Both the position numbers and the translations under genes were made by a program. Positions 1 through 50,082 of a DNA stretch of 50,082 nt are shown one piece after another (positions within the stretch are counted from its first letter, which is position 1; each line of letters begins with the position of its first letter). Source of the stretch: Chloroflexota bacterium (lineage in GTDB: Bacteria; Chloroflexota; Dehalococcoidia; SpSt-223); contig JAILZB010000004.1 in assembly GCA_023512725.1 (NCBI GenBank), forward strand, positions 1 to 50,082, given 5' to 3'. Under the pieces are notes generated by a model that had not been told where the DNA came from, made no database searches, and saw only the letters and a list, made by a program, of their open reading frames with translations.

Positions 1-225
1 GTGCTGCTGGACCCGCGCGAGGCGGGCGCGGTCAACGTCGAGGAGCGTGACCTGCTTGCCGTTCTGTGCTAGGCGCACGCTGTTGATGCCGTCCACGCCG
101 GCCATGCCGTAGAGCGGCGCTTCCAGCACCGTCTGGTAGGGATAGCGGCGGTCGATCCGCTCGAGTAGGTCGTTCAAGACCAGCCGTTCGTAGACGACGC
201 CGAGCCCTTCGACCGTCTCGTTCAT
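1..225 (-). CDS. Methyltransferase-like protein, N-terminal part (runs off the window)
   Basis: The open frame begins at ATG 225 and is still open at base 1, giving 75 residues. The ATG overlaps the TGA of the preceding methyltransferase gene (ATGA, 222-225), so the two are probably translationally coupled. Residues about 31-60 read like a class I SAM-binding segment: a hydrophobic strand, a Gly-containing turn (YGMAGVDG), a helix, then a strand ending in an acidic residue (VTLLDVD). From this I infer a SAM-dependent methyltransferase acting with its neighbour, perhaps on a glycan or lipid. The visible part is too short to name a family, and a different Rossmann-fold enzyme cannot be excluded. 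Confidence 0.5.
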   Translation of the reverse strand, partial: MNETVEGLGVVYERLVLNDLLERIDRRYPYQTVLEAPLYGMAGVDGINSVRLAQNGKQVTLLDVDRARLARVQQH

Positions 226-1001
226 GCGGGGCGCCTTGCGAGGGCCAGGAGCCCGGTGCCGACTGGCAGGTCTGCCCAGCGGACTAGGGTCGCTTCCACC
301 TTGCCGACCTGTTCCAGCATGGCGTTGAGCAGCGGCGGGGCAGGCTCCATCTCGACTTGATAGGCGCCATCGGTGACCGGCGCCGAGAGAGGTGGCCGGA
401 CGCGCTCGCCACGCAGCAGTAACCGGGGAGCCGCTACAGGAAAGATCAGGCAGTTGGTAAAGCTCAGTCGTTCCACCGCAAAGCCCGCCGCTTCCAGGCG
501 CGCCCGGAGCTGGCCAGCAGTGTAGCGGCGGTAGTGGCGGTTGATCACGTCGTTATAGGTCCACAGCCAGGAGAATGCCGGCACAGTCAGCACTGCCCAC
601 CCGCCGGGGCGCAGCACGCGGTACGCCTCACCCAGGGCGGCCCGGTCATCCGGGCAGTGTTCGATCACATCAAGGGCGGCTACCAGGTCGAACGTCTGGT
701 CGGCAAAAGGCAGAGCCTGGGCATCGGCCTGCAGCACCCGGCAGTGCCGCTCCACTGCCACTGCCAGCGCGCCGCGGTGGGGGTCGCAGCCCACCACCTC
801 GCCGTACGGGGCGAGGTGGTGCCGCATATTCCCAGCGCCGCAGCCGAGGTCGAGCACGCGCCAGCCCGCCGCAACGTGCTGGGCCAGGGGGCGTAACACC
901 GCTTCGAGGGCGCGCGTGCGGCTGGCGAACCACCAGTGCTGGTCTTCTGGCAGCAGGCTGAGCACGGCCGGATCGTAGGCGATCGTCCCCGGGCCTGTCA
1001 C
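222..1001 (-). CDS. Class I SAM-dependent methyltransferase (HWWF type)
   Basis: This 259-residue protein has an N-terminal HWWFASR motif (residues 22-28), often seen in methyltransferases of cell-surface glycan or lipid clusters. The SAM motif I VLDLGCGAG lies at residues 49-57, an acidic motif II (GCDPH) follows, then DLVAALDVIEHC and the post-motif LRPGG. I chose GTG 1001 because a GGAG ribosome-binding site lies 4 bases upstream. The same frame stays open further 5' to 1790, which would make an apparent phosphatase-methyltransferase fusion, but that extension is produced by frame lesions in the upstream gene. The acceptor substrate is unknown. The stop overlaps the start of the next minus-strand gene. 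Confidence 0.8.
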   Translation of the reverse strand: MTGPGTIAYDPAVLSLLPEDQHWWFASRTRALEAVLRPLAQHVAAGWRVLDLGCGAGNMRHHLAPYGEVVGCDPHRGALAVAVERHCRVLQADAQALPFADQTFDLVAALDVIEHCPDDRAALGEAYRVLRPGGWAVLTVPAFSWLWTYNDVINRHYRRYTAGQLRARLEAAGFAVERLSFTNCLIFPVAAPRLLLRGERVRPPLSAPVTDGAYQVEMEPAPPLLNAMLEQVGKVEATLVRWADLPVGTGLLALARRPA

Positions 1002-1015
1002 TCGGCTCCGCGAGG

Positions 1016-1821
1016 TCAATGCGGCAGCGATCCCGCAGCGGCAGGCGCCTCCAGCGCCTGGGCATGACAGGCCGGGGGGCCGCGAGGAGCGAGCGGCTGG
1101 ACAGGCCGAGCGGTTGGCCGCGGTGGTCGGTGGCGCGGGCGCGGCTTCCTCGACTAGCAGCCAACCCGCGGCGAAGTCCCAGGGGGCAAGAAAGGGGTAG
1201 AGGTCAAAGCGGCCGGCTGCCACGGCGGCGCAGCCGATGGCAGGCGACCCCAGGCAACGGAGCAGCTGGAGGTTGCTCCAGAGCGTGGTCACTGCCGCGA
1301 GCATCCAGCGCGCTCGGGCATCGTGGTAGCCGAGGTCGAAGCCGACAATGGCCTCCCGCCCCCGTTGGCCACGCTCCCCGTGCAAGGGAGTGCCATCGCT
1401 GGAGGCGCCTCCGCCGCGGGTAGCGGTGAACAGCTCCGCGATGGCCGGCAGGGAGATGCCCCCTACCAGTAACACCTGCTCAACGACGAGCGCGAGCGAG
1501 ATGGCAGAGAGCGGCAGGCCGAGGAGGTAGTTGAAGGTGCCGTCGAGTGGGTCGATCACCCAGCACGGCTGGTCCGGTGGGCCCTGCTGTCCCCCTGCTT
1601 CGGCGAGGAGCGCGTGCTCGGAGAAGGCAGCGCGGCGCCGCGCCGGAAGCAGCGCTTCCGCCACGAGGTCGGTATCGGTCGTCACGTTGGCGCGCCCGCC
1701 CTGCTGGAGGGCACGGGTTGTGGGTTGGCGCTGGCGGAGCAGCCTGCCCGGCCTCCTAGGCGGCTGCGCTCGCCACTGCGCGGGCGGCACGCACCAGGGC
1801 GCTTTCAGGACGGGATGTCAC
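1016..1821 (-). pseudogene. Inositol-monophosphatase-family phosphatase, disrupted
   Basis: The middle of the gene encodes the IMPase/FBPase metal site: WVIDPLDGT with its paired Asp residues, an AEAGG segment in the place of the usual GEE Glu, and WDFAAG near the C-terminus. The likely original start is GTG 1821, overlapping the TGA of the upstream hydrolase gene. From it the frame gives a plausible N-terminal helix, then meets TAG at 1756-1758. The conserved body continues in a second frame. The next conserved segment (TDHRGQPLGLSSRSLLAA) is in a third frame entered near 1136-1148, and the ending (CHAQALEA, stop TGA 1016-1018) is in a further frame entered at a C-run near 1072-1079. One nonsense codon plus three frame changes in 800 bases suggests a decaying gene. 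Clustered sequencing errors are the alternative. Confidence 0.65.
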
Positions 1822-2585
1822 AGGGTGAAGCGCTCGCCGTCCTCCGGGATGAGGATCGGCGTCTCGAGGTCACGGGCGAGCGCTTCCAGTTCGGCCCGGA
1901 CCTCAGCTTCGAAGTCGAGGTTGCGGTGGATCGCTACGACCCGCGGGGTGGTGTGATGGACGGCGCGATAGCGCTCGAGTTCGCGGCCAAGGCGGCGCGG
2001 GGTGAGGTGCTTGGAGCGCACTGCCGCCTCGTCCAGCCGGTTCGGAAAGGTGACTTCCGTGATCAGCACATCGACTCTGACACGCTCCCAGAGGGTGGGG
2101 TCTTCGCCGTGGGTGTCGCCGGTGTAGAGCAGGCTGCGGCCGTCGCGGGCGACACGAAAGCCAACGGTGGGTGCCACATGGTTGGCTGGGACGACCAGCA
2201 CCTCGTACCCTTCGACGCTGAACGCCTGGTACGGAAGAACATCCACGAACCGGATGGCAGGTCGCTCGGGGGAGGGAATGCGATGGAGCGGAGGCCAAAG
2301 CACATCGTTGAAAAAGACTTGGCAGAGCGTCTCTCGGACGACCGGCAGGCAGTAGGCGGTCAGCGTGGGATGCTCCCATCGCTGAAAGGCCAGGGAAGGA
2401 AAATCGCGAATGTGGTCGTAGTGGTAGTGGGTGAGCAGCACCGCGCTCAGACGGCGTTGCTCCTCCAGCGTGAGCGCGCTCGCGAGGTTCCCTGCATCGA
2501 GGGCCAGGCGGCCGTCGATGAGCAGGGTGGTCGCCCGAGCACCGGCACTCTCGAGCTGATGCGCCCCAATGACCACGACCTCCAC
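1818..2585 (-). CDS. Metallo-beta-lactamase-fold hydrolase (class II cyclic-nucleotide phosphodiesterase-like)
   Basis: The 255-residue protein carries the metallo-beta-lactamase metal motif THYHYDH at about residues 52-58, a later NHVAPT histidine, YTGDTHG with a metal-bridging Asp, and a terminal AIHRN histidine. The early strand-turn (VVVIGAHQLES...TTLLIDGRLALDAG) resembles class II cAMP phosphodiesterases more than glyoxalases or RNases. The family hydrolyses phosphodiester or ester bonds with a two-zinc centre; the actual substrate is unknown. Start GTG 2585 has AGGAGG 6 bases upstream. It is the first gene of a minus-strand run with the broken phosphatase and two methyltransferases. Confidence 0.75.
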   Translation of the reverse strand: MEVVVIGAHQLESAGARATTLLIDGRLALDAGNLASALTLEEQRRLSAVLLTHYHYDHIRDFPSLAFQRWEHPTLTAYCLPVVRETLCQVFFNDVLWPPLHRIPSPERPAIRFVDVLPYQAFSVEGYEVLVVPANHVAPTVGFRVARDGRSLLYTGDTHGEDPTLWERVRVDVLITEVTFPNRLDEAAVRSKHLTPRRLGRELERYRAVHHTTPRVVAIHRNLDFEAEVRAELEALARDLETPILIPEDGERFTL

Positions 2586-2663
2586 CGGGGTCCTCCTCGC
2601 TGCTGATGCTTGGGAATGGCAGCCAAGTGTAGCCGATCGCCAGCAGCCAGCCAGGCAACGTCC

Positions 2664-2693
2664 TTGCGATGGCTAGAAGGCGAGGGCTATGAT
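2664..2693 (+). promoter_or_regulatory. Candidate sigma-70-type promoter for pyrK-pyrD
   Basis: TTGCGA (2664-2669), an 18-base spacer and TATGAT (2688-2693) end about 30 bases before the pyrK ATG. It lies in the 137-base divergent gap between the hydrolase gene and pyrK. On the other strand a TACACT (2631-2626) could be the -10 of the hydrolase operon, but no good -35 accompanies it. Confidence 0.5.
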
Positions 2694-2722
2694 CGCGGCC
2701 AGTCACGTTGCTGCAGAGGGGT

Positions 2723-3484
2723 ATGCACCAGTTCAGCGGCCAGGTCGCGGATGTCGAGACGCTCGGGCCGGCGCTGCATGTTCTCTGGCTGGTAGCACCG
2801 GAGTTCCTGGCGATGGGAAGTGGCCAGTTCGTGCTGGCGCGCTGTAGCGAAAGTTTCGACCCCTTGCTCCGACGAGGACTTTCCCTCCACCAGCGTCGTG
2901 CGGATGGTGCCCACGGCTTTCTCTTCGGCACGAGCAAGGCCTGGGGGAGATGGCTGGCGGCGCGCCGCCCGGGCGACCACGTCGACCTGATCGGGCCGCT
3001 CGGGCGCGGATTCCGCCGCGAGCCCACCGCCCACCGGTTGCTCATGATCGCCGAGGGGCTCGGGATCGCTCCCCTGGTGGCGCTGGCTGAGGAGGCGGTT
3101 GCCGCGGGCTGTACCGTAACGCTCCTCCAGGAAGCCCCGACTGCCAGCCGACTCTACCCCCGCCAGCGGTTGCCGGAGGCGGTCCGGGTCGTCTCGTACA
3201 CTGCTGATGGCTCAGCTGGGCGACCGGGACGGGTGCTGGATGACCTCGTCGAGTGGCAGGAAGCGGCCGACCAGCTGTTCATCGCGGGGTCAGCCCGGCT
3301 GCTGGCCGACCTGCGCGTGCGGCTTGCACCAGTGGCCGCCCGCCTGCCGGTCCAGGTGATGGTCGAGGAGCGGATGGCCTGCGGGGTCGGGGCGTGCCTG
3401 GGCTGCGTGGTGTTCACGGTCGAGGGGCCGGTAGCCTCCTGTGTCGAGGGGCCGGTCTTCGACCTCTGGAGGTTGGCGGGATGA
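2723..3484 (+). CDS. pyrK: Dihydroorotate dehydrogenase electron-transfer subunit PyrK
   Basis: PyrK passes electrons from the type 1B dihydroorotate dehydrogenase to NAD+ through FAD and a [2Fe-2S] cluster in pyrimidine synthesis. The 253-residue protein has an N-terminal ferredoxin-reductase-like barrel, a central NAD-binding region (LLMIAEGLGIAPLVALAEEA), and the cluster ligands C220, C225 and C228 in CGVGACLGC, with a fourth at C240. ATG 2723 is preferred over an in-frame TTG at 2708 because AGAGGGG (2715-2721) sits directly before it. The stop TGA overlaps the ATG of pyrD, the usual coupled arrangement for two subunits of one complex. Confidence 0.9.
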   Translation: MHQFSGQVADVETLGPALHVLWLVAPEFLAMGSGQFVLARCSESFDPLLRRGLSLHQRRADGAHGFLFGTSKAWGRWLAARRPGDHVDLIGPLGRGFRREPTAHRLLMIAEGLGIAPLVALAEEAVAAGCTVTLLQEAPTASRLYPRQRLPEAVRVVSYTADGSAGRPGRVLDDLVEWQEAADQLFIAGSARLLADLRVRLAPVAARLPVQVMVEERMACGVGACLGCVVFTVEGPVASCVEGPVFDLWRLAG

Positions 3485-4425
3485 AGCTGGCAGTCAACCT
3501 GGCCCCGCACCGACCAGGCGGCTTCTGGCTGGCAAACCCGGTCATCGCCGCCTCGGGCACCTTCGGCTACGGCACCGAGTACGCCGACCTGATCGACCGA
3601 GAGCAGCTGGGCGCGATCGTCAGCAAAGCGGTTGCGCTCACCCCGCGCGCCGGGAACCCGATGCCGCGCTTGTACGAAACGCCAGCCGGCCTGCTCAATG
3701 CCATCGGCCTGCAGGGGATCGGTGTCGAGCGGGTGATCGCGGAGAAGGCCCCCCTCTGGGCCAGCTGGCGAGTGCCTGTGATCGTCAACCTGGTGGGGGA
3801 GTCGATCGCGGAGTTCTGTGGCGTGGTCGAGCGGCTGAGCGGCGTGGCCGGGGTGGCGGGCTTTGAGCTGAACGTCAGTTGCCCCAATGTCGAAGGAGGA
3901 ACCCTCTTCGGGGACGACCCTCAGCTGGCGGCGGAACTCACCCGGGCAGTGCGGCAGCGGACGGACCTGCCGCTACTGGTGAAGCTGGCACCCACCGCGC
4001 CGGACTTGATCGCAGTGGCGCGGGCTGTTGCAGCGGCTGGCGCCGATGCCCTAGTGGTGGCCAATACCTGGCCGGGGATGGCGATCGATCTGGCGACCCG
4101 CCGGCCAGTCTTCCCCGGGGGAGGTGGAGGATTGTCGGGTCCAGCCATCCGGCCGCTCTCGCTGCGACTGGTCTACCGGGTGGCGGGCGCCGTCGCTCTC
4201 CCAGTTGTCGGCTGCGGTGGGGTGGCCACGGCAGCCGACGCGCTCGAGTACCTGATGGCTGGCGCCTGCGCGGTCCAGGTCGGCACCATGACGTTCCGCG
4301 AGCCGAGTGCCATGCTTGCCATCCTCGCCGGCCTGCGCGAATTCGGCGAGCGTGAAGGGCTGCGCGACCTGGCCGACATCATCGGCGCTGCCCAGCCGCG
4401 CCCGGTTGCGGGAGGGGAGCGATGA
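3481..4425 (+). CDS. pyrD: Dihydroorotate dehydrogenase, catalytic subunit (class 1B)
   Basis: PyrD oxidises dihydroorotate to orotate with FMN, the fourth step of UMP synthesis. The 314-residue chain has the expected length. It shows NVSCPN with the catalytic base Cys134, which marks class 1 soluble enzymes; class 2 uses Ser. It also has VKLAPT with an FMN-contacting Lys, the NTWPGMAID segment typical of 1B, a GGGGLSGPA loop, and the C-terminal phosphate-binding VVGCGGVATAADA and QVGTM. Coupling to pyrK supports the NAD-linked 1B form. Start ATG 3481 overlaps the pyrK stop; its own stop overlaps the next gene by 4 bases. Confidence 0.93.
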   Translation: MKLAVNLAPHRPGGFWLANPVIAASGTFGYGTEYADLIDREQLGAIVSKAVALTPRAGNPMPRLYETPAGLLNAIGLQGIGVERVIAEKAPLWASWRVPVIVNLVGESIAEFCGVVERLSGVAGVAGFELNVSCPNVEGGTLFGDDPQLAAELTRAVRQRTDLPLLVKLAPTAPDLIAVARAVAAAGADALVVANTWPGMAIDLATRRPVFPGGGGGLSGPAIRPLSLRLVYRVAGAVALPVVGCGGVATAADALEYLMAGACAVQVGTMTFREPSAMLAILAGLREFGEREGLRDLADIIGAAQPRPVAGGER

Positions 4426-5408
4426 CGAGGTGCCTGGTGCTCGGGCTGTTGCTCCTGGCGCTGCTCAGCTCGGGGGGGTGCCAATATCTCAACCGGGTGA
4501 TGCCTCGGCGCAGCGCCGCGCCCGGGCCCGTCGCGCCAATCGTGCTGGATAGCCGCGGGACGGAGGTCAAGGTGCCCGGCCGGATCGTCTTCGCGCGCCA
4601 GGGGAACCTCTGGCTGCTGGAAGACGGCACGCTCACCCAGCTGACCCGCGGGGGGAAGGATATGCAGCCTGCCTTCTCGCCCGATGGCAGTGTGATCGTC
4701 TACGTCAAAAAGGAGCAGGACTATTCGGACCTCCTGCTCTACGTGGTGGGGACGGGCGACTTCAAGACCTTGACCAATAACCGCTTCACCAAGAGCACGT
4801 GGGTCTTCCGGCCGACCTGGTCGCCCGATGGCAAGCAGCTTGCCTACGTGAGCGACCAGTTCAGCTGGGACATGGGGCTGTTCCTGATGAACGCCACTGG
4901 CACCGGTGCGCGCCGGATCAGTCAAGGCGAGGGTGCTGGCGGGGTCGATAGCCCGACCTTCTCGCCGGATGGCAAGACGATTGCGCTGGCCGCCTTCCGT
5001 AGTGGGATCCAGCAAGTCTGGCTGATCACTCTTGCTACCGGCCGCTGGACTCAGGTGACTAACCACCCGGAGGGTGCCTACGACCCGCGCTGGAGCCCGG
5101 TCGAGGAGAAGCTCGCCTACGTGGCGCGCGAGAACCGCAAGCATGACATCTGGGTGACCGACTTGGAGGGCAAGCACCCCAAGAAGCTGACCGACCAGGG
5201 AACGGCGCGTGCCCCCGCCTGGTCGCCCGATGGTCGCTTCCTCGCCTGGATCGCCGAGCGCGATGGCTCCTTTGACATCTGGGTGGCGAGCGTCGAGCGG
5301 GTGGATGGCGAGATCACGCTGGGCACCCCTGCCCCACTGACCCGCGGGCTCCAGGTGGATGCGACGAGCGGGCTGAGCTGGCTCTATCCCTCCCCACCCG
5401 ACCGTTGA
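4422..5408 (+). CDS. Lipoprotein with TolB-like (PD40) beta-propeller
   Basis: The 328-residue protein begins with a lipoprotein signal: a hydrophobic run ending LLSSGGC with the lipidated Cys at residue 20. Propeller blades follow with repeated FSPDG, WSPDGK, FSPDGK, WSPVEE and WSPDGR motifs and partner strands such as DIWVTDLEG, the TolB/PD40 signature. It should sit on the outer face of the membrane and probably binds protein or ligand; no enzymatic residues are evident. It is translationally coupled to pyrD (ATGA 4422-4425), although no functional link to pyrimidine synthesis is obvious. The promoter of the trp leader overlaps its stop codon. Confidence 0.8.
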   Translation: MTRCLVLGLLLLALLSSGGCQYLNRVMPRRSAAPGPVAPIVLDSRGTEVKVPGRIVFARQGNLWLLEDGTLTQLTRGGKDMQPAFSPDGSVIVYVKKEQDYSDLLLYVVGTGDFKTLTNNRFTKSTWVFRPTWSPDGKQLAYVSDQFSWDMGLFLMNATGTGARRISQGEGAGGVDSPTFSPDGKTIALAAFRSGIQQVWLITLATGRWTQVTNHPEGAYDPRWSPVEEKLAYVARENRKHDIWVTDLEGKHPKKLTDQGTARAPAWSPDGRFLAWIAERDGSFDIWVASVERVDGEITLGTPAPLTRGLQVDATSGLSWLYPSPPDR

Positions 5409-5433
5409 CGCCGCGCGGCAGCACCGCTATAGT
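5405..5433 (+). promoter_or_regulatory. Promoter of the trp T-box operon
   Basis: TTGACG (5405-5410), a 17-base spacer and TATAGT (5428-5433) form a near-consensus sigma-70-type promoter. It overlaps the TGA stop (5406-5408) of the upstream gene. Transcription should begin near 5440, just before the T-box stem I. Confidence 0.8.
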
Positions 5434-5439
5434 TTCTGC

Positions 5440-5737
5440 CACAAGGAGAGACGATAGCGACGCTGAACGAGACGAGTACGCTCCCAGCGAGGCTCAGAGA
5501 GCCGCGCAAGGTGTGAGGCGGTGCTGGCGCAGGAGCGGAATGGACTCGGGAGTCGCGGTCCGAACCTGGTAGAGAGGCAGACGCCACCGCTGGTAGTAGG
5601 CGCCGCCGGTTGGCCCCCGTTAGCGGGCACCGAGCATCGCCGTTCGGCTGTGCTCGTACTGAGGGCTAGCTGACACTAGCCGAAAGAGGGTGGCACCACG
5701 GGAACGCCTCTCGTCCCTGTCGACGAGAGGCGTCTTT
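5440..5737 (+). promoter_or_regulatory. T-box riboswitch leader responding to tRNA-Trp
   Basis: The leader holds the conserved T-box elements in order: GACGAGTA (5471-5478), the CAGAGAG bulge (5495-5501), GGTGTGAG (5510-5517), and the specifier loop GGAATGGACTC with codon UGG, tryptophan, at 5541-5543. A stem-III-like hairpin follows (GGCTAG/CTAGCC, 5664-5681), then the T-box AGGGTGGCACCACGG (5688-5702). The UGGC at 5691-5694 can pair with a GCCA acceptor end, matching the G discriminator usual for bacterial tRNA-Trp. Uncharged tRNA-Trp would favour the antiterminator; charged tRNA leaves the terminator at 5704-5737. This places the whole downstream trp run under tryptophanyl-tRNA charging control. 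Confidence 0.95.
5704..5737 (+). terminator. Regulated intrinsic terminator of the trp leader
   Basis: ACGCCTCTCGTC (5704-5715) and GACGAGAGGCGT (5722-5733) form a perfect 12-bp stem with a 6-base loop, followed by a short T-rich tail (CTTT). The segment TCGTCCCT (5711-5718) in the left arm and loop can instead pair with the T-box AGGG region, giving the mutually exclusive antiterminator. Confidence 0.92.
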
Positions 5738-5757
5738 GATTCTGGGGGTGAATCACG

Positions 5758-7119
5758 ATGGAGCCGACGAAATACCTGCTCAGCGAAGCCGAGATGCCGC
5801 GCCAGTGGTACAACATCATCCCTGACCTCCCCGTCCCGCCGCCGCCCGTCCTGCATCCGGCAACCGGCCAGCCGATCGGCCCGGCGGACCTGGCGCCGCT
5901 CTTCCCGCTGGCGCTCATCCAGCAGGAGGTCAGCCAGGAGCGGTTTGTGCCCATCCCGGAGGAGGTGCTGGCGGTCTACCGCCTCTGGCGGCCGACGCCG
6001 CTCTACCGCGCCCGCCGGCTCGAGGCTGCCCTCCAGACACCCGCCCGCATCTTCTACAAGTACGAGGGGGTCTCACCGCCTGGGTCCCACAAGCCGAACA
6101 CGGCGGTGGCCCAGGTCTACTACAACCAGCAGGAGGGCGTGCGCCGGATCGCCACCGAGACGGGAGCCGGCCAGTGGGGCAGCGCCCTTGCCTTCGCCTG
6201 CCGCCTCTTCGGCCTGGAGGCGAAGGTGTACATGGTGAAGGCCTCCTACTTCCAGAAGCCGTATCGGCGCTCCCTGATGGAGGTCTGGGGTGCCTCGGTG
6301 ACACCCAGCCCGAGCAACGAGACGAACGCCGGGCGGCAGGTGCTGGCGCAGGACCCGGACTCTCCCGGGAGCCTCGGGATCGCCATCTCGGAAGCGGTCG
6401 AGGATGCCGCCAGCCGCGAGGATACGCGCTACTCGCTGGGCAGCGTGCTCAACCACGTGCTGATGCACCAAACGATCATCGGTGAGGAAGCGCTCAAGCA
6501 ACTGGAGCTGGCCGATGCCTACCCAGACGTGGTGGTCGGCTGCGTGGGTGGCGGCAGCAACTTTGCTGGCCTGGCGTTTCCCTTCGTGCGCGAGAAGCTG
6601 CGGGCGGGCAAGCCGACCCGCATCCTGGCGGTCGAGCCGGCTGCTGCGCCCTCGCTCACCCGCGGCGTCTACACCTACGACTTCGGCGATACCGTCGGTA
6701 TGACCCCGCTGGTCAAGATGCACACCCTCGGCCACACCTTCATCCCGGCACCGATCCACGCCGGTGGGTTGCGTTATCACGGGATGGCCCCGCTCGTCTC
6801 GCTCCTCTATGAGCTCGGCCTGATCGAGGCGCGCGCCTACACCCAGAACCCCTGCTTCGAGGCGGCCGTCCAGTTCGCCCGGGCGGAAGGGATCGTGCCC
6901 GCACCCGAGTCCTCCCACGCTATCCGCGCCGTGATCGATGAGGCACTGGCGGCTCGTGAGCGGGGCGAAGCGTGCACGATCCTCTTCAACCTGAGCGGCC
7001 ATGGCCACTTCGACCTGGCGGCCTACGACGCCTACCTCGCCGGCAAGCTGGAAGACTTTGATTATCCGCCCGAGCGCGTGCAGGAGGCGCTCGCGACCCT
7101 CCCCAAGGTGACGGCATGA
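5758..7119 (+). CDS. trpB2: TrpB2-type tryptophan synthase beta-like enzyme
   Basis: This 453-residue PLP enzyme belongs to the long TrpB2 branch of tryptophan synthase beta chains, which convert indole and serine (or O-phosphoserine in some members) to tryptophan and often work without TrpA. It has an N-terminal extension of about 75 residues relative to TrpB1, the PLP Lys112 in [24 protein letters not shown], and a phosphate-binding [13 protein letters not shown]. It is the first gene behind the Trp T-box, with a GGGGGTGA ribosome site, and overlaps trpS by 4 bases. A second, TrpB1-type gene closes the operon. Being first suggests indole rescue or salvage as an independent role. Confidence 0.9.
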
Positions 7120-8117
7120 CCCGCAAACGTCTGCTCACGGGCGACCGCCCGACTGGCAAAGGCCATCTGGGGCATTATGTCGGCTCGTGGGAGAACCGCG
7201 TCGCCCTCCAGGATGAGTACGAGTGTTTCTTCCTGATTGCTGACTTGCACACCCTCACAACCGCGGCCGAGCAAGCGCGGCAGGTTAGCGAGAACGTGCG
7301 CGAGCTCGTGCTCGACTGGCTGGCAGTTGGGATCGACCCCGAGCGTTCGACGATCTACCTCCAGTCGCTGGTGCCGGAGGTGACGGAGCTGTTCTGGCTG
7401 TTCGCCTGTCTGGTCAGCGTGCCGCGGGCCCAGCGCATCCCGACGCTCAAAGACGTGATGCGCGACCTCGCGATCGAGGAGCCCTCGGTCGGGCTCCTCT
7501 CCTATCCGATCCTACAAGCGGCCGATGTGCTGATGGTGCGGGCAGAGGTGGTGCCAGTCGGAAAGGACCAGGAATCCCACCTCGAGCTGCTGCGCGAGAT
7601 CGCGCGCCGCTTCAATCGGCTGTACGGGGAGGTCTTCCCAGAGTCCCAGGCGCTCATCGGGCGCGTACCAACCCTGGTCGGAACCGATGGCCAGGCAAAG
7701 ATGAGCAAGTCGCTCAACAACGCGATCTTCCTCTCCGACCCGCCGGAAGTCGTCGAACAGAAAGTCCGTGGCATGTACACCGACCCGAAGCGGATCCGGT
7801 CCACCGACCCGGGGACGGTCGAGGGTAACCCGGTGTTCATCTATCACCGGGCGTTCAACGAGAACCGCGAGGAGGTGGCTGAACTCGAGGAGCGCTACCG
7901 TACCGGCCGGGTGGGGGATGTCGAGGTGAAGCAGCGCCTGGCAGCTGCGCTCAACCGCTTCCTCGACCCGATCCGGGAGCGCCGCGCACGCTACGCCGCC
8001 CAGCCAGGCCTGGTCGATGAAATCATTCTCAGTGGCACCGCCCGCGCCCGGGCGGAAGCGCAGGCAACCTTGCGTCTGGCCCGCGAGGCAGTCGGGCTGC
8101 CCTACCAGGTGAGCTGA
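7116..8117 (+). CDS. trpS: Tryptophanyl-tRNA synthetase
   Basis: TrpRS charges tRNA-Trp with tryptophan. The 333-residue class I synthetase has the HIGH-equivalent [10 protein letters not shown] near the N-terminus and KMSKS at residues 195-199. A conserved [10 protein letters not shown] segment precedes KMSKS, and a helical anticodon-binding C-terminus follows. It overlaps trpB2 (ATGA) and ends two bases before trpE. Placing the synthetase inside the biosynthetic operon means that one T-box, reading tRNA-Trp charging, sets both tryptophan supply and its loading. Confidence 0.95.
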
Positions 8118-8119
8118 CG

Positions 8120-9583
8120 ATGTACACCCCCTCTCGGGCGGCCTTCCGCGAGCTCGCTAGCCGGGGCAACCTGGTGCCAGTCTACCGCGAGATCATTGCG
8201 GACCTGGAAACCCCCGTTTCGGCTTATCTCAAAGTGGCGCGCGGGGAGTACTCCTTCTTGCTGGAATCGGTCGAGGGTGGCGAGCGGCTCGCTCGCTACA
8301 GCTTCATCGGCACCGACCCCGACCGCGTCCTCACGGCCGACGGGCGGGTGGACCCCCTACTCCTGGTCGAGGAGGAGCTCGCGCGGGTGCGGGAAGTCTC
8401 CCTCCCCGGGCTGCCGCGCTTCCACGGTGGGGCAGTTGGCTACCTGGCCTACGAAACTGTGCGCCACTTCGAGCGCGTGCCGCTCGCCGCCCGAGACCCG
8501 CTCGGGCTGCCGGAGGCCATCTTCCTGTTCACCGATACCCTCCTCGTCTTTGACCACCTGCGCCACACCATCAAAGTGCTCTCCCACGCGCGGGTCGATG
8601 GCGATGCCGACCGGGCCTATACCCGAGCGATCGAGCGGATCGAAGAGCTCATCGACCGGCTCGCGAGCCCGCTGCCACACCCGGTGCGTGGGCGCGGTGA
8701 GCTGGGGGGGCGAGCCCCCAGCCCAGTGACCTCGAACTTGGAGAAGGACGCGTACCTGGCGATGGTCGAACGCGGGAAGGAGTACATCGCAGCGGGGGAT
8801 ATTATCCAGGTGGTGTTGGCGCAACGATTCTCCCGCCAGACCAACGTCCACCCCTTCGCCGTCTACCGGGCCCTCCGTGGCATCAACCCCTCGCCCTACA
8901 TGTACTTCCTGCACCTGGGTAGCTTCGACATCGTTGGCGCCTCACCCGAGCTGCTGGTCCGGGTCGAAGAGGGGAAGGTCGAGACCCACCCGATTGCGGG
9001 GACGCGCCCCCGCGGCCGAACGGAGGAGGAAGACCAGGCGCTGGAGGCGGAACTCCGCGCCGACGAAAAAGAGCGCGCTGAGCACGTGATGCTAGTCGAC
9101 CTGGGGCGCAACGATATCGGCCGCGTCAGCCAGCCGGGCAGCGTCCGCGTGACCCAGCTGATGGACGTCGAGCGCTACTCCCACGTGATGCACCTTGTCT
9201 CCCACGTCGAAGGGCGCCTCCGGCCAGGGCTGAGTCCGTTCGACGCCGTCCGCTCCTGCTTCCCGGCCGGGACGGTCTCCGGCGCCCCCAAGATCCGGGC
9301 GATGGAGATCATCGCTGAACTCGAACCGGACCGCCGCGGGCCCTACGCAGGCGCAGTCGGCTACTTCAGCTACGGAGGCAATCTCGACATGGCCATCACC
9401 ATCCGTACCATGGTGATGAAAGAGGGCTTGGCGACCGTCCAGGCGGGAGGGGGGATCGTGGCCAATAGCGTCCCTGAGCAGGAGTATGCCGAGACGGTCA
9501 ACAAGGCCTCGGCCGTGCTCCGTGCTATCGAACTGGCCGAGAACCCCGCTAGTGGCCTTGAGCCGGCGAAGGAGCGCCCATGA
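8120..9583 (+). CDS. trpE: Anthranilate synthase component I
   Basis: TrpE converts chorismate to anthranilate with ammonia delivered by TrpG. The 487-residue protein has the chorismate-enzyme fold. The LLES motif (residues about 46-49) is associated with tryptophan feedback binding in the family. Later come [24 protein letters not shown], the [10 protein letters not shown] signature, and [18 protein letters not shown]. It begins at ATG 8120, two bases after trpS, and its stop overlaps trpG (ATGA). TrpE and TrpG remain separate polypeptides, unlike the fused forms of some bacteria. Confidence 0.96.
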
Positions 9584-10167
9584 TCGTACTGATCGATAAC
9601 TACGACTCGTTTACCTGGAACCTCTACCAGTACCTCTCAGAGCTGGGGGCAACCGTCGAGGTGGTGCGCAACGACCAGCTCAGCGTGGCGAATATCCGCG
9701 CGCGGCGGCCGGAGCGGATCGTCATCTCGCCCGGGCCCTGCACCCCGGCCGAGGCCGGGATCTCGGTCCCCCTGATCCGGGAGCTGGCTGGCGAGGTCCC
9801 GATCTTCGGCGTCTGCCTCGGGCACCAGTGCATCGGCGAGGCATTCGGCGGCAAAGTGGTACGCGCGCCCGAGCTAGTGCATGGCAAGACTTCGCTCATC
9901 TACCACCACGGGCAGGGGGTCCTGGCTGGGCTCCCGAACCCGTTCCCCGCGGTGCGGTATCACTCGCTCGTGATCGCGCGTGAAGGGCTGCCGGAGGAGC
10001 TGGAAGTGACCGCCTGGACCAGCAGCGGGCTGATTATGGGGGTGCGCCACCGCTCCCTGCCGGTCGAAGGCGTTCAGTTCCATCCGGAGTCCGTCCTGAC
10101 GGCCGTGGGGAAGGATCTGCTGCGCAACCTGCTGGCTCAGCCAGCACCCACGGGGGTGAGGCGATGA
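9580..10167 (+). CDS. trpG: Anthranilate synthase component II (glutamine amidotransferase)
   Basis: TrpG releases ammonia from glutamine for TrpE. The 195-residue class I amidotransferase starts with [15 protein letters not shown], carries the nucleophile Cys in GVCLGHQ, and completes the triad with His and Glu in FHPES. Glutamine-binding ISPGPCTP is also present. The length is typical of a stand-alone subunit, with no fused phosphoribosyltransferase domain. It overlaps trpE and trpD by 4 bases each. It might also serve p-aminobenzoate synthase, as some TrpG proteins do, but that is conjecture. Confidence 0.95.
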
Positions 10168-11174
10168 TCCAGGAGGCGCTCGCTGCTCTGGTCGAGGGGC
10201 GCTCGCTCACGCGCGAGCAGGCGGCGAGCGTGATGCACGAACTGATGAGCGGAGAAGCGACGCCGGCCCAGGCGGGCGCCTTTCTGGTCGCGCTCCGCCT
10301 GAAAGGGGAAACGGTCGAGGAGATCGCTGGTCTCGCTGCCGCCATGCGCGAGAAGGCCGAACCGGTGCGGACGCCTCAGCCGGTGGTCGACACCTGCGGC
10401 ACGGGGGGCGATGGTCACGGCACCTTAAACATCTCGACTGCTGCTGCCCTGGTGGCGGCTGGGGCGGGCGTGAAAGTGGCCAAACATGGCAACCGCGGCA
10501 TGACCAGTCGCTCCGGCTCGGCGGACGTGCTGGAGGCGCTTGGCTACCGGATCGACCTCGATCCAGCCGCGGTCGCCCGCTCGATCGAGGAGGCAGGCTT
10601 CGGCTTTATGTTCGCTCAGCGCTATCATCCCGCGATGCGGTACGTTGCGCCGGTGCGCCGCGAACTCGCGGTGCGGACCGTCTTCAACATCCTCGGGCCG
10701 CTGACTAATCCTGCTCGCCCCACGGCTCAGGTGATCGGCGTGCCCGATGTTGCTGTGGCCGAGAAGATCGCGGCCGCGCTGCGCCTGCTCGGTTGCCGCT
10801 TCGGTTTGGTCGTGAGCGGGCCGGACGGTCTCGATGAGATCGGGCTCCACGGGCCGACCGTGCTCTTCACCGTCCGGCCGGAGGGGATCACGCGCCAGGT
10901 GTTCGAGCCAGGGATGGTCGGGCTGCGCGATGCGCCGCTCGCGGCGATCGCCGGGGGGGATCCCCAGGAGAACGCCCAGATGATCCGGGATATCTTCGCG
11001 GGGATGCCTGGTCCACGGCGGGATGTGGTCATCCTGAACGCGGCGGCGGCGCTCTACGTGAGCGGTCGGGCCAGCTCTCTCGCGGAAGGCGTGGCGCTGG
11101 CCGAAGAGACGGTCCGGAGCGGCCGGGCGCGCGAGGCGCTCGCGCGAGCCGTGGCGGTGAGCCAGGCGGCATGA
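10164..11174 (+). CDS. trpD: Anthranilate phosphoribosyltransferase
   Basis: TrpD joins anthranilate to phosphoribosyl pyrophosphate. The 336-residue protein shows the PRPP-binding [15 protein letters not shown], the KHGNR segment, the [12 protein letters not shown] helix, and a conserved [10 protein letters not shown] followed by a Gly-rich DE motif (DGLDEIG) that binds magnesium. The N-terminal helical domain (first ~70 residues, including [22 protein letters not shown] written here in part) is normal for the family. Start and stop both overlap neighbours (ATGA), consistent with tight coupling in the trp run. Confidence 0.96.
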
Positions 11175-11992
11175 GCAGCTTCCTCGAGCGGATCCTGGCC
11201 GACTGCCAGCGCGAGCTGGCGGCAGCGGTGGCACGCCAGCCGCTCGCTGTGCTCCAGCGGGCCTGCGCAGAGCTTCCCCCCGCTCGCGATTTCGCGGCGG
11301 TGCTCCGCCAGCCCGGCCTGACGCTGGTGGCAGAGGTGAAGCGGGTCTCCCCTGCCCGCGGGGTGCTCAAGGCGGCGGTCGACCCGGTGTCCCAGGCGGT
11401 CGCCTATGTTCGCGGTGGGGCGGCGGCGATCTCGGTGCTGACCGAGCGGCACCATTTCCACGGCGCGCTGGAAGACCTCCGCGCCGTGCGGGCGGCGCTG
11501 CCAACCACACCGCTGTTGCGCAAAGACTTCCTCCTCGACCCGTATCAGGTCTGGGAGGCGCGGGCGGCAGGCGCTGATGCTGTGCTGGTGATCGTCGCCA
11601 TCATCGACGATGCCCAGCTGCGGGCGCTCCTCGCGGCGGCAGCGGAAGCCGGCGTTGCCGCCCTGGTCGAAGTACACACCGAAGCAGAGGTCCAACGCGC
11701 CCTCGCCGCTGGCGCCACCATCATCGGCATCAATAACCGCAATTTGCGTACCTTTACGGTCGACCTCGCGACGACCGAGCGGCTGCGACCGCGTATTCCA
11801 CCCGACCGGCTGGTACTTTCGCTGAGTGCGGTGAGCAGCCGGGCTGATGTCGAGCGGCTAGTTGCCTGCCGGGTCGATGGCATCCTCGTGGGTGAGGCGC
11901 TGATGCGCGCCACCGACCCCGAGCGGGCGGCGGCGGAGTTTGTCGCCTGGGGGGCTGAGGCCGCCCTGGCCGGGCCGAGTGTAGGATGCTGA
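11171..11992 (+). CDS. trpC: Indole-3-glycerol-phosphate synthase
   Basis: TrpC closes the indole ring from carboxyphenylaminodeoxyribulose phosphate. The 273-residue (beta/alpha)8 barrel keeps the substrate Glu and Lys of VAEVKR, ISVLTE, the general-acid Lys in LLRKDF, the catalytic Glu in LVEVH, and the Asn of GINNRNL. The usual SESGI at strand 7 is read here as SLSAV, with Leu at residue 218 (CTG 11822-11824) where the family has a conserved active-site Glu. The rest is intact and colinear, so I call it functional with a caution. It overlaps trpD by 4 bases and trpF by 7. Confidence 0.92.
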   Translation: MSSFLERILADCQRELAAAVARQPLAVLQRACAELPPARDFAAVLRQPGLTLVAEVKRVSPARGVLKAAVDPVSQAVAYVRGGAAAISVLTERHHFHGALEDLRAVRAALPTTPLLRKDFLLDPYQVWEARAAGADAVLVIVAIIDDAQLRALLAAAAEAGVAALVEVHTEAEVQRALAAGATIIGINNRNLRTFTVDLATTERLRPRIPPDRLVLSLSAVSSRADVERLVACRVDGILVGEALMRATDPERAAAEFVAWGAEAALAGPSVGC

Positions 11993-12678
11993 ACCAGCCC
12001 GGTGCTGCGCTCCTCCCCCCTGGGGGGGAACACCGCCCTGCGGGGGAGTTGCTCATCAAGGTCTGCGGGCTGCGGGATGCCGCGGCGCTCAGTGCTGCCG
12101 TTGAAGCCGGGGCGAACCTCGTGGGGTTCGTCTTTGCGCCCAGCCGCCGCCAGGTTACCTCCGCTGAAGCGGCCGCCCTGGTGCGGTTGCTGCCGGCTAA
12201 TGGACCACGCGCGGTAGGCGTCTTCGTGGAGAGCGACCCGGCGACGGTGCGCGCGATCGCGGATACGGTGGGGCTGGCGTTCGTCCAGCTCTGTGGGCGC
12301 GAGCAGGCGGGCTGCGACTGGGGCCGGCCGGTCATCCGTGCCCTGCGACCACACCACCGCGTCCCCTGGCGTGAGCTCGCGCGCTGGACGGCAACGGGTG
12401 CCCGGCTCCTCATTGATAGTTGGCAGCCAGGGAGCTCCGGCGGATCGGGGGTGGTGGGCAACTGGCGGCTGGCCCGGCGGATCGCGGCACGCTATCCACT
12501 GCTGCTGGCCGGTGGCCTCACCCCCGACAACGTGGCTGCCGCGATCGCGGCCGTTGCGCCCGCGGGCGTGGATGTCTCGAGTGGAGTGGAAACAGCCGGG
12601 GAGAAAGACCCGGCCAAGATCCGGGCCTTTATCCAGCGGGCGCGCGCGGCCTATCTTTCCCTGCAGGAGCAGCGATGA
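11986..12678 (+). CDS. trpF: Phosphoribosylanthranilate isomerase
   Basis: TrpF performs the Amadori rearrangement between TrpD and TrpC. The barrel starts with the catalytic Cys in LIKVCGLRD. It continues with [11 protein letters not shown], the catalytic Asp in LLIDSW, the phosphate-binding GGSG region, [11 protein letters not shown] and VDVSSGVE. From ATG 11986 the protein has about 22 extra N-terminal residues (Pro/Gly-rich) before the usual start region. The in-frame TTG at 12049 just before LIKVCGL could be the true start, but it lacks a well-placed ribosome site. A G/C-run hairpin (CCCCCC...GGGGGG near 12016-12029) lies in this extension. Confidence 0.92.
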
Positions 12679-13883
12679 CCCAGCTCCAGTCGTCCCCGCG
12701 GCCCGATGCCCTAGGCCGCTTTGGCTCCTTTGGTGGCCGCTATGTGCCTGAGACACTGATGCCCGCCTTGAGTGAACTCGAGGAGGCCTTCACCAGCGCG
12801 CTGGCCGACCCGGCCTTTACCGCTCAGCTCGCGCAGGTGCTCCGCCACTACGTTGGCCGGCCGACCCCCCTTACCTTTGCCGAGCGCCTGAGCGCCGAAA
12901 CGGGCGGGGCACGGATCTACCTCAAACGCGAAGACCTTGCTCATACCGGCGCCCACAAGATCAACAATGCGTTCGGCCAGGCGCTGTTGGCGCAACGGCT
13001 GGGCAAGCGGCGCATCATCGCCGAGACGGGCGCTGGCCAGCATGGCGTCGCGACTGCGACCGTCTGCGCCCGCCTCGGGCTGGAGTGCCACATCTACATG
13101 GGCGAGGAGGATATCCGCCGCCAGTCGCTGAACGTCTTTCGGATGCGCTTGCTCGGGGCAGAAGTCATCCCGGTGACCAGCGGCAGCCGCACCCTGAAAG
13201 ACGCCATCAACGAGGCGATCCGCGACTGGGTCGCTCACGTGCGGACGACCCACTACCTCATCGGCAGTGCGGTTGGGCCGCATCCATATCCCTGGATGGT
13301 CCGGGAGTTTCAGGCCGTGATCGGTCGCGAGACGCGGGCTCAGGTGCTGGAGGCGACGGGGAAGCTCCCGGCAGCCGTGATCGCTTGCGTCGGTGGGGGC
13401 TCGAATGCGATCGGCCTCTTTACGCCCTTCGTTGAGGATACGCGCGTGCGATTGATCGGGGTGGAAGCAGCGGGTGAAGGGATTGCCAGCGGCCGGCACG
13501 CGGCCTCGCTGGTCGCCGGGAGCGTTGGCGTGCTTCACGGGGCGCGCAGCTTTCTCCTGCAAGATGAGTGGGGGCAGGTGCAGGAAACGCACAGCATCTC
13601 GGCCGGCCTCGACTACCCGGGGGTTGGACCCGAGCACGCCTACCTGCGCGTGAGTGGGCGCGCCGAGTACCGGGCAGCGACCGACCAAGAAGCCCTGGCC
13701 GGCTTCCAACTGCTCTGCCGGACCGAGGGGATTATCCCCGCGCTGGAACCGGCCCACGCCGTGTTGACCGCCGTCGAGGTAGCGCGCACGCTGCCCCGCG
13801 ACGAGGTGGTTGTGCTCGGGCTCAGCGGCCGGGGGGATAAAGATATGGCGACCGTGGCGGCAGCGCTTGGGATCACCCTCTAG
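12675..13883 (+). CDS. trpB: Tryptophan synthase beta chain (TrpB1 type)
   Basis: TrpB1 condenses indole with serine, normally in an alpha2beta2 complex with TrpA. The 402-residue protein has [14 protein letters not shown] at its start, the PLP Lys95 in [30 protein letters not shown] for phosphate binding, and a C-terminal LSGRGDKD. The start ATG 12675 overlaps the trpF stop; an upstream open frame to 12420 is trpF read in another frame. The operon stops here: the following gene is on the other strand and no trpA is seen. The expected partner must lie elsewhere or be absent. Confidence 0.96.
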
Positions 13884-13888
13884 GTCCG

Positions 13889-14206
13889 TCAGCGCCAGCG
13901 CTGGGCGGTCAGCAGCACATCGATGAGGACGAGCCCGAGGACGAGGAGCGGTGCGAGGGCAAAGGCCCAAGCGAGGGCAACGGTCAACTCGAACGGGACG
14001 AGCAGGGCGTACAGTCCGATAACGAGTAAGACGGGCACCAGTTGGACTAACCGCCGGCCAGCATGGATGAAGAGCCACCGCTGGTGCCGGCTCGCCGGGG
14101 TGAGGCAGGGGACCCCGCGGAGCTGGCCCCGGCGGTAGAGCGGGAGTGCTGCCAGGAGCAGCAGCAGCCCGGCGAGGAGGTTCCAGGCGCCAAGCAGCGT
14201 CGTCAT
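13889..14206 (-). CDS. Small integral membrane protein, function unknown
   Basis: This 105-residue protein has three hydrophobic spans: about residues 5-22 (LLGAWNLLAGLLLLLAAL), 52-70 (LVQLVPVLLVIGLYALL) and 72-98. A basic cytoplasmic loop (RRGQLRG) and a basic C-terminal tail (AQRWR) flank them. I recognise no family. Its stop lies 6 bases from the trpB stop, so the two genes converge with almost no space. Its start at ATG 14206 is back-to-back with the solute-binding-protein promoter region. A weak GGAG-less leader makes the start somewhat uncertain. Confidence 0.6.
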   Translation of the reverse strand: MTTLLGAWNLLAGLLLLLAALPLYRRGQLRGVPCLTPASRHQRWLFIHAGRRLVQLVPVLLVIGLYALLVPFELTVALAWAFALAPLLVLGLVLIDVLLTAQRWR

Positions 14207-14252
14207 CGCATTGTCCGTCGCAAAAAATGCCCCAGTCAGGCAGTGGCTCCAC

Positions 14253-14258
14253 TATACT
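14253..14258 (+). promoter_or_regulatory. Candidate -10 box upstream of the solute-binding lipoprotein gene
   Basis: A consensus-like TATACT lies 54 bases before the chosen ATG at 14313. No TTGACA-like -35 is present at 16-18 bases, so this rests on the -10 alone. The same TATACT or TATAGT hexamer recurs before several genes in the window (29134, 33803, minus strand 33766 and 16637). Confidence 0.4.
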
Positions 14259-14312
14259 GGAGACGAACTGCGCACGCTCTCCTACTCCGTACCAGCTCTC
14301 GGAGGTCGAAGA

Positions 14313-15878
14313 ATGGCACTGCAGGCGGTCCAGCGGGTTCTCGCGGTCGCCGGACTGAGCGCCCTGCTCCTCAGCTGCGCTCCGGCACCGACCGCGGCGC
14401 CAGCCCCGGGTGGAAATCAACCGGCGCCAGCAGCCCAGCAGCGGTTCGTCTGGGGGTTCTCCTTCCTCCAGCCGACCCTGCACCCCTTCATCTCGATCGG
14501 GATGGAAGGGCGGCGCTTTGATATCTTCGAGCAGCTGCTCACCCAGGACCCAACCGGTCGCGACGTCCAGCCGATGCTGGCTTCGGCCTGGAAGATGCTC
14601 GACCCGCAGACCTATGAGTTCACCCTACGTCAGGATGGCCGCTTCCACGATGGCTCCCCCCTGACGGCGACCGATGTCGCCTTCTCCGTCAACCGCGCGA
14701 TCGATCCCGAGAAGCGCTACCCGATCGGGGCGTCGCGGATGCCGACGATCGAGGGCGCGGAGGCCGTCGACCAGTACACCGTTCGGGTGCGCACCAAGGC
14801 GCCAGATGCCCTGCTGCTGAAGCGGATGGCCTATCTCTCGATCCTGCCCAAGGCGTACCTCGAGCGGGTGGGCGACGATGAGTTCTCGCTCAAGCCGATC
14901 GGCAGCGGCCCCTACAAGGTGCGTGAGTTCATCACTGGCGACCGGCTAGTGCTCGTTCCTCACGCTGAGCATGCCTGGCGCAAGGGCAAGTTTGCGGAGG
15001 TCGTGATCCGGAACGTGCCAGAGGCCTCAGCGCGCGTCGCCGGGCTGCGCACGGGCGAGCTGCACTACATCAGCGCCACCCCGATCGACCAGGTGGACAC
15101 CCTCAAGGCGGCTGGCTTCCAGTACGTCCAGCTGGATGCCGGTTCCTCGGGTGGCTACCGGATGACGGCGATCAACTACGAGCCGCTGCGCGATAAGCGG
15201 GTCCGCCAGGCGATCAACTACGCGATCGACAAAGACGCGATCGTCAAGGGGATCTACCGCGGCTACACCCAGGTCGAGCAGGGGCAGTTCCTCCAACCCG
15301 GCGTCTTTGGCTACCACCCGAACCTGAAGCCCTATCCCTATGACCCCGCCCTGGCCAGGCGGCTCCTGGCCGAGGCGGGCTACCCGAACGGGTTTGACCT
15401 GCCGATCGAGGCGAAGGTCGACCGCGCGGACGTTGCTCAGGTGGGCCAGTTCATCCAGGACCAGCTGCGGGAGGTTGGCATCCGTGCCACCTTCACCCCC
15501 ATCGTGGACCAGGCGACGGCCGAGGACAAGATCTTCGGACGGATCCAGCGGGCGCCCTTGTGGGCCTCCGGCCTGATCACCACGCCGTACATGGATGCGG
15601 ACGCCGCGCTGGTCTGGTTCTGGTCGGGGCAACCACCGCAGACGCGCTATTACGAGAACCCTGAGTTCGACAAGTACTTCCTGCCCTCCCGCACCGAGCT
15701 GGACCCGAAGAAGCGGGAGGATCTGATCTGGAAGGCGCTCGAAGTGCTGCGGGAGGACCCGCCTTACCTTTTCCTGATCCAGACAGTCGAGATCCACATG
15801 TACTCGCCGAAGCTGCAGGGCGTGACCAAGCGGTTCGACCGCGCACCGTTGCTCGACCAACTCTCCTTCTCAAGCTAA
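14313..15878 (+). CDS. ABC transporter solute-binding lipoprotein, family 5 (peptide/nickel type)
   Basis: The 521-residue protein starts with a lipoprotein signal (hydrophobic run to LLLSC, Cys22) followed by a Pro/Ala-rich linker. The body has family-5 binding-protein features: the LDPQTYEFTLRQDGRFHDG segment read in parts, TATDVAFSVNRAID, IGSGPYKVREF, and the VRQAINYAIDKDAIV signature. It should bind a peptide, nickel chelate or sugar outside the membrane and deliver it to an ABC permease. ATG 14313 is chosen over an upstream extension to 14211 because GGAGG (14301-14305) precedes it and it starts the signal peptide. No permease or ATPase gene is nearby. Confidence 0.88.
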   Translation: MALQAVQRVLAVAGLSALLLSCAPAPTAAPAPGGNQPAPAAQQRFVWGFSFLQPTLHPFISIGMEGRRFDIFEQLLTQDPTGRDVQPMLASAWKMLDPQTYEFTLRQDGRFHDGSPLTATDVAFSVNRAIDPEKRYPIGASRMPTIEGAEAVDQYTVRVRTKAPDALLLKRMAYLSILPKAYLERVGDDEFSLKPIGSGPYKVREFITGDRLVLVPHAEHAWRKGKFAEVVIRNVPEASARVAGLRTGELHYISATPIDQVDTLKAAGFQYVQLDAGSSGGYRMTAINYEPLRDKRVRQAINYAIDKDAIVKGIYRGYTQVEQGQFLQPGVFGYHPNLKPYPYDPALARRLLAEAGYPNGFDLPIEAKVDRADVAQVGQFIQDQLREVGIRATFTPIVDQATAEDKIFGRIQRAPLWASGLITTPYMDADAALVWFWSGQPPQTRYYENPEFDKYFLPSRTELDPKKREDLIWKALEVLREDPPYLFLIQTVEIHMYSPKLQGVTKRFDRAPLLDQLSFSS

Positions 15879-15951
15879 GCCGATCGGGCCGGGCGGGAGA
15901 AGAAGTCAAGCCTGGGTCGGTCGGGCCTGGCGAGGCTTCCTCCGGACGTGG

Positions 15952-15998
15952 GGAGACCCGGGTGCGGGCCAGGAGAAAGGCGCGCCTCCCGGGTCTCC
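15952..15998. terminator. Perfect 11-bp inverted repeat, possible hairpin end signal
   Basis: GGAGACCCGGG (15952-15962) and CCCGGGTCTCC (15988-15998) are exact complements around a 25-base loop. They sit in the gap between the convergent solute-binding-protein and flavin/pyridoxine-oxidase-fold genes. There is no T-tract on either strand, so it may act as an RNA-stabilising hairpin rather than a classical intrinsic terminator. Confidence 0.4.
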
Positions 15999-16137
15999 TG
16001 CGGCAGGACACGACTCACCCTCGTGCACCGCGTAGAAAGGCCCGCTGGCACTGCTTCTCCCCGCAGCGCGCGGCGCCTTCCTGGGGAGAGGGCGGGCAGA
16101 GGTCTCGCCTAGCAGCGGTGCAGGGTGGGCGGCGAGG

Positions 16138-16599
16138 CTAGTCGCGCTTTGGCTTCATCGCGTAGATGCGCCGGATCTCGATCTCAACCTCGACGCTCTC
16201 GGCGCCCTGGCGCACGGTTTCAGTACCCGGCACCACGTGGGCGCGGCCGTAGACTGTGGCGACGGCGCCATCGGCGTTCTTGTTGAGCGCGACCCGGTTA
16301 TTGGTCTGGAAATCTTTCGCCCGGACCGAGTTGGTGAACATGCGCATGGTCAGCCGGCCATCGGGCTGAAAGTAGGCATGGATCACGGCGAGGTGCGGTT
16401 GGCCGTTCGGCCCGACCGAGGCGACCGTGCACCAGTGGGTGTTCTGCCAGAACTCCATAAACTGCTCGGCGTTGAACCGCCAGTCGTCGCGGGCGAACAC
16501 TCGGGCAACCTCGGGGGTCGCCGTCCGGGCAGAGCGGTCGAGAATCTCCTGGATGCGCGCCAGGTGGGTCTGGTCCCAGGTCTTATGGGGTGCCATCAT
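16138..16599 (-). CDS. Pyridoxamine 5'-phosphate oxidase-fold protein
   Basis: This 153-residue protein has the split-barrel flavin-binding pattern: WCTVASVGPNGQPHLAVIHAYF, then LTMRMFTNSVRAKDFQ, and NNRVALNKNADGAVATVYGRA. Members bind FMN, F420 or heme and reduce or oxidise small substrates; the substrate cannot be told here. A helical N-terminal region of about 50 residues precedes the barrel. Of two adjacent ATGs, 16599 is placed 6 bases after AGGAGG. An open frame continues to GTG 16614, but this lies inside the ribosome site region. A TATAGT -10 candidate lies upstream. Confidence 0.8.
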   Translation of the reverse strand: MMAPHKTWDQTHLARIQEILDRSARTATPEVARVFARDDWRFNAEQFMEFWQNTHWCTVASVGPNGQPHLAVIHAYFQPDGRLTMRMFTNSVRAKDFQTNNRVALNKNADGAVATVYGRAHVVPGTETVRQGAESVEVEIEIRRIYAMKPKRD

Positions 16600-16631
16600 G
16601 GGGGGCCTCCTCACCGAAAATGTCAGGACTG

Positions 16632-16637
16632 ACTATA
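16632..16637 (-). promoter_or_regulatory. Candidate -10 box for the oxidase-fold gene
   Basis: On the minus strand TATAGT (complement of 16632-16637) lies 32 bases before the ATG at 16599 and is followed by AGGAGG. No recognisable -35 hexamer stands at normal spacing. Confidence 0.4.
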
Positions 16638-16955
16638 CAGGATGGCGCGCGCTCTGCCTAGGGGCGGCCCCGAGGGGAGCCAGCAGCAGGGAACCGCTCC
16701 GCTCACGCACCGCGCAGAGCCTGGCTTTGCCCGGGCTGGCGATAAGGCGACACTTCGTCTGGCCGGAGGGCCGACTCCACCCAGGGGGAGCGAGGGTTTG
16801 CTGAATGCCCCCTGCCGAATGAGCCGGCTCCAGCCAGGGAGAGCCAGCTGATTCTCACCCAGCAGCAGCCGTTTCCCCTCAGCTCCATCCGCACGGGTTG
16901 GGAGGTAGGTTCTTCTCCCCTAGCGCCCTACGCTCGCCTGTCTGCGGGCAGGAGC
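16638..16955. other. Gap of about 320 bases without a recognised feature
   Basis: Between the korB end and the promoter area of the oxidase-fold gene. Only short open frames without conserved character occur, and I see no tRNA, riboswitch or strong terminator. It contains imperfect GC-rich inverted repeats (GGCTCC...GGAGAGCC near 16823-16846), too weak to interpret. Confidence 0.5.
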
Positions 16956-17807
16956 TCAGGCGTATTGCTGGAGGTAGGTGATCGGGTCGAAGGGGCGACT
17001 GCGCTCGGCCGTCCAGGCCTCGATCTTGGCGCGGTAGTCCTGGCGGCGGTCATCGCGGAAGAACACGCCCAGGTGGACCCGCTCTTCGGTGAGCGCCAGG
17101 CGGATCGCTCCCTCGCGGTCGGTCGGGTCGTAGTCCGGCGGCAAGTCCTGCACGAGCGCGTCGAAGTAGTTGTAGGTGTTGTTGAACTCGGTGCAGGGGC
17201 TCTCGACGTGGAGGAAGCTGAAGCCGCGATGCTGGACGGCCGCGACGATCAGGTCCTCCAGCTGCTTCGGCTTGGCGCTGTAGGCCCGGCCGACCCAGCC
17301 CGCGCCGAAGGCGAGCGCCAGCAGCACCGGGGAGAGTGGCTGAACCACTGCCCCGTAGGGGGTGCTCTTCGTCTTGTGGCCGAGCGGGCTGGTGGGCGAG
17401 GTCTGCCCCTTGGTCAGGCCGTAGGTGGAGTTGTCCATGCAGATGACGGTCACATCGATATCGCGGGCGGCCCCGTGCGGCGTGTGCCCTGCCCCGATGG
17501 AGAAGAGGTCGCCATCACCGCCGAAGACGAGCACGGTCAGGTCAGGGCGGGCCAGCTTCAGCCCGGTCGCCACCGGCAGCGCCCGGCCATGGAGGGTATG
17601 CATGCCGTAGGTCCGGACGAAGTAGGGTAGCCGGGAGGAACACCCGATCCCGGAGACGACCACCGTCTCCTCGCGCTTCAGGCCCAGGCGGGCCATCGCC
17701 TTGTAGGTGGCGGAGAGCACGGCGAAGTCACCGCACCCCGGGCACCAAACCGGCTTGACGTCACTCCGGTAGTCCTTCATCTTCAACGGGGCAGCAGTCT
17801 CAACCAC
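16956..17807 (-). CDS. korB: 2-oxoacid:ferredoxin oxidoreductase beta subunit
   Basis: KorB carries the thiamine diphosphate site of enzymes that decarboxylate 2-oxoglutarate or related 2-oxoacids to acyl-CoA with ferredoxin reduction. The 283-residue protein shows VWCPGCGDF near the N-terminus, GIGCSSRLPYF, HGRALPVATG, the ThDP-magnesium motif GGDGDLFSIG...DNSTYGLTKGQ (read in parts) and SPTSPLG. It lacks a [4Fe-4S] ferredoxin domain, as is normal for the two-subunit form. GTG 17807 is preferred because GAGGAGG lies 6 bases before it; ATG 17780 is the alternative. The start overlaps the end of korA by 8 bases, the standard coupling. Confidence 0.92.
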   Translation of the reverse strand: MVETAAPLKMKDYRSDVKPVWCPGCGDFAVLSATYKAMARLGLKREETVVVSGIGCSSRLPYFVRTYGMHTLHGRALPVATGLKLARPDLTVLVFGGDGDLFSIGAGHTPHGAARDIDVTVICMDNSTYGLTKGQTSPTSPLGHKTKSTPYGAVVQPLSPVLLALAFGAGWVGRAYSAKPKQLEDLIVAAVQHRGFSFLHVESPCTEFNNTYNYFDALVQDLPPDYDPTDREGAIRLALTEERVHLGVFFRDDRRQDYRAKIEAWTAERSRPFDPITYLQQYA

Positions 17808-19527
17808 GGGCTTCCTCCTCAATCCGGGCCAGAATTTCGCCAGCAGTGAACGGCAGTCCGCCGAACTTGGTGACGCTGATGGTGCGGATCCCCAGCGTCG
17901 CCCGCAGGTGACGTGCCAGCTGACCCGAGTAGTTGTGCTCAACGACCAGGATCTTCTGCTTGGTGGCGAAGAACTCCTGAAGCTGATTGACCGGCAGCGG
18001 GTTCAGCACTCGTAGGTGAATGGCGGCGACCGGGATACCTCGGGCCAGCGCGCGGTCGACCGCTTCCAGGATGGCGCCTTCGCTCGCGCCCCAGCCGACG
18101 ACTGCCAACGTGGCCGCCGGGTCGCCAACGACGGGCAGCGGTTCCCGCTCCAGTTCGCCCATCAGTGTCTCTAGCTTGCGGAATCGCTTGAGCGTCATCG
18201 CGACGTGGTTATCGGGGTCAAGCTGGGGATGGCCGTACTCATCGTGCTCGAGCCCAGCGGAGACGAACATCCCGCCTTTCTCCCCGGGGATCGTCATCGG
18301 AGAGATCCCGCTGGGGGTGATCCGATAGCGGGCGTAGTCAACCAGCTCCTCCGCCGTCGGGGCGATGCGGTCCTCGACTGGGATCTCGGCCAGGTTCGGC
18401 AGCTGAAGCGACTCGGTACGGTGAGAAAGCGACTGATCGGAGAGGAAGATGACCGGCACCTGATACTTCCAGGCGATGTTGAAGGCCCGGACGATCTGCT
18501 TGAAGCAATCGGCCACCGAGCCAGGCGCGATGACCACGCGGGGAAAGTCGCCGTGGCCGCCGAAGAGGGCATGGTTGAGGTCGGCTTGCTCGAGCTTGGT
18601 CGGCATCCCAGTGCTGGGGCCAGAGCGCTGAGCGTCGACGATCACGAGCGGGATCTCCGACATCCCGGCCAGCCCCATCACCTCGGCCATGAGGGTAAAG
18701 CCTGGGCCCGAGGTCGCCGTCATCGCCTTGACGCCGCCGTAGCTGGCGCCGACGACCATGCTCGCCGCTGCGATCTCATCCTCGGCCTGGATCATCACCC
18801 CGCCCAGCTTGGGCAGCTCGCGGGCCATCGCCTCCATGATGTCGGAAGCGGGCGTGATGGGATAGCCGGCGAAGAAGCGGCAGCCGGCGTAGAGCGCCCC
18901 CGCGACGATCGCCTCGTTGCCGCTCATCACCAGCATTCCCTGGCGCTTCTGGATCCGCGGCAGGTAGTATGGGTCCTGCTTGATCAGGTGCTGGCGGGCA
19001 TAATCGTAGCCGAGCTGGAGCGCTTCGAGGTTCTTCTGGAGCAGCTCCGCCCGCCGGGCCAGCCGACTCCGAACGACGCCCTCCAGTTCTGTCGGTTCCA
19101 GGCCGAACAGCTGGCAGAGCGCACCCAGCAAGATCAGGTTCTTGCCGCGCATGAAGTCCTGCTGGCGGGCAAGCGCCGTCATCGGCACCGCATAGTGGAG
19201 GTGGGCGCCACCATTTTCCCCCGGCTTGACCTGGTCGGGGTCGTAGATCAGGACCCCGCCCGCCCGCAGCTGGTCCTTGTGGATCTCGTAGGCCTCCTGA
19301 TTGAAGCAGACCAGAATATCCGGCGCGTCGCCCAAAGAGGCGATCTTGCCGTGGCCGATCCGCGTCTGGTACCAGGCGTGGCCACCCTTGATCTCAGCCG
19401 GGTAGGTGCGGAAGGTGAAGATATCGTAGCCAGCACGCGCGGCACCAGCGGTGAACATGTCGCTGGCACTGATGACACCTTCGCCGCCTTCACCGCCCAG
19501 GCGGATCACGAGGTCAGACTGGGTCAC
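17800..19527 (-). CDS. korA: 2-oxoacid:ferredoxin oxidoreductase, fused gamma-alpha subunit
   Basis: The 575-residue chain joins a gamma domain (about residues 1-190: IRLGGEGGEGVISASDM, TYPAEIKGGHAWYQ) to the alpha pyrimidine-binding domain (GNEAIVAGALYAGCRFFAGYPITP read in parts, then AEDEIAAASMVVGASYGG, ATSGPGFTLM) and a C-terminal transketolase-like domain with VVEHNYSGQLARHL. This is the KorA layout of aerobic and thermophilic bacteria. Start GTG 19527 follows GGAGG by 8 bases; an ATG at 19535 is out of frame. With malate dehydrogenase just upstream on the same strand it points to a ferredoxin-linked citric-acid-cycle step, probably for 2-oxoglutarate. Pyruvate is the other possible substrate. 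Confidence 0.92.
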   Translation of the reverse strand: MTQSDLVIRLGGEGGEGVISASDMFTAGAARAGYDIFTFRTYPAEIKGGHAWYQTRIGHGKIASLGDAPDILVCFNQEAYEIHKDQLRAGGVLIYDPDQVKPGENGGAHLHYAVPMTALARQQDFMRGKNLILLGALCQLFGLEPTELEGVVRSRLARRAELLQKNLEALQLGYDYARQHLIKQDPYYLPRIQKRQGMLVMSGNEAIVAGALYAGCRFFAGYPITPASDIMEAMARELPKLGGVMIQAEDEIAAASMVVGASYGGVKAMTATSGPGFTLMAEVMGLAGMSEIPLVIVDAQRSGPSTGMPTKLEQADLNHALFGGHGDFPRVVIAPGSVADCFKQIVRAFNIAWKYQVPVIFLSDQSLSHRTESLQLPNLAEIPVEDRIAPTAEELVDYARYRITPSGISPMTIPGEKGGMFVSAGLEHDEYGHPQLDPDNHVAMTLKRFRKLETLMGELEREPLPVVGDPAATLAVVGWGASEGAILEAVDRALARGIPVAAIHLRVLNPLPVNQLQEFFATKQKILVVEHNYSGQLARHLRATLGIRTISVTKFGGLPFTAGEILARIEEEARG

Positions 19528-19824
19528 GCAATCATCCTCCTTCAGCTCTGCCACTGCCCTCAGCCGCTAGGGGAGCTGCCCAGGGCCGTCGCCCAGGGGG
19601 AGGGAACCAGCAGCGGGGACCGACCAGACAGGCCATGAACACGATGGCTGGACGGCCGGCAGCGACGTCTTCCCGCCCGGCAGGGCGCAGGTCATCGGCC
19701 GAACTCCCGGCAACCGCTGCCTTGCCACCGGCGGTGCTCACCCGCCTGGCGGGCCAGGGCAGGCTGCCATGAACACTTTAGGGTAGCAGGTGGCTCCGCG
19801 CGCGATCAAGCGCACGGGCAGGCC
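19528..19824. other. Leader-like gap upstream of korA
   Basis: Nearly 300 GC-rich bases separate the malate dehydrogenase stop from the korA start. I looked for cobalamin, SAM, thiamine and T-box signatures on the minus strand and found none complete. A TAAAGT near 19776 on that strand could be a -10, but the only TTGATC upstream is 23 bases away. I see no gene in it. Confidence 0.4.
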
Positions 19825-20754
19825 CTACACCCCGAGCACGTCGACCAGTTCTTTGACCGCGGCTGCCGACCGTTTGAGGGCAGCATCCTCCTCGGGCGTC
19901 AGCTTGAGCTCGACGATCTCTTCGACCCCCCGCGCACCGAGCTTGACCGGCACGCCTACGCAAAGGCCGTTGATCCCGTATTCCCCTTCCAGCATGACAC
20001 AGCACGGGAGGATCTTCTTCTTATCCCGCACGACTGCGTCGATCATCTCGAGGGTGGCCGCGGAGGGCGCGTAGAAGGCGGAGCCCGTTTTGAGGTAGCG
20101 CACGATCTCGGCGCCACCATCCGCCGTCCGCTGCTCGATCTCGCGCAAGCGCGCCGGGGGGATCAACTCGGTGACGGGAATGCCCGCAACCGTGGTGTAG
20201 CGCGAGAGGGGCACCATCGTATCCCCGTGACCGCCCAGCACCATCGCGTGCACGTTTTCGATCGAGACGTTCAGCTCCTGAGCGATGAAGGTGCAGAAGC
20301 GGGCCGAGTCCAGCACGCCGGCCTGACCGAAGACGCGGTGGCGGGGGAAGCCGCTCCGCCGGAGGGTAAGCTGGGTCATGGCATCCAGCGGGTTGGAGAC
20401 GACGATGATCACCGCCGCGGGCGAGTAGCGCACCGCCTGGTCGACCACGCTGCCGACGATCTCGGCATTCGTCTTGAGGAGGTCGTCCCGGCTCATCCCG
20501 GGCTTGCGGGCCACCCCAGAGGTGATGACGATAATGTCGCTGCCAGCAGTATCCGCGTAGTCGGTCGTGCCGATGAGATTGGTGTGGTAGCCGTAGATGG
20601 GAGCGGATTGGAGCAGGTCGAGGGCCTTGCCTTGGGGCAGCCCATCGACGATATCGACCAGCACCACATCGGCGTAGTCGCGCTCGGCGATCCGCTGGGC
20701 AGTGGTTCCCCCAACATTGCCAGCGCCCACCACAGTGATCTTGACGCGTTTCAT
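19825..20754 (-). CDS. mdh: Malate dehydrogenase (LDH-like type)
   Basis: MDH interconverts malate and oxaloacetate with NAD. The 309-residue protein has the NAD-binding [13 protein letters not shown] at the start and an acidic residue ending strand 2 (LVDIVDG). The substrate-specificity loop [14 protein letters not shown] has the Arg that marks malate rather than lactate dehydrogenases. [20 protein letters not shown] and the catalytic His in [11 protein letters not shown] follow. It belongs to the tetrameric LDH-like MDH group found in Chloroflexi and many other bacteria. ATG 20754 is preceded by GAGGAGG. It lies 18 bases after murE on the same strand, probably co-transcribed. Confidence 0.95.
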
Positions 20755-20772
20755 GGTCCTCCTCGCCGCCGG

Positions 20773-22278
20773 CTACTCTGCCGGCAGGGTGTTCTCGGGC
20801 GCAAGGTAGCCAAGCTCGCTGAGTAGCTCGCGTGCCACCGCGGCGTCAGCGAAGGCGATCTGCTGCTCTCCCAACGGGATGGTCGTCTCGTGGCCCCGCC
20901 CGGCGATCAGGATGCTATCGCCCGGCCGCGCCTGGAGGAGCGCCAGCCGGATAGCGGCCCGGCGGTCGAGTTCGCGCGTCACCGGGAGCCGCCGGCCCTG
21001 CTTGGCGATGCCCGCCTCGATCGCTTCGGCGATTGCAACCGGGTCTTCGGAATACGGGTCGTCCATCGTGATGATGACCTCATCTGCCAGCGCTGCCGCT
21101 ACCTCCCCCATCCGGGGCCGGTTGGCAGCATCGCGCTCGCCCGCGTGCCCAAAGACGACAACCAGCCGCCCCGTGGTCAACGGCCGCAGCGCCTGCAGCG
21201 CAGCGGCAAGCGCTTGCGGCGTATGCGCAAAGTCCACCACGACCCGAAATGGCTGGCCAGCACGGACTTCCTCCAGCCGGCCTGGCACAGGGGGAACCGT
21301 TGTTGCGGCCCGGGCGATGACCTCGAGCGGCAGCCCTTCGGCCACCCCGACTGCTGCCGCGGCGAGCCAATTCTCGACGTTGAAGCGGCCGACCAGCGGG
21401 GTGGTGAGCACGACTCTGCCAACAGGGGTGACCAGCCGAAAGCGGCTCCCCGTGGCAGTGAGCGTAACCGCCTCGGCACGGACTTCCCCCCGCTCCAGGC
21501 CGAACGTGAGCACGCGGCGGTCGGGCGGAATGGTCAACTGGTCGCTCAGGGGGTTATCTGCATTCCGCACGGCGATGCCACCCGGAACCAGCAGAGAAAA
21601 GAGCCGGCTCTTGGCGGCGATATAGCGTTCGAGCGTGCCGTGATAGTTCAGGTGTTCCGGAGCAAGGTTGGTGCAGAGCGCAGTCGCAAATGCCACTCCG
21701 TCCAGCCGCCGCTGATCCAGCGCGTGAGAACTCGCCTCCAGCACGGCGCGCTGGTACCCCGCCGCAACCATCTCGGCCAGCAGCGCCTGGATGGTGATGG
21801 CATCGGGCGTGGTCAGGTTCGTCTCGTTCGGTCGTGCGCGGCCAGTGACAATCCGTACGGTATTCACCAGCCCCGTGGGCTGACCGGCGCGGGAGAAGAT
21901 CCACCAGAGGAGATGGGTGGTCGTGGTCTTGCCATCGGTGCCGGTAACACCGCTCACGCGGAGCTGGCGGGCCGGCCAGTCGTAGAAGGCGGCGGCAACG
22001 CTCGCCGCCGCAGCGCGGGCATCCGGAACGCGCAGCAGCGGCACAGAGGCGCTCAGGTCGGGCCGCTCGGTGAGGACGGCCGCCGCCCCCGCCGCAACCG
22101 CCTGAGGAATGAAGCGCACTCCATCGGTGGTCGTCCCTGGCAGAGCAAGGAACAGGTCGCCTGGTTGCACCCGCCGGCTATCGAGTGCCAGCCCGCTCAC
22201 CCATGCCTCAGCCGTCCAGCTGCTTCCCGGTACCGCCGCAGCAAGCTCGCGGAGGGATTTCACGCGCCTGTCGGCCAC
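20773..22278 (-). CDS. murE: UDP-N-acetylmuramoyl-dipeptide ligase MurE
   Basis: MurE adds the third, diamino acid to the peptidoglycan stem using ATP. The 501-residue protein has the Mur ligase domains in order: the N-terminal UDP-binding LDSRRVQPGDLFLAL, the ATP loop GTDGKTTTT (113-121), EASSHALDQRR, the carbamylated Lys223 in YIAAKSRLF, DFAHTP, and FGHAGERDAANR. The specificity motif is DDPYSEDP (406-413): neither the DNPR of diaminopimelate enzymes nor the DDPAN/DNPAN usual in lysine enzymes, so the amino acid added is open (Lys or Orn are candidates). GTG 22278 follows GGAGG; GTG 22263 is an alternative. It overlaps the upstream gene by 19 bases. Confidence 0.93.
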   Translation of the reverse strand: MADRRVKSLRELAAAVPGSSWTAEAWVSGLALDSRRVQPGDLFLALPGTTTDGVRFIPQAVAAGAAAVLTERPDLSASVPLLRVPDARAAAASVAAAFYDWPARQLRVSGVTGTDGKTTTTHLLWWIFSRAGQPTGLVNTVRIVTGRARPNETNLTTPDAITIQALLAEMVAAGYQRAVLEASSHALDQRRLDGVAFATALCTNLAPEHLNYHGTLERYIAAKSRLFSLLVPGGIAVRNADNPLSDQLTIPPDRRVLTFGLERGEVRAEAVTLTATGSRFRLVTPVGRVVLTTPLVGRFNVENWLAAAAVGVAEGLPLEVIARAATTVPPVPGRLEEVRAGQPFRVVVDFAHTPQALAAALQALRPLTTGRLVVVFGHAGERDAANRPRMGEVAAALADEVIITMDDPYSEDPVAIAEAIEAGIAKQGRRLPVTRELDRRAAIRLALLQARPGDSILIAGRGHETTIPLGEQQIAFADAAVARELLSELGYLAPENTLPAE

Positions 22279-23600
22279 CGCACCTCCGTGAGCCCCGGGC
22301 TGAGGAGCTGGAGCCGCTGCCCCTGCGCGGTTGGCACCACCGCCTGGAGCTGTCCCGGGCTGACGAGCGGCATCCCGCGGACGCCACGCGCTTCGAGGCT
22401 GACCTCGCCTGCCCCCACGAGTTCAACGACGAGGGCGTCATCTTCCCACTCGGCTCGCGTTACCTCAGCCCCACTGACCTCTAGCAGCTGCGGCCGCTCA
22501 AAGAACCCGGACGGGCGGGGCGTTCCCCAGCGTCGGAGGTCGCCCGGACGCAAGGCCTCGCCCAGCGCGAAGAGCGCCGAGACGAGGAGCGGCCGCTGGG
22601 CTTGCCAGCAGGCCATCCCGGCGGCGGTCGCAGCGAGCCCCAGCCGGGCTTCGGCGTAGCGACGGAGGGCAGTTGCCGCCTCCTCGTCGCCGGCTTCCCG
22701 CGCCGCGACGAAGGCAAAGGCGCTCGCGAGCGGCGTGTCAGCAATTTCGAAGGTAGCGTTGGGCCAACGGACGGGAAGGAAAGCCAGCCCCTCCTGCCAG
22801 CGCAGTTCCTCGCGGAAACGCGGATAGAGGCGCTCGAAGAGGGAGGGGGCCACCGGGGAGAGAAAGGCCATGCTCCAGGCGTCGATGATGCGGAAGTTCA
22901 GCGGAATGACCCAGTCCCGGTCTTCGCGGTAGGCGACCTGGAAGAGGCCCCCCTGCCGCCGGAGCATCCGCGCGCCCACCCAGCGGTTCCACTGCTCGAT
23001 CAGCGGCTGATGGTCGGACTGATGGGCGGCATCGAACAGGAGCAGAGTAAGGACAGCGTGGGTATTGCAAGCAACGTAGATGGTGGCTGGCTCGCAGGTG
23101 ACGCCGTGGCTCCGGTTGGTGGCCATCTGCTGGGTGAGGGCAGCGACGACTGAGGCGTGGTCGTGCTGGTAGCGATTGCCGGCTCCGTCGTCGAGGAGGA
23201 AGGGGCGGTCGAAGCGACCGTCATCGGCGAACCGTTCGTAGAGGCCAATCAGCTGGCCAAGATGGCCGCTATACTGGACGTTGTGGGGGGCAACGGGATC
23301 GCGCCGAGCGCCGGCTGCTACCCAGTAGCGCCAGACTGGCGGCTGCAGGAACCGCTCGATCAGGGCGGCCAGGGCGTTCGCGGTGGGGTGACGGTAGGCG
23401 GGCCAGCGCTCGCCCAGCGCCGCCAATGCGGCTCCCTGGAAGGCGATCTGAAAGCGCAGGCCGAAGTTCGCTGCCTCATTGCGGGCAGGGGTATAGGCCG
23501 TCCAGTCCCACTGGGGACGGTGCGCAGCAGCAAGGAGATAGCGGAACAGCGCGCGCTCAGCCGGCGCTGTGGCGTGCCGTTCCCGAGGCAGCGTGGCCAC
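22260..23600 (-). CDS. Linalool dehydratase/isomerase-like protein
   Basis: This 446-residue protein has an alpha-helical toroid character and motifs resembling the linalool dehydratase/isomerase family: APHNVQYSGHLGQLIGLYE (about residues 103-121), GVTCEPATIYVACNTHAVL (about 164-182), and an acidic YRFL-type helix set. In linalool dehydratase, Asp and Cys residues near these segments act in the active site; the CEP and CNTH cysteines are present here. I infer a homologue acting on an isoprenoid-like or glycan substrate; the true function is unknown. Start GTG 23600 follows GGAGG, with a TATAAT box upstream. It is first in a run with murE and mdh, so an envelope-lipid role is conceivable. Confidence 0.6.
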   Translation of the reverse strand: MATLPRERHATAPAERALFRYLLAAAHRPQWDWTAYTPARNEAANFGLRFQIAFQGAALAALGERWPAYRHPTANALAALIERFLQPPVWRYWVAAGARRDPVAPHNVQYSGHLGQLIGLYERFADDGRFDRPFLLDDGAGNRYQHDHASVVAALTQQMATNRSHGVTCEPATIYVACNTHAVLTLLLFDAAHQSDHQPLIEQWNRWVGARMLRRQGGLFQVAYREDRDWVIPLNFRIIDAWSMAFLSPVAPSLFERLYPRFREELRWQEGLAFLPVRWPNATFEIADTPLASAFAFVAAREAGDEEAATALRRYAEARLGLAATAAGMACWQAQRPLLVSALFALGEALRPGDLRRWGTPRPSGFFERPQLLEVSGAEVTRAEWEDDALVVELVGAGEVSLEARGVRGMPLVSPGQLQAVVPTAQGQRLQLLSPGLTEVRWPTGA

Positions 23601-23630
23601 GCCGATCCTCCGGGGGAACCTTGCGCCGAG

Positions 23631-23636
23631 ATTATA
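23631..23636 (-). promoter_or_regulatory. Consensus -10 box for the Ldi-like/murE/mdh run
   Basis: On the minus strand TATAAT (complement of 23631-23636) lies 31 bases before GTG 23600. No TTGACA-like -35 is found at 16-18 bases. It lies in an 83-base divergent gap with the methyltransferase gene at 23684. Confidence 0.5.
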
Positions 23637-23683
23637 GTCCAGCCACCAGGCGGCCCCGCTGCCCCGGCAGGAACGCGTGAGCG

Positions 23684-24337
23684 GTGAGGCTGCTTCCCCT
23701 CCGGCTGGTACGCTGGCTGTTCGAACTGCTCTATGGGCCGCTCGCGCCGACCTACGACTGGGTCAGCCGGGTGTTCTTCCTCGGTCAGTGGGCGCACTGG
23801 CAGCGCGCGGCGCTCAGCGAGGTCAGCGGCCGAGTGCTCGAAGTTGGCGCGGGGACGGGCGCCCTCCAGGCCGAAGCAGTCCGCCGTGGCCTCGACTGGG
23901 TCGCGCTTGACCGCTCGCCCGCGATGGTCCGGCTGGCGCGCCAGCGCTTTCACCCCCTGGCGCCACCCGCCCTCCTCCTCGCCGACGCTACTGCCCTGCC
24001 GCTCAAAGCGGGCCAGGTCGATTGGGTGGTCAGCACCTTCCCGAGTGAGTACATCGTGGCACCGGCCACGGGCAAGGAGCTGGCCCGGGTGCTCCGCCCC
24101 GACGGGGGGATCGTGGTCGTGCTCGCAGGGGTGCTCCGGCCGGATGGCCCGCTCGGTTGGCTGCTCGACCAGCTGCACCAGCTAGTCCTGGGCAGCCACG
24201 GGCAGCTTCCCTCGCTACCGGCCCCACCGGGCTTCTCCTGGCAGCCACGCTGGGTGGCGAGCCCACGCGGGCGAGCGCTGGTGCTGGTGGGACGGCGACT
24301 GGAGAGGAGCCTGGCTCCTGCCGAAGATCTCCGGTGA
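23684..24337 (+). CDS. Class I SAM-dependent methyltransferase (UbiE/ArsM-like)
   Basis: The 217-residue protein begins with a hydrophobic amphipathic segment (WLFELLYGPLAPTYDWVSR) that resembles quinone or lipid methyltransferases, followed by motif I VLEVGAGTGAL, ALDRSPAMVRLARQR, LADATALPLKAGQVDWVVS and the post-motif LRPDGG. The C-terminal 70 residues are less conserved and include a second hydrophobic stretch. The substrate is probably hydrophobic. The start GTG 23684 gives the earliest conserved residues; a GTGA-containing GC-rich leader precedes it without a strong ribosome site. It is followed after 45 bases by the HD-GYP gene. Confidence 0.8.
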   Translation: MRLLPLRLVRWLFELLYGPLAPTYDWVSRVFFLGQWAHWQRAALSEVSGRVLEVGAGTGALQAEAVRRGLDWVALDRSPAMVRLARQRFHPLAPPALLLADATALPLKAGQVDWVVSTFPSEYIVAPATGKELARVLRPDGGIVVVLAGVLRPDGPLGWLLDQLHQLVLGSHGQLPSLPAPPGFSWQPRWVASPRGRALVLVGRRLERSLAPAEDLR

Positions 24338-24382
24338 AGAGCTGCCGGGCAGCCGTCACCACCCAGGAGTACGAGCCAGTTC

Positions 24383-25573
24383 ATGCGCCGGGTACCTGTT
24401 TCGCGCCTGCGCCCGGGCGATGTGGTTGGGGTCACGATTCGCAACGAACGCGGCGATATTCTCCTGCGCGAGGGGGTGACGCTCACCGCCGAATTGATCG
24501 CTTCGCTACAGCGGCGGCGTCACTTTGCTGTCTACGTGCGGGATGGGATCGTCGATGATGTCATCCCGCACGATATCGTCTCCGAACGGGTACGTGCGGT
24601 CACCATTCGGCACATCAGCGACCTGTTCGAACTGGGGCCATCTCTCAATGGCGAAAGCCAACCCGCGCGCAAGGCGGTCCGGCTGCGGGAGCACCGCATC
24701 CATCGCCTGGTCGAGCGCGTGCGCGCCGATGTCGACCTGATCTTGAATGAAGTGCTCGACCGCGACACTATCACCGGCATCACCGCCCTCAAGAGCTACG
24801 ACGACTACACCTTCAGCCATTCGGTCGACGTGGCGGTGGTGGCGATTCTGATCGGGCGGACCCTGCGTCTGGGCAGGGATGAGCTGAACCAGCTGGCGCT
24901 CGGCTCGCTGCTCCATGATATCGGCAAGATGTTCATCCCGGAGGCGATCCTCAACAAGCCAGGGCCGCTGACCGATGAGGAGATGGCGACAATGCAGTCG
25001 CATACCGTCCGCGGGTTCCAGTACCTGGTCGAGCATGAGATTGGCGACTTTGTGGCGAATCACATCGCCTTCCAGCACCATGAGCGCCAGGATGGTACGG
25101 GCTATCCGCGTGGCCTCCGCGGCACCAATCGGCTGCGGCGCGGGCAGCACGACTGGTTCAACCGCGAGCGGATCCATCCCCTGGCTGAGATCGCCGCCGT
25201 GGCCGATGTCTACTCGGCGCTTGCCTCCGACCGACCGTACCGGGCCGCGATGGCACCCGAGCAGGTGGCAACCGTGATCCGGCAGATGGCCGGTCACCAC
25301 CTTAACCAGGAGGTTGTGGCGGCCTTTGCCCTGACGATCCCGGTCTTTCCGATCGGGGCGCCGGTCCGGCTCGAGGGAGGACGCTACGATGGCTACCAGG
25401 GGGTCGTGGTGGAGAACCGGCCGGGCGCTCTCGATCGCCCGGTCGTGCGGCTGACGAGTGATGCCCAGGGCCACCTTCTCGAACCGGACGACTTCGATAC
25501 TGCCTTCGATCCGGACTGTCGACTGGTCACCCCGCCGGCGTCGCTGGCGGCACCGCTCTCGGCCGTCGGATGA
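24383..25573 (+). CDS. HD-GYP domain cyclic-di-GMP phosphodiesterase
   Basis: HD-GYP proteins hydrolyse c-di-GMP with a two- or three-iron centre. The 396-residue protein has an N-terminal domain of about 60 residues ([20 protein letters not shown] region, like DUF3391), a linker, and the catalytic core with [11 protein letters not shown], the LLHDIGK motif (His178-Asp179), an [10 protein letters not shown] segment, and [11 protein letters not shown] with the GYP signature. A C-terminal SH3-like segment ([20 protein letters not shown]) may bind a partner. All metal and GYP residues are present, so activity is expected. The last 47 bases overlap the oppositely oriented glgX end. Confidence 0.92.
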
Positions 25574-27650
25574 GGATCGCGAGTGAGCGTTCGGCGAGCG
25601 GGTACTGGGCTGCTGTCCACTCCCCGCTCGCCTCGGGGTGCGCGCTATCGGCGAAGCGCTCCCAGTCGCCCGCCACCGCTGGGAGCTGGAAGGAGACCGG
25701 CTCCGCCCCCGAATTCATCAGGACCAGCACGGTATCCCCCGTCACCGGGTCGCCATGCTCATCCAGCTCATTGAGCGATTCGCCAGCGAGCAGCATCCCA
25801 AAGGCGTGCAGGTCGGCGCGGCGCCAGTCGTCGGCCGTCATCTCCTGACCGTCAGGCCGAAGCCAGGTGATATCTTTCGGGTCGCGGCCGTTCGGCGAGC
25901 TGCCGCGGAAGAACGTCTGGCGGCGCAGGACTGGCTGCTGCTGCCGTAGCCGGACTAGCTTCCGGGTCCAGGCCAGCAGCTGTTCCTGCCAGGGTTCCAG
26001 CTCCCAGTCGACCCAGCTGATCGGGTTGTCCTGGCAGTAGGCGTTGTTGTTCCCCTGCTGGGTGCGACCAATCTCGTCGCCCGCCAGGATCATGGGCACA
26101 CCGCTCGAAACGAGCAAGGTCGCCAGAAAGTTCCGCCGCTGGCGCTCGCGCAGCGCCACGATGGCAGGGTCGTCGGTTGGGCCTTCCTGGCCGCAGTTCC
26201 AACTCAGGTTGGAGTCGGTACCGTCGCGGTTTCCCTCGCCGTTGGCCTCGTTGTGCTTCTGGTTGTAGGAGACGAGGTCGGTCAGGGTGAAGCCATCGTG
26301 GCAGGTGACGAAGTTGATCGACGCCCACGGGTGGCGACCGTCAGCCTGGTAGAGGTCACTGGAGCCGGTTAGGCGGTAGCCCATCTCTGGCGCCAGGCCA
26401 GCATCTCCCCGCCACCAGGCCCGCACGCTGTCGCGGTAGCGCCCGTTCCACTCCGCCCAGAGCACCGGGAAGCGCCCGACTTGGTAGCCATCCTCGCCAA
26501 GGTCCCACGGCTCGGCGATCAGCTTCACCCGCGAAACGACCGGGTCCTGATGGATGACATCGAAGAACGAGCCTAAGCGGTCGACATGGTACTCTTCGCG
26601 GGCGAGGGTGCTCGCGAGGTCGAAGCGGAAGCCATCGACGTGCATCTCTTCGACCCAGTAGCGCAGGGAGTCCATGATCAGCTGGAGCACCTGGGGATGG
26701 CGACTATTGAGGGTGTTCCCGCAGCCAGTGTAGTCGAGATAGAAGCGTGGATTCCCCGGCACCAGTCGGTAGTAGGTGGGGTTATCGATGCCGCGAAACG
26801 AAAGGGTCGGCCCCAGGTGGTTGCCTTCCCCGGTGTGGTTGAAGACGACGTCCAGGATCACTTCGATGCCGGCAGCGTGGAGCGCCTTCACCATCTGCTT
26901 GAACTCGCGGACCGGATTGCCCTCCCGACGATTGCAGGCGTAGCGAGCCTCCGGCGTGAAGTAGTTGATGGTGTTGTAGCCCCAGTAGTTGACCAGCCCC
27001 CGCTCGACCAACCAGCGGTCGTCGATGAAGGCATGGACGGGGAGCAGTTCGACCGCCGTGATCCCCAGCTCCTGGAGGTAGCGGATGACCGGCTCGCAGG
27101 CCAGGCCCAGGTAGGTACCGCGGAGCTCCGGCGGGACTGCCGGATGGAGCTTGGTGAACCCCTTGACGTGCAGCTCGTAGATGATCGTCCGGTTCCAGGG
27201 GGTCTCCGGGCGACGATCCTGCCCCCAGTCGAAGGCGGGGTCAATCACGAGCCCCTTCGGAACGGCCGTGGCATCGTCGCGGTCGTCGCGGGTAAGGTCA
27301 TCCCGCCCCCGGGGGTAGCCGAAGACGGGGCCACGCCAGTTGACCTCTCCCTCGAGGGCTCGGGCGTAGGGGTCGATGAGGAGCTTTTGGGGATTGAAGC
27401 GGAGCCCTTGCTGGGGGCAGTAGGGACCGTGGACCCGGTAGCCGTAGCGCTGCCCCGGTCCGATCCCGGGCAGGTAGCTATGCCAGACGTGCCCGGTCCG
27501 CGCAATCAGGGGGAAGCGTCGTTCCTGCTCACCATCGAACAGGCACAGCTCCACCTGCTCCGCGTGCTCGGAGTAGAGCGCGAAGTTCGTTCCGGTGCCA
27601 TCCCAGGTGGCACCGAGGGGGTAGGGTTTTCCGGGCCAGATTGCTCCCAT
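25527..27650 (-). CDS. glgX: Glycogen debranching enzyme GlgX
   Basis: GlgX hydrolyses alpha-1,6 branches of glycogen limit dextrin. The 707-residue GH13 isoamylase-type protein starts with a CBM48-like region ([20 protein letters not shown] read in parts). It contains VIYNHT-type [10 protein letters not shown], the nucleophile Asp in GFRFDLAST, the acid Glu in LIAEPWDLG, and the transition-state Asp in [10 protein letters not shown] followed by [13 protein letters not shown]-terminal beta-domain ends the protein. The length is that of bacterial GlgX. Start ATG 27650. Together with the trehalose genes further right it shows active alpha-glucan turnover. Confidence 0.95.
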
Positions 27651-27712
27651 CTTCTGTGCTACTTATGCTCCCGCGAGCTTCGCCGGATTTCGCCAGCCGC
27701 CGCGGGATGGCG

Positions 27713-27718
27713 TACACT
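27713..27718 (+). promoter_or_regulatory. Possible -10 box of a leaderless transcript
   Basis: TACACT ends 6 bases before GTG 27725. This spacing would put the transcript 5' end at or next to the start codon. The same 6-base distance occurs at 33803-33815. The -35 region (around 27690) has no clear hexamer. Confidence 0.35.
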
Positions 27719-27724
27719 GTTGGC

Positions 27725-28012
27725 GTGGAAAACGGTCGCGCCGCGCTCTGGACCATGGTCGGAGTCGCCGTGGGGTTCAAGCTCTTCGGCGCCGCCTTGA
27801 TCCTGCTCCACGACAGCTCGCCCGGGGCCTGGGCGTTCGTGGCGGCGACCCACTGGCCGTTTGTGCTCCCACTCGCTCTTCCTCTGCTCGCCCTGCTGCC
27901 GCTGCTGGCCTGGTGGTGGCGGCTGGCGCGCGTTCGCGCCAAGCGGCGGCGGCTGATCGCAGCAGAGTGGCGCGAGGAAGACCTGCCGACGACCCCCTAC
28001 TTGGACCGCTGA
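27725..28012 (+). CDS. Small two-span membrane protein, function unknown
   Basis: From GTG 27725 the product is 95 residues with two hydrophobic spans: about 8-28 (ALWTMVGVAVGFKLFGAALIL region) and 43-65, separated by a short HDSSPGAW loop. A strongly basic tail follows (RLARVRAKRRRL) and then an acidic end. By the positive-inside rule both tails are cytoplasmic. I recognise no family. The ATG at 27707 is also in frame but would place the putative -10 inside the gene, so GTG is chosen. It ends 36 bases from a convergent gene. Confidence 0.5.
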   Translation: MENGRAALWTMVGVAVGFKLFGAALILLHDSSPGAWAFVAATHWPFVLPLALPLLALLPLLAWWWRLARVRAKRRRLIAAEWREEDLPTTPYLDR

Positions 28013-28048
28013 CACGCTGGCGTCAGCCCCGAGCACGCGCGAGCCACC

Positions 28049-28954
28049 TCAGCGGTCCTGGGAGGTAGGGGTGGGAAGCGGTGTGGGCGGGGTGGGCCGC
28101 TGCCGACGGATCCCAGGAAGCAGCCGCTGAGCGAGCGCCTTGGCCTCCTCGATGAACCGCCCAACCAGCTCCCGCGGGGGCGGCGCCTGGTGTTCGAAGT
28201 AGTACTGGGCCGATTTCCCCTCGACGTAGGTAGCGGTAAACGCGATCGCCACCTTCGGGACGATCCCCAGCCCGAAGGGCGCAAAGCCCGCCAGCTGACG
28301 CGCCAGGCTCCGCCAGAGGTAGGCTGCCCCCAGCACCGAAAGGACTTCGGTGAGCAGCGCTTTCTTGTCGTTCAGCGGGCGGCCGTAGATCGCCGCCAGC
28401 TTGTAGATCAAGACCAGCTGGTTTTTGGTGAGCAGCACCAGCTCGGCGGCACCCGCCAGGAACGGCCCGAGCGCTGGCAACAGGTCCGGCAGGTTGCTGA
28501 GGGCGGCGAGCTGAGCGTTCAGCACGGAGTAGGCCCGCACCTGATGGTTCGCTGCCGCCTCCCGCAGGGCGGGAAGCCGTCGCCCGATCCCCACCGCCTC
28601 GAGCGGGAGCCGCTCGATGATGGCGGGGCCCAGTGTGGCGACGACCGTCTCCGCCCACAGGTTCGCCAACTCGAGCGTGTCTGCGCTCTGATAGCCAGGG
28701 GTGATCAGGTCCACCAGCAGCTGCCTGCCCTCCCGCCGGAGCCGGAGCTCCAACGCGGGTGAGGGCACGTCGTGGCCAACCAGCCCGGGCTCACTCCCGG
28801 CGGCGAGCGCTTCGATCACGGCCTGGCGCTCGGCCGGGCTGGCGCCCGTTACTGCCAGGCGGACCACTCGCTCCAGGCTGGCATCGACCTCGGCGAAGCC
28901 GCTCTCACGTAGCAGCCCCCAGACCGTCGCCAAGGTTCCCAGGCCGAACACCAT
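28049..28954 (-). CDS. DUF697-like hydrophobic protein
   Basis: The 301-residue protein has an N-terminal soluble half and a C-terminal half rich in glycine-spaced hydrophobic helices (ALGPFLAGAAELVLL, LIYKLAAIYGRP, LGIVPKVAIAFTATYVEGK). This resembles the DUF697/YcjF domain that is often fused to small GTPases, but no GTPase G1 loop is present here. A Pro/Thr-rich tail ends it. Start ATG 28954 follows GGAGGAAGG; a longer open frame to 29296 is non-conserved and covers the promoter region of the divergent gene. Function unknown; a membrane-associated role is inferred from the hydrophobic half. Confidence 0.6.
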   Translation of the reverse strand: MVFGLGTLATVWGLLRESGFAEVDASLERVVRLAVTGASPAERQAVIEALAAGSEPGLVGHDVPSPALELRLRREGRQLLVDLITPGYQSADTLELANLWAETVVATLGPAIIERLPLEAVGIGRRLPALREAAANHQVRAYSVLNAQLAALSNLPDLLPALGPFLAGAAELVLLTKNQLVLIYKLAAIYGRPLNDKKALLTEVLSVLGAAYLWRSLARQLAGFAPFGLGIVPKVAIAFTATYVEGKSAQYYFEHQAPPPRELVGRFIEEAKALAQRLLPGIRRQRPTPPTPLPTPTSQDR

Positions 28955-29133
28955 CGTGCCTTCCTCCCCGGGGCAGCAACCGTTCCATCCAGACCTGCGG
29001 GCCAGTATACCGCCTCCCCCCCACCAGTTCCGCTTGCTCGCGCGGAGCCACCCCAAAAATTCTACTGCGAGATGGCTGCTCCTGCCCGCTTCTCGAAGCG
29101 ACGGAAAACCTGTTTCCGGATGAAGAAAGCAGG

Positions 29134-29139
29134 TATACT
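29134..29139 (+). promoter_or_regulatory. Candidate -10 box for the second solute-binding lipoprotein gene
   Basis: TATACT lies 84 bases before ATG 29224. The 17-base-distant hexamer (TGTTTC, 29111-29116) is a poor -35. GGGAGG at 29212-29217 is the ribosome site of the gene. Confidence 0.4.
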
Positions 29140-29223
29140 GTGCACGCGTCAGCGGAGCGGTAGTCCTCGGAAACGAGCGGCTCAGCGTGGGGCACCGGTG
29201 GACTACACCCTGGGAGGACGGAG

Positions 29224-30789
29224 ATGGACATGGTGCGCACGGTGGCGCTGCTGACGGCCCTCCTTGCCGTTGCCTGCTCGCCCGCGGCGCCCCCACCGGC
29301 CGGTCAGACCACGCCTCAGGAGCGGCGCGCGGCTGACCAGAAGCTGACGATCGCGGTCAAGGGGATCTTCGGCAACCCCACCCCGCAGTCGTCGGCGACT
29401 TTGCATTTCGTGTACTACCCCCTCTACGACAACCTCACCGCCATTGTGGGAAACTACGAAGTCCGACCGTGGGTCGCCGAGCGCTGGGAGCTGCGCGACG
29501 ACAAGACCTGGCGCTTCATCCTGCGGCGCGACCTCACCTGGCCCGATGGCAGCCGGCTGACCGCCCGCGATGTGGCCTTTACGTTGGAGACCGTGCTCCA
29601 GCAGCGCTGGCCCCAGCAACCCTATTTCACCTCGGTGAGCGCCGTCACGGTGGTCGATGACTTCACCGTCGACCTGGCGCTCGAGCAGCCGGACATGAGC
29701 ATCCCCGCAGCGGGGAACTTTCTCTGGATCATCCCGCGGGACTATTTCCTGCGCGTCGGCTTCGATGGCTTCGTTGCCAATCCGGTCGGGAGCGGACCGT
29801 ACGAGCTCGTGACTTTCCGCACCGCCGACCGTGTCGTCTATCGCAAGCGTGCCACGCCGCACGCTTTTCGCCAGGCGGTGGCCGAGCAGTTGACCTACCA
29901 GGTGATCGCCGAGAATGCCCAGATCATCAACGGCCTGCGCACGGGCGCGGTGGACCTTGCGCTCGATGTGAACTTCACGGCTGACCAGGCGGAAACCCTC
30001 AAGAATGCCGGGATGGAGCTGCACGTCGGGCTGAGTACCCTCCAGTACATGGCCTTCCCGCAAGGGGTAGCCGAGCTGCGCGGCACGCCGCTCCGGGAGA
30101 AGCGCGTGCGGCAGGCGCTCTGGTACGCCGTGAACCGAGAAGCGCTCGCTACCACCCTCTACAAGGGCTACGCCAAGCCGGCGATCTCGGTAGCTGTCCC
30201 CGACACCCCCTATCATGACCCCACGATCCCGGTGCCGCCCTACGACCCCGCGCGGAGCCGACAGCTTCTCGCTGCCGCAGGCTACCCGAACGGGTTTCGG
30301 CTGCCGGCCGGGCTGGGCTATAACACCGCCTTCACCACCCAGGATGTCATCGTGGCACTCCAGGCGGACCTGCGCGCCGTGGGCGTGGAGTTCGACGTGG
30401 TGGCCAACGAGCGGGCGGTGGCAGTCGATAAGGCCTACGGGCGGAACAACCTGCAGAAAGAGGATATCTGGGTGGCGCGGCAGGGCGACCCGCTTGGGTT
30501 CGGGGGGAGCCGCACGTTTATCGGCTGCGGCAAGCCGGTGGGGGACCCCTCGGCGCTCTACTGGTGCAGCCCCGAATGGGATCGGCTGATGGATGCTGCC
30601 TACGCTGAGAAGGACGAGCAGCGCCGGGCGGAGCTCCTCAAACGCGCGGCCCGGCTCCAGGTTGAGGAGGCAGTCTACCAGGCGCTGTACGTCGAGCCCC
30701 TCTTTGCGGCGGCACGCGAGAATATCCGTGGCTTCCGGCCCGTCCACCCGCTCTACTACCACCTGGATTCGGCCTATCGAATCGAATAG
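29224..30789 (+). CDS. ABC transporter solute-binding lipoprotein, family 5
   Basis: The 521-residue lipoprotein has a signal ending LLAVAC (Cys18) and a Pro/Thr-rich linker. Its family-5 body includes WELRDDKTWRFILRRDLTW (in parts), LTARDVAFTLETV, PVGSGPYELVTF and the VRQALWYAVNREALA signature. It is a distant paralogue of the protein at 14313-15878, of the same length but with quite different ligand-pocket regions. Only about the general fold and signature are shared. It should bind an oligopeptide-like or other solute outside the membrane. No permease or ATPase genes adjoin it, and the downstream genes are on the opposite strand. Confidence 0.87.
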   Translation: MDMVRTVALLTALLAVACSPAAPPPAGQTTPQERRAADQKLTIAVKGIFGNPTPQSSATLHFVYYPLYDNLTAIVGNYEVRPWVAERWELRDDKTWRFILRRDLTWPDGSRLTARDVAFTLETVLQQRWPQQPYFTSVSAVTVVDDFTVDLALEQPDMSIPAAGNFLWIIPRDYFLRVGFDGFVANPVGSGPYELVTFRTADRVVYRKRATPHAFRQAVAEQLTYQVIAENAQIINGLRTGAVDLALDVNFTADQAETLKNAGMELHVGLSTLQYMAFPQGVAELRGTPLREKRVRQALWYAVNREALATTLYKGYAKPAISVAVPDTPYHDPTIPVPPYDPARSRQLLAAAGYPNGFRLPAGLGYNTAFTTQDVIVALQADLRAVGVEFDVVANERAVAVDKAYGRNNLQKEDIWVARQGDPLGFGGSRTFIGCGKPVGDPSALYWCSPEWDRLMDAAYAEKDEQRRAELLKRAARLQVEEAVYQALYVEPLFAAARENIRGFRPVHPLYYHLDSAYRIE

Positions 30790-30794
30790 AGCGG

Positions 30795-31487
30795 TCAGCT
30801 CTCTAGCGAGCGGGGAACGTCGAGCGAGGGGCCAGCGGGAGTGCTGCGTACCTCGGCGCGGATCGCGCTCTGGAGGAGATGGATGTGCTCAGCCAGGCGC
30901 AGGACCCGCTGGAGGCTATCGGTAATCAGCTCGCGCAGCTCCGGGGAGAGCCCTTCCTGCTCCTCCAGCAGGGAGAGCGAACCGACCGCAAGCTGGATGT
31001 CGTTGTTGATGCGATGGGCGAGCTCACGCGCCGCGAGCAACACCCCTTCCAGACGCGACTGCTGGCGGAGCAGGTCCTCCTGGACCCGCTGGGCGCGTCG
31101 GCGTTCGATGGCATAGCGGGTAGCGCGGAGCAGCGCCGGGCCATTGTACCGCCCCTTGACGAGGTAGTCCTGAGCGCCAGCCTGCACCGAGGCGAGCGCC
31201 AGCTGTTCATCAGCCAGGCCACTCAGCACCAGGATGGGGGTCTCTGGCGTGGCAGCCTGGATGCGGGTGAAGCTCTCCATCCCCTGGCTGTCGGGCAGCG
31301 AAAGATCGAGCAGGACCACATCGAAGGTGTGGTCGACCAGGCGGGCTAATCCCTCGGCGAGGGTGGTGGCGACGTCGAGCTGGAGCCGGGGCAGCAGAGG
31401 GTCGCCATCGCGGACGAGCTCCCGCAGGAGGCGGACGTCGGCCGGGTTGTCTTCGATGAGGAGGATGCGGACCTGCTCTTCGCTCAT
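30795..31487 (-). CDS. Receiver protein with ATPase-less HisKA_2-like domain
   Basis: The 230-residue protein has a receiver domain (residues about 6-125: LLIEDNPADV, phospho-acceptor Asp61 in LLDLSLPD, Lys111 in YLVKGR). After a coiled linker comes a helical pair with RELAHRINNDIQLAVGSL (residues 154-171). The latter matches the H-box pattern of HisKA_2 kinases, whose phospho-His would be His158. No HATPase domain follows; the protein ends about 50 residues later. It may take part in phosphotransfer or dimerise with a kinase. It overlaps the receiver gene before it (ATGA 31484-31487), making it the third gene of the kinase operon. Confidence 0.8.
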   Translation of the reverse strand: MSEEQVRILLIEDNPADVRLLRELVRDGDPLLPRLQLDVATTLAEGLARLVDHTFDVVLLDLSLPDSQGMESFTRIQAATPETPILVLSGLADEQLALASVQAGAQDYLVKGRYNGPALLRATRYAIERRRAQRVQEDLLRQQSRLEGVLLAARELAHRINNDIQLAVGSLSLLEEQEGLSPELRELITDSLQRVLRLAEHIHLLQSAIRAEVRSTPAGPSLDVPRSLES

Positions 31488-31921
31488 GGCTGGACCCGAC
31501 TGGGGAGGAGCGCCCTACTGAACCAGAACTCCTCCAGGGAATGGAGCATCGTCGTGAATTCGTCTAGGGCAATCGGCTTGACCAGGTAGGCGTTGGCATA
31601 GGCGCGGTAGCAGGCCTGGACGTCGTACGGGTCCCGCGAAGTCGTCAGGACGACCACCGGGAGCATCCGGAGCGCCTCAGTCGTTTTGACCGCCCGCAGC
31701 ACGGCATAGCCATCTACCTTTGGCAGGTTGAGGTCGAGCAGGACGAGGTCGGGTCGAGGGACATCGCGGTAGTGGCTGCGGCGGAACAGGTAGTCGAGCG
31801 CTTCGGCACCGTCGGGGGCGACGTCCAGCTCGATCCCAAGCGGGCTCTCGCGCAAGGTCTCGCGGGTCAGGAGAACGTCTACCGGATTGTCCTCCACCAG
31901 CAGCACCCGGTAGCGTTCCAT
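31484..31921 (-). CDS. Stand-alone response regulator (Rcp1-like)
   Basis: This 145-residue protein is a single receiver domain without an output domain: LLVEDNPVDVLL, phospho-acceptor Asp63 in LLDLNLPKVDG, VVLTTS and the Lys of YLVKPI. The wide loop with SHYRDVPRPDLV is typical of Rcp1-type regulators paired with phytochrome-like kinases. ATG 31921 is 2 bases after the kinase stop; an in-frame ATG further upstream lies inside the kinase gene. It likely receives phosphate from the kinase and either passes it on or acts by protein contact. Confidence 0.9.
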   Translation of the reverse strand: MERYRVLLVEDNPVDVLLTRETLRESPLGIELDVAPDGAEALDYLFRRSHYRDVPRPDLVLLDLNLPKVDGYAVLRAVKTTEALRMLPVVVLTTSRDPYDVQACYRAYANAYLVKPIALDEFTTMLHSLEEFWFSRALLPSRVQP

Positions 31922-31923
31922 GC

Positions 31924-33720
31924 TCACTCCTGCTCCTCCACTGCGGGTAGCGTGAAGCAAAAGGTCGCGCCAGCGCCGAGCCTCGACTCCACCCAGACCT
32001 GCCCGCCGTGGCGCTCGACAATCCCTTTGACCACCGCCAGCCCCAGCCCGGTCCCATTGTGCTCATTCTGCCCGTGGAGGCGCTGAAAAAGCTCGAAGAT
32101 CCGCTGGTGGTACTCCGGCGCAATCCCGATGCCATTATCGCTCACCCGGAACTCCCACCAGCGACCGGCCCGCTGGGCGCTGATGGTGATCGCGGGCGGG
32201 GCTGCGCTCCGGTACTTGAGGGCATTACTGATCAGGTTCTGGAACACCTGGACGAGCTGGGAGCGGTTGGCGCGGACCGGTGGGAGGGGGGCGCTCTGGA
32301 TGGTGGCGCCCGTCTGGATGATCTGCCGACTGAGGTTGGCGAGCGCCTGGTCGAGCGCCTCGCCACTGGCCACTACCTCCAGCGCCAGCGCCGTACCGAC
32401 CAGCCGGGAGTAGAGCAAGAGGTCGTTGATGAGGCGGCTCATCCGTTCGACCGCGCTCTGGATGTAGTCCAGGAACTCGTCGGCATCGCTCTCGAGCCGG
32501 CCTCGGTAGCGTCGGCTCAGCAACTGGCTGAAGCCCGCGATCGAGCGTAGCGGTTCCTGGAGGTCGTGAGCAGCGACCGAGGCAAACCGCTCCAGCTCGG
32601 CGTTCGCCCGCAGCAGCTCGGCCAGCTGCTGGCGCACCTGCTGCTCGCGCTGGGCGAGCTGACAAGCCATCCACTCCAGCGTCCGCGCAAGCTCGCCGAT
32701 CTCATTGGCGGGGTAGCCAGTCGCCCTGGCCGCGGCAAAATCGCCGGTGGCAATCCGGCGGGTCGCGGCGATCAAGCGTGCGAGAGGGCGGCTGATGAAA
32801 TATCCCACCCCAAGCCAGAGAATTGTCACGCCGGTGGCGGTGGCGAGCGCAAGGAAAGCAAGGTTGCGCTGAAAGCCGCTCGTGGCGAGCGCGTACACCT
32901 CCTCGACCGGCTCGCCCAGCATCAGCACCCCCCCGTTGGTCCACCGCAGCGGGGTGATCGCGTAGAGCCAACGCACGCCGTCTAACCCGGTGGCTTCGAG
33001 GGTGCCACTCCCGAGCGCGAGGGCGCGCTCTGTCAGCGCTTGGTCGCGAACGTTCTGGCCGACGTAGCGGGCTGGATCGGGGTAGCGGTAGGCGACGGTG
33101 CCGGTGGGGTCGAGGATGAGGACGGTCGCCCGAGGAGGAAGCTCCAGCACTTCCTCCGGGGGCTCGAGAGCAGCCGTGGCCACCCAGACGACCAGTGCCC
33201 CAGCCGGGGTACGTTCGCTCGTGCCCAGTGGCAGGACCATCGGCAGGCAGAGGCCACCCTCGAACGTGAATTCGACTGGCCCCACGGCGAAGGTGCCACG
33301 GGCGAGCGCCGCCTGGAACCACGGCTGGCTCTCGGGCGCTGCGCGCACCCCCCACGCGGCCGCACAGAGGACCGTGCCATCCGCCCCGAGCCGGGCGAGC
33401 CCGAGGTACTCCGGCCGGCTAGCGACGACCCGGGTGAGCAGCTCATCGCAGCGGGCGGGGTCCCCAGCGCGCACGTCCTCGCTCAGGGCAAGCAGTTCCA
33501 GCATCTCCCGAATGCTCGCGAGCTGTTGCTCGTGGCGGGCTGCCAGGGCGCGCCCGAGGCGGGTGAGGTCGGTGCGGGCGCCTTCCTCGGCCTGCTGGCG
33601 CTGGACCAGGCCCACTGCGGTGAGGATGCTCACGACTGCCATCTCAGTAACCAGGATGATGAGCAGCACCTGGCGGCGCAGGCTGAGCCAGCCGCTCCCC
33701 CAGCGCCGAGAAGGGCCCAC
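31924..33720 (-). CDS. Membrane sensor histidine kinase (Cache-HAMP-HisKA-HATPase)
   Basis: From GTG 33720 the kinase has 598 residues: a transmembrane span at about 17-39, a roughly 250-residue extracytoplasmic domain with a Cache-like pattern (SQPWFQAALARG and ATVLILDPTGTVAYRYPDP), a second span at 287-309, HAMP at 311-363, and HisKA with His385 in VAAHDLQEPLRSI. The HATPase follows, with an N-box NLISNALKY, DNGIGI and GTGLGLA. The DHp helix (ELERFASVAAHDLQEP) is of the Cph1-like group that pairs with Rcp1-like regulators, which is what follows it. GTG 33720 has GGAG 8 bases upstream; ATG 33816 would overlap the divergent promoter. Confidence 0.92.
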   Translation of the reverse strand: MGPSRRWGSGWLSLRRQVLLIILVTEMAVVSILTAVGLVQRQQAEEGARTDLTRLGRALAARHEQQLASIREMLELLALSEDVRAGDPARCDELLTRVVASRPEYLGLARLGADGTVLCAAAWGVRAAPESQPWFQAALARGTFAVGPVEFTFEGGLCLPMVLPLGTSERTPAGALVVWVATAALEPPEEVLELPPRATVLILDPTGTVAYRYPDPARYVGQNVRDQALTERALALGSGTLEATGLDGVRWLYAITPLRWTNGGVLMLGEPVEEVYALATSGFQRNLAFLALATATGVTILWLGVGYFISRPLARLIAATRRIATGDFAAARATGYPANEIGELARTLEWMACQLAQREQQVRQQLAELLRANAELERFASVAAHDLQEPLRSIAGFSQLLSRRYRGRLESDADEFLDYIQSAVERMSRLINDLLLYSRLVGTALALEVVASGEALDQALANLSRQIIQTGATIQSAPLPPVRANRSQLVQVFQNLISNALKYRSAAPPAITISAQRAGRWWEFRVSDNGIGIAPEYHQRIFELFQRLHGQNEHNGTGLGLAVVKGIVERHGGQVWVESRLGAGATFCFTLPAVEEQE

Positions 33721-33760
33721 CGTGCGCTCTCCGGGTGCGGGTATCACGAACGGTCTCGTA

Positions 33761-33766
33761 ACTATA
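33761..33766 (-). promoter_or_regulatory. Candidate -10 box of the kinase operon
   Basis: TATAGT on the minus strand (complement of 33761-33766) lies 40 bases before GTG 33720. It supports the shorter kinase start. It faces the TATACT of the divergent Kelch gene 36 bases away, so the two transcripts may compete for one control region. Confidence 0.45.
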
Positions 33767-33802
33767 GCATCGGCACCCACGCAGGAGGAAAAGAGCAGGC
33801 TG

Positions 33803-33808
33803 TATACT
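33803..33808 (+). promoter_or_regulatory. -10 box giving a leaderless Kelch-lipoprotein transcript
   Basis: TATACT is followed by only 6 bases (CCAAGC) before ATG 33815, and no purine-rich ribosome site is present. RNA polymerase would start at or within a base or two of the A of the ATG. Confidence 0.5.
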
Positions 33809-33814
33809 CCAAGC

Positions 33815-34816
33815 ATGGCGCTCCTGTCGCGTCGCGCGCTTCTGGCGGCAGCAGCGAGCCTGGCGAGCGTCGCCTGTTTCCGGGAGCTGCCCCGTCCTCC
33901 CGCCCGCCAGGGAGAAGCGCGCTGGAGCCGAGGTGCGAGCGCTCCCTCGGCGCGTTCGGAAGTCGGCGGGGCTGCGATCGGTGGGGAGGTCTACGTTGTG
34001 GGCGGCCTGGGGCGGGACAGCCGCGGCGACTACACTAGCGATGCCCTCGAGGTCTACGACGTCGCAGCGGACCGCTGGTCGCTGGGAGCACCCCTGCCAC
34101 GGCCGCTCCATCACCCGGGGGTGACAGCACTCGACGGCCTGCTCTACGTGGTCGGGGGTTACACCCCTGAGTGGGCGCCGCTGGCGACCGCCTTCCGCTA
34201 CGACCCCGCGACCGACCGCTGGGAGACCTTACCGCCGCTCCCGACCGCCCGCGGGGCCCTGGTGGCCGTCGCAGCGGCTGGCAAGGTCTGGGCGATCGGT
34301 GGACGTGCAGCGGGCGACGTGACTGCCGTGGAAGCGTTCGACCCCCGAGAGGGGACGTGGCGCCGCTTCCAGGCGATGCCAACCCCCCGCGACCACCACG
34401 CTGGTGGCGTGATCGACGAGCGGATCTACGTGGCAGGCGGGCGGTTGGACGGCCGCGGGAACCTCGATGCCTTTGAGGTCTACGACCCCGCGACCGACCG
34501 CTGGGAAACTTTACCGCCGCTCCCGACCGCCCGCAGTGGCATTGCGGCCGCCGTGCTGGGGGGGCGACTGTACGTCTTCGGGGGGGAAGGCGACCGGATC
34601 TTTGGGGAGAACGAGTCCTACCACCCGGCAAGCGGGAGCTGGAGCCGCGAGCTGCCGTTGCCCACACCCCGCCATGGCCTGGCCGCAGCGACCGTGGGCG
34701 AGGCGATCGCCGTCATCGCCGGGGGACCCCAGCCGGGCTATTTTGTCAGCGATATCGTCGAAATCTACTGGCCGGCGAGCCCGGAGCGGGTGTTCCTGCC
34801 GATCACCAACCGCTAG
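33815..34816 (+). CDS. Kelch-repeat lipoprotein
   Basis: The 333-residue protein has a lipoprotein signal with ASVAC (Cys21) after a twin-Arg-containing N-region (LLSRRALLAA), though the RR lacks the full Tat pattern. Six Kelch blades follow, with repeated GGEVYVVGG, GLLYVVGG, GKVWAIGG, ERIYVAGG and GRLYVFGG strands and YDPATDRWETLPPLPTAR turns. A six-bladed beta-propeller on the outer membrane face is expected, possibly binding glycans or proteins. Two blades share almost identical DNA (34198-34252 and 34480-34534). It is divergent from the kinase operon and has a leaderless-type start. Confidence 0.87.
   Translation: MALLSRRALLAAAASLASVACFRELPRPPARQGEARWSRGASAPSARSEVGGAAIGGEVYVVGGLGRDSRGDYTSDALEVYDVAADRWSLGAPLPRPLHHPGVTALDGLLYVVGGYTPEWAPLATAFRYDPATDRWETLPPLPTARGALVAVAAAGKVWAIGGRAAGDVTAVEAFDPREGTWRRFQAMPTPRDHHAGGVIDERIYVAGGRLDGRGNLDAFEVYDPATDRWETLPPLPTARSGIAAAVLGGRLYVFGGEGDRIFGENESYHPASGSWSRELPLPTPRHGLAAATVGEAIAVIAGGPQPGYFVSDIVEIYWPASPERVFLPITNR
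34198..34252 (+). repeat. Kelch blade DNA repeat, copy 1
   Basis: A 55-base segment encoding YDPATDRWETLPPLPTAR recurs at 34480-34534 with two mismatches (GGGAGACC versus GGGAAACT). The other blades of the gene have diverged much further. Confidence 0.9.
34480..34534 (+). repeat. Kelch blade DNA repeat, copy 2
   Basis: The second copy of the 55-base repeat lies 282 bases (94 codons, two Kelch repeats) after the first. It points to a recent duplication or gene conversion. Confidence 0.9.
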
Positions 34817-35034
34817 ACCGTGGCATTCAGATAGCGGCTCACCACTGCCTCAGCAGGGGTGTAGGCACGCAGGAGCGTGCGGGGTCGCACCTCAGGCTCG
34901 ACCAGGGCAGGGGTGGTGAGTACCCACAGGGCGTAGGAGAGCGGTTCGCTGGCGGCCGCGGGCAGCTGCGGCGGCAAGTCCACGGTAGCGCGCACCTGCA
35001 GCAGGCTGCCGAACGGTGGGGTCGCGCTCGTCAT
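34813..35034 (-). CDS. Small hypothetical protein
   Basis: A 73-residue product with a Pro-rich middle (VDLPPQLPAAAS) and a C-terminal RTLLRAYTPAEAVVSRYLNATV-like segment (shown in part: TPAEAVVSRYL). No family is recognised and there is no signal peptide or span. It is kept as a likely gene because ATG 35034 has a good GGGAGGGTGA ribosome site and its codon use matches the neighbours. Its stop overlaps the Kelch gene stop (bases 34813-34816). It could be related to the divergent exporter, but nothing shows it. Confidence 0.5.
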   Translation of the reverse strand: MTSATPPFGSLLQVRATVDLPPQLPAAASEPLSYALWVLTTPALVEPEVRPRTLLRAYTPAEAVVSRYLNATV

Positions 35035-35099
35035 TCACCCTCCCAGGATGCTTATCGGCAGGGGTGGCCGGGGCTGAAGGGTGGCGAACCTCGCCAAAA

Positions 35100-35133
35100 G
35101 TAGAGCTTGACTTTAGGTAGAGTTTTGACTAGG
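35100..35133 (+). repeat. Imperfect tandem repeat over the exporter promoter
   Basis: GTAGAG recurs at 35100 and 35117, and TTGACT at 35107 and 35125, so the unit GTAGAG-n-TTGACT-n-AG is repeated with a 17-18 base period. One TTGACT is the -35 element; the second lies directly before the -10. Spacing near two helical turns minus a few bases is compatible with a regulator operator. Confidence 0.55.
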
Positions 35134-35135
35134 AT
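35107..35135 (+). promoter_or_regulatory. Promoter of the MFS exporter gene
   Basis: TTGACT (35107-35112), a 17-base spacer and TAGGAT (35130-35135) form a clear sigma-70-type promoter. GGAGGT (35145-35150) and ATG 35156 follow, so the 5' leader is only about 14 bases long. Confidence 0.75.
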
Positions 35136-35155
35136 TAGGGGCGCGGAGGTGCACC

Positions 35156-36334
35156 ATGCGACGGTCTCCCCTGACCATTGTCTATCTCACGGTCTTCATC
35201 GACCTGCTCGGGCTGGGCATCATCCTCCCAGTGCTGCCGTTCTACGCCCAGAGCTTCGGTGCCAGTGGTTTTGCCGTCGGTGCGACCCTCGCCCTCTACT
35301 CGGCGATGCAGCTGGTGTCCTCTCCGCTGTTGGGCGCCTTTTCGGACCGGGTCGGGCGGCGGCCAGTGCTGCTTGCGAGCCTGGCTGGCTCGGCGATCTC
35401 ACTCGCGTTGACGGGGCTGGCGGGCTCGCTGCCGGTCCTCCTCCTTGCGCGGGCGCTCTCGGGGTTGTTCGGCGGCTCCATCGGGACAGCCCAGGCCTAC
35501 GTCGCGGATGTGACCCCGCCGGCGGAGCGGGCCCGCGCCATGGGCCTGATCGGGGCGATGACTGGCCTCGGCTTCATCTTCGGGCCCGCGCTCGGCGCGA
35601 GCCTGAGCCAGTTCGGGCTGGGGACGGCCGCCTTCGTCGCGGCCGGGCTAGCAGCGGGGAACTTCCTCCTCGCCTGGTTCTTCTTGCCCGAATCGCGCCC
35701 GGCGGGTGTTGCCCCCCGACGACCAGTCTTCGCCTTCCTGCGGGTGGGTGAGGCGCTGGCGCACCCAGCGGTCGGGCGGCTGTTCGGCGCGATGTTCCTG
35801 GCGATGTTTGCCTTTGCGGGAGTACAAGCAACCTTCCCGCTGCTCGGCGCCCAGAACTTCGCCCTTACGGCCAGCAGCCTGGGGGTGGTGTTCGTTACCG
35901 TGGGGCTGGTCTCGGTGCTGATGCAAGGACTGCTCGTCGGGCGACTGACGAAGCGGTTTGGCGAGCGCACCCTGGCGTTCATCGGGCTGGGGGTCTTCGT
36001 CGTAACCTTGCTGACCCTCCCCCTGGTCCATAGCCTGACTGAAGCCCTGGCGGTGCTGGCTCTGCAATCGGTGGGCAGCGCCCTCTACAACCCCGCGCTC
36101 ACGAGCCTCATCTCGCGCGAGGCCCCGCCAGATGAGAAGGGGAGCCTGCTCGGGCTGGGGCAGGCGTTTGGGGCGCTCTCGCGGGCGACCGGGCCGTTCG
36201 TGGCGGGCTTCCTGTACGACTACGGCAGTGCGCTGCCGTTCTTGGTGGGCGCCCTGCTCGTGGCTATTGGAATTGCGGTTCTCGTGCGTCTGCCAGCGCC
36301 GGCAGACGTGCTCGCTCCGCAGCCGGCCGACTGA
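35156..36334 (+). CDS. MFS drug/proton antiporter (TetA-like)
   Basis: The 392-residue protein has about 12 hydrophobic spans and the MFS antiporter motif A in loop 2-3 (GAFSDRVGRRPVLL), with IDLLGLGIILPVLPFYA in helix 1, a signature of TetA/Bcr-like exporters. The second half repeats a weaker motif A (GRLTKRFGERTLAF). It should export a drug or metabolite using the proton gradient; the substrate is unknown. A well-formed promoter and a possible operator precede it, suggesting induction, but no regulator gene is adjacent. A hairpin at 36362-36397 follows the gene. Confidence 0.88.
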   Translation: MRRSPLTIVYLTVFIDLLGLGIILPVLPFYAQSFGASGFAVGATLALYSAMQLVSSPLLGAFSDRVGRRPVLLASLAGSAISLALTGLAGSLPVLLLARALSGLFGGSIGTAQAYVADVTPPAERARAMGLIGAMTGLGFIFGPALGASLSQFGLGTAAFVAAGLAAGNFLLAWFFLPESRPAGVAPRRPVFAFLRVGEALAHPAVGRLFGAMFLAMFAFAGVQATFPLLGAQNFALTASSLGVVFVTVGLVSVLMQGLLVGRLTKRFGERTLAFIGLGVFVVTLLTLPLVHSLTEALAVLALQSVGSALYNPALTSLISREAPPDEKGSLLGLGQAFGALSRATGPFVAGFLYDYGSALPFLVGALLVAIGIAVLVRLPAPADVLAPQPAD

Positions 36335-36361
36335 GCCGTCGGCCCTTCCTCCCTCTTTTCC

Positions 36362-36397
36362 CGGGTACGGCTTTGCCAGCGTGGGCGACCGTACCCG
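36362..36397 (+). terminator. Possible terminator hairpin after the exporter gene
   Basis: CGGGTACGG (36362-36370) and CCGTACCCG (36389-36397) are perfect 9-bp complements with an 18-base loop. The following sequence has only a weak T-run (TTCCATTTG), so termination efficiency is uncertain. Confidence 0.45.
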
Positions 36398-36403
36398 TTC
36401 CAT

Positions 36404-36433
36404 TTGCTCCGGGCAAGCCGGGCAGCCCATAAT
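36404..36433 (+). promoter_or_regulatory. Candidate promoter for aspS
   Basis: TTGCTC (36404-36409), an 18-base spacer and CATAAT (36428-36433) lie 57 bases before ATG 36490. A purine-rich AAGTAAGGA ribosome site is close to the start. I found no T-box signature in this short leader. Confidence 0.45.
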
Positions 36434-36489
36434 CGGGCATATCCCTCTTCTCGCAGCGCATCCTGCCCACGCGAAGTAAGGATCAGACG

Positions 36490-38261
<1,772 letters not shown>

Positions 38262-38265
<4 letters not shown>

Positions 38266-39617
38266 GCGGCCTGCGGGCGCTCGCCGAGTTCGCGGCTCGC
38301 TTTGACCTCGCGGCTGCGCCGAAGGAGGTGGTGCAGGAGGGGCGGCGCCAGCTGCTCGATACGGTTGGGGTGATCATCGGGGGCGCCAGCGTGCCCGAGG
38401 TGCGGGCCCTGGCGGCGATCGAAGCGCGTGACCCGGGCCCGGCAACCTTCCTCGGCCAGGACGGCTGGGCAGCCGCCGAGGCGGCTGCCCTGGTGAATGC
38501 CACCGCTGGGGTGTGGCTGGACTACGACAGTGGCCAGCGGGCTTCGGGGAGCCACCCGGCTGTTCACGTGGTGCCAGCCGCACTCGCCATTGCCGAGGAG
38601 GTTGGGGCCAGTGGCGCTGACCTCTTGAGCGCGGTGATCGTGGGCTGTGAAGTTGGGGCGCGGATGGGTGCAGCAGCCGGCCGCTTGCATCCCCTCCTCT
38701 CACCCCACGGCAGCTGGCCAGTGCTGGGGGCGGCAGCGGCGGTAGCGCGCCTGCTCGGGTTTGATGGAGCGCAGCTGGCGGCAACCCTGGAAGTGGCCTC
38801 CTCCCTGACGCTCCTCACCTCGACCGGCCTCCACACGGCGGGGGCGAATGGGCGCCACCTCCAGGCTGGCCTGGGTGCTCAGCGGGGGATTGTGGCGGCG
38901 CGCCTGCAGGCGGCTGGCGTCACCGGCGACCCGGAGGGCTGCCAGCAGGTCTTCGGGCGCCTGGTCACCCCCACATTCAACACTCGGCGGCTCACGATCG
39001 ACCTCGGGCGGCAGTGGGAGTTCTTGCGCGGCTACTACAAGCCGTATGCCTGTGCTCGGGTCACGCACGCGGCGATCGATGCTCTCCTCGCAATCCGACG
39101 CCAGCGGGCGGCGCTGGGGATCCACGCTGAGGATGTGGTGGCGATCGAGGTGGCGACCTTTGCAGCGGCGGCGGCCCTGGCAGACCCGCACCCGACTTCG
39201 GAGCTGGCGGCCCGCTTCTCCCTGCCCTACATCCTGGCGGCGACCTGGGTCCGGGGGGATGCCGGGCCCGCGAGTTTCGCCACCACCATCCGCCGTCATC
39301 CGGCGGTCCGCCGCCTGGCCGAGCGCATTCGGCTCCGCGAGGACCCCGAGTATACTGCGCTCACCCCGGAGTACCGCCCGGCGGCTGTGAGCGTCCAGTT
39401 TCGCGATGGCACCTCCCTCACGGTGGAGCGGCTTAACGCCAGCGGCGAGCCGGACGACCCGCTGCTCCCGCTCTGGCTGGAAGAGAAGTTCGATGGCCTG
39501 GTCGCTCCGGTGCTGGGTCGGGAGCGTGCCCAGCACCTCCGCCAGCAGCTGCTCCAGGTCGAGCAGGTCCCCACTGTGGCCGAGCTGACCACTCTCGCCA
39601 TCCCACCCCGTCCTTGA
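38262..39617 (+). CDS. MmgE/PrpD family protein
   Basis: The 451-residue protein belongs to the MmgE/PrpD fold of 2-methylcitrate dehydratases, cis-aconitate decarboxylases and related lyases or isomerases. Shared features are [14 protein letters not shown] near the start, the [17 protein letters not shown] segment (family LDFDD.....HP), GCEVGARMG, and the [15 protein letters not shown] segment, which in the family reads KPYP.C...H. The dehydratase LDFDD Asp pair is only partly kept (LDYDS), so methylcitrate activity should not be assumed. The start GTG 38262 overlaps the aspS stop. No other methylcitrate-cycle genes are near, so the substrate is unknown. Confidence 0.82.
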
Positions 39618-39777
39618 CCTGCGCGCTCGGCGACGCCGTGCCCCCTTCCGCGAGCAACAAGGACTGCTCCCCCGCAGCGTTGGCCATGCGGGTGGCGCGG
39701 GCTTCCCCCGGCTGCCTGCCTAACTGCTACCGTCTGCCCGCTCGCTCCGCTAGCATCGGCGGGAGAAGGGGGCAGTG

Positions 39778-41433
39778 ATGGCAGGCACGTTCCAGGACGG
39801 CTCACCGCTACGGGGCCGGTACTGCCTGGTCAGGCTGGTGAGCAGCGACCCAAGCAGCGATAGCTATCAAGCCGTCGACGGCACGAGCGGGACGACGGCA
39901 CTCGTCCAGGTAGTCCGGCCAGCTGCGACACCGACAGCGGCTGCCCGTGAACGTCTGCTGAATGAGCTGGGGCGGGCGCAGGCCATCACCGTGCCGGCGC
40001 TCTTGCCAGTTCTCCAGGTGGGGGTCGATGATGAGCGAGTGGTGATCGTGCGCCCCTGGCCAGCCGGGGTCTCGCTCGCCGTCCGCCTTGCGGCCGGGCC
40101 AGTGCCGCTCCCGTGGGCGGTCAGCGTGGTACGGGCAGCGCTCCAGGCGGTTCGCGCAGCCGACGCAGCCGGGCTTGCCCACCCAGGGCTGACCCTCGCC
40201 AATATCTTCGCTACCGATGATGGCCAGGTGATGGTCGGCGATGGCGGTCTCCTGTTGCTACCGGCGGCGCGGGTCTTGCCGGCGCTCGCGGATACTGATG
40301 CGGCGGGCACCGCTCCTCGCGCGCCCGAGCTGGCGCCGGGCGAGCGAGCGACCAGTGTTGCCCAGCAGTTTGCGGCCGCGGCGATTGTGACCCGGCTAGT
40401 CAGTGGCCAGTGGCCAGCGCGTGATCCCGCTGCACCCTGGCGATGGTCCCTTCCCCCGGGACTCCCTCCCGCGCTCAGCCGCGCCGTCAGGCGGAGCCTC
40501 GCACTCGCCCCTCACGACCGGGGCAGCCCGGACGCGTTGCTCCAGTCGCTGGCGGCTGCGGGCGCGGCAACCGGGCCAGGGAAACGTCGCGTGCTGCGCT
40601 GGGGCTGGTTGACAGCGGCGGTGCTCGTGGCTGTCGTGTGGGGTGCTGTGCAGATCGCTCGGCTGACTGCAGCGAGCGCGGCCAGTGATGTCCTCCCGGA
40701 AGCGCCAGCCGAGGCCGCCGTGCCGGTGGGAACCCCTACGGTGGCACCGTCCCGAGTGGCTGCGCTGGTCGCCTCCGCTCCGAGCACGGAGGAGGTCCGC
40801 GCGCAGGCTGACCGCTGTTGGGGGGTCGACTGGCCGTGCGCGATCGCCGCGCTTAGCCAGCTGAGCGTCCGTGAGCCCGCTGACTCTGCGCTTCGTGCCC
40901 AGCTGGCAACCGCTTACCTGAACGCTGGGCTTGCCCAGGCCGAGGCCGGGGCGGTGGCTGAAGCGGAAGCGACGTTTGCGGCCGCGCTCGCCATCGACCC
41001 CACCCAGGCGCTCGCGCGGCGCGCCCAGCAGGTAGCCGCGCGCTACCAGGAGGGCGCTCACGCCTACGATCTGGGCGACTGGAGGACAGCCGAAGCGGCG
41101 TTCCGCGAGGTGGTGGCGAGTGGAATGCCATTCGGTCGGGCACGCGAGCTGCTGGCGGCGAGCCTCGTGAATGGGGGAGTGCACGCCTGGCAGGACGGCG
41201 ACTACGCGCACGCGACTGCCCGCTGCGCCGAAGCCAGCCAGGTAGTGGGCGCGCCTGCTGAGCCCTGTCGGGGCGCGCTGGCAGCAGCACCACCTTCAGC
41301 CGGACGGGCAGCACCACCTTCCCGACCCTCCCCCCTCGCGCTTGCACCCCCTCCTCTCCTGACTGCAGCGCCGCCGCCCATCATCATCGTACGCGTGCCG
41401 CCACCGCGCCAGCGTACCGTTTGGCTGCCCTGA
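39778..41433 (+). CDS. Membrane-anchored pseudokinase with TPR-like repeats
   Basis: The 551-residue protein has a Ser/Thr-kinase-like N-terminal domain (about 1-260), one transmembrane span at 273-295, a Pro/Val-rich linker, a helical repeat region at about 345-495 resembling TPR motifs, and a Pro-rich tail. The kinase fold is recognisable from LRGRYCLVRLV and RAPELAPGE (APE motif), but the catalytic parts are lost. The usual VAIK Lys is absent (LVQVV, 42-46), the HRDLKPEN loop is HPGLTLANI (135-143), and DFG is GDG (154-156). It therefore cannot phosphorylate by the normal route and is probably a scaffold or sensor. ATG 39778 follows AAGGGGG. Confidence 0.82.
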   Translation: MAGTFQDGSPLRGRYCLVRLVSSDPSSDSYQAVDGTSGTTALVQVVRPAATPTAAARERLLNELGRAQAITVPALLPVLQVGVDDERVVIVRPWPAGVSLAVRLAAGPVPLPWAVSVVRAALQAVRAADAAGLAHPGLTLANIFATDDGQVMVGDGGLLLLPAARVLPALADTDAAGTAPRAPELAPGERATSVAQQFAAAAIVTRLVSGQWPARDPAAPWRWSLPPGLPPALSRAVRRSLALAPHDRGSPDALLQSLAAAGAATGPGKRRVLRWGWLTAAVLVAVVWGAVQIARLTAASAASDVLPEAPAEAAVPVGTPTVAPSRVAALVASAPSTEEVRAQADRCWGVDWPCAIAALSQLSVREPADSALRAQLATAYLNAGLAQAEAGAVAEAEATFAAALAIDPTQALARRAQQVAARYQEGAHAYDLGDWRTAEAAFREVVASGMPFGRARELLAASLVNGGVHAWQDGDYAHATARCAEASQVVGAPAEPCRGALAAAPPSAGRAAPPSRPSPLALAPPPLLTAAPPPIIIVRVPPPRQRTVWLP

Positions 41434-41442
41434 GGGCGCTCG

Positions 41443-41703
41443 CTACTCGACTTCGACCCGCGGGGGGCGAGGGGTGGTCGAGGACTGCTGCTGTTCGAGG
41501 CGCTCGATCAGGGCATCCAGCACGCTCCGCACGGCAAGCAGCCCTTCCCGTTGCATCTGGTTGAGGTGGCGGCGGGTCTCCCCGGGCAGCCAGAACAGCG
41601 GGTCGAAGGACTCGATACGCACGCGGGGGAGCTGCGGTGTGCGCGGGACCCGAATGCGGATGACGTATTCGCGCTCCTCAGCGGAGGGCTGGCTGGTGTT
41701 CAT
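41443..41703 (-). CDS. Small conserved-looking hypothetical protein
   Basis: This 86-residue soluble protein has a strand-like first half (EREYVIRIRVPRTPQLPRV in parts) and a helical second half (ETRRHLNQMQREGLLAVRSVLDALIERLE in parts), then a Pro/Thr/Glu tail. ATG 41703 has GGAG 5 bases upstream. No family is recognised and no metal or active-site motif is visible. The helical part could mediate dimerisation. It ends 9 bases from the pseudokinase stop, and its start faces the treS leader. Confidence 0.6.
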   Translation of the reverse strand: MNTSQPSAEEREYVIRIRVPRTPQLPRVRIESFDPLFWLPGETRRHLNQMQREGLLAVRSVLDALIERLEQQQSSTTPRPPRVEVE

Positions 41704-41919
41704 GACGGCTCCTTTGGGCAGCTCGATGCCTGCATTCAGTTTAACCCCCTGGCAAGCTGCTGTGCCGCCCGGATGGTACCGGCCTAGGCACGTAGCTATC
41801 TTTAAAGGCGACAGCAACAGCGTGCCCGTTGAACGGCCTGGACCCACCGCGCTTCGGGTAGAGCCCCAGCCCGCATCTGGTAGGCCGGAGTGCTCCTTCC
41901 GGTCGGAGAATGTGGACCC
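41704..41919. other. Divergent control region before the trehalose synthase gene
   Basis: A 216-base gap between the small hypothetical gene (minus) and treS. It contains TTAAACT- and TTTAAAGG-type A/T-rich patches (41740 and 41811 areas) unusual for this GC-rich window, and a GGCACG...CGTGCC inverted pair (41788-41826). It could carry an operator for the nearby two-component regulator, but I cannot assign a promoter with confidence. Confidence 0.4.
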
Positions 41920-44900
41920 ATGCCCAAGCGACCTGGACTTTCCACCACGGCGGCCGACCCGCTGTGGTACAAGGATGCCATCATCTACGAGGTGTACGTT
42001 CGGGCCTTTCGCGATTCCAACCGCGATGGCACCGGGGACTTCCGTGGCCTGATCTCCAAGCTGGACTATATCCAGGAGCTGGGGGTCACGGCGATCTGGC
42101 TGCTTCCTTTCTTCCCCTCGCCGCTCCGCGACGGCGGCTACGACATTGCGGACTATACCAATGTCAAGCCGGAGTATGGGACGCTGCGCGACGTCCGCCA
42201 GTTCATCGAGGAAGCCCACCGGCGGGGTATCCGGGTGATCTTCGAGCTGGTCGCAAACCACACCTCAGACCAGCACCCCTGGTTTCAGCGCGCGCGCCGG
42301 GCGAAGCCGGGCTCCGTCTGGCGCAACTTCTACGTCTGGAGTGATACCCCCGAGAAGTATCCGGGCGTCCGGATCATCTTCAAGGACTTCGAGACTTCCA
42401 ATTGGGCCTGGGACCCGGTCGCGCAAGCCTATTACTGGCACCGCTTCTACTCCCACCAGCCCGACTTGAACTACGACAATCCGCGGGTCCGCCGCGAAAT
42501 CCAGCGCGTGGTCGACTTCTGGCTCGACCTGGGCGTGGATGGCCTGCGGCTCGATGCGGTGCCCTACCTCTTCGAACGGGAAGGCACCAACTGTGAGAAC
42601 CTGCCCGAGACCCATGCCTTCCTGAAAGCGCTCCGGCGGCACGTGGATGAGAAGTACGGCGACCGGATGCTGCTGGCGGAGGCGAACCAGTGGCCCGAGG
42701 ACGCAGTGGCGTACTTCGGGGAAGGCGATGAGTGCCACATGGCCTTTCACTTCCCCCTGATGCCGCGCCTCTTCATGGCGATCCATCAGGAGGACCGCTT
42801 CCCCATCACTGACATCCTGGAGCGGACGCCACCCATCCCGGAGACGGCGCAGTGGTGCGTGTTTCTGCGCAACCACGATGAGCTGACCCTCGAGATGCTG
42901 ACCGACGAAGAGCGCGACTACATGTACCGGGTGTACGCAGAAGACCCCCAGATGCGTATCAACCTGGGGATCCGGCGCCGCCTCGCCCCCCTCATGCGCA
43001 ACAATCGCCGGCGCATCGAGCTGATGAATGCGCTCCTATTCTCCCTCCTGGGAACGCCGGTGATCTACTACGGCGACGAGATCGGGATGGGCGACAACAT
43101 CTACCTGGGCGACCGGGACGGCGTGCGCACGCCGATGCAGTGGAGCAGCGACCGGAACGCCGGCTTCTCCGAGGCGAACGAACAGCAGCTCTACCTCCCG
43201 GTGATCGTCGACCCGGAGTACCACTACCAGGCCGTGAACGTCGCCGTCCAGCAAAAGAACCCGCAGTCGCTGCTCAACTGGATGAAGCAGATCATTGCCC
43301 TGCGCAAACGCTTCCGGGCCTTCAGCCGGGGCTCGCTCGAGCTGCTCGCGCCAAGCAACCATCGCGTGCTGGCCTTCATCCGGCGCTCCGGCGAGGAGAC
43401 GATCCTGGTGGTGGCGAACCTCTCGCGGTTTGTGCAAGCGGTCAAGCTCGACCTGAGCGCCTACCGTGGGCGCGAGCCCCTCGAGATGTTCGGGGGCAGC
43501 CCCTTCCCGCGGATTGGCGACGAGCCGTACTTCCTGACCCTCGGGCCCCACAGCTTCTACTGGTTCACCTTAGCGACGCCACGGCCGGTCTCGCTCGCCC
43601 CGCTGGGGGGGCAGGATGGCGCTGCTGTGCCGACGGTGCCGGTGCGGAGTCGGACGTCGGAGCTCCTGCGGGAGTTCGGCCCCCAGATTGCCGTCGTCGA
43701 GGCGATCACCCCCTACCTGCTTAAGCACCACTGGTTCGCCCGCAAGCCGCTCGTGCTCCAGTCGGTCCAGTTCCAGGACGCTATCCGCCTTCCGACCGCG
43801 AACGATGAGGCCTACCTCGCGATCGCCCGGCTCAACCCCCGCGAGGGGGATGCGGAGACCTGCCTGATGCCCGTTGGGATTGCACGGGGCGAGGCGGCGC
43901 GCCGACTTCTGGAAGAAGCTCCCCAGCTTGCCATCGCCCGCGTGGTGGGGAGTGAAACGGGTGAGCGTGGGGTGCTCTCCGACGGGCTGGAAGAGGAGGC
44001 GATCCGTCAGGCGCTGCTCGAGGTGGTGCTCCGGGAGCGGCGCCTGCGGGGCCAGGCCGGCGAGCTGGTGGGAACGCTCACCCGGGCTGGGCGGCGTCGC
44101 CTCGCCGGGCAGGAGGTCCACACCTCGCGGCTGGTCTTCGTCGATGCTCGCTACCGGGCAGTGATTGCCGACGATCGACTAGCGCTCAAGATCATCGGCC
44201 GGCCGGAGAGCGGAGTGCATCCGGACCTGGAAGTTTCCGTCCGCCTCCAGGAGCGGGGCTGTCGTGCGCTGGTGCCAGTGCTCGGCTGGGCGGAATACCG
44301 TCGGCCGGAGACCGAACCGCTCGTGGTAGCGATCCTGCGACCAGCGCTGCCGGGCGCAGTCTCGCTGGCGAGCGTGCTCACCGAGCACGTCCGCCGCTTC
44401 CTCCACGACCCGGCTGCCCATGAGTTCGAGGTCCCCGGCCTCACCACTTCGCCTCGTCTCCAGATCGAGGAGGTGCGGCGCGGGGTACCGGCGGCCGCGG
44501 AAGAGGCGCTCGGGCCCGCGCTGGCCCTCGTGCGCCTGGCGGGCAAGCGCTTGGCGGAACTCCACCAGGCGCTGGCGCAGCTGGGCGACGACCCGGCGTT
44601 CGCGCCGGAGCCGTTCAGCGAGCACTACCAGGAGGCGCTCTACTACGGGATGGTCAGTGCGGCTGAGCGGACGTTCTGGCGGATCCGCCAGCTCATCAGC
44701 GACCTCGGCCCCGGCGTGCCGTCCGAGCTGTTCGAGGTGCTGGCCCTGCACCGCCCGATCCACGCCTACTTCCGCCCGATCAAGGCGCAACGCATCGCCG
44801 CGACGCGCATCCGCACCCACGGCGCGCTCGCTCCCGACCTGCTCCTCCTGGTGGACGGCGAGCTCGTGGTGGACGACTTCGAGGGGGACCAGCAGCGACC

Positions 44901-45258
44901 CCTCTCGGAGCGGCGGATCAAGCGCTGCCCGCTCTGGGATGTGGCGACGCTGCTGATCGGGCTGCATACGCTCTCGTTCGCAGGCCTCGGCGATGGCCGC
45001 CGCTTCGAAGAGGAGGTCATCACCCTCGAGCCGCTTGCCCGCTACTGGCGGCACTGGCTGCAGGTCGGCCTAGTGCAGGCCTACTTGACAGAGGCGGAGC
45101 CAGGCGGACTGCTGCCTACGGACCCGAGTAGCCTCCAGGCGCTGCTGGATACCTTCTTGCTCGAGCGGGCGATGGGCGAACTGCGGACGCTGCTCCGCAA
45201 CCAGCCCGAGCGGGTGATTGCTCCCGCCCGCGCGATCCTGGAACTGGTCGGCGGCTAA
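41920..45258 (+). CDS. treS: Trehalose synthase-maltokinase fusion with degenerate kinase loop
   Basis: TreS interconverts maltose and trehalose, and the fused maltokinase would phosphorylate maltose to feed GlgE. The 1112-residue chain has the GH13 TreS domain (1-~555): ELVANHTSDQHPWF, Asp212 in GLRLDAVP, Glu254 in LLAEANQW, Asp320 in RNHDELTLEM, all intact. The C-terminal region (~575-1112) is maltokinase-like, with the nucleotide Lys757 in LALKIIGR and DDFEGD (Asp986). However, the usual HGDxHLGQ catalytic loop reads HGALAPDL, with Ala969 in place of the catalytic Asp. The maltose kinase is therefore likely inactive or regulatory. ATG 41920 is chosen; the stop overlaps the convergent kinase gene by 3 bases. 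Confidence 0.93.
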   Translation: MPKRPGLSTTAADPLWYKDAIIYEVYVRAFRDSNRDGTGDFRGLISKLDYIQELGVTAIWLLPFFPSPLRDGGYDIADYTNVKPEYGTLRDVRQFIEEAHRRGIRVIFELVANHTSDQHPWFQRARRAKPGSVWRNFYVWSDTPEKYPGVRIIFKDFETSNWAWDPVAQAYYWHRFYSHQPDLNYDNPRVRREIQRVVDFWLDLGVDGLRLDAVPYLFEREGTNCENLPETHAFLKALRRHVDEKYGDRMLLAEANQWPEDAVAYFGEGDECHMAFHFPLMPRLFMAIHQEDRFPITDILERTPPIPETAQWCVFLRNHDELTLEMLTDEERDYMYRVYAEDPQMRINLGIRRRLAPLMRNNRRRIELMNALLFSLLGTPVIYYGDEIGMGDNIYLGDRDGVRTPMQWSSDRNAGFSEANEQQLYLPVIVDPEYHYQAVNVAVQQKNPQSLLNWMKQIIALRKRFRAFSRGSLELLAPSNHRVLAFIRRSGEETILVVANLSRFVQAVKLDLSAYRGREPLEMFGGSPFPRIGDEPYFLTLGPHSFYWFTLATPRPVSLAPLGGQDGAAVPTVPVRSRTSELLREFGPQIAVVEAITPYLLKHHWFARKPLVLQSVQFQDAIRLPTANDEAYLAIARLNPREGDAETCLMPVGIARGEAARRLLEEAPQLAIARVVGSETGERGVLSDGLEEEAIRQALLEVVLRERRLRGQAGELVGTLTRAGRRRLAGQEVHTSRLVFVDARYRAVIADDRLALKIIGRPESGVHPDLEVSVRLQERGCRALVPVLGWAEYRRPETEPLVVAILRPALPGAVSLASVLTEHVRRFLHDPAAHEFEVPGLTTSPRLQIEEVRRGVPAAAEEALGPALALVRLAGKRLAELHQALAQLGDDPAFAPEPFSEHYQEALYYGMVSAAERTFWRIRQLISDLGPGVPSELFEVLALHRPIHAYFRPIKAQRIAATRIRTHGALAPDLLLLVDGELVVDDFEGDQQRPLSERRIKRCPLWDVATLLIGLHTLSFAGLGDGRRFEEEVITLEPLARYWRHWLQVGLVQAYLTEAEPGGLLPTDPSSLQALLDTFLLERAMGELRTLLRNQPERVIAPARAILELVGG

Positions 45259-46727
45259 ACGCGTGCGCTCTCGACGACGGCTGGGGTCTCGGCCATGGCA
45301 GGCGAGAGTGGGGAGGGAGCAACCGGCTTCCCTTCGAGGGGGAGCAGGATCGTGAAGGTGGAGCCTTTGCCGTACTCGCTTTCGACGCTGACCTGGCCGC
45401 CGTGCGCCTCGACCAGGTACTTGACGATGGCGAGCCCCAACCCCGCCCCGGAGGAGCCGCGGGGCCCGGCCTTCTGGACGCGGTAGAACCGTTTCCAGAT
45501 GTGAGGCAGGTGGGCAGGGGGGATCCCCTCGCCGGTATCGCTCACGGTAATGCACGCCATCTCGCCCGACCGGTCGAGGCGGACGGTGATCGTCCCCCCG
45601 GCCGGCGTGAACTTGAGGGCGTTATCGAGCAGGTTTGTCACGACCTGGGCGAGCCGGCCCTCGTCGCCCAGCACTTGCAGCGGCTCGGCGACCTCGAGGA
45701 GCAGACGCTGGCCGTTCGCGCGCTGCTGGGCTTCCCGGACCACGCGGGCGAGCAGCTCCTTCAGCCGGACAGGCGTCCGCTCGATGACAAGACCAGCCTC
45801 TGCTCGTGCCAACACCAGCAGGTCGCCGACCAGGCGGCTCAGCCGCTCCACCTGGTGGCGGGCTTCCAGGATGCACTCGGCGCGCTCGCGTGGGTCGGGC
45901 AGGCGGTCGAGCAGCTCGAGGTTGGTGCGGAGTGCCAGCAAGGGGTTGCGGAGTTCGTGGGAGGTATCGGCCACGAACTCGCGGTGCATGCGGAGCGTCT
46001 CTTCCACCGTCAGCAGCAGGTGGTTGATCGTCCGGGCAAGCTCTCCCACTTCATCCGAGTTGGTGGCCGGGCGCAAGCGCTGGCTGAAGTCGCGCCCGGC
46101 CGCGATCTGGGTCGCCTGGTGGGCGAAGGCCTTCAGCGGGGAGAGGCCCTGGAGGGCAACAAACCAGCCGACCACGCCGGAAACGGCAACCGCCGCGGCT
46201 CCGAGGACGATCAGCAAGGTGCGCAAGTTTTCGATGAGGTCGAAGAGCGGTTGCCGCGACTGGCCGACGACCATCACCCCGATGACCGAACCGGTGGCCC
46301 CGTTGGAGCGGATCGGCACCGTGAGAATGCGGATGGGGCGGCCACCGAAGTCGTAGTTCTCGGCCAGGTCGGAGCGTCCGTTCAGAGCAGCCTGGAAGGA
46401 AGCGCTATCGACGGAGATATGCTGGCCGTTGAGCGTCTCCGAGGCGGCGACCACCGCGCCGCTCGGGTCCATCACCTGGACGAAGATCCCGGGGGCGTCG
46501 AGAGAGGAGAGCGGCCGCAAGTCCAGGTAGGCCAGGTCGGAGGGGGTCAGCACGATCCCGCGTGGCAGGATAGTCAAGCGAACTTGCTCGGCGCGGATCT
46601 CCAGGCGCCGGTCCATCTCGGCGCCAAGGCTCTGGGCTGCGGTCGCCAGGATCGTGACGCCGAGCACCGCGATCGTGACCACCATCAGGATGCTATAGGT
46701 GAGGGCCAGGCGCAAGCGTAGCGACAC
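45255..46727 (-). CDS. Sensor histidine kinase (HAMP-HisKA-HATPase)
   Basis: The 490-residue kinase has transmembrane spans at about 8-30 and 169-193 with a 138-residue extracytoplasmic domain between them. HAMP lies at 195-248, the HisKA His257 in FVADTSHELRNPL, and HATPase motifs NLLDNALKFTPAGG, DTGEGIPP and GSSGAGLGLAIVK follow. It resembles BaeS/MprB-type kinases that pair with OmpR-family regulators. GTG 46727 is 7 bases after the stop of the OtsA-OtsB-regulator fusion, whose receiver and DNA-binding domains are its obvious partner. What it senses (envelope or osmotic stress is plausible beside trehalose genes) is inference. Confidence 0.92.
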   Translation of the reverse strand: MSLRLRLALTYSILMVVTIAVLGVTILATAAQSLGAEMDRRLEIRAEQVRLTILPRGIVLTPSDLAYLDLRPLSSLDAPGIFVQVMDPSGAVVAASETLNGQHISVDSASFQAALNGRSDLAENYDFGGRPIRILTVPIRSNGATGSVIGVMVVGQSRQPLFDLIENLRTLLIVLGAAAVAVSGVVGWFVALQGLSPLKAFAHQATQIAAGRDFSQRLRPATNSDEVGELARTINHLLLTVEETLRMHREFVADTSHELRNPLLALRTNLELLDRLPDPRERAECILEARHQVERLSRLVGDLLVLARAEAGLVIERTPVRLKELLARVVREAQQRANGQRLLLEVAEPLQVLGDEGRLAQVVTNLLDNALKFTPAGGTITVRLDRSGEMACITVSDTGEGIPPAHLPHIWKRFYRVQKAGPRGSSGAGLGLAIVKYLVEAHGGQVSVESEYGKGSTFTILLPLEGKPVAPSPLSPAMAETPAVVESARV

Positions 46728-46734
46728 CGCCGCC

Positions 46735-49674
46735 TCACTCCTCGCGCAAGGCGTAGCCGTAGCCGCGCACGGTCTGGATCAGGCGGGGATGGTCGTCGGC
46801 TTCGAGCTTCTTGCGCAACTCTTTGATCGCGCTGTCGACATAGCCGACTTCTCCTTCGGCATCGTGCCCCCAGACGTGACGCGAGATCTGCTCGCGGGTC
46901 AGCACCCGGCGGGGATTCCGTAGGAACAGTCGGAGCAGTTCGAACTCGCGGGGCGTCAGCCGGAGCGGATCCCCATCCCGCCGCACTTCGTGGGTCTTCG
47001 GGTCCAGGCTCAGGCCGAGGAACTCCAGCGTGCTCTCTGAGGCCAGCTGCGAGCGTCGCAAGAGGGCCCGCAAGCGCGCCAGCAGTTCATCGAGGGCGAA
47101 CGGTTTGATCAGGTAGTCGTCGGCGCCGCGGTCGAGGCCCGCGATCCGGTCGGGCACGGTGTCGCGCGCCGAGAGGATCAGGATGGGAGTGGTCACCCCG
47201 GCGGCGCGGAGGCGTCGGCAGACCTCCAGCCCACTCAGGTCTGGCAGCATGATGTCGAGGACGATCACATCCGGTGCGAACTGGGTGCTCAGTGCGATCG
47301 CCGCCTCGCCCTCACCCGTTGTGGCCACCTCATAGCCCTCGACGACCAAAGCCCGCCGGAGGGAGTTGAGCACGGCGGGGTCATCGTCGACCACCAGCAC
47401 CCGCGCGGTGGCCGGCCGCGGGCTCGTCTCTTCCGGTTCGATCAGGGCGAGTTCGGGGTCCGCCTGCGAGGCCTCGACCATCGATTTGAGGAGGGCGCGC
47501 GCCTCCGTGAAGTCGCGGAGGCGGGGGGTCTCGCCCTTGAGAGCGGGACCGACCCGGACGGTGAACGCATGGGCAGGGAGGACGGTGAACAGGTCTTCAT
47601 CGGGCAGGTCATCGCCGAGCGCCAGGATGAACTCCCAGCTTCCCTTGGCGAGGAAGTGCAGCCCGGTGAGCCCTTTGTGGACGCCCGCCGTGGCCACTTC
47701 GATCACCTTGTTCGCAAGGGTCACCTGGAAGTGGTACTCCCCGGCGAGGGCGCGGAGTTCGGCAGCGAGTTCATCGGCCAGCTGGTCGGCGAGGGTGGGG
47801 TCGGCGAGGCGGTAGTGCCAGACGAGCGCGCCTTCTTTCTCCTCGATGAAGGTGCCAGGCAGCCGCTCAACGTAGCGCGTCAGGATGGGACGCACTACAT
47901 CCCGCCACTGATTCGCGAGGGGCGCCATGGCCACCCAGTCGCGCCCCCGCTCGCGGATCCAGAGCCCATGTTCGGCAGCCAGGGCAAGGTCCAGTTCCCC
48001 AAACCAGTACTCCAGGTCGTGGCGGCTGCGGCCGCTCACGATGACCACTTCGTTCCGTGGGTCGGCGCAGAGATTGGCGAGGATGCTCAGCAGCTCGGCA
48101 TCGGGCCAGGCGCGCCCCGGCGTATCCGCAAAGGGGACGAGGGTGCCGTCGTAGTCGAGGAACAACAGGCGGCGCTTCGCCTTCCGGTACGCTTCGATCA
48201 AGGCCTCGCTGGGCTGGAACTCGTAGTCGGCGCGTTGAAGAGCTTCAGCACACTTGCGCGCAGCGATGATGCCGGCAACGAAGCTGCTCCCCCAGCGGAC
48301 GACATCGTTCTCTTGGATGTGCCGGCGCATATTGGCGTTGCGAACGGCCTGCTCTTCGGGGGACATCTCGAGAGCGCGCTTGATCGCGCGTGCCACTTCC
48401 TGCTCATCGTTGGGGTTGACGATGATCGCCCCCGTCAGCTCGGCGGCGGCCCCGGCCATCTCGCTCAGGATCAGCACCCCGCTATTGTCCGGCCGGCTGG
48501 CGATGTACTCCTTCGAGACGAGGTTCATGCCGTCGCGCAGTGGGGTGACCAGTGCGATATCGGCGACGCTGTAGAGTGCCACCAGCGCCTCGAAGGGCAC
48601 CCCGCGGTACTGGTAGAGGATCGGTGTCCACCCGAGGGTGCCGAACTCGCCGTTGATCCGGCTGACGAGCTGCTCGATCTGGAGCTTGAGCTCGGCGTAG
48701 CCGCTCACGACATCGCGCGAGGGGACCACCACTAAGACGAGCACGATCCGGCCGTGCCACTGGGGGTTCTCGGCCAGGAAGGTGCGGTAGGCGGCCAGGC
48801 GGTTGAGGATGCCCTTGGTGTAGTCTAACCGGTCGAGGGAGAGGATGATCTTGCGGTCGCCTAATAAGGCGAGCAGCTCCTGGCGCTCGCGCTCGACGGC
48901 CTCATCGCGGGTCGCATCCTCGAACTTCCGAAAGTTGATGCCAATCGGGAAGGTGCCGACCTGCAACACCCGGTTCTCGATGTGCAGGCGGCCACCATCC
49001 TCGCCAACGCCCAGGATCCGTTCCACCGCTTCCAGGAAGTTCTCCGCGTAGCTCTGGTTGTGGAAGCCGACCAGATCGGCGCCAAGCATGCCTTCGAGGA
49101 TGCTGCGGCGCCACTCGTTCGGGAGCAGGCGGAAGACATCCACCGAGGGGAAGGGAATGTGCAGGAAGAAGCCAATCGCCAGGCGCGGAAAGCGCTCGCG
49201 GAGCATCGCCGGGAGTAGGAGCAGCTGGTAGTCGTGGACCCAGACGATATCATCCGGCCGGACGACCTCCAACACCGCGGTCCGGAACAGCTCGTTGATC
49301 GCGCGGTACTCCTCCCACTGCTGGTCGTCGAAGGTCGCCTGGGAAGAGAAGTAGTGGAAGAGTGGCCAGATCGTGGAGTTGCAGAAGCCGAAGTAGAACG
49401 AATCGATCTGCTTCTGCGTGAGAAAGACGGGGACAGCGTTGAAATCATCGCGGGCCTGCCGCCGCAACGCTTCGCGTTCGGTCGCCTGGTCGATCGCTGC
49501 GCCTGGCCAGCCGATCCAGAGATGGTCCGAGAACTCACTGGACGAAGACCCGAGCACTTCCAGATAGGTCCGCATCCCGGAAGCCAGGCCGCCATCGCTC
49601 GGCTGGATGGTGAAGCCTCCCTTCTCCTGGCGGACGCTGAATGGCAATCGATTGGAGACGATCACCAAGCGCAT
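46735..49674 (-). CDS. otsA-otsB: Trehalose-6-P synthase, trehalose-6-P phosphatase and OmpR-type response regulator in one chain
   Basis: The 979-residue protein carries three complete units. OtsA (1-~480, GT20): SNRLPFSV, HDYQ (147-150), LDRLDYTKGI (280-289) and RDGMNLVSKEY (380-390), the sugar-nucleotide and phosphate ligands. OtsB (501-~733, HAD): nucleophile motif DYDGT (507-511), VIVSGR, and metal motif GDDLPDED (687-694). After a linker of about 23 residues, an OmpR/PhoB regulator: receiver from 757 with phospho-acceptor Asp807 in VLDIMLPD and Lys857, and a winged helix at ~882-977 ending with VRGYGYALREE. No stop or convincing internal start separates the units. All catalytic and phosphorylation residues are present, so all three activities are plausible. 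It is the first gene of an operon with the kinase that follows. Confidence 0.92.
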   Translation of the reverse strand: MRLVIVSNRLPFSVRQEKGGFTIQPSDGGLASGMRTYLEVLGSSSSEFSDHLWIGWPGAAIDQATEREALRRQARDDFNAVPVFLTQKQIDSFYFGFCNSTIWPLFHYFSSQATFDDQQWEEYRAINELFRTAVLEVVRPDDIVWVHDYQLLLLPAMLRERFPRLAIGFFLHIPFPSVDVFRLLPNEWRRSILEGMLGADLVGFHNQSYAENFLEAVERILGVGEDGGRLHIENRVLQVGTFPIGINFRKFEDATRDEAVERERQELLALLGDRKIILSLDRLDYTKGILNRLAAYRTFLAENPQWHGRIVLVLVVVPSRDVVSGYAELKLQIEQLVSRINGEFGTLGWTPILYQYRGVPFEALVALYSVADIALVTPLRDGMNLVSKEYIASRPDNSGVLILSEMAGAAAELTGAIIVNPNDEQEVARAIKRALEMSPEEQAVRNANMRRHIQENDVVRWGSSFVAGIIAARKCAEALQRADYEFQPSEALIEAYRKAKRRLLFLDYDGTLVPFADTPGRAWPDAELLSILANLCADPRNEVVIVSGRSRHDLEYWFGELDLALAAEHGLWIRERGRDWVAMAPLANQWRDVVRPILTRYVERLPGTFIEEKEGALVWHYRLADPTLADQLADELAAELRALAGEYHFQVTLANKVIEVATAGVHKGLTGLHFLAKGSWEFILALGDDLPDEDLFTVLPAHAFTVRVGPALKGETPRLRDFTEARALLKSMVEASQADPELALIEPEETSPRPATARVLVVDDDPAVLNSLRRALVVEGYEVATTGEGEAAIALSTQFAPDVIVLDIMLPDLSGLEVCRRLRAAGVTTPILILSARDTVPDRIAGLDRGADDYLIKPFALDELLARLRALLRRSQLASESTLEFLGLSLDPKTHEVRRDGDPLRLTPREFELLRLFLRNPRRVLTREQISRHVWGHDAEGEVGYVDSAIKELRKKLEADDHPRLIQTVRGYGYALREE

Positions 49675-49842
49675 GGATGCACCTTCCGCTCACCCGGGCA
49701 AGCGGCATGCCCGCCCTCTCTGAAGAATACCGCGAAAAAGCCTAGCCGAGATAGCGGCCCTGGAGGATGACGAAACGATGAGGATTGTGCCGGCCTCCGT
49801 GACAGCTCGTCCCGCACCAGGAACTCTCAGGAGGAGAGCACG

Positions 49843-49956
49843 ATGAACAGGAAGCAACGGTTCGGATGCTGGCTGGCCGCTGCGCTGGCAACCCTGCTGG
49901 TGACGGCCGGCTTGGCATTGCTTCCCCCGCCGCTCCAGGCGCGGCGCGCCCCCTGA
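49843..49956 (+). CDS. Signal-peptide start of a secreted protein, cut short
   Basis: ATG 49843 with GGAGGAG ribosome site opens a 37-residue product: basic start, a hydrophobic core (LAAALATLLVTAGLALL), Pro-rich end and a QA cleavage site, then RRAP and a TGA. This is a classical Sec signal peptide without a mature protein. It probably continues in another frame, in sequence that appears degraded just beyond it. The gene is divergent from otsA-otsB, with about 170 bases between. Confidence 0.5.
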   Translation: MNRKQRFGCWLAAALATLLVTAGLALLPPPLQARRAP

Positions 49957-50082
49957 GGCGTGCGGGCGGCAGGCGCGCGCCGGCGTGGCGCCCCCGGCCA
50001 CGGCCGTCCGGCCAAGCCAGCCCCCCCGCCCCCCCGTGGACCGGGGGAAAAAAACCAGTGGGGTGGGCCAGTAGGGATAAAA
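49957..50082. other. Probable low-quality sequence end
   Basis: From about 49960 the sequence turns into G/C and A homopolymer runs (C runs of 7, G runs of 5, then A runs of 7 and 4) unlike anything else in the window, with no coding frame. It looks like a low-quality read end rather than biology. Confidence 0.6.

Follow-up and report, generated by a model that had tools for sequence, protein, structure and literature searches.

A single open frame in an uncultured member of the Dehalococcoidia encodes what its sequence identifies as a bifunctional OtsA-OtsB enzyme joined through a flexible linker to a complete and probably working OmpR/PhoB response regulator, and the gene of a membrane sensor kinase lies directly downstream. 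Trehalose is a stress sugar and compatible solute, and OtsA and OtsB are the two enzymes of its synthesis; enzymes fused to transcription factors are already known, and so are response regulators whose output is enzymatic. What sets this protein apart is a full receiver and winged-helix regulator, with its kinase, placed behind two consecutive biosynthetic enzymes of the same pathway, which was unseen elsewhere in the sequences and papers searched. The reading favored in this work, with a probability of about 0.55, is that of a kinase-controlled fusion of enzyme and transcription factor that regulates its own operon.

Domain composition of the fused gene

The window, meaning the whole stretch of DNA analyzed, comprises 50,082 nucleotides, and the fused gene occupies positions 46735–49674 (–), whose translation gave 979 codons with no internal stop. 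Four Pfam domains were recognized on this strand, each matched far above its curated cut-off. The first is the OtsA domain, a GT20 trehalose-6-phosphate synthase (48274–49671, residues 2–467; PF00982 Glyco_transf_20, E 3e-155), which carries both the UDP-glucose-site motif SLDRLDYTKG and PLRDGMNL and aligns with solved trehalose-6-phosphate synthase structures, including 5hvm and 1uqt; the enzyme part superposes on a solved synthase with a Foldseek TM of 0.93 normalized to the target, 5hut. The second is the OtsB domain, a HAD-type trehalose-6-phosphate phosphatase (47569–48162, residues 505–702; PF02358 Trehalose_PPase, E 6e-47), in which the motifs LDYDGTL, SGR, HKG and GDD are all present and which was aligned with the phosphatase structures 5dxi and 5dxl. 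Residues 1–735 correspond to the whole of NCBIfam PRK14501, the bifunctional OtsA/OtsB family, at 954 bits against a cut-off of 634.

Beyond a fast-evolving interdomain linker, predicted to be disordered, at about residues 744–757 (47404–47445), the chain continues with a receiver domain (47071–47400, residues 759–868; PF00072 Response_reg, E 2e-30) and an OmpR/PhoB winged-helix DNA-binding domain (46747–46974, residues 901–976; PF00486 Trans_reg_C, E 6e-26), which together align end to end with the solved DNA-binding regulators PhoP (3r0j, 9ji3) and PrrA (1ys6). The acidic pocket D763–D765, the phospho-acceptor D807, S835 and K857 of the receiver are invariant in all three fused proteins found. 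An earlier note, made from the sequence alone, had described OtsA, OtsB and a full OmpR/PhoB regulator in one frame with the catalytic, phospho-acceptor and winged-helix residues in place; the open translation and the four domains bear out this description, and the residues concerned are either matched in solved relatives or unchanged across the fused proteins. Its mention of a "sigma-70-type DNA-binding output" was right as to a DNA-binding domain and loosely worded as to the type, which is the OmpR/PhoB winged helix.

The AlphaFold model of the fused protein (mean pLDDT 81.9, pTM 0.54) presented well-predicted enzyme domains, a less well-predicted regulator and a disordered stretch between them, with pLDDT below 50 at residues 744–755. 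Given this disordered linker and the low pTM, no docking of the domains is indicated in the model, and a linker predicted to be of this kind is as would be expected of domains that work independently.

Conservation of the fusion within the genus

Carriers of the fusion were restricted to three genomes from one genus of uncultured Dehalococcoidia, Dehalococcoidia bacterium KatS3mg060 (G002) being one of the two besides that of the window. In these two other species the protein again has 979 residues and is 82% and 81% identical, aligning over 979 columns without a gap, and all four domains were recognized in each of the three proteins. The occurrence of the same frame in two other genomes ruled out an assembly or frameshift artefact, and its retention in all three species examined indicates that the fusion is real. 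The earlier note would have regarded the fusion as refuted if independent sequence had shown a stop or frameshift between residues ~733 and ~757; both other species were inspected there, and in both the frame is open across the junction.

The three-species comparison revealed a dS of about 1, with synonymous sites near saturation, whereas dN was 0.04–0.20 in the Pfam domains and dN/dS roughly 0.03–0.25 in OtsA, OtsB, the receiver and the winged helix. The low dN despite near-saturated dS means that every domain is constrained, so that, judging from these substitution rates, enzymes and regulator are all maintained under purifying selection. In the stretch 732–757, amino acid identity fell to 38–73% and dN rose to 0.28–0.69, and the frame was never lost.

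Adjacent kinase, treS and other genes of the window

The membrane sensor histidine kinase gene (45255–46727 (–), 490 aa) begins 7 bases after the stop of the fused gene and is complete, with HAMP, HisKA and HATPase_c domains, in agreement with the cognate-looking kinase reported there in the earlier note. A kinase frame lies directly downstream of the fusion in all three species. The one of KatS3mg060 runs in a single frame to about residue 421 and then in another, which indicates a frameshift near the end of the gene, arisen either from an error in the sequence or from decay.

Past the kinase, and convergent with it, is a gene encoding TreS with a maltokinase-like part fused at its C-terminus (41920–45258 (+), with ATG 41920 as the likely start), which scored above the cut-off of NCBIfam TIGR02456 and matched TIGR02457 at E 2.5e-77, yet below the cut-off of that family. 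Its position is kept in both other species, at 71–73% identity. Beside treS, positions 39775–41433 (+) encode a 552-aa protein with no Pfam match at E 1e-5, which is conserved at about 41% in the same place in both other species. An isoamylase-like gene with CBM48 and alpha-amylase domains (25527–27650 (–)) is also found in the window, where glycogen or alpha-glucan metabolism may therefore be encoded as well, and a second receiver-containing gene (30795–31487 (–)) is placed downstream of another membrane histidine kinase gene (31924–33816 (–)).

Rarity and origin of the fusion

No second fusion was found in about 1,740 genome searches over overlapping samples from four phyla (393 genomes of the class, 400 of Chloroflexota, 296 of Bacteroidota, 247 of Spirochaetota and 296 of Actinomycetota), nor in a GTDB-wide scan by two peptide patterns only, for which 32 loci were listed. 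The genome sets being samples, these searches demonstrate rarity rather than uniqueness. The OtsA-OtsB-REC-Trans_reg_C architecture, which the earlier note had suggested looking for in related genomes, was present in the genus and absent from the other genomes searched. Overlong OtsA-OtsB frames in three genomes (G473, G1426 and G1552) were discarded as further fusions, since they have upstream or tail extensions in which no receiver was visible by eye. A search of the open-access literature found no relevant paper on this architecture.

The nearest OtsA-OtsB proteins outside the genus are 50–52% identical and end at about residue 735, before any regulator. The regulator-kinase pairs that come nearest outside the genus stand free; in the one of G026 the regulator is 56% and the kinase 45% identical, and G022 and G008 have comparable ones. 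Such pairs suggest that the regulator of the fused protein and its kinase descend from a pair, and the two sets of relatives together point to otsAB having been joined to the front of a two-component operon that already existed. In the simplest history, as the sequences suggest it, otsAB would have come to lie before the regulator-kinase pair and the stop between them would have been lost in the ancestor of the genus. KatS3mg060 also contains a free-standing regulator (contig C8, 2408–3079 of locus L101) that shares 64% identity with the fused one. No kinase was recognized in the 6 kb next to it, and this regulator is possibly a duplicate of the regulator part of the fusion.

A rival reading is a joint devoid of function in its own right, in which the otsAB stop beside a regulator-kinase operon was simply lost, the regulator serves other genes and the enzymes are ordinary ones, their common chain being a matter of stoichiometry or close to neutral. 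This is the best placed of the alternatives, although still an unlikely one: the ancestral parts exist separately, the linker is disordered and poorly conserved and domain docking left no sign, whereas the fusion has stayed unbroken in three species whose synonymous sites have diverged almost to saturation, even if harmless fusions can persist neutrally.

Possible coupling of the enzyme and regulator parts

The earlier note had also suggested that the kinase could control trehalose synthesis allosterically, that substrate or flux could alter DNA binding, or that the enzymes could be held at the DNA. The first two are possible, with no sign of coupling between enzyme and regulator parts in the sequence or in the AlphaFold model, and the third is likewise conjectural. 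In the first case, phosphorylation of the receiver by the membrane kinase would directly raise or lower the trehalose-6-phosphate synthase or phosphatase activity. An intact receiver and kinase are consistent with such a switch, and fast control would be sensible for a stress solute; even so, it is rather improbable, given that a full winged-helix output has been kept under purifying selection and that domain contact is not indicated at a pTM of 0.54. In the second case, following the logic of trigger enzymes, glucose-6-phosphate, UDP-glucose or trehalose-6-phosphate bound to OtsA or OtsB would alter dimerization or DNA binding. There are precedents for this in PutA and NadR (PMC8249747) and in NnaR, whose winged helix is of the same type and follows an enzyme-like domain (PMC6277429, PMC11162112), but the fused protein has retained a kinase input of its own and neither sequence nor model shows anything that couples the parts, which makes gating by metabolites somewhat less probable still.

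Translation start, upstream region and candidate regulator box

The start of the fused gene is preceded by a Shine-Dalgarno-like GGAAGGTG (49680–49687 (–)), which the upstream alignment revealed to be conserved in the three species in the forms GGAAGGTG/GGAAGGAG. This bears on whether one gene yields two products, the regulator being made also, or mainly, as a separate protein from an internal start at M732 (ATG, 47481–47479) or by proteolysis in the linker. All three fused proteins have M732 just before the linker, which is itself predicted to be disordered; however, unlike the gene start, the ATG of M732 has no conserved Shine-Dalgarno sequence before it. In place of the GTG at residue 759, the two other species have ATC, which is not a start codon. 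The sequences thus do not signal an internal start for a free regulator, and two products appear about as doubtful as gating by metabolites.

Regulators of the OmpR/PhoB family, such as PhoB and PhoP, usually target tandem direct repeats with an 11-bp period. The fused gene has one such repeat, the candidate regulator box CTCATC-N5-GTCATC (49766–49782 (–)), about 108 bases upstream of the ATG, and a tandem TCATC repeat with a period of 10–11 bp is found in all three fusion promoters, about 107–113 bases before the ATG. It reads CTCATC-N5-CTCATC in KatS3mg060, at nearly the same distance as in the window, and CTCATC-N4-CTCATC, with a 10-bp period and about 6 bases further upstream, in the other species (G001). 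Apart from this repeat, little is conserved in the three upstream regions except near the gene start and in a GCGGTATYCTT stretch (49723–49733 (–)), which is kept in all three species between the repeat and the ATG and may be the –10 region of a promoter. No sigma-70 consensus promoter was found upstream of the fused gene.

TCATC was the sole 5-mer repeated at 10–11 bp in all three promoters, and none of 3000 dinucleotide-shuffled sets had any such 5-mer, in a test that ignores the relatedness of the species, the three promoters being near background identity. Genome-wide, the exact 11-bp pattern has two matches in the genome of the window (G000, 4.08 Mb), five in G001 and one in KatS3mg060, and those that are not in the fusion promoters all lie within open frames longer than 120 codons; the 10-bp form occurs two, four (including the fusion promoter) and zero times, respectively. 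No box was seen before treS, and no TCATC tandem repeat was found upstream of related unfused regulators. Since the pattern was picked once the promoters had been inspected, and the species share ancestry, the case is less strong than it may seem; the repeat is nevertheless a plausible candidate, from its sequence and placement, for an autoregulatory box in the operon's own promoter, and it is the one piece of regulatory evidence that emerged.

Proposed working of the fusion

In the favored reading, a kinase-controlled enzyme and transcription factor in one chain, the neighboring kinase would phosphorylate D807 of the receiver and the phosphorylated regulator part would dimerize, so that its winged helices could bind the 11-bp direct repeat in the promoter of their own operon. 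Binding there would set, with a sign that we infer along with the autoregulation, the amount of the enzyme-regulator-kinase set that is made. The enzymes would be carried along with the regulator at a fixed ratio, since enzyme and regulator form one chain and each copy of the enzyme made is also a copy of the regulator. The most elaborate version, a trehalose-making, kinase-signaled and self-regulating trigger enzyme coupled in both directions, in which phosphorylation tunes activity and occupancy by substrate or product tunes DNA binding, is the least probable of all the readings considered.

If the parts were coupled, signal transduction, transcription and compatible-solute synthesis would be brought together in a single molecule, and a coupling of phosphorylation with catalysis, or of metabolites with DNA binding, would be the remarkable outcome. 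Moreover, the survival of unfused relatives of both halves in related bacteria makes this protein a compact and testable case of the merging of enzyme and regulator.

Comparison with known systems

Residues 1–735 of the fused protein resemble the PRK14501-type bifunctional OtsA-OtsB enzymes, with the same domain order, but every other member examined terminates near residue 735 and lacks a regulator, whereas the fused protein continues. From the receiver onward, it is alike to the regulators of the PhoP/PrrA/PhoB type in its receiver and winged helix, its phosphorylation residues, the kinase downstream and the upstream tandem repeat, the latter a candidate here, and differs from them in about 756 enzyme residues at the N-terminus.

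The earlier note knew of no such arrangement; no other searched genome or paper indeed has it, although nearer precedents exist than was implied, namely NnaR, PutA and NadR. NnaR, an orphan regulator of actinomycetes, is likewise a single chain in which an enzyme-type domain, here HemD-like, is joined to a winged helix of the OmpR/PhoB type (PMC6277429, PMC11162112); the HemD-like domain replaces the receiver, a kinase neighbor is absent (PMC11162112), and in Streptomyces the HemD domain is inactive (PMC6277429). In contrast, the fused protein has a receiver, an adjacent kinase and two enzyme domains with their motifs kept, which places it outside the NnaR family. PutA and NadR each unite a metabolic enzyme and a transcription factor in one polypeptide (PMC8249747), and the fused protein, judged by its sequence, shares with such trigger enzymes the presence of catalytic-type and DNA-binding domains in one chain. 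PutA regulates its own operon, as is proposed for the fused protein; but PutA and NadR respond to metabolites, whereas the input of the fused protein would be a two-component kinase and its pathway that of trehalose synthesis.
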